Notes under the pieces: model-generated | Databases searched by the model: none | Told to the model about the DNA's origin: nothing | What the model saw: the letters and a program-made list of their open reading frames with translations, nothing else | Shown: positions 1 through 50,706 of the stretch, one piece after another | Position numbering within the stretch: the stretch's first letter is position 1 | Layout of the letters: every line of letters begins with the position of its first letter | Program-made: the position numbers and the translations under genes | Assembly (NCBI GenBank): GCA_947627215.1 | Contig: CANQVD010000029.1 | Span: 1-50,706, forward strand | DNA length: 50,706 nt | Direction: 5' to 3' | Source of the DNA: an uncultured Eisenbergiella sp. | Lineage (GTDB): Bacteria; Bacillota; Clostridia; Lachnospirales; Lachnospiraceae

Positions 1-1570
1 CAACGGTCTTGATCTTCGTGATCACGGTCATGCACAGGCTGGTGATGGTAGCGATGAGCATGAAGGCCATCGGGATGAAGAACATCTTGTTGTTCTTGCC
101 GACATTGCCCAGCCATGCGGCAACCGCCATCAGAGCGATGCCCGCCAGCAACTGGTTGGCAGCGCCGAACAGACCCCAGATCTGGGACAGGCTCAGTCCG
201 CCCAGTACGCAACCGATGCCCACCATGATCAGCGTGCCGGTCAGAGGATAGGTCAGGACCTTGCGGATACCGGTGGCATCCTTATAGGAAGCCTCGCCTT
301 CCTTCAGGAACAGCTCGGAGAACATGAAACGGCTCAGACGGGTACCGGTGTCCAGGCTGGTCAGCGCGAACACGGAAACCGCCAGGGTCAGCAGCGCGTA
401 AACCGTACCGTAAACTTTAGAGGTCTCGGTGCCGAACATGGTAGCGATACCGGCCGCAAACGCAGCCGCGGGAGAACCAAAGCCGCCGCTGGTATAGGTA
501 TTGAACACCATGCCGACAGCGATCAGGGAGATGATGCCCAGCGCGGACTCGATCAGCATGGAGCCGTAGCCGATGGGCTTCGCATCCGCTTCATTCGCCA
601 ACTGCTTGGAAGAAGTACCGGTGGAGATCAGGCTGTGGAAACCGGAGCAGGCGCCGCAGGCCACAGTGATGAACAGCGCCGGGAACATGGTGCCGATGCT
701 GGTCTTCCAGCCGGTCACCATCGGGATCTGGAACGTAGCTGTCCCGGAGAACGCGGAGAAGAAAATGCCGACCAGGGCAACGATCATCATCGCGTAAAGC
801 AGGAAGCTGGAAAGATAGTCACGGGGCTGCAGCAGGATCCACACGGGAACCAGGGAAGCGATCGTGATGTAAGCGCCGATCACGACGATCCACGCCGTGC
901 GGCCCATTGCGAAACCGGTATTCAGACCGAGGACCAGCATCAGGATGATGCAGACGATGCCGCCGATGGTAGCGGGCAGGGTCTTGACGCCGAAGCGGTT
1001 GGTCACGATACCGTAAACGATAGCCAGCGCGACGAACAGCAGGGAAACGATGGCCGTGGTCTCATTTCCGGTAGGCTGTCCGGTGAAGCCCAGCGGATTC
1101 GTGGATGCGAAGGTGCCGGCCACGACGTTCACGAAGGAAGCGATGACCAGGATCAGCACCAGCAGAGCGAACACGATGAACAGCTTCTTCGCCTTGTCGC
1201 CCATGGAATCTTCGATGATCTCACCGACGGATTTGCCGCCGTGACGGACGGACGCAAACAGGGAACCGAAGTCCTGAAGGCCGCCGAAGAAGATACCGCC
1301 GATCACGCACCACAGGAACACGGGCAGCCATCCGAAAACGGAGGCCTGGATCGGTCCGTTGATCGGACCTGCGCCCGCGATGGAAGAGAAATGATGCCCC
1401 ATCAGAACGGCGGGCTTGGCGGCAACATAGTCTACGCCGTCCTCCAGCTCAACCGCAGGCGTCTTTCTCTTGGGGTCGATGCCCCACTCTTTTGCCAGCC
1501 AGGAACCGTAGTAGATGTAGCCTAAGACCAGCAAAACGATCGCTGCTAAGATGATCAGAATAGCAGTCAT
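1..1570 (-). CDS. cstA: Carbon starvation protein CstA (pyruvate/peptide transporter), C-terminus cut by window edge
   Basis: About 523 residues are readable from the ATG at 1570 leftwards; the stop lies outside the window. CstA-family proteins are polytopic inner-membrane transporters linked to uptake of peptides and pyruvate during carbon limitation. The N-terminus (MTAILIILAAIVLLVLGYIY) is a membrane segment, followed by the family-typical PAVLMGHHFSSIAGAGPI stretch, then many hydrophobic helices and the GACSGFHSLISTGTSSKQL region. The start is supported by GGAGAGGTG about 7 nt upstream. The gene is the third in a minus-strand unit after two small uncharacterised genes (20-bp gap). The family assignment is firm; the true substrate (pyruvate or peptides) cannot be read from the sequence. 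Confidence 0.93.
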   Translation of the reverse strand, partial: MTAILIILAAIVLLVLGYIYYGSWLAKEWGIDPKRKTPAVELEDGVDYVAAKPAVLMGHHFSSIAGAGPINGPIQASVFGWLPVFLWCVIGGIFFGGLQDFGSLFASVRHGGKSVGEIIEDSMGDKAKKLFIVFALLVLILVIASFVNVVAGTFASTNPLGFTGQPTGNETTAIVSLLFVALAIVYGIVTNRFGVKTLPATIGGIVCIILMLVLGLNTGFAMGRTAWIVVIGAYITIASLVPVWILLQPRDYLSSFLLYAMMIVALVGIFFSAFSGTATFQIPMVTGWKTSIGTMFPALFITVACGACSGFHSLISTGTSSKQLANEADAKPIGYGSMLIESALGIISLIAVGMVFNTYTSGGFGSPAAAFAAGIATMFGTETSKVYGTVYALLTLAVSVFALTSLDTGTRLSRFMFSELFLKEGEASYKDATGIRKVLTYPLTGTLIMVGIGCVLGGLSLSQIWGLFGAANQLLAGIALMAVAAWLGNVGKNNKMFFIPMAFMLIATITSLCMTVITKIKTV

Positions 1571-1590
1571 AATAAAACACCTCTCCTTTA

Positions 1591-2085
1591 TTATAATTTT
1601 ATATTGCGAAAGAGCTTCTTCAGATCGCGGCCCCTCCTGTTGCAGACCAGCCTCCCCGTGGAAGTCTCCATTGCAATCACCTGATAGTTGCTCCACCCCT
1701 GCAGGGTGTGACGGTAACTCTGATAGCGCTTAAGCCCCGTGATATAGGACGCCGCCTCCGGCGCGATCCGTTCCGCCAGCACGATGAGGACCACGTCCGT
1801 ACTGCGGTGGCTCCAGTGCGGCTTCACCCGGGACAGCCCCGTCTCCCATGCCGTCTCATCCAGCTTCCGGAGCTCCTCCGGCTCCAGGAGATCCGATACG
1901 GCGAAAAACACATACTCATGGGAATCCGCCTCCGCAAGTCTCGCGCTTTTGATCAGAAAAAACTGTTCGTCGTGGGAATGGAAGGCCGCTTCCGCCGCGA
2001 AAGGGGGCGTCACGTCCTCCGTCTTCACATTGTAATAGCGTCTGTAGGACTTTAACAGCCTCTCCAGGACCTCCGAAACGGTCAT
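1591..2085 (-). CDS. Uncharacterised soluble protein, second gene of the cstA unit
   Basis: 164 residues from MTVSEVLERLLKSYRRYYNV; this ATG is preceded by GGAGAGAG, which favours it over the longer in-frame extension to 2157. I do not recognise a domain. There is no signal peptide or membrane segment. The sequence is rich in charged residues, with a basic C-terminus (NRRGRDLKKLFRNIKL). It lies 16 bp after the preceding gene and 20 bp before cstA, so the three genes are very likely one transcript. A role connected with CstA is only inferred from this position. Confidence 0.75.
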   Translation of the reverse strand: MTVSEVLERLLKSYRRYYNVKTEDVTPPFAAEAAFHSHDEQFFLIKSARLAEADSHEYVFFAVSDLLEPEELRKLDETAWETGLSRVKPHWSHRSTDVVLIVLAERIAPEAASYITGLKRYQSYRHTLQGWSNYQVIAMETSTGRLVCNRRGRDLKKLFRNIKL

Positions 2086-2101
2086 ACTCTCTCTCCAAAC
2101 C

Positions 2102-2482
2102 TCAGCCTTCCGCCGTCTCCTCTTTGGCGGGACGCCCGGCGACGGCATGCGGAGCAAGCTGTTCCAGGCATTCCATCAGGACCTTCCCGGCCCTGGCCCC
2201 CGGAAGCTGGATCTGCGCCATTTCTTCTCCCGTCCCGGAGCAGATCACCAGATTCTCCACCTCAAAATCGCCCTTCCCGCAGCAGAGCTTGGCGGGAACC
2301 AGCATCACCCGGCGAAAATACCGGTGAATATCGGTATACGGTATGTAAAACACTTTTCTCATGGAGCGGAAGAAAAACCATGTTTCGCCCAGGCTGACCT
2401 TTCCGATCTTCCGCCCCGCGCCGTACTCCGCCGACAGTTTTTCCCGCTCCGCGGACGGCGCTGTCAAAGGATAAAATCTCAT
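2102..2482 (-). CDS. Uncharacterised protein, first gene of the cstA unit
   Basis: 126 residues from MRFYPLTAPSAEREKLSAEY. An in-frame extension to 2542 crosses the leader hairpin and looks non-coding, so the inner ATG is preferred. The protein has no membrane segment. Its centre (SLGETWFFFRSMRKVFYIPYTDIHRYFRRV) looks like a compact beta-rich domain, and the C-terminus is Ala/Glu-rich. I do not recognise the family. It heads the transcript that continues into the next small gene and cstA, downstream of the promoter at 2610-2638 and the leader palindrome at 2541-2565. Confidence 0.7.
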   Translation of the reverse strand: MRFYPLTAPSAEREKLSAEYGAGRKIGKVSLGETWFFFRSMRKVFYIPYTDIHRYFRRVMLVPAKLCCGKGDFEVENLVICSGTGEEMAQIQLPGARAGKVLMECLEQLAPHAVAGRPAKEETAEG

Positions 2483-2540
2483 TTGCAAGACCCTTCTTCT
2501 GTCCTGCGGCTTGGAGCCTCTTCCTGTAAATATTCCGTTC

Positions 2541-2565
2541 AAAAAATCACGGCGCGCCGTGATTT
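2541..2565 (-). terminator. Terminator-like palindrome in the leader of the cstA unit
   Basis: A perfect 22-bp palindrome (2544-2565) centred on GGCGCGCC is followed on the minus strand by a T run. It sits about 40-60 nt after the predicted start of transcription and about 60 nt before the first start codon, so it could act as an attenuator or end a short leader RNA. Confidence 0.6.
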
Positions 2566-2609
2566 CCCATGCTCGTCATTGAGCAGCCTCTCTGGACAGA
2601 ACCTAGATA

Positions 2610-2638
2610 ATTTTACCACAGGGTTCCCCGTATTTCAA
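2610..2638 (-). promoter_or_regulatory. Sigma-A promoter of the cstA unit
   Basis: On the minus strand TTGAAA (2638-2633), a 17-bp spacer and TAAAAT (2615-2610). Transcription would start near 2603, leaving a ~120-nt leader. The rest of the 377-bp gap between 2483 and 2859 holds the leader palindrome and the aldolase terminator; I see no gene in it. Confidence 0.7.
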
Positions 2639-2784
2639 CAAAAAACTGCAATTTTATTTAGAATTATTTAAGATTTTTAATGCTATTTTTACGCCGTGCC
2701 GAAACATTTGCCAGAGGAGCAGATTCCAGACGGCGCTGTCCGCCGCCTTTTTCTCATTCTATGACGGAGCGCGCCGGAATAGAA

Positions 2785-2815
2785 GCCGCCGCGTCAGCTC
2801 CTGTGACGCGGCGGC
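2785..2815 (-). terminator. Hairpin terminator after the aldolase gene
   Basis: A perfect 12-bp GC-rich stem (2785-2796 with 2804-2815) and a 7-nt loop, 45 bp past the aldolase stop. The trailing T tract on the minus strand is weak (TTCTATT). Confidence 0.6.
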
Positions 2816-2859
2816 ACTCATACACATATTTTTCTGTCAGCGAAGATATCCTTCCGTGA

Positions 2860-3729
2860 TCAGGCCTTGTCCACGGAACCGAACAGCTCCATCTTCTCCT
2901 TCACGGTCGCCTTGATCGCCTCAAAGCCGGGCGCCAGCAGCTTCCGGGGATCGTAGCCCTTGCCCTGCTGATCCTTGCCGGCCTCGATGTACGCTCTGGT
3001 AGCGGCCGTAAACGCAAGCTGGCACTCCGTGTTCACATTGATCTTGGCAACGCCCAGGGTGATGGCCTTTTTGATCATGTCGGCGGGAATGCCGGTGCCG
3101 CCGTGAAGAACCAGCGGCAGATCGCCGGTGAGCTTCTGAACCGCGTCCAGCGTCTCAAAGGAAAGGCCCTTCCAGTTGGCGGGATATTTGCCGTGGATAT
3201 TGCCGATGCCGGCCGCCAGGAAATCGACGCCCAGATCCGCGATCTTCTTGCACTCTTCGGGATCCGCGCACTCGCCCATGCCGATCACGCCGTCCTCTTC
3301 GCCGCCGATGGCGCCCACCTCGGCCTCGATGGAAACGCCCTTTTCATGGGCAGCCTTCACCAGCTCCGTGGTCTTGGCAACATTCTCCTCGATGGGATAA
3401 TGGGAACCGTCGAACATGATGGAGGAGAAGCCGGCCTCCAGGCACTTATAGCAGTGATCGTAGGTGCCGTGGTCCAGATGCAGCGCGACGGGAACCGTAA
3501 TTCCCAGCTCTTCCAGCATCCCGTTGACCATGCCGACAACCGTCTTATAACCGCCCATATACTTGCCCGCGCCCTCGGACACACCGAGAATGACGGGAGA
3601 ATTCAGTTCCTGCGCGGTCTGCAGGATCGCCTTCGTCCACTCCAGGTTGTTGATGTTGAACTGACCGACTGCGTAATGGCCGGCCTTTGCTTTTTTCAGC
3701 ATCTCAGCAGCAGATACTAACATTTCCAT
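2860..3729 (-). CDS. fba: Class II fructose-1,6-bisphosphate aldolase
   Basis: 289 residues. The enzyme is a zinc-dependent aldolase that cleaves fructose-1,6-bisphosphate in glycolysis and acts in reverse in gluconeogenesis. The class II hallmarks are visible: VALHLDHG (catalytic Asp and zinc-binding His), SIEAEVGAIGGEEDG, the zinc-ligand region AAGIGNIHGKYP, VLHGGTGIP and the phosphate-binding stretch KINVNTE. The length is normal for the family. Two ATGs lie six bases apart. GGAGG is 3 nt before the first and 9 nt before the second, so translation may begin at 3723 (MLVSAAEMLKK). A monocistronic transcript is likely, with a -10 TATAAT at 3794-3799 and a terminator hairpin at 2785-2815. Confidence 0.95.
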   Translation of the reverse strand: MEMLVSAAEMLKKAKAGHYAVGQFNINNLEWTKAILQTAQELNSPVILGVSEGAGKYMGGYKTVVGMVNGMLEELGITVPVALHLDHGTYDHCYKCLEAGFSSIMFDGSHYPIEENVAKTTELVKAAHEKGVSIEAEVGAIGGEEDGVIGMGECADPEECKKIADLGVDFLAAGIGNIHGKYPANWKGLSFETLDAVQKLTGDLPLVLHGGTGIPADMIKKAITLGVAKINVNTECQLAFTAATRAYIEAGKDQQGKGYDPRKLLAPGFEAIKATVKEKMELFGSVDKA

Positions 3730-3793
3730 TTACCTCCGTAAATATAGTATTCTTTCAGCGGCAGAAAAAAGCCGCCTGATTCACTTCTCCAAG

Positions 3794-3799
3794 ATTATA
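3794..3799 (-). promoter_or_regulatory. fba: Probable -10 element of the aldolase promoter
   Basis: TATAAT on the minus strand; no good -35 is visible 17 bp upstream. A GCGGC...GCCGC hairpin lies in the ~60-nt leader between this site and the start codon. Confidence 0.4.
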
Positions 3800-3850
3800 C
3801 CCTAAATCCGTAAAAAAAGGAATACACAACATCATTTTTTTCGTAAAACG

Positions 3851-4072
3851 TCATCCCCGGAAAACGGCCCCGCCGAAAGGAGCGCCCTTCGTCTCCGGCC
3901 CGCGGGCATTCCGCTTTCCCGGACCGTAGAAAAACGCCGGTGCCCGGCGAGGTCCCTCACGAGCCCGGCATCCGCTGCGTTTTTCTTCGAGCGGGAGCGT
4001 GTCCGGAAACGGAATGCCCGCGGGCCGGAGACGAAGGGCGCTCCTTTCGGCGGGGCCGTTCCCAGGGGACGA
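3851..4072. repeat. Long-hairpin element 1 (63-bp arms, shared apical module)
   Basis: The arms 3863-3913 and 4010-4060 are perfect 51-bp inverted copies. Pairing continues outward to 3851/4072 with four mismatches. Inside lie TTTCCCGGACCGT-AGAAAAACGC (3915-3937) and a 38-base segment at 3972-4009 that matches element 2 (17760-17797) at 36 of 38 positions. The element starts 10 bp past the stop of the lipid kinase gene. It fills most of the 353-bp gap 3730-4082, which otherwise holds only the aldolase promoter. Confidence 0.9.
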
Positions 4073-4082
4073 TGGAGCCGCT

Positions 4083-4979
4083 TTATTCCGCCGGCGTCAT
4101 GATGGAGAGGGCCTGCTTCCGGTTCTCGATCCGCACCGACGTATGCCGTCCGCCGAATTCCCCGTCCAGCGTCCAGGAAACCTCCTCCTCCGACTCCACC
4201 TCCAGCCGCGCGGTCTTGAAGCAGTACATCAGGGCCGTATCGATATCCTGCGCCGCCAGCGCGCTCAGGATCCGATTGATCTCCTCCAGGTTCCTTGGCC
4301 GCCGGATCAGCGTCACCTCAAAAAGGCCGTCGCACAGATCCACAAACTTCCCGGTGATCCCCCTGAAGCCGGCCACGGAGGTGGAATTGGTCACCATTCC
4401 GTAGAGAAAATCGCCCTCGATCACCGTTTCCTCCGCCGTGACCTTCAGGCGAAAGGATCTGACCGAGCCCAGCTTTTTGACGCTTTCCAGCACGTAGGCC
4501 AGATGGCCCAGCACGTTTTTGATCTCCTGGGGCGTCTCATAGGAGACCTCCGTCAGCAGCCCGAACGCCGCGATATAGACGAAGGTTCTGTCATTGAAGG
4601 CCCCCACGTCGCACAGAAACGGCCGCCCCTCCACCGCCACGGCGGCGGAACGCTTCATGCTCCTTGGCAGATGCAGGCTGTTGGCGAAATCGTTGGTGCT
4701 GCCCGCCGGAACATAGCCCACAGGACACCTCCGGCCGCTCTTCATCAGACCGTTCACCACCTCGTCCAGCGTGCCGTCCCCACCGCTGCAGACCACCAGA
4801 TCGTAACCGTCCTCCCGATCCCGGGCCAGCTCCACGGCCTCTCCCGCATACTGGGTGGGTCTGGCCGTGACGAGATAGCCGGCCTTCGTAAAAATATCGA
4901 GAATGTCCGTCAGGCTGCTTTTGATCTGACCCTTTCCAGCCCTTGGATTGTATATGAACAGCAGTTTTTTCCCTGCCAT
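4083..4979 (-). CDS. Diacylglycerol/lipid kinase family protein
   Basis: 298 residues from MAGKKLLFIYNPRAGKG, chosen because GGAGGGCG precedes this ATG; the extension to 5054 runs through a hairpin. The DAGK catalytic domain occupies roughly residues 5-130: the phosphate-binding NPRAGKG near the N-terminus, CSGGDGTLDEVVNGL as the nucleotide-binding signature, and PAGSTNDFANSL. The C-terminal beta domain ends with WTLDGEFGG, typical of YegS/DgkB-like lipid kinases. It likely phosphorylates diacylglycerol or a related lipid at the inner membrane face. Family-level call only. It stands alone between tandem terminators and hairpin element 1. Confidence 0.9.
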   Translation of the reverse strand: MAGKKLLFIYNPRAGKGQIKSSLTDILDIFTKAGYLVTARPTQYAGEAVELARDREDGYDLVVCSGGDGTLDEVVNGLMKSGRRCPVGYVPAGSTNDFANSLHLPRSMKRSAAVAVEGRPFLCDVGAFNDRTFVYIAAFGLLTEVSYETPQEIKNVLGHLAYVLESVKKLGSVRSFRLKVTAEETVIEGDFLYGMVTNSTSVAGFRGITGKFVDLCDGLFEVTLIRRPRNLEEINRILSALAAQDIDTALMYCFKTARLEVESEEEVSWTLDGEFGGRHTSVRIENRKQALSIMTPAE

Positions 4980-5017
4980 AACGCCCTCCGCTCTGATCCC
5001 GTGCCCGCGCTGAAAAC

Positions 5018-5072
5018 GCCCGCCCATGCCGGGCGGGCAAAGGAAAGGGGGCATATCCTTCCATATGCCCCC
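5018..5072 (-). terminator. Tandem hairpins ending the hprK-whiA-crh operon
   Basis: The first hairpin has a 10-bp stem at 5047-5056/5063-5072, followed on the minus strand by TTTCCTTT. The second has an 8-bp GC stem at 5018-5025/5031-5038, followed by GTTTTC. Both lie between the HPr-like gene and the lipid kinase. Confidence 0.7.
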
Positions 5073-5085
5073 GCAGCTTCCGCTC

Positions 5086-5343
5086 TTAATTCCTGCCGCA
5101 AAGATAATCTGTCATGTCAGCGACTGCTTCTTCCTCATCCGGTCCGTCGGCGATCACTGTTACCATCTCACCGCTGTCAAGCCCGAGACTCATCATGCCC
5201 ATGATGCTCTTGGCGTTCACTTTCTTGCCTTCGACCTGCAGGTAAACCGAACTGCTGTGCTTGCTCGCCACCTGAACAAGCATCGCGACCGGCCTCGCCT
5301 CCAGGCCCTGCTCCAGCTTAATCGTCACAGCTTTCTGTTTCAT
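5086..5343 (-). CDS. Crh-like HPr paralogue (His15 replaced by Glu)
   Basis: 85 residues from MKQKAVTIKLEQGLEARP; a near-perfect GGAGGAG lies 8 nt before the ATG. The fold signature is HPr, but position 15, where phosphocarrier HPr has the His that takes phosphate from enzyme I, is Glu (GLEARP). The regulatory serine is kept at position 46 (NAKSIMGMMSLG). A protein of this kind cannot carry phosphate in the PTS but can be Ser-phosphorylated by HPr kinase, as Bacillus Crh (Gln15) does in carbon catabolite repression through CcpA. HprK is encoded in the same cluster. The gene follows whiA by 16 bp, as crh does in Bacillus. Confidence 0.85.
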   Translation of the reverse strand: MKQKAVTIKLEQGLEARPVAMLVQVASKHSSSVYLQVEGKKVNAKSIMGMMSLGLDSGEMVTVIADGPDEEEAVADMTDYLCGRN

Positions 5344-5359
5344 AATTTTCTCCTCCTTT

Positions 5360-6298
5360 TTATGACCTGATGTTATCCGCCAACTCACACAGCTTTCTCA
5401 AACGATGATTCACGCCCGACTTCCCCACAGGCGGGTCCAGACAGGCCCCCAGCTCCTTCAGGGGCGCGTCGGGATTCTCCAGCCGCACCTGTGCCATCTG
5501 ACGCAGGTTCGCGGGCAGCTTTTCGAATCCGTATTTTTCCTTCAGAAACAGAATATCCTCCACCTGCTTCGCGGCCGCGTTCACCGTCTTCGCAATGTTG
5601 GCAGTTTCGCAGTTTACCCTCCGGTTTACGGTATTGCGCACATCCCGAAACACTCTGGAATTTTCAAAATCCAGCAGCGCCCTGTGGGCCTCCGTCAGAT
5701 TCAGGAAGTCCGCGATCCCGGCGCCTTCCTTCACGTAGACCACGCGATACTTTTTCCGCATCACGATATGGGCCTCGATCCCGAATCCCGCCAGAAGCTC
5801 CTGCACCTGCAGTGCCTGAGGCTCCTGTCCGCAGACGATCTCCAGATGATACCCCTTTTCCGGATCGCTCATGGAGCCCGCGCAGAGGAACGCTCCCCGC
5901 AGGAAAGCCCTCTGGCAGCATGTGCTGCGAACGACGAGCCGGTTCACCGGCGACCGCAGAAAATCCGCCGGCAGTTCCCCGCCGGCATCCAGGTATCGGG
6001 TGCTTTGCAAAACCTTCCGCACCAGCTCCTGGTCGTCGACCGCAAGCTGATACGTCCCGTTCTCCCCTTTCTGCAAAACCTTTGCTTCCGTACTCATCTT
6101 AAACGCTTTCTCCAGCAATGTAAAGCATTTTCTGACAATTAAAGCGTTTTCCGCCCGGATTTTTAGAAAAATTCCGGATTTCGACACACGCAGGGACCCG
6201 CAGAAATGCAGGATCGCGGCCAGCTCCGCGATCTGACAGTGCCTCGCCGTCCCCGTGCGGCAGTACAGCTCTTCTTTTACCTTCGATGAAAACGACAT
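5360..6298 (-). CDS. whiA: WhiA, DNA-binding regulator with degenerate homing-endonuclease fold
   Basis: 312 residues, the usual length. It starts MSFSSKVKEELYCR and carries the LAGLIDADG-derived N-terminal domain (CGSLRVSKSG, FLRGAFLCAGSMSDPEKGYHLEI) followed by the helix-turn-helix C-terminal half (NCETANIAKTVNAAAKQVEDI; PLKELGACLDPPVGKSGVNHRL). WhiA proteins regulate cell division and chromosome segregation genes in Gram-positives. It sits directly between rapZ and the Crh-like gene. No yvcK homologue is present between rapZ and whiA, unlike the Bacillus order. Confidence 0.95.
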   Translation of the reverse strand: MSFSSKVKEELYCRTGTARHCQIAELAAILHFCGSLRVSKSGIFLKIRAENALIVRKCFTLLEKAFKMSTEAKVLQKGENGTYQLAVDDQELVRKVLQSTRYLDAGGELPADFLRSPVNRLVVRSTCCQRAFLRGAFLCAGSMSDPEKGYHLEIVCGQEPQALQVQELLAGFGIEAHIVMRKKYRVVYVKEGAGIADFLNLTEAHRALLDFENSRVFRDVRNTVNRRVNCETANIAKTVNAAAKQVEDILFLKEKYGFEKLPANLRQMAQVRLENPDAPLKELGACLDPPVGKSGVNHRLRKLCELADNIRS

Positions 6299-6374
6299 CT
6301 TTCAAATCCCCGCGGCGCTCCGCGAAAATATCCCCACGGTCCGGCTCCGCGTCCTGCGGCTTTGCGGTCCGCCC

Positions 6375-7235
6375 CTATATATCCCTGTGGCTCAGCGTCA
6401 CGCCGTATCCGGCTCCCGGACTTTTCAGCTTCCGGTAAAGCTCGTTGGCCAGCGTCACGCTCCGGTGCTTCCCGCCGGTACACCCGATCCCCACCACGAG
6501 CTGATATTTTCCTTCCCGGACATAGTTGGGAATCAGGAACTGAAGCATTTCCGTCAGCCTGTCCAGAAACGCGCCGGCCTCCGGAAAGGACATGACATAG
6601 TCCCTTACGTCCTTGTCGTTTCCGGTCATCTCCTTCAGCTCGTCGATATAAAAGGGATTGGGCAGGAACCGCACGTCAAACACCAGATCCGCATCCGCCG
6701 GGATGCCGTGCTTGAACCCAAAAGAAAGTATATTGATCATGAGGCTGTTATATTCCTCATTTTTTACAAAAATACGGTCGAGCTCTTCCTTCAGCTCCCG
6801 CGTCAGCAGCTTTGAGGTGTCGATGACATAATCCGCATCCTTTTTGATATGCTTCAGAATATCCCGTTCTCTGGAAATGCCGTCCTCCACTCTGGGGCGG
6901 TCGGGCGTACACAGCGGATGCATCCGGCGGCTCTCCTTATAGCGCTTCAGGAGAACGCTGTCCGACGCCTCCATGAAAAGGATCTCGAAGGGCATACCGT
7001 TCTGTCTGAGGGAACGCAGGATCTGTTCCACCTGCAAAAAGGACTGATCCGTGCGCACATCCACTCCCATGGCCACCCGGGTGATTTCCGCGTTTGGCTC
7101 GGACAGAAGCTCCATAAATTTCTCGATCAGGCGGAGCGGAAGATTGTCCACACAATAATAGCCCATATCCTCCAGCATCCGCAGGGCGGTGTTCTTTCCC
7201 CCGCCGCTCATTCCGGTCACGATCACAAATCTCAT
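6375..7235 (-). CDS. rapZ: RapZ/YvcJ nucleotide-binding protein
   Basis: 286 residues, the normal length. The N-terminal P-loop domain reads VIVTGMSGGGKNTALRMLED, and the C-terminal domain contains GCTGGKHRSV, the conserved RapZ signature. Family members bind nucleotides. In Enterobacteria RapZ controls glucosamine-6-phosphate synthase through small RNAs; in Bacillus YvcJ affects competence. The last Walker A position is Asn (GKN) where most P-loops have Ser or Thr. GGGGGAT precedes the ATG. It lies 21 bp after murB and upstream of whiA, the standard cluster position. Confidence 0.95.
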   Translation of the reverse strand: MRFVIVTGMSGGGKNTALRMLEDMGYYCVDNLPLRLIEKFMELLSEPNAEITRVAMGVDVRTDQSFLQVEQILRSLRQNGMPFEILFMEASDSVLLKRYKESRRMHPLCTPDRPRVEDGISRERDILKHIKKDADYVIDTSKLLTRELKEELDRIFVKNEEYNSLMINILSFGFKHGIPADADLVFDVRFLPNPFYIDELKEMTGNDKDVRDYVMSFPEAGAFLDRLTEMLQFLIPNYVREGKYQLVVGIGCTGGKHRSVTLANELYRKLKSPGAGYGVTLSHRDI

Positions 7236-7256
7236 TGGTATCCCCCGCCGTACGCT

Positions 7257-8168
7257 TCAGAAATCGCCCAGAAAAATCACTTCCGGCTCCAGCCGCACCC
7301 CGAACCGGTCCTGTACTGTCTCCTCTGTTTCCGCGATCAGCCGGGCCACATCCGCCGCCGTCGCGTGATCCGCGTTGATGATAAAGCCGCAGTGCTTTTC
7401 GGAGATCTGCGCGCCGCCGCAGCGCTTCCCCGCCAGCCCCGCGTCCATGATGAGCTTCCCGGCGAAATACCCCTCCGGCCGCCGGAAGGTGCTGCCCGCG
7501 CTGGGATATTCCAGCGGCTGCTTCCTTCTGCGCCGCTCGGACAGATCCCGCATGACCTCCCCGATCTGCTCCCTGTCCCCCGGGGAAAGCCGCAGGGTGA
7601 CGTTCAGCACCGTATACGGCCTGTTCCGGATGGCGCTGGTACGGTAACCGAATTCCATCGTCTCATTGTCCAGCGTCAGGATCTCGCCGTCCGGCACCAT
7701 GATCCGCACTTCCTCCACGACCTGCGCCATCTCGCCGCCGTAAGCCCCGGCATTCATCCGCACGGCGCCGCCCAGCGTGCCGGGGATCCCGGAAGCGAAC
7801 TCCAGACCGGTCAGCCCGGCCTCCATCGCCGTCCGCGCCGCCGCGGAAAGCGCCGCTCCCGCGCCCGCCTCCAGCCGGTCGCCCCTGACGGAAATGCCGG
7901 TGAAATCGCTTCCCAGCCGGATGACCACGCCCCGATAGCCCTTATCGCCTACCAGGAGATTGCTCCCGTTTCCCAGCAGAAAATAATCCCAGCCGGCCCT
8001 TTGCAGATAGGAAAGGGCCTTCGCCAACTGGCCGGCGGTATCCACCGTCACCAGACATCTGGCGGGCCCGCCCACGCGGAAGGTCGTATGCCTGTCCATC
8101 GGCTCATCCATGAGGATATGATCCTCCGGCAGCATCGTTTTGAAAAAATCCATCAGCGCCCTGCTCAC
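7257..8168 (-). CDS. murB: UDP-N-acetylenolpyruvoylglucosamine reductase
   Basis: About 303 residues. MurB is the FAD enzyme that reduces enolpyruvyl-UDP-GlcNAc to UDP-MurNAc in peptidoglycan precursor synthesis. FAD-binding motifs are visible (TTFRVGGPARCLV; LLGNGSNLLV; FASGIPGTLGGAVRMNAGAYGGE), as are the catalytic serine region YPSAGSTFRRP and the C-terminal Glu (LEPEVIFLGDF). Two GTG starts are possible. The one at 8168 has AAGGGG 10 nt upstream and is used here; the one at 8189 adds seven residues. Cell-wall synthesis genes next to rapZ and hprK are common in Clostridia. Confidence 0.93.
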   Translation of the reverse strand: MSRALMDFFKTMLPEDHILMDEPMDRHTTFRVGGPARCLVTVDTAGQLAKALSYLQRAGWDYFLLGNGSNLLVGDKGYRGVVIRLGSDFTGISVRGDRLEAGAGAALSAAARTAMEAGLTGLEFASGIPGTLGGAVRMNAGAYGGEMAQVVEEVRIMVPDGEILTLDNETMEFGYRTSAIRNRPYTVLNVTLRLSPGDREQIGEVMRDLSERRRRKQPLEYPSAGSTFRRPEGYFAGKLIMDAGLAGKRCGGAQISEKHCGFIINADHATAADVARLIAETEETVQDRFGVRLEPEVIFLGDF

Positions 8169-8300
8169 GTTTTCAACGCCCCTTTGCACTCGTCCTCAGC
8201 ATCCGCTCTTTGGCTGCAGGGCGTCCGTTTCGGGCCGCCCACATTATCCTATGCGTCAAAAAGGCGAATTATGCCATCTTTCGGCGGCCTGGCTGTCCGT

Positions 8301-9236
8301 TTAATCCAGAACCATCCGCGCCGCGCCGTATATGCCCGCGTCGTTCCCCAGCTTCGCCAGGGTGAACAGCGTTCCCCTGCACGCGTTGAACGCGTATTTC
8401 CGAAAATATTTCTGGGTGAAATCCAGCAGGATATCTCCCGCCCTGGACACCCCGCCGCCGATGACGAAGGTCTCCGGATTCACCACGCTGGCGATTCCGG
8501 CCAGCGCCTTTCCCAGATACCAGCCGAATTCATCCGCCACCTCCAGCGCCGCCGCGTCGTTCTGCTTCACCGCGTCCCAGACATCCTTCGCGGTCAGGCC
8601 GTCCTTTCGCATCACACTGGGACGTCCGTCCGCGGCCAGCTTCCGTCTGGCCAGCCGCACTACGCCGGTCGCCGAAACATACTGCTCCAGGCAGCCGTAA
8701 TTGCCGCAGTTGCAGCGCTCCGTCTCGCTGTCCTCCACATGCATATGGCCGATCTCCCCGGCCGCGCCCACCGCGCCCGGCAGGATCCTGCCGCCCGTGA
8801 CGACGCCGCCGCCCACGCCGGTCCCCAGCGTCACCAGCACCACGTCCTGATAACCGCGGGCGCCGCCCTGCCACATCTCGCCCAGCGCGGCCACGTTGGC
8901 ATCGTTTCCGGCCTCCACAGGCATATTCAGAAACGACTGCAGTTCTTTTTTCAGATTGAACGTCCCCCAGCCCAGATTCACCGCGCCATAGATCGTCCCC
9001 TCCGAATCCACCGGCCCGGGCGCGCCGATCCCTACGCCCAGCGCTTCCTCCCGCTCCATGCCCCGCGCCTCCATTTTCCGGAGGATGCTCCGGGCGATGT
9101 CCGGCAGAATCTCCTTTCCGTCATGCTCCAGAACGGTGGGAATCTCCCATTTGTCCACGATATTCCCTTCCGTATCGAACAGACCCAGCTTCACCGTGGT
9201 CCCTCCCAGATCCACGCCAAAACAATATTTGCGCAT
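8301..9236 (-). CDS. glcK: ROK-family glucokinase
   Basis: 311 residues. It phosphorylates glucose with ATP to glucose-6-phosphate in the cytoplasm. Visible motifs are GVDLGGTTVKLGLFD (ATP site), GIGAPGPVD, GNDANVAALGE (sugar site and catalytic Asp), TLGTGVGGG, and the ROK zinc cluster CNCGNYGCLEQY preceded by HMHV. The length is typical. It follows hprK by 47 bp on the same strand, so glucose phosphorylation and catabolite repression genes are probably co-transcribed. Confidence 0.93.
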   Translation of the reverse strand: MRKYCFGVDLGGTTVKLGLFDTEGNIVDKWEIPTVLEHDGKEILPDIARSILRKMEARGMEREEALGVGIGAPGPVDSEGTIYGAVNLGWGTFNLKKELQSFLNMPVEAGNDANVAALGEMWQGGARGYQDVVLVTLGTGVGGGVVTGGRILPGAVGAAGEIGHMHVEDSETERCNCGNYGCLEQYVSATGVVRLARRKLAADGRPSVMRKDGLTAKDVWDAVKQNDAAALEVADEFGWYLGKALAGIASVVNPETFVIGGGVSRAGDILLDFTQKYFRKYAFNACRGTLFTLAKLGNDAGIYGAARMVLD

Positions 9237-9283
9237 GTGCTCTCCCCTTTTCTCTCCTCTTTGCAGCCGTGTCCCATGGGAAG

Positions 9284-10240
9284 TCAGATCCCGTTATCGT
9301 CGTCCCCGTCCTCATCCCTGCGGCGCGCCAGCGAATTCTGCACCCGCAGATAAAGCTCCTGTGCCGCGTTATAGCCCATCTTCTTCTGCCGGTGATTGAC
9401 CGCGGCCGACTCACAGATGATGGCCAGGTTCCGGCCGGGACGGATGGGAATGTTGTGGCACACCACCTTATTGCCCAGATATTCCGTATACTCCTCCTCC
9501 AGCCCCAGACGGTCGTATTCCTTTTCCTTGTCCCAGTCCTCCAGCCGGATCACCATATCGATATTCTGGGTCTCCTTGACGCTGGACGCGCCGAACAGCG
9601 CCTTCACGTCGATGATGCCGATGCCCCGCAGCTCGATGAAATGCTTGGTGATATCCGGCGCGCTCCCCACCAGCGTGTCCTCGCTCACCTTGCGGATCTC
9701 CACCACGTCGTCCGTCACCAGGCGGTGTCCGCGCTTGATCAGCTCCAGCGCCGCCTCCGATTTGCCGATGCCGCTCTCCCCGGTGATCAGCACGCCCTCG
9801 CCGTACACGTCCACCAGCACGCCGTGTACGGAAATGCAGGGCGCCAGCTTCACGTTGAGCCAGCGGATGATCTCCGCGGTAAAGGTGCTGGTCGCCTTGC
9901 GCGTCATCAGGAGCGGGACGCCCTTCTCAATGGCGATCTGGCGGAACAGCTCGTCCGGATGCAGCTCCCGGCAGAAGACGATGCAGGGAATCGGATAGGA
10001 AAGCAGCTTCTCCAGGACCTCTCTCTCCTCGTCCTCCGGCAGGCTTCCGATATAGGAATACTCCACGAACCCGATGATCTGCAGGCGGGTGGCCTCAAAA
10101 TGCTCGAAATATCCGGCCATCTGCAGCGCGGGACGGTTGATGTCCGGCTGCATGATGCGGATCCCCTTCACCTCGATCTCCGGAGTCAGGTTCTCCAGCT
10201 TCATTTTGTCAATGATCTTCGTCAGACTGATGCTCGCCAT
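9284..10240 (-). CDS. hprK: HPr kinase/phosphorylase
   Basis: 318 residues from MASISLTKIIDKMKLENL; GGAGGGG precedes this ATG, while the longer in-frame start at 10327 has no such support. It phosphorylates Ser46 of HPr/Crh and removes the phosphate again, reading the energy state for carbon catabolite repression. The N-terminal domain is followed by the P-loop GESGIGKSEAALEL and the HprK signature around LRGIGIIDVKALFGASSV. A sigma-A promoter lies 93 bp upstream at 10333-10361. The Crh-like protein encoded downstream at 5086-5343 keeps Ser46 and is a likely substrate. Confidence 0.95.
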   Translation of the reverse strand: MASISLTKIIDKMKLENLTPEIEVKGIRIMQPDINRPALQMAGYFEHFEATRLQIIGFVEYSYIGSLPEDEEREVLEKLLSYPIPCIVFCRELHPDELFRQIAIEKGVPLLMTRKATSTFTAEIIRWLNVKLAPCISVHGVLVDVYGEGVLITGESGIGKSEAALELIKRGHRLVTDDVVEIRKVSEDTLVGSAPDITKHFIELRGIGIIDVKALFGASSVKETQNIDMVIRLEDWDKEKEYDRLGLEEEYTEYLGNKVVCHNIPIRPGRNLAIICESAAVNHRQKKMGYNAAQELYLRVQNSLARRRDEDGDDDNGI

Positions 10241-10332
10241 AGGCCAATCCCCTCCAGCCGCTTTTCCTGCATTCGTTCGTGTCGGACACGGGAAGCGCCG
10301 CCCACCGGGACGGCCCCGTTTTCCCAATCTTT

Positions 10333-10361
10333 ATCTTAGCACAAAACCGAATGGCCGACAA
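10333..10361 (-). promoter_or_regulatory. Sigma-A promoter upstream of hprK
   Basis: Minus strand TTGTCG (10361-10356), 17-bp spacer, TAAGAT (10338-10333). It lies between uvrC and hprK, so hprK and the genes after it need not depend on uvrC transcription. Confidence 0.6.
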
Positions 10362-10395
10362 CCGGAATTTATCGCCCGACATCCCGGACAGCGCA

Positions 10396-12300
10396 TCAGA
10401 GCCGGTCTCCTTCCTGCGCCGATGCGCCGTCCGGAACGTCCGGGCGATGGAAAAAGCCGTGAATCTCCTCCGCCACATGCGCGGGCAGCCCTGCCTTTTC
10501 AGACAGCTCCTCCGCCGTCGCGGCGCGCACCTCATAGATGGAGGGGAACGCACGCATCAGCGCCTTCCGCCTGGCCGGCCCCACGCCGGGAATCTGATCC
10601 AGCACGCTTTTCACCTGATCCTTTGAACGCAGGGACCGGTGGTACTCGATGGCAAACCGGTGCGCTTCGTCCTGTATCCGGGTGATCAGGCGAAAGCCTT
10701 CTGAAGTGCGTTCGATGGGAAGCTCCACATTATGATAATATAAGCCCCTTGTCCGATGACTGTCATCCTTGACCATGCCGCAGACGGGGATGGACAGACC
10801 CAGCTCAGAAAGCACCTGCAGGGCGATATTGACCTGCCCCCTGCCGCCGTCCATCAGCAGAAGGTCCGGAAACTTCGTGAAGCTTCCGAACTCCTCCGAA
10901 AGCTGCTTTTCCTCCATTTCCTTCGCTTCCTCCAGACCGTGCGTAAAGCGTCTGGTGAGGACTTCCCGCATGCAGGCGTAGTCATCCGGCCCCGCCACGG
11001 TTTTGATCCGGAATTTCCGATAATCGCTGCGTTTGGGTTTCCCCTTTTCAAAAACCACCATGGAGCCCACGTTTTCAAAGCCGCTGATATTGGAAATATC
11101 GAAGGCCTCCATCCGCTCTAACAGCGGCAGTCCCAAAAGCCCGGCGATCTCCCGCACCGCGCCCACGGTCCGGGCTTCCTCCCGTTTGATCCGCTCCCGA
11201 TCCTTCTCCAGCACCATGCGGGCGTTTTTTTCGGCCAGCTCTACCAGCTTTTCCTTCTGCCCCTTTTTCGGCGTCCGGATATACACCCGCGCGCCCCGCC
11301 TGGCGCTCAGCCATTCCTCCAGAACCGGGACCTCGTCGATCTCCTTCTGCAGCATCAGCTCTCTGGGCACATAAGGCGTCCCGGCGTAAAACTGCTTGAC
11401 GAAATCCAGCAGGATCTGCGCCTTGTCCGAATCCTCCACCCGGGTCATATAAAAATGCTCCCTGCCGATGAGCTTGCCGCCCCGCACGAAAAACACCTGG
11501 ACCACGGCCTCCCCGCCGTCCCTGTCCAGCGCGATGATATCCTTGTCCTCGCCGTCTCTGTCGGTGATCTTCTGCTTCTGGGAAACCGCGCGGACGCTGT
11601 TGAACAGATCCCGGAACCGGGCCGCTTCTTCAAACTCCAGATTTTCGGCCGCATTTTCCATTTTCGCTTTCAGATCGTCCAGGATCATGGCGTAATTTCC
11701 GTTCAGAAATTCCAGCGCCTTCTCCACGTTCCCGCGGTATTCCTCCTGACTGATATTTCCCTGGCAGGGCGCCAGGCACTGCCCGATGTGAAAATTCAGA
11801 CAGGGCCGCTCCAGTCCGGTATCCCTGGGCAGCACCCGGCTGCAGGTGCGCAGCGAAAACAGCCGGTTCAGCAGCTCGATGGTATCCTTCACGGCCGCCG
11901 CGGAGGTGAAGGGGCCGAAATAACGGGACCTGTCCTTTTTCATCTGCCGGGAAAACAGCACCCGCGGGAACGCCTCGCCCATCGTCACCTTGATGTAAGG
12001 ATACGTTTTGTCATCCTTCAGCATGGTGTTGTACTTGGGATTGTGCTCCTTGATCAGATTGTTTTCCAGCACCAGCGCTTCCAGCTCGGAATCCGTAACA
12101 ATGTACTCGAACCGGGCGATCAGCGTCACCATCTTCTGAATCTTCGGACTTTTGACCGTACTCTCCCGGAAATAGGAACGGACCCTGTTCCGCAGGCTGA
12201 CGGCCTTTCCCACATAAATAATGGCGTCGTCCGCATCATGCATGATGTAAACGCCCGGCCTGGGCGGCAGTTTTTTGAGCTCTTCTTCAAAATTGAACAC
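10396..12300 (-). CDS. uvrC: Excinuclease ABC subunit C
   Basis: 634 residues from a GTG start giving [24 protein letters not shown] lies 6 nt upstream. A TTG at 12324 is possible but falls at the ftsH terminator. UvrC makes both incisions in nucleotide excision repair. In order: GIY-YIG nuclease ([19 protein letters not shown]), a Cys-rich stretch, the UvrB-interacting UVR motif ([20 protein letters not shown]), the RNase H-like endonuclease domain ([20 protein letters not shown]) and tandem helix-hairpin-helix ([19 protein letters not shown]). Normal length and domain set. Confidence 0.95.
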
Positions 12301-12325
12301 GGAATACTCCCTTTCGGATACCAAT

Positions 12326-12350
12326 ATGGCTCCTCATGAGGAGGAGCCAT
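12326..12350 (-). terminator. Hairpin after ftsH (first copy)
   Basis: A perfect 10-bp stem (12326-12335 with 12341-12350) and loop ATGAG, just past the ftsH stop. It also argues against the TTG start for uvrC that would lie inside it. Confidence 0.55.
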
Positions 12351-12355
12351 TCCGG

Positions 12356-14719
12356 TCATTCATTATCTTCTTTTATGGGCACGCCGGAAAATCTTCCCGT
12401 CGGCCCTCTGTCCCTAGCCTCCGGCCCCGGCGCGGGCGGCGTCCACGGCTTCTGCTCCGGCGCCTCCTGCCGGCCAGCGGATATATCCTGACCCGCCGGC
12501 GGCGCATTCCGGTCTGCGTCCGATTCGCCCTGGCTCATGCCCGATGCGCTCCGGTCTGCAGGCACGCTCTGCCGCCCGGCGGCTTCGCTTTGAACCGCGT
12601 CCGCCCCGTTTTGCCCTGCTGGCGCATTCTGCTGCCCGACGGCCGTGTTCTGCTCCGTGCCCGGCATGCTCCGGCCCGCGTCCGCCGCGGTATCCTTCTC
12701 CGAAACGCGGTGTGTCTCCCCCGGCGTCTCTCCCTCCGGAGGCTCCGGCAGTCCCTTGATCTCCCGGTAGATCCTCATGAATTCCTTCCCGGTGATCGTC
12801 TCCTTCTCGATCAGGAACGTCGCCAGCTTATCCATCACTTCCCGGTTCGCCGACAGCAGCGCAAGCGCCTCTTCATAGCATTCCTTCAGGATCTTCATCA
12901 CTTCCTGATCGATCTCCGCCGCCGTGACGTCGGAACAGTTCAGGACGCTGCGCCCCTCCAGATACTGACTCTCGATGGATTCCAGTCCGATGAGGCCGAA
13001 CTTCTTGCTCATGCCGAACCGCGTCACCATGGAGCGGGCCAGATTCGTGGCCTGCTCGATATCGTTGGCCGCGCCCGTGGTGACCGTATCGAACACGATC
13101 TCCTCCGCCGCGCGCCCGCCCAGATAACCCACCAGCATATCGTGGATCTCGGCCTGGGTATTCAGAAACTTTTCTTCCTCCGGCACATGCATCACATAGC
13201 CCAGCGCGCCCATAGTGCGGGGCACGATGGTGATCTTCTGCACGGGCTCGGAATTCTTCTGCAGGGCCGCCACCAGCGCATGTCCCACCTCATGATAGGA
13301 CACGATGCGGCGCTCTTCGGGGCTCATGATCCGGTCCTTCTTCTCCTTGCCCACCAGCACCTGCTCCACGGCCTCGAACAGATCCTTCTGGCAGACGTAT
13401 TCCCTGCCTTCCTTGACCGCATTGATGGCCGCCTCATTGATCATATTCGCCAGATCCGAACCCACCGCGCCGCTGGTCGCCAGCGCGATGGCATCGAAAT
13501 CCACCGTCTCATCCATCTTTACATCTTTGGCGTGCACCTTGAGGATATCCACACGCCCGCGCAGATCCGGCTTGTCCACGATGATGCGCCGGTCAAAACG
13601 GCCGGGACGCAGCAGCGCCTTGTCCAAGATCTCCGGACGGTTGGTGGCGCCCAGCACCAGAATGCCCTTGGACGTGTCAAAGCCGTCCATCTCGGAAAGC
13701 AACTGGTTCAGCGTCTGCTCCCGCTCCTCATTGCCGCCGCCGAACTTGGAATCCCTGCTCCGGCCGATGGCGTCTATCTCGTCAATGAATATGATGCAGG
13801 GCGCGTTCTTGGTCGCCTCCCGGAACAGATCGCGCACCCGGGACGCGCCAACGCCCACATACAGCTCGATGAAATCGGAACCCGTCAGGGAGAAAAAGGG
13901 AACCTTCGCCTCCCCCGCCACGGCCTTCGCCAGCAGCGTCTTGCCGGTACCGGGGGGACCCACCAGCAGAGCGCCCTTGGGCAGCTTGGCGCCGATCTGC
14001 ACGTATTTCTGCGGATTGTGCAGAAAATCCACCACCTCCTGCAGCGACTCCTTGGCCTCATCCTCGCCGGCCACGTCCTTGAAGGTGACGCCGGTCTCCT
14101 TCTGCACATAGACCTTGGCATTGCTCTTGCCAACGCCCATGGGACCGCCCGGGCCGCCCATCCGCCGAAACAGAAAGCTTAAGAGCACCCACATCAGCGC
14201 GATGGGGACCACATAGGTCAGGAGCATCGAAATCAGAAGGCCGGAGCTGTCGGGCACCTCTTTCCCGTAGCTGGCGATACCGTCCTCCACGCCGCCCCGG
14301 ACGCTGTTCTCATACAGAAAAGCCTCCAGGCCATCCGGATCCGCATTGCCCGTATAGTACCGGATCTGCGGCCCGGCCATGAAAAGCCGTCTGCCGTTGA
14401 TCTCCACCGATTCGCTCTTGGGCGTGATGTAGAGCTGATCCTCGTCCCAGGTCACCTCTTCCACTTCCCGGTCTTCCACCATGCGGCGGAATTCATCATA
14501 GGAAATCTCCTGGTTGGTGGCGCTGTTGATCATCCGCATGAAAAAGCTCATGCACAGAAGCGTCACCACCGCCGCCACCGCCAGCAGAATCAGGCTTGTC
14601 TTCTTGGGATCCTGCCCCGATCCGCCCGGTCCCCCGGGGCCGCCCTGTCCGCCGGCCCCGCCGGGTCCTCCCGGGCCGCCGGGGCCCTGGTTGTAAGAAT
14701 TCATATTATGATCATCCAT
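12356..14719 (-). CDS. ftsH: ATP-dependent zinc metalloprotease FtsH, long form
   Basis: 787 residues, longer than the usual 600-650. In order: a Gly/Pro-rich N-terminus built of GPGG-type repeats (residues ~12-36), a membrane helix ([20 protein letters not shown]), an extracytoplasmic domain, a second helix ([19 protein letters not shown]), the AAA domain with Walker A GPPGTGKT, Walker [12 protein letters not shown] and the second region of homology, and the protease domain with zinc site HEVGH. A ~130-residue low-complexity tail (Gln/Ala/Pro/Asp) replaces the usual short end. It degrades membrane and regulatory proteins. The sequence before the ATG contains a duplicated ribosome-binding segment (14727-14760). 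Confidence 0.95.
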
Positions 14720-14726
14720 TTGGCTG

Positions 14727-14760
14727 TAACCTTTCTTCCCTTCTAACCTTTCTTCCCTTC
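14727..14760 (-). repeat. Perfect 17-bp tandem duplication carrying the ftsH ribosome binding site
   Basis: Two identical 17-bp units (14727-14743, 14744-14760) each give GAAGGGAAGAAAGG on the minus strand. The proximal one is about 10 nt before the ftsH start codon. Confidence 0.85.
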
Positions 14761-14961
14761 ATCAACTCCGAAATAGGATTGCACAATTATCAATTTATTA
14801 TAGACATTTGCGGGGGATAAATCAATAGTCAAACCGTGAAATTCTTGTGTACGCCCCATGAAAGTATTCTAAAATTTTTTGGGGAAAACGGTAGATTTTT
14901 CCCGCATGTACGGTATATAATCATGAAGTATCCCAAACGCGAAAAGGAGCCGCGGCAAACG

Positions 14962-16440
14962 ATGAACATTGGATTTGACAATCAGAAATACCTGCAGATG
15001 CAGTCCGAACATATCCGCGAGAGAATTTCCATGTTCGGGGACAAGCTCTATCTGGAATTCGGCGGGAAGCTGTTCGATGACTTTCACGCCTCCCGCGTGC
15101 TGCCGGGGTTTCAGCCGGACAGCAAGTTGCGGATGCTGCTGCAGCTCAAGGATCAGGCGGAAATCGTCATCGCCATCGGCGCGGGCGCGCTGGAAAGCAA
15201 TAAGACCCGGCGCGACTCGGGGCTGACCTATGACATGGAAGCGCTGCGCCTGGCGAACGCGTTCCGGCGCATCGGCCTGATGGTGGGCAGCGTGGTGATC
15301 ACCCAGTACGCGGGCCAGCCCGCCGCCGATCTGTTCCGGAAAAAGCTGGAAAATCTGGGGATCCGCTGTTACCTTCACTATATCATCGAGGGCTATCCCA
15401 CCAACGTGGACCGGATCGTCAGCGAAGACGGCTACGGGAAAAACGACTATATCGAAACGACGCGCCCGCTGGTGGTGGTCACCGCTCCGGGGCCGGGCAG
15501 CGGCAAAATGGCCACCTGTCTTTCCCAGCTCTATCACGAGCACAAACGGGGCATCAACGCCGGCTACGCCAAATTCGAGACCTTCCCGATCTGGAACCTG
15601 CCGTTAAAGCATCCGGTCAATCTGGCCTATGAAGCCGCCACCGCGGACCTGAACGACGTGAACATGATCGATCCCTTCCATCTGGAGACCTACGGCACAA
15701 CCACCGTCAACTACAACCGGGACGTGGAGATCTTTCCCGTCCTGAACGCCATTTTTGAACAGATTCTGGGAGAATCGCCCTACAAATCGCCCACCGACAT
15801 GGGTGTCAACATGGCGGGCAACTGCATCATCGACGACGAAATTTGCCGGGAGGCCTCCCGACAGGAGATCATTCGCCGCTATTACGCGTGCCTTTGCGAC
15901 ATGAAGCGCGGCGGCAGCTCCCAGTCCATCCTCTACAAGCTGGAGCTCCTGATGAAGCAGGCCGGCATCACGGTGGACGACCGCCGGGTCATCGCCGCGG
16001 CCATGCAACGGGAGGAGGCTACCGGCGCGCCCGCCCTGGCCATCGAGCTGCCGGACGGCGCCCTGGTGACGGGCAAGACCTCGCCCCTTCTGGGAGCCGC
16101 TTCCGCCTGTCTGCTCAACGCCCTCAAGATCCTGGCGGGCATCGACCACGAGGTGCATCTGGTATCTCCTCAGGCCATCCGCCCGATCCAGTCCTTAAAA
16201 ATCAACTACCTGGGCAGCCTCAACCCCCGCCTGCACACGGACGAGATCCTGATCGCGCTGTCCATCAGCGCCGCCGCGGACGAGCGGGCCGCCCGCGCCC
16301 TGGCCGCGCTGCCTCTCCTGAAAGGCTGCGAGGTCCACTCCACGGTGATGCTCTCCCACGTGGACGAGAGCGTCTTCAAGAAGCTGGGCATGAACCTGAC
16401 CTGCGAGCCCAAGACGGAGGCACGGCACGGGAACCCGTGA
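14962..16440 (+). CDS. DUF1846 (UPF0371) family protein
   Basis: 492 residues from [26 protein letters not shown] precedes this ATG, and the extension to 14836 lacks a site. The whole sequence fits the DUF1846 family: [13 protein letters not shown] near the N-terminus, [21 protein letters not shown] (a phosphate-binding-loop-like Gly-rich motif, residues ~175-195), [24 protein letters not shown], and [14 protein letters not shown]. The family is widespread in Firmicutes with solved structures, but I know of no settled function. A -10 TATAAT lies at 14916-14921, and the transcript ends at the bidirectional terminator 16451-16525, shared with the convergent YitT gene. Confidence 0.9.
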
Positions 16441-16450
16441 CAGCCGCCCG

Positions 16451-16525
16451 AAAAAGCCGTAAGGCCCAGCCGCAGGGCATATGCTGTCCGGGCGGGCGTC
16501 CGGCGGCCTGGCCTTACAGCTTTTT
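16451..16525. terminator. Bidirectional terminator between DUF1846 and YitT genes
   Basis: AAAAAGC(C)GTAAGGCC on the left pairs with GGCCTTAC(A)GCTTTTT on the right, with an inner hairpin between them. The A and T runs suit both directions. The right arm overlaps the stop codon of the YitT gene. Confidence 0.7.
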
Positions 16526-17416
16526 CAGGTAATTGCCCACGACGTTCACGCCCTCGTTCATGACGATGAAAGCCTGCGGGTCGTACTTGAGCACGATGTG
16601 CTTCAGCTTGGCCACCTCATACTTGGAGATCAGGATGAAGAGCATGTTGGAATGCTCGTTGGTATAGGCGCCCGTGGTGTCCAGCCGGGTGATGCCCCGG
16701 TTCAGCTCCCGGAAGATCTCCTGCTCCAGTTCCCGGTTGTCTCGCTTCGTGATGATCTGCACCTGCACGTTGATGTTCTGAGAGTGCTGGTGATCGATGG
16801 CGATGGAATTGATGGCCGCATAGATCAGCGAATAGATCACCGTGCTCACATCAAACAGGAACAGGCAGACAGAATAGAGCACCGCGTTCACATACAGGCC
16901 CAGCCGGCCCACGCTGAAATCCTTTTTCTTCTTCACCAGCAGCATGCCGATGATATCCGTGCCGCCCAGGGACCCGCCCATGCGCAGGGCCACGCCCGTC
17001 CCGTAGCCGCAGGCCAGCCCGCCGATCACGCTGTTCGCCAGGATATCGTTGGGCAGAAGCATCTCCTCCGGAATCGGAATAGCGGACAGAAACAGCGTCG
17101 TCGCCGTAACGCAGATCAGCGTCTTCACCAGAAAAGGCTTGCCGATGTCCCGCATCGCCAGCAGCAGGATCGGGATGTTTACCGCATAGTAGATCAGGCC
17201 CGCAATGTCGAAATTGTGCAGCGGCAGATGCAGATAGCTGATGAGCAGCGTACGGACCACCTGCGCCGCCCCCATCACGCCGCCGCTGTAAAGACCGGCG
17301 GGCACGATGAACAGATTGATCCCCGCCGCGTAAATGGCCGCGCCGCCCACCGCAATGCAGATCCGTTTTCCCTCCTCCGCGAACATACCCGGGCGAATCT
17401 TTTTTTCACCTTCCAT
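16514..17416 (-). CDS. YitT family membrane protein (DUF161 + DUF2179)
   Basis: 300 residues; GGAGGT lies 10 nt before the ATG. The N-terminal half holds about five membrane helices with the family motifs GINLFIVPAGLYSGGVMG, GGLACGYGTGVALRMGGSLGGTDI and the repeated-domain style of DUF161. The last ~85 residues form the soluble DUF2179 domain (VQIITKRDNRELEQEI; RGITRLDTTGAYT). Members are abundant in Firmicutes; some are proposed transporters, but the substrate is unknown. It is convergent with the DUF1846 gene. Confidence 0.92.
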   Translation of the reverse strand: MEGEKKIRPGMFAEEGKRICIAVGGAAIYAAGINLFIVPAGLYSGGVMGAAQVVRTLLISYLHLPLHNFDIAGLIYYAVNIPILLLAMRDIGKPFLVKTLICVTATTLFLSAIPIPEEMLLPNDILANSVIGGLACGYGTGVALRMGGSLGGTDIIGMLLVKKKKDFSVGRLGLYVNAVLYSVCLFLFDVSTVIYSLIYAAINSIAIDHQHSQNINVQVQIITKRDNRELEQEIFRELNRGITRLDTTGAYTNEHSNMLFILISKYEVAKLKHIVLKYDPQAFIVMNEGVNVVGNYLKKL

Positions 17417-17600
17417 ATTCTGACGTACCTCCCCTTTTCATGACAGCAAACCCTCGCGGACATTTCCTCCGCGCCCCGAAAACCAGCCCTCCGGCACAGA
17501 CAAAAAAACGCTCCGCCCGTCCCTCCGGCTTTCTTCCATTGTACTATTTTGCCCCGCTTCTTTCAATGCGAAAGTGCATTTCTCTCACGAAATCATACAC

Positions 17601-17865
17601 CGCGACGGTCTTTTACACGCCGACCACCTTCGCCGACCCTCAGCGGCACACAGAGCGCGGCCCCATTCCATTTTCCCGGACCGTTAGAAAAACGCTCGGT
17701 CCAAGAGCTGCTTCGCACCTCTAGCAAAGCGAGCCCATCGGGCGACGCTGAGCTTAGCACCGCTGCGTTTTTCTCCGAGCGCGAGCGTGTCCGGAAAAGG
17801 AATGGGGCCGCGCTCTGTGCGCCGGGGAGGGTCGGCACCGCGTGCTGCACGCAAAAGACCGCCGC
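17601..17865. repeat. Long-hairpin element 2 (extended inverted arms, shared apical module)
   Basis: A perfect 21-bp inner stem (17649-17669 with 17799-17819) is continued outward by imperfect pairing to 17601/17865, including GCCGACCCTC and CGGTCTTTT blocks. Inside lie TTTCCCGGACCGT and AGAAAAACGC (17672-17695), then a 38-base segment at 17760-17797 matching element 1 at 36 of 38 positions. The stem sequence differs from element 1 apart from CATTCC next to the module. The element occupies most of the 525-bp gap 17417-17941, where no gene is visible. Confidence 0.85.
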
Positions 17866-17941
17866 AATGCACATTCGCACGGCGGCGGTCCTCCTCTGCC
17901 CTCTTGCGGGCCTCGCTGACATCGTCAAACGGTCCCGGCGC

Positions 17942-18145
17942 TTACGTCTCGTCCTGCACCCTGCCCAGGAAAGTGAGCAGATAAAGCCCGCAGATACCGA
18001 CGAGTACATAGATGATACGGCTGAGCCAGCTCATATCGCCGAAAACCAGGCGCACCAGATCCAGCCGGAACAGCCCGATCAGGCCCCAGTTCAGCGCTCC
18101 GATGAAAACGATGATCAGCGAAAGATAGTCCAAAGTCTTGCTCAT
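17942..18145 (-). CDS. DUF378 small membrane protein
   Basis: 67 residues from MSKTLDYLSLIIVFIGALNW; AAAGGAGG lies about 10 nt before this ATG, so the longer frame to 18235 is not used. Two membrane helices flank an FGDMSWLSRI linker, with the DUF378 motif ALNWGLIGLF. Function unknown. Related YuzA-like proteins occur singly in many Firmicutes. It follows the DUF308 gene on the same strand after a 99-bp gap and precedes hairpin element 2. Confidence 0.88.
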   Translation of the reverse strand: MSKTLDYLSLIIVFIGALNWGLIGLFRLDLVRLVFGDMSWLSRIIYVLVGICGLYLLTFLGRVQDET

Positions 18146-18244
18146 TTCATTCAGCCTCCTTTCGACACTCTTAAGATTACCCGGATCACCGTCTCCTATG
18201 CGCGAACGCCTCCATCCATTTTTTTCAAACCGCACACATCCGGT

Positions 18245-18772
18245 TCATGCGCTGAAAGCCGAGATCAGGCTGCCCGCGCCGGAGATGATCAGATATACAG
18301 CGATGAGAAACGCCGCGGAAAATACGGAAATAAACGGGTTGAACAGCGCCAGCAGGCCGAGCACCAGACCGATGATATTGATGATCAGCGTCGAATAATA
18401 CTGCGCCCTGCTGCCGAAAAATTTTACGATGTTAACATTCATCAGCCGTCCGATGGAATGCGCGATGATCCAGATCGGGAAAAAGATGGACGCGGCCAGC
18501 ACGCTGACATCGCTGTAGACGATCAGGAAAAATCCGATGAAAATGTTCAGGATCCCCGTTATCATCTCGACCACCGGCCCGAAGCCGGTATGCCGTTCCA
18601 TATGGACGTAAAAAGCGATATCGGCGATCCCCATGATGATCGCCAGAATGCCGTAGGCGACGGCAAAGCCGTTCAGCGCCTGATGCGGCCTCGCGAAGGT
18701 ATAGATGCCGATCAGGATGCAGACCACGCCGATGATCAGCTCCATCCAGTTGATGTCCTTCTGTTGTCTCAT
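18245..18772 (-). CDS. DUF308 / HdeD-like membrane protein
   Basis: 175 residues with six predicted membrane helices arranged as repeated pairs (MELIIGVVCILIGIYTFARP; GILAIIMGIADIAFYV; MITGILNIFIGFFLIV; IGLVLGLLALFNPF). The repeat pattern with a Pro after each first helix (ARP, NPF) is typical of HdeD/DUF308. GGAGG lies 10 nt before the ATG. HdeD in E. coli is linked to acid resistance at high cell density; the role here is unknown. It lies 25 bp after the second ftsH on the same strand, so they are probably one transcript concerned with the membrane. Confidence 0.85.
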   Translation of the reverse strand: MRQQKDINWMELIIGVVCILIGIYTFARPHQALNGFAVAYGILAIIMGIADIAFYVHMERHTGFGPVVEMITGILNIFIGFFLIVYSDVSVLAASIFFPIWIIAHSIGRLMNVNIVKFFGSRAQYYSTLIINIIGLVLGLLALFNPFISVFSAAFLIAVYLIISGAGSLISAFSA

Positions 18773-18797
18773 GATGCGTGCCTCCGTTCTTTTTTAT

Positions 18798-20612
18798 TTA
18801 TGACTGATCAAAAATCTTCATAAACTCTTCGCCGGTGATGGTCTCCCGTTCATATAGGACCTTTGCGGCCATATCCAGCTTATCGCGCTTATCCGTCAGA
18901 ATGGAAACGGCCTTTTCGTACTGCTTCTTCACCAGCGCCACCACCTGCCTGTCGATCTCCGCCTGCGTCTGCGCAGAGCAGGAAAGGGACGTGTCGCCGC
19001 CGAGATACTGATTGGTGACGGTTTCCATCGCGACCATCCCGAAATCCTCGCTCATGCCGTAGCGGGTGATCATGGCGCGCGCCAGCCTGGTGGCCTGCTC
19101 GATATCGTTGGCGGCTCCTGTGGTGACGGAGCCGAAAACGATCTCCTCCGCTGCACGTCCGCCGGTATAGGTCGCAATCTTGTTTTCGATCTCCTCCTTG
19201 CTCATCAGGTAATGATTGCCCTCCTCCACCTGCATGGTATAGCCGAGGGCTCCCGATGTGCGGGGCACGATGGTGATCTTCTGAACCGGGGCGGAATCCG
19301 TCTGCGCCGCGGCCACCAGCGCATGGCCGATCTCGTGATAGGCCACGATCTTTTTCTCATGATCGGTGAGTATCGCGTTCTTTTTCTGGTATCCCGCGAT
19401 GACCACCTCCACGCTTTCCTCCAGATCCGACTGCGCCGCGAAACCGCGCCCGTCACGGACGGCCCGCAGCGCCGCCTCGTTCACGATGTTCGCCAGCTCC
19501 GCGCCGGAAGCGCCGGACGCCATACGGGCGATCTTGGAATAATCAACGTCATCCGCGATCTTCACCTTTTTGGCATGCACCTTCAGGATCTCTTCGCGGC
19601 CCTTCAGATCCGGCAGCTCCACCGGCACGCGGCGGTCGAACCTTCCCGGCCTGGTGAGCGCGGGATCCAGCGCCTCGGGACGGTTGGTGGCAGCGAGGAT
19701 CACGACTCCCGCATTCCCCTCAAATCCGTCCATTTCCGTGAGAAGCTGATTCAGGGTCTGTTCCCGCTCATCGTTGCCGCCGACCTGACCGTCTCTCTTT
19801 TTTCCGATGGTGTCGATCTCATCGATGAACACGATGCAGGGCGCTTTTTCCTTCGCCTGGCTGAACAGGTCGCGCACCTTGGACGCGCCCATGCCTACGA
19901 ACATCTCCACGAATTCCGAACCGGAAATGGAGAAAAACGGCACGTTCGCTTCCCCCGCAACGGCCTTCGCCAGCATGGTCTTCCCCGTTCCGGGAGGGCC
20001 CACCAGCAGGATGCCCTTCGGCATGGAAGCGCCTATCTCTTTATACTTATCCGGATTGTGCAGATAATCCACGATCTCCTTCAGATTTTCCTTCGCCTCG
20101 TCCTCACCGGCCACATCGTCGAACCGGATGCCGTCGGCCGATCTCACATAGATCTTCGCGCCGCTCTTTCCTTTTCCGAAGGCCATGAAATTGCCGCCGC
20201 CCATCTGCTCCGTCATGCGCTTGGACATGAACTGCCCCAGCCCGATAAAGATCGCCATGGGCAGGATCCAATATAAAAGAATGCTCAGAAGCGGAGAGGT
20301 GGTTTCCACGATCTCCCCGGAAAAGGCGGCTCCCGATTCATAGAGCCTGTCCGTCAGACCGGGATCATAAACGATCCCCGTTTTGTAAATAGCGGTATTT
20401 TCCTTATCCGTAAACAGGATCTGATTGCTCTCGATTTCCACCTCGCCGATCTCTTTTTTCTCCATCATGGACATGAACGTCCCATAGTCCACCTCCCGGA
20501 TCTGCCGCTGGGCGAACCACGGCATCGCCAGGAAATTGAACAACAGCAGCAACACGACCACGACGACATAATAGTAGATCAAGGGTTTGTGCGGTTTGTT
20601 TTTCACTTCCAT
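18798..20612 (-). CDS. ftsH: ATP-dependent zinc metalloprotease FtsH, second copy
   Basis: 604 residues from [27 protein letters not shown] precedes the ATG, while the frame upstream to 20711 runs through the promoter region. Membrane helix 1 ([17 protein letters not shown]), an extracytoplasmic domain, helix 2 ([21 protein letters not shown]), the AAA module with [16 protein letters not shown] and [11 protein letters not shown], and zinc site HEIGH are all present. Unlike the copy at 12356-14719 it lacks the Gly/Pro N-terminus and long tail. It is divergent from a TetR regulator and followed by DUF308 and DUF378 genes. Confidence 0.95.
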
Positions 20613-20695
20613 CTGTCTTTCCTCCCATTTTTCCAAGATCAGTGTAGCGGATCCGGCGGGCCGATTCAATTTACAATTCCCGCAAAATGTACAGT

Positions 20696-20747
20696 TCTGG
20701 ACAGATCGCAAAAAGTGTCCACTTTTGCTGGGGTTCAGAAAACCCCT
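20696..20747. promoter_or_regulatory. Dyads in the ftsH2-tetR divergent region
   Basis: GCAAAAAGTG tc CACTTTTGC (20709-20729) and GGGGTTcagaAAACCCC (about 20731-20746) are adjacent dyads between the divergent genes. On the minus strand two similar words, GGACACTTTTTGCG and TGTACATTTTGCG, lie a few turns apart. They are candidate operators for the neighbouring TetR protein. Confidence 0.4.
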
Positions 20748-20810
20748 TCCTGTGTTTCCTCAGGAAGCGCCCCTTCCCGCGGGCCCGCGGAGGATGTCGC
20801 TTTTGTTTTA

Positions 20811-20839
20811 TTGAAAACTCCCTGAAAATCTGCTATGAT
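20811..20839 (+). promoter_or_regulatory. Sigma-A promoter of the tetR gene
   Basis: TTGAAA (20811-20816), 17-bp spacer, TATGAT (20834-20839) with a TG extension (TGCTATGAT). The transcript would have a ~155-nt GC-rich leader with no evident ORF. The 389-bp gap 20613-21001 otherwise holds the dyads described above. Confidence 0.7.
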
Positions 20840-21001
20840 GGGAAAGATCGAGTATATAATGAAAGATCGAAAGAAAAGCCCGGCGGCCCGTTTTTCGATC
20901 CGCGTTTTGTGCCGCAGACGTCACAGAGCGCGGGACCGCGGCGTCGGACCGGAAATTCGGCGCGCGTACCGAACCGCATACGCCCGCAGCACAGGAGAAA
21001 A

Positions 21002-21553
21002 ATGGAACATACAAACGAATCCGCAAAGGTCCAGCAGACCAAGCATCTGCTCGCCGCACAACTGATCGAACTGCTGGAGGATAAACCGCTCCGGAAAATA
21101 TCCGTCAACGACATCTGCCAGAAAGCGCTGATCAGCCGTTCCGCATTCTACAGCCATTTCGAGGACAAATACCAGCTTCTGCGCTACTGCATGGAAGAGA
21201 GGACGGATCAGTGGCAGATCGCGGCGAAGGACAGGACCGCGCAGGACGTCATTCTCTATATTCTGGACGATATCCTGAAAAAGAGAAAGCTTTTTTATCA
21301 TATCTTCATGGACGAGATCGACCGGGAACAGGCCGCCGTTTTACAAAAGTGCATGGTCCGGATCTTTGAAGACAAGCTGAAGGAGCTTGAACGAAACGGC
21401 GAAAAGCTCCCCGGACCGCTCCCCATTGTGAGCGCTTTTCTGGCGGGCGGCATCGTCCACGCCACTGTGCAGTGGATCCAAAACGATTTTGATATCTCAA
21501 AAGAAGAAATGGCGGACTGTTCCTATCAGCTAATCTCCGCCATACTCCGATAG
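21002..21553 (+). CDS. TetR family transcriptional regulator
   Basis: 183 residues from MEHTNESAKVQQTKHLLAAQL; CAGGAG precedes the ATG. The N-terminal ~60 residues are a TetR DNA-binding domain with the helix-turn-helix ISVNDICQKALISRSAFYSHFEDKYQLLRY. The C-terminal ligand/dimer domain is of the TetR_C type common in Clostridia (ILYILDDILKKRKLFYHIFMDE; FLAGGIVHATVQWIQNDFDIS). It is divergent from the second ftsH, whose shared intergenic region contains dyads, so ftsH2 and tetR are the likely targets. A strong terminator follows. Confidence 0.9.
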   Translation: MEHTNESAKVQQTKHLLAAQLIELLEDKPLRKISVNDICQKALISRSAFYSHFEDKYQLLRYCMEERTDQWQIAAKDRTAQDVILYILDDILKKRKLFYHIFMDEIDREQAAVLQKCMVRIFEDKLKELERNGEKLPGPLPIVSAFLAGGIVHATVQWIQNDFDISKEEMADCSYQLISAILR

Positions 21554-21589
21554 CGATGGGCCGGTGAGCACCGGCCCGTCGCTGTTTTT
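21552..21589 (+). terminator. Terminator of the tetR gene
   Basis: A 14-bp stem (21552-21565 with 21570-21583, one G-T pair), 4-nt loop, then GTTTTT. It overlaps the tetR stop codon. Confidence 0.85.
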
Positions 21590-21695
21590 GGAACCTTCCT
21601 GCGTGGAATGCGCGGCTCTGCGGCGTAACCCGTTGACGGTTCCTTTCCGCGGCCCGGTGCGCCATGAAAGGGCATTTCATTTTTTCCCGCAGAAA

Positions 21696-21725
21696 TTGAC
21701 CATATTTAGCTCTCATACGTATTAG
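21696..21725 (+). promoter_or_regulatory. Candidate promoter of the ECF sigma operon
   Basis: TTGACC (21696-21701) is followed about 17-18 bp later by TACGTATTAG. The CGTATTA word in place of a good TATAAT resembles -10 elements of extracytoplasmic-function sigma factors, so autoregulation is plausible but unproven. Confidence 0.45.
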
Positions 21726-21747
21726 AGGTGAAAGGAGGATTTACCGA

Positions 21748-22236
21748 ATGAATCATTCGTCCACGCGGCCGACGGATGAGGTTCAAAGCATTGTCCAAAT
21801 TTACGGCAATATGCTGTTCAGAACATGCTATGTCATGCTGGGAAACGAAGCGGATGCGGAAGATGCCGTTCAGGAAACCATTATCAAATATATGCAAAAG
21901 GCTCCGACATTTGAAACCTCCGGGCATGAAAAAGCATGGCTTATTACAACAGCAAGAAACCAATGCCGGGATATGCTGCGGTCCAGACTTCGGCACCCGC
22001 AAATCAGTCTTGAATACCTGCAGGGCTTATCATCCGATACATATGAAAGCGGCATATTGGAAGCTCTCATGTCCTTGCCGGAAAAGTTTCGTCTTGTCCT
22101 TATCCTCTACTATGTTGAGGAGTATCGCGTTGAGGATATCGCGCGAATTATTCGAAGGACGCCATCAGCAGTAAAAATGCGTTTACAAAAAGGACGCAGG
22201 CTGCTGGAAGAAAAATATCGAAAGGAGTATCTGTAG
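21748..22236 (+). CDS. ECF-type RNA polymerase sigma factor
   Basis: 162 residues; GAAAGGAGG precedes the ATG. Region 2 (YGNMLFRTCYVMLGNEADAEDAVQETIIKYMQKAP) and region 4 with its helix-turn-helix (LPEKFRLVLILYYVEEYRVEDIARIIRRTPSAVKMRLQKGRRLL) are complete, and region 3 is absent, as expected for an ECF sigma factor. It would direct RNA polymerase to a small envelope-stress type regulon. The stop codon is immediately followed by the ATG of the probable anti-sigma gene, so the two are translationally coupled. Confidence 0.93.
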   Translation: MNHSSTRPTDEVQSIVQIYGNMLFRTCYVMLGNEADAEDAVQETIIKYMQKAPTFETSGHEKAWLITTARNQCRDMLRSRLRHPQISLEYLQGLSSDTYESGILEALMSLPEKFRLVLILYYVEEYRVEDIARIIRRTPSAVKMRLQKGRRLLEEKYRKEYL

Positions 22237-22854
22237 ATGGATTATGAGAGATTGATAAGCGCAGTAAAAAAAATTGAGATGTCAGAGGAAATGAGAGTGC
22301 GTATTATCAGAAACTGTGAATCGAAAACCTCATATGAAACGGAGGAACGCGCAATGAAGAAAGGCAGGACCGGCAAATGGTTCAAGAATCCGGCAGTCGC
22401 GGCAGCAGTTTTATCACTTTGCCTGTGCTTTACAGGAGCAGCCGCGGCAGGCGATTCCGGCTTTTTCAAAGACATAACCAACTGGATCGGAGCTGTAGTC
22501 GGTACGAAGTATGAGCAGGCCTCTGACGAGATCCGGATAACGGTTTCCGCTGATGAAAAAGCGATTACGGTTCACGTTGTGATAGTCGATCCCGCTGCCG
22601 TCCCTTATCGCGAAATAGAAACCTTCGGGATTGAAAGCTACAAAATAACTGACCGGTCCGGAAGGGTCATCGTGAAAGGAGAAAGAACGGAGCTTTTTGA
22701 TCTCATCGGCGGAGAGTCAGAAATTACAATTCCTTTGGATAATATGGGAAGCGGAGAATATAAGATCGTGATAACCGCTTTTGTCGGTGCGGCAAAAGCT
22801 GACCAGCCGCTCCAGATCAACGGAACATGGGAATGCGATTTTTCGCTTTCATGA
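22237..22854 (+). CDS. Probable membrane anti-sigma factor
   Basis: 205 residues. A short cytoplasmic N-terminal helical region (MDYERLISAVKKIEMSEEMRVRII) precedes one membrane helix at about 49-70 (NPAVAAAVLSLCLCFTGAAAAG), followed by a beta-rich extracytoplasmic domain (RITVSADEKAITVHVVIVDPAAVPY). This topology, and the start codon abutting the sigma-factor stop, match anti-sigma partners. The N-terminal part does not show a clear zinc-binding HxxxCxxC motif. It would hold the sigma factor at the membrane until an outside signal releases it. The extracellular domain resembles DUF4179-type sequences, but I am not certain. Confidence 0.7.
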   Translation: MDYERLISAVKKIEMSEEMRVRIIRNCESKTSYETEERAMKKGRTGKWFKNPAVAAAVLSLCLCFTGAAAAGDSGFFKDITNWIGAVVGTKYEQASDEIRITVSADEKAITVHVVIVDPAAVPYREIETFGIESYKITDRSGRVIVKGERTELFDLIGGESEITIPLDNMGSGEYKIVITAFVGAAKADQPLQINGTWECDFSLS

Positions 22855-22930
22855 TTTTCATGGTTTCCCCAGTTTTCCAAAAATATGCAGAATCTGTCAA
22901 TTCTTATGCCTATTTCTATGCATTTTTGCA

Positions 22931-22959
22931 TTGACCAATGCCCCATTTTTATGCATAAT
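22931..22959 (+). promoter_or_regulatory. Sigma-A promoter of the DUF4143 ATPase gene
   Basis: TTGACC (22931-22936), 17-bp spacer, CATAAT (22954-22959). An ATGCATTTTTGCAT dyad abuts the -35 and further TATGC words surround the promoter, possible operator sites. Confidence 0.65.
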
Positions 22960-22991
22960 GAAATTATGACAATACGGGAGGTCTCTGCTTT

Positions 22992-24323
22992 ATGCTGAAG
23001 CGTAAGATATATGATGAGATGCTGAAATGGAAAAATCAGCGAAAAGAGGAAGGCATAAGAAAGTGTCTGCTCATAAAAGGAGCCCGGCAGGTCGGCAAGT
23101 CTTTTATCGTAAAAGAATTCGGCAAAAGGGAATACCGATCTTTCGTCTGCATCGATTTTTTCCGCCAGCCGGCGTTGAAAGCGATTTTCGACGGCGATCT
23201 GACACCGGAGGAAATCCTGAAAAGAATGACGGCGTACATTCGTGGGTTCAGCCTGATACCGGGAGAAACCCTCATTTTTCTGGATGAGATTCAAAGGTGC
23301 GGCAATGCGCGCACTGCGATTAAATTTCTTGCCGAGGACCTGCGTTTTGACATCATATCCTCCGGGTCCCTGATGGGGCTCACCTACGGTGAGGACGGGG
23401 ATGAAGATACGGAAATACCGCGATCCGTTCCCGTTGGCTATGAAACGCAGATGACCCTGTACTCGCTTGATTTTGAAGAATTCCTTTGGGCATACGGATA
23501 TGATGAAAATGCAGTCTCCATCCTGCGCTCCTATTACGAATCAGGAGAAACGATACCGGAAAGCATTCACGAAAAATACGAATCGCTTTTCCGTGAGTTT
23601 ATGGTCGTTGGCGGGATGCCGGAGGTCGTGGCGGATTTTGTCACGCATCAGGATTTCAACCGGGCAGACAGGATCCAGAACGATATTCTTTCAGAATACC
23701 GGGACGACATCTCCAAACACGCCAGGGGCAGGGAAAAACAGCTTGTGCGGATGTGTTACGATGCTGTCCCGAAACAGCTCGCAAAGGAACTGAAAAAATT
23801 CCAGTATTCCACTGTGGAAAAGAAACAGACCCGAAGAAAATTCGGCGGCAGCGTCCAATGGCTGAAGGACTCGGAAATCGTAAATGCCTGCTATAACATT
23901 CATGAACCCTATCTTCCGCTGATGGCAAACGCGAATGAGGATCAGTTCAAGCTCTATGTCAACGACACCGGCCTGCTTTGCTGCATGTATGGCTTTGATA
24001 CCAAACTAGCAGTTCTGAACGATACGATCAGGGGAAATGCGCGCGGCGGCATCTATGAGAATATCATATCCGAGTGCCTGATCAAGCGCGGATACACCCT
24101 TTACTATTTCAAGCCCGACAGCGAACACGAAATTGAATTTCTGATTGAAAAAAACGGCGAGATCGTTCCGATAGAAGTGAAAGCGGGCAACAACCCTACT
24201 GCATCCTTAAACAGCTTTATCCATGATTATTCGCCTTCGCTTGCCTATAAACTGATCGGCGGCAGGAACGGACAGGTTGGTGCCAGGATCACATTGCCGC
24301 ACTATATGGTCATGTTCCTTTGA
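22992..24323 (+). CDS. AAA ATPase with DUF4143 domain
   Basis: 443 residues; GGGAGG precedes the ATG. The N-terminal AAA_14 domain has Walker A LLIKGARQVGKSFIVKEF and Walker B ETLIFLDEIQRC, then the sensor-like ISSGSLMGL. The C-terminal DUF4143 region (DTGLLCCMYGFD; RGGIYENIISECLIKRGYTLYYFKPDSEHEIEFLIEKNGEIVPIEVKAG) contains an E...E-K pattern resembling a PD-(D/E)XK nuclease-like core. These proteins are very common in gut Clostridia and Bacteroidetes, often in several copies. Their role is unknown, with mobile or defence functions suspected. It stands alone under its own promoter. Confidence 0.9.
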   Translation: MLKRKIYDEMLKWKNQRKEEGIRKCLLIKGARQVGKSFIVKEFGKREYRSFVCIDFFRQPALKAIFDGDLTPEEILKRMTAYIRGFSLIPGETLIFLDEIQRCGNARTAIKFLAEDLRFDIISSGSLMGLTYGEDGDEDTEIPRSVPVGYETQMTLYSLDFEEFLWAYGYDENAVSILRSYYESGETIPESIHEKYESLFREFMVVGGMPEVVADFVTHQDFNRADRIQNDILSEYRDDISKHARGREKQLVRMCYDAVPKQLAKELKKFQYSTVEKKQTRRKFGGSVQWLKDSEIVNACYNIHEPYLPLMANANEDQFKLYVNDTGLLCCMYGFDTKLAVLNDTIRGNARGGIYENIISECLIKRGYTLYYFKPDSEHEIEFLIEKNGEIVPIEVKAGNNPTASLNSFIHDYSPSLAYKLIGGRNGQVGARITLPHYMVMFL

Positions 24324-24349
24324 TCATTACGGGCCAATCTGACAGGCTG

Positions 24350-24373
24350 AAAAAGGCCCGCATCCGCGGGCCT
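24350..24373 (-). terminator. Terminator hairpin between the ATPase gene and the nuclease remnant
   Basis: AGGCCCGC (24354-24361) pairs with GCGGGCCT (24366-24373) around ATCC. On the minus strand it is followed by TTTT, so it mainly serves the minus-strand gene. Confidence 0.65.
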
Positions 24374-24377
24374 GAAA

Positions 24378-25025
24378 TCAGTCGATACCGTACTTTTTAT
24401 AGCACTCTTCCCTTACTTTCGCATCCTGCAGCACAACAAGGGCCAGTTCTGTCTCGCCGTCCGCATTCAGTTTCAATAAGAGTTTTGACAAACGCTCTTC
24501 TCTCTGGGAAATGCCTTTCTTAATACCTCTTTCAATACCTCTCTCAATACCTTTCTCCATCACATAACCGGAGTAGTTGCACATGGCAGAGACCTCCTTT
24601 TCTAAGCTTCGCTCCATTACCATGGAAAAATCATCCTGCAGCCGCTGCTTCTTTGACGCCAGACTCATATCCGTTGACAGGAGCACATTGAGCATGTTCA
24701 GCAGTTGGTTTTCCGAGGACAGATTCTCGTTTAAGCCGATTACAACAACCGACAGCTTATCATAATCCTCCGCGTTATCCGGAAACCCAGGAATGATGTC
24801 ATGTTTCTCCATGCGGTACTCGGAGATCGCATTCCCGATTGACGCGGGCACGCCTGTACACAGCCAAATGCTGTAAATATGACGTATATTGGAATAATCA
24901 CTGCCGGAGAACTCACGCCCCAACTGTGCGGAGATCATTCTGGCGCCGTAATATACCCCCGCGTTATTGTACCGCTGTCTGCCCATTTTGTATACTAAAT
25001 TTTTCAGATATCTTTTACGCCGCAA
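24378..25025 (-). pseudogene. 5'-truncated Rpn / PD-(D/E)XK nuclease-family transposase remnant
   Basis: 215 codons remain open. The sequence matches the middle and C-terminal part of the Rpn-like family seen in Lachnospiraceae: VYYGARMISAQLGREFSGSDYSNIRHIYSIWLCTGVP, then a helical region, then the characteristic repeat VMEKGIERGIERGIKKGIS near the end. The N-terminal nuclease domain with the catalytic D...ExK residues is missing, and the apparent start (MRRKRYLKNLVYKMG) has no good ribosome binding site. It is most likely a relic. A short expressed regulator cannot be excluded. It sits immediately beside the AT-rich beta-lactamase cassette. Confidence 0.65.
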
Positions 25026-25048
25026 ATCCTAAGAAATGAAACAGCTTA

Positions 25049-25074
25049 CAGCCTGCGGCGATATTGCTGCCTGC
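25049..25074. repeat. 26-bp hairpin repeat, left copy
   Basis: CAGCCTGCGGCGATATTG followed by CTGCCTGC; it matches the copy at 27018-27043 at 25 of 26 positions. The right copy can form a GCGGC/GCCGC stem around GATATT; in the left copy one pair is lost. The two copies bracket the beta-lactamase/YARHG gene pair. Confidence 0.85.
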
Positions 25075-25160
25075 TTAAGGTTTTTAATAGATATATCAGC
25101 GAATATGTGATAAGATGAGAAAAGTGCATCACAGTTTATGACATATAAAAAGGAGAGAAC

Positions 25161-26078
25161 ATGAAAAAAGTTAAAGGTATCGCGATAGTACTGCTATCTG
25201 TTATGATTGCAGGATGTTCCCATAAAAATAGTGAACAGCAGGAAGATAACAGTGTCGCAACAGAACAGCAAACAGCGGAAGCAGATCAAAACATACAAGA
25301 AACAGAGATCGTCAGGGAAAATGAAATATCTGTTTTAACGGACAATATTGTTGATTATTCTGAATATTTTCAAGGGATCAGCGGCTGTGCTGTAATATAT
25401 GATGAATCATCAAATGTTTATTCTTTTTACGACAAAGAGAAGTGCGAACAGGAAGTTTCACCGTTGTCAACATTCAAGATCGTATCTGCACTGGCAGGTT
25501 TGGAAAATAATGTGCTGGAAAGTCAAACTTCTGCAATGGAATACAGCGGCGTAAAATACCCCATTGACGCATGGAACTCTGATTTAACATTAAAGGAAGC
25601 ATTCGAAGCCTCGTGTATATGGTATTTTCGGCAAGTTGTGGATATGGTTGGTCAAGAAAATATTCGTGATATATTGAAAGAAATACAGTATGGAAATTGC
25701 GATATATCCGAATGGAATGGAAGCGGAATGAATCCGTTGCCGGAGCTTAACGGATTTTGGTTAGAGTCATCATTAAAAATTTCCCCAAAACAGCAAGTAG
25801 ATTCGCTGAATTACATTTTTGGCAGTGATGATCATTTTAATGCTGACAACCTGGAAGAATTAAAAAGCATTATGTATATAACGGAACTTGATCATGGTCG
25901 TCTATACGGCAAAACAGGTTCGGGAACTGACGGTAATGCATGGTTTGTCGGTTTTATGGAAGAAAATGATAATAAAACTTATTTTGCAATTTATCTTGAT
26001 GATATGCAAAATAAGGAAGCAGTATCAGGGAATAAGGCAAAAGAAATCGCAATCAGCATTTTAAACAATGAGGTATAA
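25161..26078 (+). CDS. Class D beta-lactamase-like lipoprotein
   Basis: 305 residues; AAAAAGGAGAG precedes the ATG. The N-terminus is a lipoprotein signal with lipobox IAGC (Cys19), then a Gln/Glu-rich linker to ~residue 60. The class D (OXA-type) motifs occur in order: S103-T-F-K106 with the active-site serine and the lysine that is normally carboxylated, S151-C-I (SxV position), Y177-G-N, FWLESSLKISP with Trp200, and K251-T-G. The spacing YGN-to-FW is longer than in OXA enzymes (insert near EWNGSGMNPLPE). Surface-anchored class D enzymes are known in Clostridioides and Bacillus. Base composition is clearly AT-richer than its neighbours. It forms a pair with the next gene (3-bp gap). Confidence 0.88.
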   Translation: MKKVKGIAIVLLSVMIAGCSHKNSEQQEDNSVATEQQTAEADQNIQETEIVRENEISVLTDNIVDYSEYFQGISGCAVIYDESSNVYSFYDKEKCEQEVSPLSTFKIVSALAGLENNVLESQTSAMEYSGVKYPIDAWNSDLTLKEAFEASCIWYFRQVVDMVGQENIRDILKEIQYGNCDISEWNGSGMNPLPELNGFWLESSLKISPKQQVDSLNYIFGSDDHFNADNLEELKSIMYITELDHGRLYGKTGSGTDGNAWFVGFMEENDNKTYFAIYLDDMQNKEAVSGNKAKEIAISILNNEV

Positions 26079-26081
26079 AGA

Positions 26082-26981
26082 ATGTTAAAATACAAAATGT
26101 ATTTGATCAGTATCGTTGGAATGTGTTTATTAGTTGGTTGTGGAAATAACAATATTGAACAAAATGATAGTGAGATACAAGTCAGCGGCACCTTTGCAGG
26201 GTACAGTGGTTATTGGTCTTATGAGGGAAAAACGCATGAACAGATCATAGCAGATGGAGGAATTGAATTATCCTGTACTATTACAGAAGATGATCAATTT
26301 TCGGGAACACTTTTTTCACAGCAGGAAATAACAGAACGGTTTGCATCGATTGAGGATATCAGCGGAAAAATAGAACAGGGAGAATTATATTTTGATTATT
26401 CTAACGATGAATGGGGAAACAGCGGAACTTTACATATCCGATTTCTAAGTGACAGCATATATGTAGATGTATTGAATTATAAAAAGGCAGATAATGGCAG
26501 TGATTATGGCATCAACGGTTCTTTTGAATTAATAAGGCAGAAAGAAGATCTTTCAGAAAATGACATTACTGATGATTCAATTTATAACTCATCGTGGACA
26601 GAGGAAAAAATCATAAACGCAGTCAATGAAAGAGGCCAGTATTACAAAGCCAGTGCCTATTATCCTGAAATAATTGATTATTGGGAAAATGTCAGAGAAG
26701 TGCGGGATATTTCAAATGCGCTTGAACCGCTGTTTGAAACGGATAAAAAATACTATACAAAAGAAGAATTTGAGAGTGAGCCGATGCTGGTAATTCATTT
26801 GGCCAAAAATGAAATATATGCAAGGCACGGGTATATATTCAGAAATGAAGATTTATATAATTATTTTATGGGGTGTATCTGGTATAGTCCAACTTGTGAC
26901 AGTACAGATTTTGATGATAATATATTTAATGAATATGAAAAGGCGAACCTTGAAATACTGTCTGATTTAGACACATATTAA
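26082..26981 (+). CDS. Lipoprotein with C-terminal YARHG domain
   Basis: 299 residues. A lipoprotein signal ends in LLVGC (Cys20). The middle is an uncharacterised beta-rich region (GGIELSCTITEDDQFSGTLF; LYFDYSNDEWGNSGTLHIRFLS). Residues ~255-295 form a YARHG domain: HLAKNEIYARHGYIFRNEDLYNYFMGCIWYSPT. YARHG is an extracellular module, thought to bind cell-wall components. The start codon follows the beta-lactamase stop by 3 bp, with GAGGT inside the end of that gene, so the two are co-translated. AT-rich like its partner. Confidence 0.85.
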   Translation: MLKYKMYLISIVGMCLLVGCGNNNIEQNDSEIQVSGTFAGYSGYWSYEGKTHEQIIADGGIELSCTITEDDQFSGTLFSQQEITERFASIEDISGKIEQGELYFDYSNDEWGNSGTLHIRFLSDSIYVDVLNYKKADNGSDYGINGSFELIRQKEDLSENDITDDSIYNSSWTEEKIINAVNERGQYYKASAYYPEIIDYWENVREVRDISNALEPLFETDKKYYTKEEFESEPMLVIHLAKNEIYARHGYIFRNEDLYNYFMGCIWYSPTCDSTDFDDNIFNEYEKANLEILSDLDTY

Positions 26982-27017
26982 CATTGCATTTGAGAAAGAA
27001 GTAAAAGAGAGTGTAAT

Positions 27018-27043
27018 CAGCCTGCGGCGATATTGCCGCCTGC
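27018..27043. repeat. 26-bp hairpin repeat, right copy
   Basis: Second copy of the repeat at 25049-25074, one base different, 37 bp past the YARHG gene. The ~1.97-kb unit between the copies is AT-rich relative to both flanks. Confidence 0.85.
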
Positions 27044-27146
27044 ATCATACACACATCTTGTTCAGGCCGTCGATAAATGTTATATTATTCATATGGCAGG
27101 GAGAGACCATCCCCCCAACGGCTTTGGATCTTATGGAGGGATCATT

Positions 27147-27467
27147 ATGATAACAGGCTTTGTCATATGGAGTTCGGTAAGCGTCATACTTTTAGGGATC
27201 GGCATTTCGGCATGGACATCCAAAAAGCCCGTCGGGTTCTTCACAGGAGCAAAGCCGCCTGAAGTGAAAGATACGAACAAATATAACCGCTCCGTTGCGG
27301 TGCTTTGGTTCGTTTACGCCATACTGGTAGAGCTATGCGGGATACCACTGCTGTTTCTCGAGCAGAATTCGGCCGGCTTCATTCCGGTGATCTTTGGCGT
27401 TGTGGCGGCAACGATCGCTGTATGCATCGCGTATTTGCAGATAGAAAAGAAACACCGACTGCCATAA
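27147..27467 (+). CDS. Small membrane protein, unknown function
   Basis: 106 residues from MITGFVIWSSVSVILLGIGI; GGAGGG lies 7 nt before this ATG, whereas the longer frame to 27033 crosses the repeat. Three membrane helices are visible (residues ~3-21, 48-67 and 76-95). A conserved-looking loop follows the first helix (SKKPVGFFTGAKPPEVKDTNKYNRSVA). Similar short proteins are common in Clostridia; I know of no function. GC content returns to the background level here. Confidence 0.75.
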   Translation: MITGFVIWSSVSVILLGIGISAWTSKKPVGFFTGAKPPEVKDTNKYNRSVAVLWFVYAILVELCGIPLLFLEQNSAGFIPVIFGVVAATIAVCIAYLQIEKKHRLP

Positions 27468-27517
27468 ATCCGGGAAGTTATGGAAGGGAAACCGTGAAAA
27501 AGCATGAGGATATCCGT

Positions 27518-28117
27518 ATGAAGAAAACCATTCTCTTATCGGCCGCCATTATTTGTCTATGCGGCACTCTTTTGGGGTGCGGCGATCATCCTGAAAAAGC
27601 GGATCCCGCCGGGACCCCTACAATCCAGAATCATATTCCCCATACAAATGAAGACACCCCGGCAGAGGCTGTTTCGGACACCGAAAATGAGACTCCGGCA
27701 GAAAATGCAAATAAGATCAGCGCCGAAGAAGCAGCGGATACGTTTGGCATCCCGATTGTATTGCCGGAGAATTCAAATTGGATTGAGGACGAAGAATACG
27801 ACCTCGCAGACGAAAACAATTTAAGGATCACATACCATGACCTCATCGCGGACGCGGACTGTACTTTGCTGGTATCCAAAAACGCTGATCCGGACCTGCC
27901 GCCAGCGGAGTATGATGAAGCTCTGCATGAAACCTGGGAAGGCAGCACCGTCGGCGGTCAGCACATTACGGTAAACGTACAGCACGAAAAGGATAATGAG
28001 AAAAAGACGCTGGCGGTCTGGGAATATAAGGAATACCGATTCGCGCTCATGGGAGAGGATGCTTCAAATGTCGCGATCCCCAAAGTCGCGCTATGCGTGA
28101 TCGAAAATCTGGACTGA
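27518..28117 (+). CDS. Lipoprotein, unknown function
   Basis: 199 residues from MKKTILLSAAIICLCGTLLGCGD; the lipobox LLGC places the modified Cys near residue 21. A GTG at 27494 with GAAGGG upstream could add eight residues. A Thr/Glu/Ala-rich linker precedes the folded part, which begins ISAEEAADTFGIPIVLPENSNW and continues through a beta-rich domain (LRITYHDLIADADCTLLVSKN). A surface sensor or binding role is possible but not shown. It lies 50 bp after the small membrane protein. Confidence 0.75.
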   Translation: MKKTILLSAAIICLCGTLLGCGDHPEKADPAGTPTIQNHIPHTNEDTPAEAVSDTENETPAENANKISAEEAADTFGIPIVLPENSNWIEDEEYDLADENNLRITYHDLIADADCTLLVSKNADPDLPPAEYDEALHETWEGSTVGGQHITVNVQHEKDNEKKTLAVWEYKEYRFALMGEDASNVAIPKVALCVIENLD

Positions 28118-28212
28118 TCCCCGTCGGTGAGGGAACGCGCATGGCAAAGCGGATGATCGCTGAAAAATAGAGGGCGACAGGAAGCACACTCTTTGCGATC
28201 CCATTACACTGT

Positions 28213-29133
28213 TTATAAAATTTGTGCCGGTCCGTCGGATTGCTGTTCCTTCGCCAGCACGATTTCAAGTGCCGGGCAGATGATCCGGTCAAACCGCGCG
28301 CTCACATAGCGCCTGTAAAATTCCTTCTGCAGATCAGAAATGCCGGGAACTGCGTCAATAAACTCGGTGATCTGCGCCAAATCGATCCGCGGAGCGATGC
28401 GCTTCAATGCCGCATTGGCATCACTGTTTTCTGCACGGATCAGGAAATCATGATAATTTATCTTGCGTCCGTCCAGCTTGATGGCAGAGGTCGGGAACTG
28501 GTACACCCGGGTATGAAGCTCGGCCTCATTGGTCAGAACTCTCTCCATAACCTTGTCATCGGCCTGCGGCAGCAGGCAGCTCCCGCCGTCAAATACAGGC
28601 GCGATTTCGGCTTCGCTTTTCGCATCGTCATAGAGCAGGCCCCAATTCCCGTTGTGCCTGTCAAAATTGCCAAGCAGCGCATCTACTATGAACATATTCC
28701 AGAAATGCTCCCGCAGGGCTGTTGGCGAGACATAGTGCTGTCTGTCGATGGTGTCCAGTACATCCGCCAGATCAGTACCGCTGCCGCTGCTGTCGGAATC
28801 GATAACGGTATTCTTAATGGAGCAGAAATCGAACAACCGCTTACCGTCTGTCGTAAAGTCCTTGCAGGCACATACGATCTTTGTCTTTCCCTTGACCGTG
28901 TACGTACCGAGCAGGGTCTCCTGAGCCGGGATGCCCAGCATATTGAAGATGCTGCTGGCAATGTGCTCACTGATGCAACTGTTGGTGTAGGAAAGCTCCG
29001 TGGGCCTGCCCGCCGCAGAGGGCGGAAACTTGAGCATATAGACCTCACCGTTATAGGTGACGGCAATCTTGCTGCCGTTGGCGCCGTTATACGCCCTGCC
29101 GGGGATCACCGGGCAATTTGTAAAATCGATCAT
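28213..29133 (-). CDS. HipA-like Ser/Thr kinase (possible toxin)
   Basis: 306 residues, shorter than classical HipA (~440) and closer to CtkA-type single-domain kinases. Kinase hallmarks are a Gly-rich loop NGANGSKIAV with catalytic Lys in VYMLKFP, the catalytic DxxxxN in LLGNFDRHNGNWG, and the metal-binding Asp in PVFDGGSCL. The start ATG overlaps the stop of the upstream XRE gene (ATGA), indicating translational coupling. HipA proteins phosphorylate translation factors or aminoacyl-tRNA synthetases and cause growth arrest. Whether this one is a toxin is inferred from the pairing. Confidence 0.85.
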   Translation of the reverse strand: MIDFTNCPVIPGRAYNGANGSKIAVTYNGEVYMLKFPPSAAGRPTELSYTNSCISEHIASSIFNMLGIPAQETLLGTYTVKGKTKIVCACKDFTTDGKRLFDFCSIKNTVIDSDSSGSGTDLADVLDTIDRQHYVSPTALREHFWNMFIVDALLGNFDRHNGNWGLLYDDAKSEAEIAPVFDGGSCLLPQADDKVMERVLTNEAELHTRVYQFPTSAIKLDGRKINYHDFLIRAENSDANAALKRIAPRIDLAQITEFIDAVPGISDLQKEFYRRYVSARFDRIICPALEIVLAKEQQSDGPAQIL

Positions 29134-29552
29134 ACTCTCACTCCGTACAGATATTTCTTACGCAGATAATCTGCGTGTTCCGGCGTGATGCTTCCTTCAC
29201 TGATTTCGGCCATGTTGATGCTGCCGTAAAGCTCGCCCCACAGGCAATCCATAAGACCGCTTTGCATTTTCAGCCCATTCTTGTAGGCATCCAGATCGTG
29301 CTGCAGATAATCCGGCAAGCCATATTCATAGGCATGCTCCCGTTCCGCCTGCCGGATACCATCCTCAGTAAGCACTTCCATAGAAACACCCAGCGTCCTG
29401 GACAGTTTATATACCGTCTCGGCAGAACACTTTTCCAATCTCGTCTTGCCGCTGCAAATGTCATTTAATGTGGCATGCGGTATCCCGGCCTGTACCGCAA
29501 GGCGATATTTTGTCATATTGCGGTCAGCGAGCAGTTCCTCTATGATCATCAT
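29130..29552 (-). CDS. XRE-family regulator paired with the HipA-like kinase
   Basis: 140 residues, taken from the ATG 6 nt after GGGGAGG; a GTG at 29558 is an alternative. The first ~60 residues are a Cro/C1-type helix-turn-helix (LLADRNMTKYRLAVQAGIPHATLNDICSGKTRLEKCSAETVYKLSRTLGVSMEVL). The C-terminal half (DYLQHDLDAYKNGLKMQSGLMDCLWGELYGSINMAEISE) is found in small clostridial partners of HipA-like kinases. It likely represses the pair through the dyad that overlaps its promoter (29568-29598). Confidence 0.85.
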   Translation of the reverse strand: MMIIEELLADRNMTKYRLAVQAGIPHATLNDICSGKTRLEKCSAETVYKLSRTLGVSMEVLTEDGIRQAEREHAYEYGLPDYLQHDLDAYKNGLKMQSGLMDCLWGELYGSINMAEISEGSITPEHADYLRKKYLYGVRV

Positions 29553-29567
29553 GATCACCCTCCCCTA

Positions 29568-29598
29568 TCATTATATCGGTGTGTCGAAATAATGACAA
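29568..29598 (-). promoter_or_regulatory. Promoter and operator of the xre-hipA pair
   Basis: Minus strand TTGTCA (29598-29593), 17-bp spacer, perfect TATAAT (29575-29570). The inverted repeat TCATTAT / ATAATGA (29568-29574, 29589-29595) lies across both hexamers, so bound repressor would block RNA polymerase. Confidence 0.75.
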
Positions 29599-29630
29599 GT
29601 GATTTTTGCTTTCCTTTTGACCGCTCGCCG

Positions 29631-30168
29631 TCAGTCCGGGAACAGCATCAGCTTCGTGATCATATCGTACTCATCCGTCCATGCCAGACAGCGGGTGCCT
29701 TTCCGAATGTCGTCCAGCGTCACGATGTTCCGTGTCAGATACGGCTGTACCTCCACGCCGTCGGCCAGCAGATAATCCTGCTCCCCGTAAGCATCCAGAA
29801 GCTTCCCATTGTCCGTATCCAAAACCGCATCCGCGGCGATCACAAACACAGGCGCCTTAAAATCCTCCGGAATATGCACGATCACAGCATATGCCGTCAC
29901 CTGCGGCGGCAACGACAGCGTCATGGCCGGTTCCAGATAAGCCTCAAAGCTCTCGCCCTCCTGCAGATCGGAAAGCTCTGTCGGAAGGCCGTTCACCGCG
30001 TCTACGACCACCGAATGCTCCGGAACCGCATGAATGATCATTTCCTCGGGATCGGGGAACCTGTTCACCGTGAGAGAATCGCCTTCTGCCCGCAGCCGCT
30101 CTCAGGCAGCATGACTCCGGTCAAAACCGCGGCAAGCGCCCGTATATGATTCCTTTTCCCATATCCAT
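29631..30168 (-). pseudogene. Frameshifted lipoprotein gene
   Basis: The intact part (29631-30068) encodes a ~145-residue beta-rich domain (SVVVDAVNGLPTELSDLQEG, PAMTLSLPPQVTAYAVIV, PYLTRNIVTLDDIRKGTRCLAW) that I have seen attached to signal peptides in clostridial secreted proteins. Upstream, another frame holds a clear lipoprotein-signal-like stretch (RALAAVLTGVMLPESGCGQK). A third frame holds the ATG at 30168. Joining them needs one base change in the A run near 30150 and another near 30068. Two frameshifts in 100 bp point to a decayed gene. A short internal GTG start for the 3' part remains possible. Confidence 0.6.
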
Positions 30169-30214
30169 TTTCTTTTCCGGCAGCACCGCACAGACCGCAG
30201 ACATGCCTGATCCG

Positions 30215-30270
30215 ACCGTACCCAGCGCAGCAACTCGATCCGACCGTGCTCAGCGCAGCGTCTCGATCCG
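30215..30270. repeat. 28-bp tandem duplication at the 3' end of atpC
   Basis: Units 30243-30270 and 30215-30242 agree at about 23-24 of 28 positions, and a partial third unit precedes them. The first unit includes the last codons and stop of atpC; the second lies beyond the stop. Confidence 0.85.
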
Positions 30271-30651
30271 GGCGATGGCCCTTTGCAGCGCCGTCTCCGC
30301 CCGGGCGATGTCGGTGCTGGGCGAATGCTCCCGCAGCCGCTTTTCCGCCCGCTCCCTGGCGGCCTGCGCACGGGCGATATCGATCTCTCCGGGCCACTCC
30401 GCCGCCTCCGCCAGGACCGTGATGCTCTCCGGCAGGATCTCGGCAAAGCCCGTGTGCAGCGCGGCCTCCTTCCGTCCCTCCGCCTGGGTCAGCGTGAGCA
30501 CTCCCGGCTTCAGAATGACCGTCATCGGGATATGACCGGCATAGACGCCCATTTCCCCCTCCGACGTATTGAATTCCGCCATCGATGCCTCCCCCTCGTA
30601 GAAAACGCGCTCCGGCGTGATGATTCTGATCGTAAAAACCCTGTCCGCCAT
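30250..30651 (-). CDS. atpC: ATP synthase F1 subunit epsilon
   Basis: 133 residues. The N-terminal beta-sandwich (FTIRIITPERVFYEGEASMAEFNTSEGEMGVYAGHIPMTVIL) is followed by the two-helix C-terminal domain (IDIARAQAARERAEKRLREH...RAETALQRAIARIETL) that can regulate ATP hydrolysis. It is the last gene of the operon, 12 bp after atpD. Its final codons lie in a 28-bp tandem duplication that runs beyond the stop. Confidence 0.95.
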   Translation of the reverse strand: MADRVFTIRIITPERVFYEGEASMAEFNTSEGEMGVYAGHIPMTVILKPGVLTLTQAEGRKEAALHTGFAEILPESITVLAEAAEWPGEIDIARAQAARERAEKRLREHSPSTDIARAETALQRAIARIETLR

Positions 30652-30663
30652 TCCCCTCCGCTC

Positions 30664-33058
<2,395 letters not shown>

Positions 33059-33076
33059 GCCGGATCACCTTCCCTT

Positions 33077-34615
<1,539 letters not shown>

Positions 34616-35161
34616 TCACACCTGCGCCTCCATCAGCCTGTTTTTCATATCGCCCAGCCTGCTCTGGATGCTGGAATCCACCACCCGGTCGCCGATCCGT
34701 ATTTTCAGGCCGCCGATCAGGGCCGGATCCACCGCATAGTGCATCTGCATGGACGTATAGGACGTGGTCGAAAGCAGTTTTTTCTCGATCCGGTCCTTCT
34801 GCTCCGCGGAAAGCGCCACGGCGCTTTGAACATGGGCCACGCCGATGCGCTCATATTCCAGCCGCCTTTCGGTGAAGTCCCCGTAAATCCGGTTCAGCTC
34901 GCCGAACCTCCCTTTTTCCAGCAGCAGATGCAGAAAGCCCGTCAGCTCTCCGCAGAGCTTCCCGCCGAAAACCGAATCGAAGGCGTCCCGCTTTTCTTCG
35001 TCGTCCAGCCGGGGATTCATCAGAAGCGCCCGGTACTGCGGATACGCCGAAAAAACGTCCAGCATGCTCCCCAGTTCTTCGTCGATCGTCCCGATCAGAC
35101 CCCGCTCCTTCGCGATATCGAACAGAGCCTCCCCATAGATCTGCGAAACTAGCTTAGCCAT
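34616..35161 (-). CDS. atpH: ATP synthase F1 subunit delta
   Basis: 181 residues. The N-terminal helical bundle (YGEALFDIAKERGLIGTIDEELGSMLDVFS) and the C-terminal OSCP signature (VDPALIGGLKIRIGDRVVDSSIQSRLGDMKNRL) are present. It links alpha to the b stalk. The start overlaps the 3' end of atpF by 13 bp, indicating coupled translation. Confidence 0.95.
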   Translation of the reverse strand: MAKLVSQIYGEALFDIAKERGLIGTIDEELGSMLDVFSAYPQYRALLMNPRLDDEEKRDAFDSVFGGKLCGELTGFLHLLLEKGRFGELNRIYGDFTERRLEYERIGVAHVQSAVALSAEQKDRIEKKLLSTTSYTSMQMHYAVDPALIGGLKIRIGDRVVDSSIQSRLGDMKNRLMEAQV

Positions 35162-35703
35162 GTGCCCTCTCCTATTTCCGCCAGCGTTTCCTCGAGAAGG
35201 GCGTCCTGCTTTTCCGCATTCATGGATGCGCCCGCGATCTTCGCCGCCATCGCAGCGGCAATGACGATCATCTCCCTCTTCACCTCGTCGGCGACTTTTT
35301 TCTTCTCCAGCTCGGCCTCCACATTGGCCTTGGCGATGATCCGCGCGGCCTCCTCTTTGGCGGCCTCAACGATATGGGCCTCGTTGGCGAGACCCTTCTT
35401 TCGCGCAGCGCTCAAAATCTCGTCCGCTTCCTTTTCGATATCCGCCAGCTTCGCTTCGTACTCTTCCTTTAATTTCGCGGCCTCTTCCTCTTTCGTCTTC
35501 GCGTTTTCCAGCTCTCCCGCTATTTTCTCCTGCCGTTTCTGCAGAAACCTCCGGGCAGGATCGAACAGGAAATAGGAGAGCGCCAGAAACAGCACGAACA
35601 CCGCGATGATGGTCAGCAGGCTGTCCGCCAGAAGCTGGTAATCCAGATCGAACAGCCTGGGCTCCATCCCGGCCGTCAGAAGCGCCGTTCCAAAAATATG
35701 CAA
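35149..35703 (-). CDS. atpF: ATP synthase Fo subunit b
   Basis: 184 residues. It starts with TTG, supported by GGAGG 8 nt upstream; the internal ATG (MEPRLFDLDYQ) has no site. One membrane helix (LADSLLTIIAVFVLFLALSYFLF) is followed by FDPARRFLQKRQEKIAGELENAKTKEEEAAKLKEEYEAKL, the long charged helix that forms the peripheral stalk. Normal length. Confidence 0.93.
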   Translation of the reverse strand: MHIFGTALLTAGMEPRLFDLDYQLLADSLLTIIAVFVLFLALSYFLFDPARRFLQKRQEKIAGELENAKTKEEEAAKLKEEYEAKLADIEKEADEILSAARKKGLANEAHIVEAAKEEAARIIAKANVEAELEKKKVADEVKREMIVIAAAMAAKIAGASMNAEKQDALLEETLAEIGEGTWLS

Positions 35704-35739
35704 AATTCCTGCCTCCTTCCTGAATGTATGAGGCTCCTC

Positions 35740-36009
<270 letters not shown>

Positions 36010-36129
36010 TTACCGCCCCCGGCGGCATTTTTATGAAAGTGCAAAACCCGCATCTGCGGATTTTATCCGGTTATGCCGGCGAAAAGACTCCCTTTCCGCC
36101 GCAAGGTACAAAACAAGTCCACCAGCCCG

Positions 36130-36846
36130 TCAGGACTCCCCGATGGCGTCCGTCACATAGGTCATGGTCAGCATACAGAACACATAGGTCTGTATCGCCC
36201 CTGAAAAGATGTCAAAATAGACATGCAGAATGGCGGGCCAGCCGATGGCGATGAAGGAAAGCAGCCCGTAGACCAGCGCCATGATGACCACGCCCGAAAG
36301 CACGTTGGCGAACAGACGCAGCGAAAGCGAGATCGGCACCGCGATATAGCTGATGATGTTGATCGGGGCCCAGAACGGCCACGGATCGCACAGCTCCCGC
36401 ACCACGCCTTTGAGCTTCTTGTGCTTAAACTTGTTGAAATGGATCAGCGTGAACGTCATCAGGCCCAGCGGCAGCGTCACGCCGTAGTCCGCCGTGGGCG
36501 GCCGAAGCCCCATCAGGCCGGACAGATTGCAGATCAGAATGAAGATAAAAACGGAACAGATATAATTGGCGAACTTCGCGGCATTCTTTCCCATCGCCGC
36601 CTTCACCATCTTATCCATCATCTCCACGATCAGCTCCACCACATTCTGAAACGCCCCCGGCACCTCCGCCGCCTTTTTCATCGCCCGGTTCGCCGCAATC
36701 GCGAACGCGATGATCAGCGCCATCACGATGAGCAGACAGATATGGGTCGTGGTGATCCAGACCGTATGCCCGAAAAACTGATAAGAGAACACGCCGTGAA
36801 TCATGAAATCAATGTTTTCCGATCCCAGAATCGCCCGATTCGGCAT
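36130..36846 (-). CDS. atpB: ATP synthase Fo subunit a
   Basis: 238 residues with five to six membrane helices. The conserved Arg of the ion channel lies in AVPISLSLRLFANVLSGVVIMAL, and the other family signature is FIFILICNLSGLMGLRPPTADYGVTLPLG. GGAGGTGAGAG lies just before the ATG. It follows atpI by 4 bp and precedes atpE by 135 bp. A gap of that length before the highly expressed c subunit is common. Confidence 0.95.
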   Translation of the reverse strand: MPNRAILGSENIDFMIHGVFSYQFFGHTVWITTTHICLLIVMALIIAFAIAANRAMKKAAEVPGAFQNVVELIVEMMDKMVKAAMGKNAAKFANYICSVFIFILICNLSGLMGLRPPTADYGVTLPLGLMTFTLIHFNKFKHKKLKGVVRELCDPWPFWAPINIISYIAVPISLSLRLFANVLSGVVIMALVYGLLSFIAIGWPAILHVYFDIFSGAIQTYVFCMLTMTYVTDAIGES

Positions 36847-36850
36847 TCTC

Positions 36851-37264
36851 TCACCTCCTTCTCTTTTCCAGATATTTGTGGACGGAGGGCTGCAGATAGG
36901 CCGAAGCCTTCATCCCCATGAGTCCCAGAAACGCGGCGAGCGGATTCGCGCAGTCCGTCACCGTCAGGAACACGAACACGAGCACGATCACGCTGTAGCG
37001 CGCCAGACTCCTGACCGTCATGTATCTCTGCGCTCCGTCTCCCAGCTCCAGCGCCGCGTCCAGCGTCTTCCACATGTGCCAGACACAGGCGCAGGCCAGC
37101 AGGCAGCCGGCCAGCAGGCCCAACAGACAGCCGGGCACATCCTTCACAAACCAGGGCACGGTCAGCGCCGCCGCCAGCCCCCACAGGCCCACGCCCAGCC
37201 ACATTTCCTTCACCGTGCCGTTGATCCCCTTTAAAAAAGGAATCCGCTTCCAATACGGGATCAT
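36851..37264 (-). CDS. atpI: ATP synthase subunit I
   Basis: 137 residues from MIPYWKRIPFLKGINGTVKEM. The ATG overlaps the stop of the upstream gene (ATGA), with GGGAGGA upstream; the longer frame to 37420 is a shadow. Four membrane helices (WLGVGLWGLAAALTVPWF; CLLGLLAGCLLACACVW; ARYSVIVLVFVFLTVTDCANPLAAFLGLMGM) fit the ATP synthase I family, a helper of c-ring assembly. Position directly before atpB supports this. Confidence 0.82.
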   Translation of the reverse strand: MIPYWKRIPFLKGINGTVKEMWLGVGLWGLAAALTVPWFVKDVPGCLLGLLAGCLLACACVWHMWKTLDAALELGDGAQRYMTVRSLARYSVIVLVFVFLTVTDCANPLAAFLGLMGMKASAYLQPSVHKYLEKRRR

Positions 37265-37527
37265 TTTTTCCTCCCGTTCTCCCCGTCTCCCTCCCGGGCG
37301 CCGTCCCGGTTCCGAAACACCTGACGGGCCAGACGGTACACATTGCCAAAGCCCGCCAGCGCCCCCGCAAAAAACAGCGCCACCGCCAGAAAAGAAGTCC
37401 CCAGCAGTCCGTCCAGCCACCAGCCCAGCGCGAACATCAGCGCCATAGGGACCAGCATCGTGATGCCGAACTGGGAAAGAAGCGCCAGGCCCTGAAATAC
37501 GCTCCGATCATAACGGCGATGTGACAT
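37261..37527 (-). CDS. AtpZ/AtpI-family protein, first gene of the ATP synthase operon
   Basis: 88 residues from MSHRRYDRSVFQGLALLSQFGITML; GAGGAAAT precedes the ATG. Two membrane helices with the family pattern LALLSQFGITMLVPMALMFALGWWLDGLLG and AVALFFAGALAGFGNVYRL, then a basic tail. AtpZ-type proteins work with AtpI at the Fo sector and may carry divalent cations. It is translationally coupled to atpI by a 4-bp overlap and lies ~75 nt downstream of the operon promoter. Confidence 0.85.
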   Translation of the reverse strand: MSHRRYDRSVFQGLALLSQFGITMLVPMALMFALGWWLDGLLGTSFLAVALFFAGALAGFGNVYRLARQVFRNRDGAREGDGENGRKK

Positions 37528-37611
37528 ATTTCCTCGCTTCCCGGCGTTCCGAACGGCCGCGCGCACGGTATGCGCGCGCTCCGCCCCCCGCCGACAGACA
37601 CATTATGTAAA

Positions 37612-37640
37612 ATTATATCCATTTTTCCATGTCCTGTCCA
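37612..37640 (-). promoter_or_regulatory. Sigma-A promoter of the ATP synthase operon
   Basis: Minus strand TGGACA (37640-37635), 17-bp spacer, TATAAT (37617-37612). The leader contains an 8-bp CGCGCGCA/TGCGCGCG hairpin before the first gene. Confidence 0.75.
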
Positions 37641-37724
37641 TTTCTTTTCACAGGATTTTTCAATTTTTCACTATTTTTTTATTTTTCTGCAAGCGAATAG
37701 AAAAATCTATCATCAATGCTGCTG

Positions 37725-37753
37725 TTGACATTCCACCGGATTTTACATATAAT
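37725..37753 (+). promoter_or_regulatory. Perfect consensus sigma-A promoter for a small RNA
   Basis: TTGACA (37725-37730), 17-bp spacer, TATAAT (37748-37753). Nothing but a ~90-nt terminated RNA lies downstream on this strand. Confidence 0.9.
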
Positions 37754-37759
37754 GAAAGC

Positions 37760-37850
37760 AGAAAGAAGCACTGCGACAGGCAGTTGGCTTCGTTCGGGAA
37801 ACTAAACTATCTTAGCAACCGTCACTTGCCCTGACGGTTGCTGCTTTTTA
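37760..37850 (+). ncRNA. Small RNA, probable antitoxin of a type I toxin-antitoxin locus
   Basis: The ~90-nt transcript is defined by a consensus promoter at 37725-37753 and a strong intrinsic terminator (11-bp stem 37814-37824/37832-37842, then GCTTTTT). It has no ORF with a start site. The 5' part folds as AAGCACTG...CAGT-TG-GCTT (37766-37790). The 3' end is antisense to the last codons and stop of the 24-codon ORF at 37822-37896, read from the opposite strand. It does not show the signatures of SRP RNA, 6S RNA, tmRNA or a riboswitch class I know. Position and opposed promoters suggest an antisense regulator. Confidence 0.7.
37814..37849. terminator. Bidirectional terminator of the small RNA and the micro-ORF mRNA
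   Basis: AGCAACCGTCA pairs perfectly with TGACGGTTGCT around a 7-nt loop. A T run follows on the plus strand; the minus-strand T content is weaker (AAGATAGTTTAGTTT), so the mRNA may read further into antisense of the small RNA. Confidence 0.85.
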
Positions 37851-37896
37851 CGATTATCGTAACGGTAAACTTACCGATATGTAATGTAATCCGCAT
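37822..37896 (-). CDS. 24-residue peptide, candidate type I toxin
   Basis: ATG at 37896 with an exceptionally strong ribosome binding site, AAGGGGGTGAGG, 4 nt upstream. The peptide starts MRITLHIGKFTVTIIVK and ends in a polar tail (SSNRQGK). Alternating and hydrophobic residues with basic ends would allow membrane association. It has its own promoter (37974-38002) and a ~70-nt leader carrying a TGTCC/GGACA hairpin and the words GAAGCACTGC and GTTGGCT that also occur near the 5' end of the convergent small RNA. The stop codon lies inside the shared terminator stem. I do not recognise the peptide family. Toxicity is inferred from the arrangement. Confidence 0.65.
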   Translation of the reverse strand: MRITLHIGKFTVTIIVKSSNRQGK

Positions 37897-37973
37897 AAGC
37901 CTCACCCCCTTTCGAGGGATATCAGCCAACCGCCCTCCGCCTTGCAGTGCTTCCTGTCCAAAAGGACACTTGT

Positions 37974-38002
37974 ATTCTATCAATGCTTTATTTCTATGTC
38001 AA
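37974..38002 (-). promoter_or_regulatory. Sigma-A promoter of the micro-ORF mRNA
   Basis: Minus strand TTGACA (38002-37997), 17-bp spacer, TAGAAT (37979-37974). Transcription starts near 37967, facing the small-RNA promoter 220 bp away. Confidence 0.8.
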
Positions 38003-38044
38003 TCTGCCCCCCAGAACTTTTTCTTTTTCTTTTTGCCGTCAGCC

Positions 38045-39907
38045 TCACCCCGTATAATACTGGGCCTGCGCCTGCCAGAGTTCGTGATATTTGCCGCCCT
38101 CGTCCGCGGCCAGCTCGTCGTGGGTGCCCCGCTGGACGATGCGCCCCTCGTGGAACACGGCGATCTCGTCGCAGAACTTGCAGGAGGACAGGCGGTGGGA
38201 AATGTAGATGGCGGTCCTGTCGCCGGAGATCTCATTGAATTTGCTGTAGATCTCCGCCTCCGCGATGGGGTCCAGCGCCGCGGTGGGCTCATCCAAGATG
38301 ATGAACGGGGCGTTCTTGTAAAGCGCCCGGGCGATGGCGATCTTCTGCGCCTCGCCGCCGGAGATCTCCACGCCGTCCTCCGTGAAATCTCTGTACAACT
38401 GGGTGTTCAGCCCATCCGGCATGGTCTCCAGACGGTCGCCGAACCCGGCGTCCCGCAGCGCCTTTCGCACCCTCGTCTCATCATACGACGCGCTGCCCGC
38501 CACATTGGCGCCCAGCGGCTGAGAGATCAACTGAAAGTCCTGGAACACGACGGAAAAGATGTCCATATAGTCGCGGTAATCGTACTTGCGGATATCGATG
38601 CCGTTCAGCAGGATCTGGCCCTCCTGGGGATCGTACAGACGGCACAGCAGCTTGATAAAGGTGGTCTTGCCGCTGCCGTTCTCTCCCACGATCGCCAGCC
38701 GCCGTCCCACCTGGAACTTCATGCTGACATTTTTCAGCGCCCAGGTCCCGGCGCCCGGATACCGGAACGAGACGTTCCGGAACTCCACCTCGTACTGCCG
38801 GTCAGAGCGCTTTTCCGTGGTCAGGCTTCCCTGATACATGGCGTTGGGGAGATCCAGGAGCCGGAAGGTGGTATCCAGATAGCCCGTATTCGTCCGCAGA
38901 TACCCGAACAGGTAGGTCAGTTCGAAAATGCTTCCCGTCATGGCGGTCACGGCGCCCACATACTGGGTAACGCTGCCCACATCAAAGGCGCCCGCCCATG
39001 CCTTCAGACAGGTGAAGACATACACAAAGCCGGTGGTCACCACCGTGATGCCGTTTCCCAGGCCGCTGAAGATCCCGATCGGCCCCCGCGCCCGCTTCGC
39101 CAGGAGGCCGTCCGCGCCAAAGGCCCTGTTTTTGTCCCAATAGGCGCTGACCAGATTCTGCTGGTCATACATCCGGATGTCGGCTCCGCGGCCTTTCTTC
39201 AGACCGATGAACCCGAAGAAGCCGAACAGGCGGTTGCCCAGGGTGGCCTCTTCCGCGGCGCTGCTCCAGTAAGAGATGGCCTTTCCGCTGCAGACACCGG
39301 CGGCCAGGCTGACCAGCACGATGACCGCCGCCAGCACAAACAGGAATACGGGGCTGTTCAGGAGGACGAACCGCCCGGCGGTTTCCGGGACAGGCGTCGT
39401 GAACAGGCTCACCGTCAGGGCGATGCCGCTCAGGATCCCGGTGACACCCTTCAGACCGATCTCATAAACCGGCGGAATGCACATCAGGCCCCAGCTCGAC
39501 CAGTTTTCATTCTGCCGGATCTGTTCCCGCAGATCCCGGTTCTCCTGCCGGTCCAGATCGGCATAATCCAGAGAAAACATCTTCCGCACAAAGATGATCT
39601 CCTTCCGTCCGTACAGATCGTCCAGCAGCGTTTCTTTCCGCTGGTACAGGAAGGATTTCAGCATCGCCAGCAGAGCGGTACACAGCACACCGGCGGCGAT
39701 CCACTGCCACAGCACGTCCGCGCGGCGCGACAGTGCCAGCTCCTTCAAAATATGTGCCGAAAAGAATACCGTCACATAGGGCGTCAGGGCATCGGCGACG
39801 GCGCAGAACGTCAGGACCGGAAAAAACCGGGGGCTCACCCCGCCCAGCATCCGCGCGCCCCGCAGATGCACGGAAAGCGCATGGCGCATCGTATTTTTCT
39901 TTTCCAT
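38045..39907 (-). CDS. ABC transporter, fused membrane and ATPase domains (second of pair)
   Basis: 620 residues; AAAGGAG lies 8 nt before the ATG. The membrane domain spans ~1-330 with about six helices. The ATPase has Walker A VGENGSGKTTFIKLL, signature ISGGEAQKIAIARALYK (SGGE instead of SGGQ), Walker B FIILDEPTAALDP and the H-loop IYISHRLSS. It starts 2 bp after the partner gene at 39910-41718 ends, so the two probably form a heterodimeric exporter of a peptide, lipid or drug. The substrate is unknown. The LytTR/GHKL regulators upstream suggest a peptide-type signal. Confidence 0.92.
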   Translation of the reverse strand: MEKKNTMRHALSVHLRGARMLGGVSPRFFPVLTFCAVADALTPYVTVFFSAHILKELALSRRADVLWQWIAAGVLCTALLAMLKSFLYQRKETLLDDLYGRKEIIFVRKMFSLDYADLDRQENRDLREQIRQNENWSSWGLMCIPPVYEIGLKGVTGILSGIALTVSLFTTPVPETAGRFVLLNSPVFLFVLAAVIVLVSLAAGVCSGKAISYWSSAAEEATLGNRLFGFFGFIGLKKGRGADIRMYDQQNLVSAYWDKNRAFGADGLLAKRARGPIGIFSGLGNGITVVTTGFVYVFTCLKAWAGAFDVGSVTQYVGAVTAMTGSIFELTYLFGYLRTNTGYLDTTFRLLDLPNAMYQGSLTTEKRSDRQYEVEFRNVSFRYPGAGTWALKNVSMKFQVGRRLAIVGENGSGKTTFIKLLCRLYDPQEGQILLNGIDIRKYDYRDYMDIFSVVFQDFQLISQPLGANVAGSASYDETRVRKALRDAGFGDRLETMPDGLNTQLYRDFTEDGVEISGGEAQKIAIARALYKNAPFIILDEPTAALDPIAEAEIYSKFNEISGDRTAIYISHRLSSCKFCDEIAVFHEGRIVQRGTHDELAADEGGKYHELWQAQAQYYTG

Positions 39908-39909
39908 CG

Positions 39910-41718
39910 TCAGAACTCCTTTCCCTCCCGATAATAGCGGCTCTGGACCTCGAACAGCTTCGCATATGCCCCGTCCAGGGCCAGCAGGCTCTCGTGCGTG
40001 CCTTCCTCCGCGATGCGGCCGTCCTCGATAAAGATGATCCGATCGCAGAACCGGGTGGAGGCCAGCCGGTGGGAAATGAACACAGAGGTCTTTCCCGCCG
40101 TCATACCGTCATATTTTCTGTAGATATCATTTTCCGCAATGGGATCCAGCGCGGCGGTGGGCTCATCCAGCACCAGAACGGGAGCGTCCTTATACAGCGC
40201 CCGCGCCAGCATCAGCCGCTGGGTCTGACCGCCGGAAAAGAGAACACCGTCCAGATAGACGTCCCGCCCCACATGGGTATCCAGGCCCGCGGGCAGCTCG
40301 TTCACCGTTTTGGAAAGTCCCGCTTTTTCGATGCAGTCCCGGACCCTTTCATAGTCGATGTCCCGGGCCGTCTGGGCGATGTTCTCGGCCACCGTCACAT
40401 CCAGGATCGAAAATTCCTGAAATACGGCGCCAAAAAGCCTGTAATATTCCCGACGGTTGAAATCCCGGATATCGGCGCCGTTGAGCAGCACCCGCCCCTG
40501 CGTGGGATCGAACAGACCGCAGAGGAGCCGGACCAGCGTGGTCTTCCCGGCGCCGTTTAAGCCGACCACCGCCAGCTTCTCCCCGGGATGCACGGTCAGA
40601 TCCAGGCCGCGGATGATATCCTCCTGCGCGCCGGGATAGCGGAACGACACCCGCTCCAGCCGCAGTTCATATCCGTCCGCGGCGGGGATCGCTTTTCCTC
40701 CCTCGAAGCGAAAGGGCTCCGGATATTCCAGGAATTCCCGGACGCAGGAGATGTCCAGGCTCTGCTCATACAGCTTGACCGCCTGCTGCAGGATCCCCAT
40801 GACCCAGACCGTAAAGGTCGTGACCGCCGTGAAATACAGGAGGAACTCCGGCACGCCGAGACCCTCCCGGAGCGCCATGCGGATCAGATAAACATAGGCG
40901 ATCCCGTTGCGGGCCGCCGTCATGACGGCCTCCGTCAGATCCGCCAGCAGACAGATGCGCTCCTCCTTCAGCCGATAGTCCAGGTATGCGTCATGGACGC
41001 TTTTCATCAGATCGTTCATCCAGTTCTGCAGGCCGAAAATGCGGATATCCTTTGCCAGCTCCACCGATTCCGCCTTGGCACGGATATACCTTTTTTTCGC
41101 GTAATAGATCTCCCCGGCCTCCCGGTGGGCGAACTTCCACCGGCTGGCATACCGGGATACCAGAAAACCGGTGACGCAGGTAACGATGACCACGGCCATC
41201 AGCGCCGGATCCAGATGGGACAGGATCGTCAGGTAGATCAGAAAGCCGCCGACATTCTGGAGCAGCAGCGTGAGCGTCTGCCAGACCGCCTCCGTCGCCT
41301 GCGAATTGCCCTCGCAGGCCAGATGCGCTTTCTCCCGCAGCTTGATGAACGCCGCGTCCAGCGTGTTGGGATAGGACGTGGTATTGCACTTATATCCGAT
41401 CCGGCCGATGATCACCGAACGCACATCCACCCGCGGATACATCGTATTTTCCTCGATATAGCTCTTGGCGCCCAGTGTCAGGAACAGAAGAACGATAAAG
41501 AACAGGATCGTCCCCAGCAGAAAACCTAGGGCGGCATGGCCTTCCACGCGGCGCAGGATCTCCGGCACGATATAGAGCTGCGCCAGATTGTACAGGATCT
41601 CCAGCGCCGCGGTCAGCACGCAGAACAGAAGAACCCGCTTCGAGGTTTTCCAGGCGATTCTTCCCATCCACCAGACGTTGGATGCGACGCCGTATTTCGG
41701 TTTCGTTTTTTCCTTCAC
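39910..41718 (-). CDS. ABC transporter, fused membrane and ATPase domains (first of pair)
   Basis: 602 residues from a GTG start with GGAGGTGA 5 nt upstream. The membrane domain (~1-330) contains helices such as VLLFCVLTAALEILYNLAQLYIV and LGFLLGTILFFIVLLFLTLG. The ATPase has Walker A VGLNGAGKTTLVRLL, signature FSGGQTQRLMLARALYK, Walker B VLVLDEPTAALDP and H-loop VFISHRLAS. Canonical motifs here and a variant signature in the partner fit an asymmetric heterodimer. An intrinsic terminator lies only 36 bp before the start codon, so expression may depend on readthrough. Confidence 0.92.
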   Translation of the reverse strand: MKEKTKPKYGVASNVWWMGRIAWKTSKRVLLFCVLTAALEILYNLAQLYIVPEILRRVEGHAALGFLLGTILFFIVLLFLTLGAKSYIEENTMYPRVDVRSVIIGRIGYKCNTTSYPNTLDAAFIKLREKAHLACEGNSQATEAVWQTLTLLLQNVGGFLIYLTILSHLDPALMAVVIVTCVTGFLVSRYASRWKFAHREAGEIYYAKKRYIRAKAESVELAKDIRIFGLQNWMNDLMKSVHDAYLDYRLKEERICLLADLTEAVMTAARNGIAYVYLIRMALREGLGVPEFLLYFTAVTTFTVWVMGILQQAVKLYEQSLDISCVREFLEYPEPFRFEGGKAIPAADGYELRLERVSFRYPGAQEDIIRGLDLTVHPGEKLAVVGLNGAGKTTLVRLLCGLFDPTQGRVLLNGADIRDFNRREYYRLFGAVFQEFSILDVTVAENIAQTARDIDYERVRDCIEKAGLSKTVNELPAGLDTHVGRDVYLDGVLFSGGQTQRLMLARALYKDAPVLVLDEPTAALDPIAENDIYRKYDGMTAGKTSVFISHRLASTRFCDRIIFIEDGRIAEEGTHESLLALDGAYAKLFEVQSRYYREGKEF

Positions 41719-41749
41719 TTTTTCTCACCTCCTGCGCCTAACGTACCAT

Positions 41750-41782
41750 AAAAATTCGTCCCCGGAGCATTCCGGGGACGAA
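41750..41782 (-). terminator. Intrinsic terminator between the two-component genes and the ABC pair
   Basis: TTCGTCCCCGGA (41755-41766) pairs perfectly with TCCGGGGACGAA (41771-41782) around GCAT, and TTTTT follows on the minus strand. Confidence 0.88.
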
Positions 41783-41813
41783 CCGTCATTTCTGGGGGAT
41801 GAACTGCAGTCTC

Positions 41814-42476
41814 CTATACCTGCGGGAGCAGGATCTCGGTGGTGAACGCGCCGTCCTCGCTGTTGCGGCTGATATAGCCCTCCAGCCGTTCCACGATGGC
41901 GTCGATGCGGACCAGACCGAGGCCGTGACCCTCTCCCTTGGTGCTGCGGAACCGCTTCCCTTCTTTTTTCATCTTCTTCCCGGCGGTGAAGTTGGTGAAG
42001 GAAATGTAGAGCTGTGTGCCGCGCATATCCATATACACTCGGATCACGCGCTCCTCCTCTGGCAGCTTCACGCTGGCTTCGATCGCGTTGTCAAAGAGAT
42101 TGCCGATGATGCAGCACAGATCGATCTCCGAGGATTTCAGCCGAACGGGGATATGCGCATCGGCCACGACCCGGATCCCCTTCGCCTTCGCGAGCGAGAT
42201 CTTGGAATTCAGGATAGCGTCGGTCATGGGATTGCCGGTCTTGATCACCGTATCGACGGTGGTCAGATCCTCGTCCAGAAGATCCAGATAGTGCCGGATG
42301 GCCTCCCAGTCTTCGGCGGCCGCATACGCCTTCATCGTCTGGATGTGATTGCGGTAATCGTGCCGCCAGCCGCGGATCTGGCGGTACATATTGTCCACCT
42401 CCCGATAGTGCGTTTCGATCAGCTCCTGCTGATAGGAAGCGATCTGTCTGTCAATTTTTCTGGAAAAAAGTCCCAT
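41814..42476 (-). CDS. GHKL-domain sensor kinase without membrane sensor
   Basis: 220 residues from the ATG 5 nt after GGGGTGA; a GTG at 42485 overlapping the upstream stop is an alternative. A short helical region holds the phospho-accepting His in RGWRHDYRNHIQTMKAYA. The ATPase domain has the N-box CCIIGNLFDNAIEAS and the G-box GEGHGLGLVRIDAIV. The family is the AgrC/ComD-like GHKL group, but the usual six-helix sensor domain is absent. It may sense through another membrane protein, perhaps the ABC pair downstream, or act in the cytoplasm. Confidence 0.88.
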   Translation of the reverse strand: MGLFSRKIDRQIASYQQELIETHYREVDNMYRQIRGWRHDYRNHIQTMKAYAAAEDWEAIRHYLDLLDEDLTTVDTVIKTGNPMTDAILNSKISLAKAKGIRVVADAHIPVRLKSSEIDLCCIIGNLFDNAIEASVKLPEEERVIRVYMDMRGTQLYISFTNFTAGKKMKKEGKRFRSTKGEGHGLGLVRIDAIVERLEGYISRNSEDGAFTTEILLPQV

Positions 42477-42481
42477 CCGCT

Positions 42482-43180
42482 TCACCCCATATCGATGATC
42501 GCCCGGTTGATCCCGTCGTACGCGCCTCTGGGGAGCGGAATGACGGTCCCGTCGTTCAGCCTGATCTCCGTCCGGGTCACGCGGCCGATCCGCGTCAGAT
42601 CGACGATAGCGGAACGCCCCACCCGGTAAAACCGCCCGTCGAGCCGCTTTTCCAGCTCGCCCAGGGTCATTTTCACGGTGATGTCGGTCCGGGCATGGAT
42701 CGTCACGTAGTTGCCGAACACCTCCGCATACCGGATCTGGTAAACCGGCACGCGCACCATCTCCCCGCCGGTCTCAAAATACAGGACCTTTTCATTCCGG
42801 GAAAGCCTCTCTGCCGCGCGGTCCAGTACGGAACAGAGCTTCTCCTCCCTGACCGGCTTCATCAGATAGTGCAGCGCCGCCACCTCGTAGCCTTCGGAAA
42901 TATAGTCGGAATATCCGGTGATGAAAACGATCTGAACGGCGTCGTTTTCCCGGCGCAGCTTCTTCGCCATCGTCACGCCGTCCATCTCGCCCATTTCGAT
43001 ATCCAGAAGCAGGATATCGTAATCGCTCTTCTCCGCATAACGAAACAGAAACTCCTCGGCGGAGGAAAAGACGGCGATCTGCGCCGTGTGGCCCGCGCCC
43101 CCGGCCCACCTGGCCGCCAGAGCGGCGATATACTGTCTGTCCGCGTCCGAATCGTCGCAGACCGCTATTCTGTAATTCAT
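42482..43180 (-). CDS. LytTR-family response regulator
   Basis: 232 residues from MNYRIAVCDDSDADRQYIAAL; GAAGGGA precedes this ATG and the longer frame to 43249 runs into the promoter region. The receiver domain has the acidic pair CDD, the phospho-acceptor Asp in ILLLDIEMGEMDG and the conserved Lys in LMKPVREEKL. The C-terminal LytTR DNA-binding domain follows (YFETGGEMVRVPVYQIRYAEVFGNYVTIHA; GRFYRVGRSAIVDLTRIGRV). It is paired with the GHKL kinase and likely controls the ABC genes downstream. Confidence 0.93.
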   Translation of the reverse strand: MNYRIAVCDDSDADRQYIAALAARWAGGAGHTAQIAVFSSAEEFLFRYAEKSDYDILLLDIEMGEMDGVTMAKKLRRENDAVQIVFITGYSDYISEGYEVAALHYLMKPVREEKLCSVLDRAAERLSRNEKVLYFETGGEMVRVPVYQIRYAEVFGNYVTIHARTDITVKMTLGELEKRLDGRFYRVGRSAIVDLTRIGRVTRTEIRLNDGTVIPLPRGAYDGINRAIIDMG

Positions 43181-43242
43181 TTTTTCTTCGTCCCTTCCGG
43201 ATCGCAATTTTGTCAAAATTGTTCTTATTCTGCCCGTAAAGC

Positions 43243-43271
43243 TTGACATTCTGCCGTATCCGGGGTAAAAT
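43243..43271 (+). promoter_or_regulatory. Sigma-A promoter of the DUF402 gene
   Basis: TTGACA (43243-43248), 17-bp spacer, TAAAAT (43266-43271); divergent from the LytTR regulator. Confidence 0.78.
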
Positions 43272-43338
43272 TTAAGAAAGTTTTTGGAAAAGCTGTACCC
43301 TATACGATCCCATAAACCGTTTCGGGGAAGGAGCCTCC

Positions 43339-43863
43339 ATGGAAAAGCTGCCGACTGATCTCACTGGCCTTCATTTGTTTCGCAGACGACTGATACCGGA
43401 GGAATGCGTGCCCCTCGTCAACGATTCCCTTCTGGACCACCGGGACGGCGTGCTGGTCACCTCCTGGAAGACGATCCGGCCCAAAAAGGAGATGGATCAC
43501 GGTTTTTCCTGCTATTATCTGGATAAGGGGTACAAGATCAGCCGGTTTTACCGGGCCGACCATTCGCTCTACTGTTATTACTGCGATATCATTTCCCCGG
43601 AATATGAAGAGAGCACCCATTCTCTGACCGTCACGGACCTGCTGGTGGATGTGATTGTCTCGCCGGACGGCTTTGTGCGCGTGGTGGACGTGGACGAGCT
43701 GGTGACCGCCCTGAACGCGCAGCTCCTTTCCCTGGAGCAGCTCAAGGCGGCGCTGGGCAGCCTGGACAGGCTGCTCTCCCTCATCTACGCCGGGAAGCTG
43801 CCGGAGCTGCTGGCGCCGATGGACAGATTCGATCCCTGCCCCGCCCGTTCCGGACGGCTCTGA
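43339..43863 (+). CDS. DUF402 domain protein
   Basis: 174 residues; AAGGAG lies 8 nt before the ATG. The DUF402 core spans about residues 25-130: LVTSWKTIRPKKEMDHGFSCYYLDKGYKISRFYRADHSLYCYYCDI, then TDLLVDVIVSPDGFVRVVDVDEL with the clustered Asp/Glu residues that bind metal in nucleoside tri/diphosphatases of this fold. The C-terminal helix pair is unremarkable. A nucleotide phosphatase activity is likely from the family, not shown. Own promoter, single gene. Confidence 0.85.
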   Translation: MEKLPTDLTGLHLFRRRLIPEECVPLVNDSLLDHRDGVLVTSWKTIRPKKEMDHGFSCYYLDKGYKISRFYRADHSLYCYYCDIISPEYEESTHSLTVTDLLVDVIVSPDGFVRVVDVDELVTALNAQLLSLEQLKAALGSLDRLLSLIYAGKLPELLAPMDRFDPCPARSGRL

Positions 43864-43905
43864 CAGACGTTCTTCTTTTCTGATAGAATTTCCCCGAAAA
43901 ACAGA

Positions 43906-45075
43906 TCAGTAGAAAATATGCCCCCCGATCTGAATGCCCGTCAGGCCGGGGATCGGCGTGCGGAAATAGACGCACCGGCCCACGTTGGAAAAACCCGACA
44001 TCGCCTCATCCGCCGCCCTGTAGCAGGCGGACGTGGCCCGGTTCTGGGCCAGCGCCAGAGCGAGATGTCCGTCCAGCACCGGCGCGAACTGCTTGTATTG
44101 ATAGATGACGCCGGACACCGTATTGGGATAAACGGAGCTTAAGACCCGGTTGATAACCACGGCCCCTACGGCCACCTGGCCGTCATAGGGCTGATTGCCG
44201 GCCTCGCAGTAGATCAGGTTCGCCAGCAGATACCGGTCGTTCTCATCAAAGGTCACTTCCGAAATGTCCCGCCAGACGGAATTGGCCGCCAGCCTGGACT
44301 TGGCTATCTCCTCCTGCAACTGCTTCTGCAGGGCGGCCAGGTTCTGCTCCTGGGCCTCGATCTGCTGCGACAGCACATCGGCCTGAGCCTCGGCGTCCGC
44401 GATCTGACTCGTATAGCCCGCGATGCCGTTCCTCGTGCTGTTCACGCTTTCGGTGATCTTCTGTTTTTCCGCCTGGGCCTGGGCCTGCAGCTCCTCCAGA
44501 TGTGCCTTCTCCTCCTCCAGTCTGGCCTCCAGCTCCTCGATGGCTTCCCGCTGCGCCTTGTACTGCAGCAGCATCTTCCGGTCGTACTCGTGCAGCTTTT
44601 CCACATACAGGCTCTGGTTCATAAGACCGGAAAAGCTTTTGGCGCTGACCAGGATCTCCAGATAGGTCTGATTTCTGTCCTCGTAAAGAAACCGCAGCCG
44701 CGTTTTCATATCCGCGTACTGCTTTTCCTCCGTCTCGCGCGCCTGCTCCAACTGCTCCAGCGTCTCGTCGATCTCCGCGTTTTTATCGATGATATCGCTT
44801 TCAAGCTGCTCCAGATTTTCGCTGATCTGCGTCAGATCCTCCGTCAGGCCGTTCAACTGTCCCTGCAGGGAATTGCGCGCCGAATTGAGGCCGCCGATAT
44901 TTTTCTCGGTCGCCTCTTTCGCCTCCTCGGTCGCCTTCTTCTCTTCCTGCGCCTGGTTGATCTTCTCCTGGATCGACTTGATCGTGGAGGAAGCCCGCGC
45001 CGTGTCCTGCGGCGCCATAGCGCACAACAGGCACACTGACACAACCGCTGCCAGCCTGCGCCAGCCTGATCTCAT
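43906..45075 (-). CDS. Secreted cell-wall hydrolase: coiled coil plus SleB/CwlJ domain
   Basis: 389 residues; GGAGGAAAGG precedes the ATG. A signal peptide (RRLAAVVSVCLLCAMAPQDTARA) precedes a long coiled coil (~30-270; many Glu/Gln/Leu heptads, e.g. LEARLEEEKAHLEELQAQAQAEKQ), of the PcsB/EnvC-like kind. The C-terminal ~120 residues are a SleB/CwlJ-type hydrolase with the catalytic Glu in LLANLIYCEAGNQPYDGQVAVGAVVINRV. SleB enzymes are lytic transglycosylases of spore cortex. The coiled coil suggests control by a division complex instead. The substrate and timing are unknown. Confidence 0.88.
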   Translation of the reverse strand: MRSGWRRLAAVVSVCLLCAMAPQDTARASSTIKSIQEKINQAQEEKKATEEAKEATEKNIGGLNSARNSLQGQLNGLTEDLTQISENLEQLESDIIDKNAEIDETLEQLEQARETEEKQYADMKTRLRFLYEDRNQTYLEILVSAKSFSGLMNQSLYVEKLHEYDRKMLLQYKAQREAIEELEARLEEEKAHLEELQAQAQAEKQKITESVNSTRNGIAGYTSQIADAEAQADVLSQQIEAQEQNLAALQKQLQEEIAKSRLAANSVWRDISEVTFDENDRYLLANLIYCEAGNQPYDGQVAVGAVVINRVLSSVYPNTVSGVIYQYKQFAPVLDGHLALALAQNRATSACYRAADEAMSGFSNVGRCVYFRTPIPGLTGIQIGGHIFY

Positions 45076-45103
45076 TCCGCCCTTTCCTCCGTTCCCCGCG
45101 GTG

Positions 45104-45160
45104 TCTCTCCGCCTCTGCGGTATCTCTTCATCTCTGCGGAATCTCTCCGCCCCTGCGGTA
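45104..45160. repeat. 19-bp repeat, three tandem copies
   Basis: Units 45104-45122, 45123-45141 and 45142-45160 follow TCTCTCCGCCTCTGCGGTA; the first and third differ at one position and the middle one at four. They lie between dCMP deaminase and the hydrolase gene. Confidence 0.85.
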
Positions 45161-45202
45161 TCGATTTCGCGGCCGCCTTTCGCTTTCAGCGCCGTTTTTG
45201 GC

Positions 45203-45682
45203 TTAAAGCATCATCTTCACGACGCGCCCGCTCCGGGAATAAGGGCGCATCACCACGCCCACCGTCCGAAACAGCCGGCGGGACGCGCGCACGGACGGCG
45301 TATCCGCGTACTTGTCGCAGTCATAGATCACCTCGCGGATGCCGCTCTGGATGATGGCCTTGGCGCACTCATTGCAGGGGAACAGCGTCACGTAGATCTT
45401 GGCTCCCGCCAGGCTGCCGCCCCGGAAATTCAGTATGGCATTCAGCTCACTGTGCGTCACATAGGGGTATTTCGTGTCCAGCTCATCGCCCTCCCGCTCC
45501 CACGGGAACTCGTCATCCGGACAGCCGATGGGCAGTCCGTTGTAGCCGATGGACAGGATCTTGTTGTCCTGACTGACGATGCAGGCCCCGACCTGGGTGC
45601 CGGGATCCTTGGAACGCATCGCCGCCAGTTGGGCCACGCCCATAAAATATTCATCCCAGGAAATATAGTCCTCGCGCTTCAT
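45203..45682 (-). CDS. dCMP deaminase (ComEB-like)
   Basis: 159 residues. It converts dCMP to dUMP for thymidylate synthesis. Zinc ligands are visible: the HxE motif in YVTHSELNAILNF and the paired Cys in LFPCNECAKAIIQSG. The allosteric family features (SKDPGTQVGACIVSQDNKILSIGYNGLP) are present. The length is normal. It lies 13 bp after upp, with GGAGGGG before its start, so the two pyrimidine-salvage genes are co-transcribed. Confidence 0.92.
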   Translation of the reverse strand: MKREDYISWDEYFMGVAQLAAMRSKDPGTQVGACIVSQDNKILSIGYNGLPIGCPDDEFPWEREGDELDTKYPYVTHSELNAILNFRGGSLAGAKIYVTLFPCNECAKAIIQSGIREVIYDCDKYADTPSVRASRRLFRTVGVVMRPYSRSGRVVKMML

Positions 45683-45695
45683 AACCCCTCCGGCC

Positions 45696-46325
45696 CTATT
45701 TGGTCCCGAAAATGCGGTCGCCCGCGTCTCCCAGACCGGGCACGATATAGCCGTGGTCGTTCAGATGATCGTCCAGCGCGCCGATGTAGACATCCACATC
45801 CGGATGCGCCTCCTGCATCGCCTTCACTCCCTCAGGAGCGGCGATGATGCACATGAAATGGATCTTCCGGCAGCCCTTGTCCTTGAGCATCTGGATAGCC
45901 GCTACAGAAGAACCGCCGGTAGCCAGCATGGGATCCACGACGAAAACCTCCCGTTCCGCACAGTCCGCGGGCAGCTTGCAGTAATATTCCACCGGTTTCA
46001 GGGTGGCAGGATCGCGGTACAGGCCGATATGCCCCACCTTCGCCGCGGGGATCAACTGCAGTACGCCGTCCACCATTCCCAGCCCCGCGCGCAGAATCGG
46101 CACGATCGCCATTTTGCGCCCCTTCAGTTCCTTCGCGGTGGTCTTGCAGATCGGCGTTTCGATCTCCACATCCACCAGCGGGAGATTCCTCGTCGCCTCA
46201 AAGCAGATCAGCATCGCGATTTCCCCGATGGTCTGGCGGAAATCCTTCGTTCCCGTCTCCATCCTCCTGATCAGTCCGATCTTATGCTGGATCAGCGGAT
46301 GATCCATGATCACTACCTTGCCCAT
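45696..46325 (-). CDS. upp: Uracil phosphoribosyltransferase
   Basis: 209 residues. It makes UMP from uracil and PRPP. The PRPP-binding loop [22 protein letters not shown], the uracil-binding region near the C-terminus ([29 protein letters not shown]) and the N-terminal [29 protein letters not shown] are typical. GAGAGGAAGG precedes the ATG. It is followed by dCMP deaminase. Confidence 0.96.
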
Positions 46326-46462
46326 ACCTTCCTCTCTTTCCGCCGTTTCGGTCCATGCCCCGGCTTGTATATTATGACGCCAATTTCCCAGGCTTCGTCA
46401 CATCCGTCGTTTTTGCTCCCTGCTGTCCGGCGCATCGCGCCATCCTGTATGCGTCCCTTTTC

Positions 46463-46891
46463 TCAGCCTTCCATCTTCCCGATCCTTCTGACATGCTTTT
46501 CCTCTCCGGAAAAGGCCGTGTTCAGAAAGGTGTCCACAATGCCCAGCGCCAGATTGGTCCCGACGATCCCGCCGCCCAGCGCCAGCATATTGGCATCGTT
46601 GTGCTCCCTGGTCAGGCGGGCCGATACCGTATCCGCGCAGAGCGCGCAGCGGATCCCCTTCACCTTGTTGGCGACGATGGAGATCCCGATCCCCGTGGTG
46701 CAGATCACGATTCCCTTTTCACATTCCCCGGCCGCCACGGCCAATGCCGCCTGCCTGCCGAAATCCGGATAGTCGCAGGATTCCTTTCCGTAACAGCCGA
46801 AATCCCGGTACGCGATCCCCTTTTCCTCCAGATACGCGATCACATGGCGCTTCAGATCGTATCCGCCGTGGTCGCTCGCCAGCGCTATCAT
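46463..46891 (-). CDS. rpiB: Ribose-5-phosphate isomerase B
   Basis: 142 residues. It interconverts ribose-5- and ribulose-5-phosphate in the pentose phosphate pathway. Visible are IALASDHGGYDLK, the catalytic Cys in GIVICTTGIGISIVANKVKGIRCALC (CTTG rather than the more usual CGTG), and EHNDANMLALGGGIVG. Its start overlaps the stop of the Sua5-type gene by 4 bp (ATGA), so the two are translationally coupled. Confidence 0.94.
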   Translation of the reverse strand: MIALASDHGGYDLKRHVIAYLEEKGIAYRDFGCYGKESCDYPDFGRQAALAVAAGECEKGIVICTTGIGISIVANKVKGIRCALCADTVSARLTREHNDANMLALGGGIVGTNLALGIVDTFLNTAFSGEEKHVRRIGKMEG

Positions 46892-47964
46892 TTCCCTTCT
46901 CCCTCCGCTTTCTCGATCCGGTGTCCGGCCGCCTTCAAAAGCCGGTTCATGATGGCCTGTCCGAAGCCTCCCTCCGGGAAGGATTCGGAAAAGATCACCG
47001 TGATCCCTTCATCGTCAAATTCCCGCAGAATCCGGTACAGGCTTCTGCCCACCGCTTCCTCGTCCGTCCTGCTGCCCACGCTCTTGACGCTGTCCGCCCG
47101 GCTGTCCGCCCGGTAACGGGAAAGCAGCTCGTCCGCCGCGATGATGCCGACCTTTTCTCCCCGCTCCTTCGCGCGCCTGCTCCTGGCGCAGACCGTCTCC
47201 GCCACCGCCTCCGGCTCTCCCTCCAGGATCGTCAGCTCTCCCTTCGGCGCATAGTGCCGGTAGCGCATGCCCGGCGCCCTGGGAGGCAGCTTGCAGTCGG
47301 CGTCCAGGATCGTCCGGTCCGTCTCCACCGGACCCAGCACGGACTCCAGCATCTCCTTCGTCACATAACCGGGCCGCAGGATCATCGGCTTTTCTTCGGT
47401 CAGGTCCACGATCGTGGATTCCAGACCGATCCCGACCTCTCCGCCATCCAGGATCATATCGATCCTGCCGTCCAGATCCTCCCGTACGTACCGGGCCAGC
47501 GTAGGGCTGGGCCTTCCCGAGGCGTTGGCGCTGGGCGCGGCCACAAAGCCGCCCGCCGCATCGATCAGCGCCAGCGCGGTCCCGTCCATGGGATAGCGGA
47601 CCGCCACCGTGTCCAGGCCGCCCGTGGTTTCCTTCGGCACCAGCGCGGTCTTGTGCAGAATCATCGTCAGCGGACCCGGCCAGAACGCATCCGCCAGCTT
47701 CTTCGCCGCCTCCGGCACCGGCTGTGCGATCCGGTAAATGTCCCGCCACCTGCAGATATGCACGATCAGCGGATTATCGGAGGGGCGTCCCTTCGCCGCA
47801 TATATCTTCCGGCTAGAGGCTGGATTCAGCGCGTCCCCGCCCAGACCGTACACGGTTTCCGTCGGGAACGCGACCAGACCGCCGCGCCTGATGATCTCCC
47901 CGGCGCGCGCGATGCCGTCCCGGTCCGGCCCGTTTTCCTCCATCTGAATCAGAATCGTCTCCAT
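46888..47964 (-). CDS. Threonylcarbamoyl-AMP synthase, Sua5/YwlC type
   Basis: 358 residues; CAGGGG precedes the ATG. The YrdC domain (~1-210) has GGLVAFPTETVYGLGGDA, AAKGRPSDNPLIVHI, FWPGPLTMIL and APSANASGRPSPT. The C-terminal Sua5 domain follows a linker (PGMRYRHYAPKGELTILEG). It makes the threonylcarbamoyl-adenylate used for the t6A37 modification of tRNAs reading ANN codons. A 12-bp tandem duplication in the gene gives the repeated RADSRADS stretch near residue 290. It is coupled to rpiB, a frequent pairing in Firmicutes. Confidence 0.94.
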   Translation of the reverse strand: METILIQMEENGPDRDGIARAGEIIRRGGLVAFPTETVYGLGGDALNPASSRKIYAAKGRPSDNPLIVHICRWRDIYRIAQPVPEAAKKLADAFWPGPLTMILHKTALVPKETTGGLDTVAVRYPMDGTALALIDAAGGFVAAPSANASGRPSPTLARYVREDLDGRIDMILDGGEVGIGLESTIVDLTEEKPMILRPGYVTKEMLESVLGPVETDRTILDADCKLPPRAPGMRYRHYAPKGELTILEGEPEAVAETVCARSRRAKERGEKVGIIAADELLSRYRADSRADSVKSVGSRTDEEAVGRSLYRILREFDDEGITVIFSESFPEGGFGQAIMNRLLKAAGHRIEKAEGEGK

Positions 47965-48093
47965 GAAAATCCCCTGCCTGCACGGCTCCGTCTTCCGTGC
48001 GGATCCCTGTCAGCCCTTTTTCCATAACAGTATAGCACAACCGTTCCGGTGATGCAAATATTGTTTGAGCGCCTTAACAGCCGGTAGATTCCT

Positions 48094-48213
48094 CCACATT
48101 TGTGTGGTAAAATAGCCGCAGGGCGGCTATTTACTCACGAATCAAAGAGTATCCCCCATCGAGGCGTCAGCCGAGATGGTACAATGTTGAATATCGAACA
48201 GGCAACTGTTCGG
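48094..48213 (+). promoter_or_regulatory. Structured leader upstream of the lipoprotein gene
   Basis: Successive hairpins: CCACA/TGTGG (48094-48107), AAATAGCCGC-AGG-GCGGCTATTT (48110-48132, perfect), a weaker CCATC...GATGG (about 48155-48178) and CGAACAG-GCAA-CTGTTCG with a GNRA loop (48195-48212). A possible extended -10 TGGTAAAAT overlaps the first hairpins. No riboswitch class was recognised. Confidence 0.45.
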
Positions 48214-48241
48214 CAGCTTGGGATTTGTGGAGGTATCTGGT

Positions 48242-48808
48242 ATGAAAAAGAAAATTTTAATTCCAGTAGTATTGCTCATGTGTGTATTATTGCTTTCTTC
48301 GTGCGGGCAGGGGCAGAATTTGCAGGAGAGAACATCTCCGGACGCACAGAGCGGCAGCCTGCAAGCTTCAGAACAGGCAAGTTTTTCTTTTGAAGGAACT
48401 GTATTCCATTATGGAGCTCATGACTACGATGTTTCCTCTCGGAATCTATTAATAAATAGCATTTTATCTGCAATTCCTGTAGGGAAAAAAATCGTTATTA
48501 AGTGCCATGTCGGGCCGAATAATGGCGTTTATTGTATTTTTGATACGGAAAGCGAGTCCTTTGATGAGGATATCCTAGGAAACAATCTGATATGGCACAG
48601 CGATGATATAACTACCGCAGTGTATTCATTCTGGTCGGAAATCCATACATATGACGGGAGCGTCATCAAAACATATAATCTTGCGGAAGATTCGGTCATT
48701 TATGATTTGGCGTTTTGTGATAATTACGAAAAGTTGGATGTAACCATTGCGCATGATGATAATAGTACAGAAACGGATACGATTGCCTTGCCGAGCAAAC
48801 AAAGATAA
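48242..48808 (+). CDS. Lipoprotein, unknown function
   Basis: 188 residues from MKKKILIPVVLLMCVLLLSSCGQ; GGAGG lies 8 nt before this ATG. The lipobox LLSSC places the modified Cys at residue 21. A Gln/Ser linker precedes a soluble domain (FSFEGTVFHYGAHDYDVSSRNLLINSILSAIPVGKKIVIKCHVGPNNGVYC). I do not recognise the family. AT-rich like all genes from here to the window edge. It is the first gene after the structured leader. Confidence 0.75.
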   Translation: MKKKILIPVVLLMCVLLLSSCGQGQNLQERTSPDAQSGSLQASEQASFSFEGTVFHYGAHDYDVSSRNLLINSILSAIPVGKKIVIKCHVGPNNGVYCIFDTESESFDEDILGNNLIWHSDDITTAVYSFWSEIHTYDGSVIKTYNLAEDSVIYDLAFCDNYEKLDVTIAHDDNSTETDTIALPSKQR

Positions 48809-48834
48809 ATTCAAAATTTGCAGGAGACAAATAA

Positions 48835-49278
48835 ATGGAGGATATGTTCAAAAAGATAGATGAGCTGCTTGAAAAGCCTTGCTATGTGATTGATTTTCTG
48901 CCGCAAAGAGTTCCGAAGACCAGTAGTGGACATTTTTTTGATGTTGAATACTATTTGCTTAACAGCGAAAAAAGACATGAAATGAAAAGTAAATATATCA
49001 ATATCGTTCTAAAATTGATGTGCTACTACCGTACTTCAATCCTCTGGAATGGATGGAAGCATCATCCGAAACCGGCAGATATAGAAGCTGCCATCAGCGA
49101 GATTATGGAAAATCATTCTGGAACGCTGAATGTTTTATTCCCCGACGAAGATGTCCTGTTGGTTTTTGAATGGGATTGTTTGAATTTCGCTGTATATAAT
49201 TTGGCAGAAAACATGAAAGAAATAGTTGAAAAAATAGCATTGTCAGAGGGATTCTTCTGTTGGAAAGGGACAGATTAA
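48835..49278 (+). CDS. Uncharacterised cytoplasmic protein
   Basis: 147 residues; GCAGGAG lies 8 nt before the ATG. There is no signal peptide or membrane segment. The sequence is acidic and aromatic-rich (KPCYVIDFLPQRVPKTSSGHFFDVEYYLLNS; LLVFEWDCLNFAVYNLAENMKEIVEKIALSEGFF). Size, acidity and setting among unrelated small genes would fit an immunity-type protein, but no toxin gene is visible. It lies 26 bp after the lipoprotein gene. Confidence 0.65.
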   Translation: MEDMFKKIDELLEKPCYVIDFLPQRVPKTSSGHFFDVEYYLLNSEKRHEMKSKYINIVLKLMCYYRTSILWNGWKHHPKPADIEAAISEIMENHSGTLNVLFPDEDVLLVFEWDCLNFAVYNLAENMKEIVEKIALSEGFFCWKGTD

Positions 49279-49331
49279 CTTCCCGTTGTGTAAGTGATAT
49301 GAATACCCTTGTTTGTCAGGAGGCCGGCCAT

Positions 49332-49730
49332 ATGGAAGAAAATCTTACGCAAATAAAACAGGATACACTGATGTTTTTTGACAGACATCAAGAAGCTTTC
49401 CCAATATACGAGTCTTTTGAGAATATGCTTTTTCATCTGTATCCGCAAACAAAAATGAAAGTTCAGAAGACACAGATCACCTTTTCCAACCGACATGTTT
49501 TTGCCTGTGTTTCTTTTATGCGCCCCAAAAAGAAATCGGAACTTCCGGCATCCTATTTTGTACTTACCCTGGGATTATCCTATCCGCTGGAATCGGAGCG
49601 TGCTGCGGTAAAAACAGAACCATATCCCGGGCGATGGACGACGCATATCGTTATTTCTGACATATCCGATCTCAATCATGAATTATTTGATTGGATAAAA
49701 CAAGCGTATGAATTTGCGGAATATAAATAA
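49332..49730 (+). CDS. DUF5655-like protein
   Basis: 132 residues from MEENLTQIKQDTLMFFDRHQ; AGGAGG lies 8 nt before this ATG, better than the frame start at 49260 inside the previous gene. The pattern FENMLFHLYPQTKMKVQKTQITFSNRHVFACVSFMRPKK followed by YFVLTLGLSYPLES and WTTHIVISDISDLNHELFDWIKQAYEFAE fits the DUF5655 family, small proteins of unknown function. No membrane segments. Confidence 0.75.
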   Translation: MEENLTQIKQDTLMFFDRHQEAFPIYESFENMLFHLYPQTKMKVQKTQITFSNRHVFACVSFMRPKKKSELPASYFVLTLGLSYPLESERAAVKTEPYPGRWTTHIVISDISDLNHELFDWIKQAYEFAEYK

Positions 49731-49825
49731 AACTTCCATAGGTTCAATCGTTTCATGGCAACAAAAATCATTATGATATACAGTTATAAAAGGAACGGAC
49801 AACTGGGATTTATGGAGAAAATACC

Positions 49826-50221
49826 ATGTTATTCCATACCTTCAATTCTCAAGAAGATCGAAGAAAATATGGCGGCTCTGCATTTATAGAAATGCAATTT
49901 TGTGTGCTGCCAGCCGGAACCAGGATCAAGAATATCGCTGCAGTGGGCACAATACAAAACTGGCGGAACGACTCTCTGTATATTTACATTGATGACGATG
50001 ATACTTTCTATCAGGAATACAGCAGGATTTTCGATTGTGGAACCTACGCGAACTTACAAAGAGGAGTGGTCGATATATTGGGCGTCAATTATTATGCGCC
50101 GGAATATATAGACCCCATTATTGAAAAAATCCGTAAGGAAAAACCTACAGACTATGAAACCCTGGTTGACTGGCTGAATACCGCAAAAGAGTATAATGGA
50201 TTCTACATTTTGGGGATTTAA
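49826..50221 (+). CDS. Uncharacterised protein
   Basis: 131 residues; TATGGAGAA precedes the ATG. A soluble, mixed alpha/beta sequence with acidic and aromatic clusters (SLYIYIDDDDTFYQEYSRIFDCGTYANLQRG; ILGVNYYAPEYIDPIIEKIRKEKP). Not recognised. The coding sequence is AT-rich, and it follows a 95-bp gap after the DUF5655 gene. Confidence 0.6.
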   Translation: MLFHTFNSQEDRRKYGGSAFIEMQFCVLPAGTRIKNIAAVGTIQNWRNDSLYIYIDDDDTFYQEYSRIFDCGTYANLQRGVVDILGVNYYAPEYIDPIIEKIRKEKPTDYETLVDWLNTAKEYNGFYILGI

Positions 50222-50273
50222 TCGAATTCCTGTTTGTCAGGGCGAAAAATCGTGGAGTTATGGAGAGAAAAGT

Positions 50274-50609
50274 ATGAAGATTAACATAGATTTCGGACAT
50301 CCATATTTTGATGAAAAAGCTATCTTCGAGTTAACGCCCGATGACTTGAATTGTTTTTATACGGATGAAAATGAAGTGAATCGACTTAACCTGTTCTTTG
50401 TATTAGAAGCGTCATTACACAAGTTTCAAAGAGAAAATAGTTTGAAAGCCGCCGCACGTTGTGCATTTTTAATGGCGTATTATCTTTTCATACCATTGAT
50501 ACCCCCTGCATCTTTTGAGCTGGCAGAATTTTATATTGACAAAGCATTAGAATGGGATGAAACGCCAGAATATAGTCAATGGAAAAAGCTCATAGATAAG
50601 GGAAATTGA
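50274..50609 (+). CDS. Uncharacterised protein
   Basis: 111 residues from MKINIDFGHPYFDEKAIFEL; GGAGAGAAAAG precedes this ATG. Helical in the second half (LFFVLEASLHKFQRENSLKAAARCAFLMAYYLFIPL), ending in a stretch resembling a TPR-like helix pair (SFELAEFYIDKALEWDETPEYSQWKKL). Not recognised. It lies 52 bp after the preceding gene and 27 bp before the next. Confidence 0.6.
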   Translation: MKINIDFGHPYFDEKAIFELTPDDLNCFYTDENEVNRLNLFFVLEASLHKFQRENSLKAAARCAFLMAYYLFIPLIPPASFELAEFYIDKALEWDETPEYSQWKKLIDKGN

Positions 50610-50636
50610 CAAATCGGCATTGTTGAGGAGAATCGT

Positions 50637-50706
50637 ATGGATGGTGAACAAAAGAAATTAATAATAATTGATGGTTATCTGGCCTCTGGAAAGTCCACTT
50701 TCGCAT
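50637..50706 (+). CDS. P-loop kinase or ATPase, N-terminal fragment cut by window edge
   Basis: Only 23 residues are visible; GAGGAG lies 6 nt before the ATG. They hold a hydrophobic strand and a Walker A motif, LIIIDGYLASGKSTFA. The arrangement fits a small-molecule kinase (such as an adenylylsulfate-, nucleoside- or zeta-toxin-like kinase), but the class cannot be decided from this fragment. Confidence 0.6.
   Translation, partial: MDGEQKKLIIIDGYLASGKSTFA

Follow-up and report, generated by a model that had tools for sequence, protein, structure and literature searches.

The window (the whole stretch of DNA that was analysed, 50,706 nucleotides from an uncultured Eisenbergiella sp.) contains, at 37725-38002, an intergenic locus flanked by an ABC-transporter pair on one side and by the first atp operon genes on the other, in which a sequence scan places two converging consensus promoters with a small ORF and an opposing antisense RNA between them. 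The antisense RNA promoter (plus strand, 37725..37753) reads TTGACA-17-TATAAT, a 12/12 consensus match, and the promoter of the peptide mRNA (minus strand, 37974..38002) reads TTGACA-17-TAGAAT, an 11/12 match with a TG before the -10 element and a position that is kept in homologues. Within 37000-39000 there are four promoter-like sites, compared with 0.7 +/- 0.7 in shuffled sequences. The peptide mRNA, a putative toxin message of about 210 nt, would span 37758..37967 on the minus strand, both of its ends being deduced from the promoter and from a U-rich stretch. The antisense RNA, the putative antitoxin, would span 37760..37849 on the plus strand (about 90 nt, its ends likewise deduced) and comprise a 5' stem-loop, an unpaired linker of 17 nt and a terminator hairpin.

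The features of the mRNA, all on the minus strand, start with a small 5' hairpin evident in sequence and fold (TGTCC-TTTT-GGACA, 37955..37968), followed by the 5' arms of two long-range helices, helix A (GAAGCACTGC, 37944..37953) and helix B (GGCGGTTGGCT, 37924..37934), both recognised as inverted pairs, by RNAalifold and by covariation. Next come a hairpin predicted to sequester the Shine-Dalgarno (SD) sequence (CCCTC-GAAA-GGGGG, 37905..37918), the SD itself (GGGGGTGAGG, 37900..37909, read from the sequence) and the ORF (37822..37896), which encodes the 24-residue, predicted beta-hairpin peptide MRITLHIGKFTVTIIVKSSNRQGK. Downstream of the ORF lie the 3' arm of helix B (the complement of GGCAGTTGGCT, 37779..37789; RNAalifold and covariation) and the 3' arm of helix A (GCAGTGCTTC, 37765..37774; inverted pair, RNAalifold and covariation), the latter followed by the U-rich stretch. 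On the plus strand, the antisense terminator hairpin (37814..37842) overlaps the end of the ORF with a perfect 11-bp stem (37814-37824 / 37832-37842), after which a T tract (37845-37849) gives the antisense RNA its length of about 90 nt. A sequence-only reading of this DNA had described the facing promoters, the RNA of about 90 nt ending at a perfect 11-bp stem, the 24-codon ORF with its stop in that stem and two repeated words, and each of these observations holds: the word GAAGCACTGC at 37765-37774 (plus) and 37953-37944 (minus) forms a perfect 10-nt inverted pair, and GTTGGCT falls inside a 22-nt inverted pair with 73% identity. An Rfam scan of the window gave no match at the gathering score (two chance-level matches had E 3.1-3.6), and in 19 further loci the same scan found only a cobalamin riboswitch and tRNA, both away from the conserved RNA layout, here called the chassis. 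The riboswitch (L146:119-319) lies about 1.2 kb from its chassis locus.

Relatives of the peptide occur in 19 of 397 same-family genomes, at 25 places. Scanning a genome collection with a 24-row alignment yielded 286 relatives among 418 pattern matches, and the best 80 of these 286, which were kept, bear Lachnospiraceae and Oscillospiraceae titles, including Flavonifractor, Oscillibacter and Clostridium porci, with uncultured Lachnospiraceae as the best-scoring named homologues. Cultured carriers of the unit include Flavonifractor plautii ATCC 29863 (L051) and Oscillibacter valericigenes An907 (L075). A further 17 peptide loci are found on IMG/VR contigs; phage records gave no peptide match at E up to 10, and plasmid records, at the same limit, gave one (Vescimonas), with no annotated feature beneath it. 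In two of the IMG/VR loci the unit lies less than 3 kb from a tail sheath gene (L109) or a major tail protein gene (L115), which places some copies in phage structural regions. None of six peptide fragments was found in the literature, and no title or abstract opening among the papers listed on type I systems and related topics describes this family.

Genomes may hold several copies. That of the window has three clear members, namely the window locus, a contig-edge copy (G000:C73:1-76, L002, cut by the contig start) and C87:4976-5213 (L164 in genome G000), which encodes a MPITLTFHVLFW-type variant; two more places in it score E 0.31 and 0.77. With a view to locus-specific recognition through the linker, paralogues within single genomes were compared: linker and ORF identities are 0.42 and 0.64, respectively, among six copies in one genome (a seventh was dropped, having no ORF by the rule applied), and 0.53 and 0.60 among seven copies in another. 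Tandem or partly duplicated units within a few hundred bases are seen in L019/L026 (G252:C39), L007 and L018. In L020, L027 and L076 the 5' leader is replaced and the 3' antisense-coding part retained, as it would be in an orphan antitoxin, with an antisense promoter scoring 12/12 in L020 and L076 and only 8/12 in L027; from the ORF onward, L076 is nearly identical to a phage-contig copy, L111.

Among 113 distinct loci, the antisense promoter reaches at least 11/12 in 102 of the 111 that could be scored (1/555 in simple shuffles), and the sense promoter reaches at least 10/12 in 74 of 112 (9/560 in simple shuffles), being weak (below 10/12) in the other 38 of 112. Judged by consensus match alone, the antisense promoter is therefore the better kept of the two. 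By sequence, the gene of the antisense RNA overlaps the small-peptide mRNA, with promoters, terminator and overlap all conserved, which supports the convergent type I toxin-antitoxin arrangement that had been proposed from the window.

The ORF is under coding selection. In codons 2-16, pN/pS is 0.14, compared with 1.95 and 3.02 in the other frames (78 distinct ORFs; samples of 1500 and 600 pairs), a ratio in which pN is lowered by the gathering of the loci through peptide similarity. Conservation of the ORF, which the earlier reading had made a point of, is thereby found in homologues across genera. In the same 78 ORFs T11 and T13 never vary, and 13 different amino acids occur at position 9. 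An AlphaFold2 model of a 30-residue family member (L124, with a 28-row alignment) places strands at residues 2-7 and 10-15 and a turn at G8-x9, with mean pLDDT values by successive tens of residues of 92, 84 and 56 and a pTM of 0.32. In 86/86 loci the hydrophobic moment at 170 degrees exceeds that at 100 degrees, as it also does in two of nine transmembrane-type mates on the chassis (L209 and L211). The maximum 15-residue hydropathy of the window peptide is 1.30, against 2.09-3.39 in nine chassis-mates, and the hydrophobic alpha-helical transmembrane toxin that is usual, not universal, in type I systems is not what this ORF encodes. The peptide is thus modelled as an amphipathic beta-hairpin with a polar face formed by T4, H6, T11 and T13 and a free turn residue.

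The window peptide matches no family in Pfam, NCBIfam, PHROG or PADLOC, in keeping with the earlier remark that it is not a recognised Fst, TxpA or Ldr sequence; one PDB match has E 5.4, and the putative holin-like toxin family Hol_Tox (PF16935) gives no match to it at E up to 10. Kinship with YrzI (PF09501) was considered and set aside as a lead only, the MPITLTF-type variants scoring below the cut-off (L142, E 0.019; L022, E 0.061). These MPITLTFHVFG-type peptides are weakly like Bacillus YrzI, which could be a further beta-type small peptide. Transmembrane helices are the build of the membrane type I toxins described in the available excerpts of a review (PMC8309996). If the window peptide is a toxin, it would be of another build, because a beta-hairpin and not a transmembrane helix is predicted for it.

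The second conserved component is the structure of the mRNA. The arms were analysed in 106 usable loci, 86 of them non-redundant, of which 80 were used for RNAalifold, the six left out having arms judged to be partly or wholly missing. In the 86 loci, a 5' arm on average fits the 3' arm of its own locus better than those of other loci (mean score 10.40 compared with 7.73, sd 0.15; 0/20,000 permutations). RNAalifold, run unguided on the 80 loci, links the leader to the 3' region through helix A (8 pairs) and helix B (14 pairs), 22 long-range pairs in total, with 95.4% of the cells of the resulting structure paired as against 35-50% when one side is slid. Doubly changed cells number 281 compared with 80 in shuffles, a value that 0/500 shuffles reach, and double changes are seen in 23 of the 33 pairs of the structure. 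Single-sequence folds hold most of helix A or B in 79/80 loci; in the window, the mRNA fold has an energy of -87.6 kcal/mol and helix A a pairing probability of 0.95-1. At least four of five SD bases are paired in 75/80 loci (mean MFE -15.1 compared with -8.0 in simple shuffles), which places the SD in a short G-C helix. The compensatory changes indicate that the inverted words are the two halves of a long-range helix that closes the peptide mRNA 5' to 3', and the arms constitute strong evolutionary evidence for a 5'-3' closed mRNA of the small-toxin type in Gram-positive bacteria.

Searching for small toxin genes by protein sequence is difficult, as their peptides are short and fast-changing. 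The chassis is searchable because the RNA wrapper, and not the peptide, is the conserved part. A covariance model (R1) built from the 80 loci matches 60 of 250 same-family genomes, including that of the window, at E up to 0.01; seven of these show a short match on the ORF-end hairpin only, so that 53/250 genomes, counted from the listing, match over the whole model. The covariance search suggested by the sequence-only reading, like its peptide search, has returned homologues, and a single RNA model finds small-toxin-type loci around several kinds of peptide. Of the 60 new loci inspected by eye, 47 carry transmembrane-type peptides unlike that of the window, eight carry beta-type peptides (some of them broken) and five lack a whole peptide. 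A set of 38 loci, obtained from the 47 by removing ten (nine close relatives of kept rows, and L195) and adding L155, folds alike, unguided, with 23 long-range pairs, so that closure of the mRNA by a helix between its 5' and 3' parts is found in both the 80- and the 38-locus sets. When 18 transmembrane-type peptides were scanned in Pfam, three scored above the Hol_Tox cut-off of 23.3 bits (L189, 57.8; L198, 32.9; L153, 27.8), four more matched that family at E below 0.01 and 11 did not. Beyond the family, at E up to 0.001, the model recognises 44 of 291 genomes in a sample of the class and 22 of 299 in a sample of the phylum; a small number of these matches are partial, and there are at most seven matches per genome and further peptide types. 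On this comparative evidence, the same RNA layout surrounds unrelated transmembrane-type peptides in many related bacteria.

The locus is probably a chromosomal type I toxin-antitoxin module built on a chassis of the bsrE/SR5 type, with the predicted beta-hairpin as its putative toxin. Established at the level of sequence are the convergent promoters, the closure of the mRNA by compensatory change, the SD hairpin, the coding ORF and the conserved antisense promoter and terminator; it may be inferred that the peptide is toxic and that the antisense RNA silences it. Counting against this reading are the weak sense promoters in part of the family, the loci that lack arms, the low scores of the model on Bacilli loci, the share of the G-U excess that is family consensus, the lowering of pN by sampling through peptide similarity, and a peptide that is no transmembrane helix. 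The main rival, an unlikely one, keeps the same RNA switch and makes its product an antisense-controlled small regulatory, signalling or envelope-acting peptide instead of a toxin. It would account for a predicted amphipathic beta-hairpin that has a conserved polar face, a free turn residue, no hydrophobic helix and no database family. Against it, Hol_Tox and other peptides of the transmembrane type occur in the same chassis, and a closed, SD-locked and antisense-covered message suits a harmful product. The chassis is, moreover, patchy and multi-copy, and its intergenic copies have no fixed neighbours, a distribution resembling that of toxin-antitoxin modules. Toxic beta-hairpin peptides would be an exception to the rule of transmembrane helices among membrane type I toxins, and non-toxic ones would mean that a toxin-antitoxin chassis now serves a different purpose.

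Far less probable is a par/fst-like locus, as favoured by the sequence-only reading, in which the repeats would bring the two RNAs together by swapped or kissing pairing where they share a bidirectional terminator. In the available excerpts of PMC7472228, par/fst of pAD1 has convergent promoters, an SD in a stem-loop, direct repeats and a bidirectional terminator, so that convergent promoters, an overlapping hairpin, an SD in an intramolecular stem-loop and 5' repeats are all present in par in some form, the promoters and the stem-loop being shared outright. The repeats of par are direct and read oppositely, whereas those of the window locus are inverted, covary as a helix in one RNA, with G-U pairs in the mRNA strand, and pair inside the mRNA, so that the inverted words would not serve RNA-RNA kissing. 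The terminator is likewise one-sided. Just after the ORF-end hairpin, a U run of at least four occurs on the antisense strand in 64/80 loci and on the mRNA strand in 11/80, and the window has no U tract on the mRNA side; the stem is therefore not a shared bidirectional terminator here and would terminate mainly the antisense RNA. In the transmembrane-type set such a run is present on the antisense side in 36/38 loci and on the mRNA side in 23/38, and because of the latter the hairpin may be bidirectional there. The peptide, finally, lacks any Pfam or NCBIfam match that would make it Fst or Ldr. From the earlier interpretation, the type I layout, the novel peptide and the conserved ORF and RNA are retained, and the par/fst-like terminator and the kissing repeats are abandoned. 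The U tract of the antisense terminator faces the codons of Val16-Lys17-Ser18 (VKS here, KK in the transmembrane types), and a U tract opposite lysine codons may be the reason why these small peptides have ends rich in lysine.

The inverted repeats could also act at the DNA level, as the ends of a small mobile element or as a protein-binding palindrome, since they lie close to the two ends of a 280-bp unit whose copies are scattered over unrelated places, with tandem copies in L019/L026. This very improbable explanation was rejected on the strand bias of the mismatches, because neither DNA pairing nor protein binding would favour one strand, and here G-U is tolerated in the mRNA strand: helices A and B together show 218 G-U against 26 A-C mismatches (32:11 in helix A and 186:15 in helix B, or 72:15 without its two mostly G-U columns), and two helix pairs are mostly G-U, in 64/80 and 50/80 loci. 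The ratio is reversed in the ORF-end hairpin (3:13, small counts), and the 38-locus set gives 120 G-U against 32 A-C in the long-range pairs and 9 against 19 in the hairpin. Because the excess flips between them, the arms appear to work in the mRNA and the ORF-end hairpin in the antisense RNA. Part of the bias reflects the family consensus, since G-U already makes up 70-76% when arms of different loci are paired at random, compared with 82% within loci. A leader peptide or attenuator for a neighbouring gene, to which a short intergenic ORF with a strong ribosome binding site beside the ABC-transporter pair and the atp operon might point, has next to no likelihood, as no neighbour is common to more than 4/85 loci, neighbours stand in all four orientations, the ORF contains no run of one amino acid and it is the mRNA's own 3' end that closes the molecule.

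Returning to the toxin-antitoxin reading, its operation can be envisaged as follows. The mRNA would read through the ORF-end hairpin, end after the 3' arm and fold into a closed, stable and translation-poor form; because it folds closed, toxin would be made only if something opens or trims it. The antisense RNA, made from the better promoter and perfectly complementary to the mRNA in its 3' part, which it covers, would make contact through its unpaired linker or loops, displace the 5' arm from the 3' arm and hand the duplex to RNase III. Such displacement is expected because the antisense duplex is perfect (the antisense RNA matches the 3' half of the long-range helix without mismatch), whereas the internal helix contains common G-U pairs and an internal loop. 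The energies calculated for the window are -87.6 kcal/mol for the mRNA, as given above, -34.0 for the antisense RNA and -216.3 for their complex; the 5' leader binds the 3' region with -45.6 kcal/mol and the 5' part of the antisense RNA binds it with -84.4. Two near-identical arms would thus compete for one target, with the 5' end keeping the message silent and the antisense RNA marking it for destruction. Once the supply of antisense RNA is exhausted or the mRNA has been processed, the peptide would be made and would harm or arrest its own cell.

A wider reading, for and against which the balance is about equal, takes this arrangement as one antisense-controlled chassis that extends across the Clostridia (a class assigned by named relatives), is weakly visible in Bacillus and serves as a socket for swapped, unrelated small toxins. 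Lachnospiraceae and Oscillospiraceae would have gained in it an amphipathic beta-hairpin toxin of 24-30 residues in which a single turn position is hypervariable; as far as the available excerpts of the reviews go, it would be the first type I toxin acting on the membrane or envelope to depart from the alpha-helix. The 5' end of the mRNA would mimic that of the antitoxin, and because of this mimicry the message would carry its own inhibitor in cis, which the antisense RNA would replace in trans.

Among known systems, several share individual features with the window locus. In the available excerpts of PMC6733600, the toxin mRNAs of aapA/IsoA (Helicobacter) and hok/sok are silenced by a 5'-3' long-distance interaction. 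The likeness to aapA/IsoA in this respect says how control may work and does not speak of kinship; there the 3' end masks the SD, whereas here a separate hairpin holds the SD, and the long-range helix lies upstream of it. Hol_Tox is linked to the locus through its members L189, L198 and L153, which sit in the same RNA chassis, unlike the window's own peptide, which has no match to that family.

The most extensive likeness is to bsrE/SR5 and bsrG/SR4, together with bsrH and txpA/RatA. In the excerpts available from two reviews (PMC6562991, PMC7430163), the SDs of txpA, bsrE and bsrG are locked in 4-5 G-C pairs, SR5 and the bsrE mRNA overlap by 114 bp at their 3' ends, the sr4 promoter is 6-10 times stronger than that of bsrG, and loci exist with BsrE/H in place of BsrG, so that toxin exchange on a conserved locus has already been proposed. 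SR4 is reported to target, by pairing, the 3' portion of helix P1 in bsrG RNA, and SR5 and bsrE to behave alike (PMC6562991, in part); from these excerpts and the folds described next, helix P1 is read as the 5'-3' closure. Folds of six bsrE-like loci from Bacilli records (pBS72, plaBV1, SPbetaL8 and three more) contain 18-36 leader-to-3' pairs, with the SD fully paired in four of the six and no SD pattern found in the other two; these folds rest on guessed transcript ends and weak promoter matches (9-10/12) and carry no shuffle control. The window locus shares with this group the 3'-overlapping genes, the SD in a G-C helix and an antisense promoter that is the stronger one by consensus match only. 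Its product differs, a predicted beta-hairpin of 24 residues taking the place of transmembrane-domain toxins of 29-59 residues (PMC7430163, in part); its antisense RNA is shorter (about 90 nt compared with 163-222 nt) and has its terminator inside the ORF, and R1 scores only weakly near the ORF in the Bacilli loci (L265, 16.6; L264, 15.9; L267, 10.6; L263, 8.8; L268, 8.0; L266, 2.9 bits). Because the reviewed features and the folds of the bsrE-like Bacilli loci are alike, the chassis is assigned to the bsrE/SR5 kind, for which common descent with the Bacillus bsrE loci appears likely, and the closest known relative of the locus is bsrE/SR5 and its kin, not fst.
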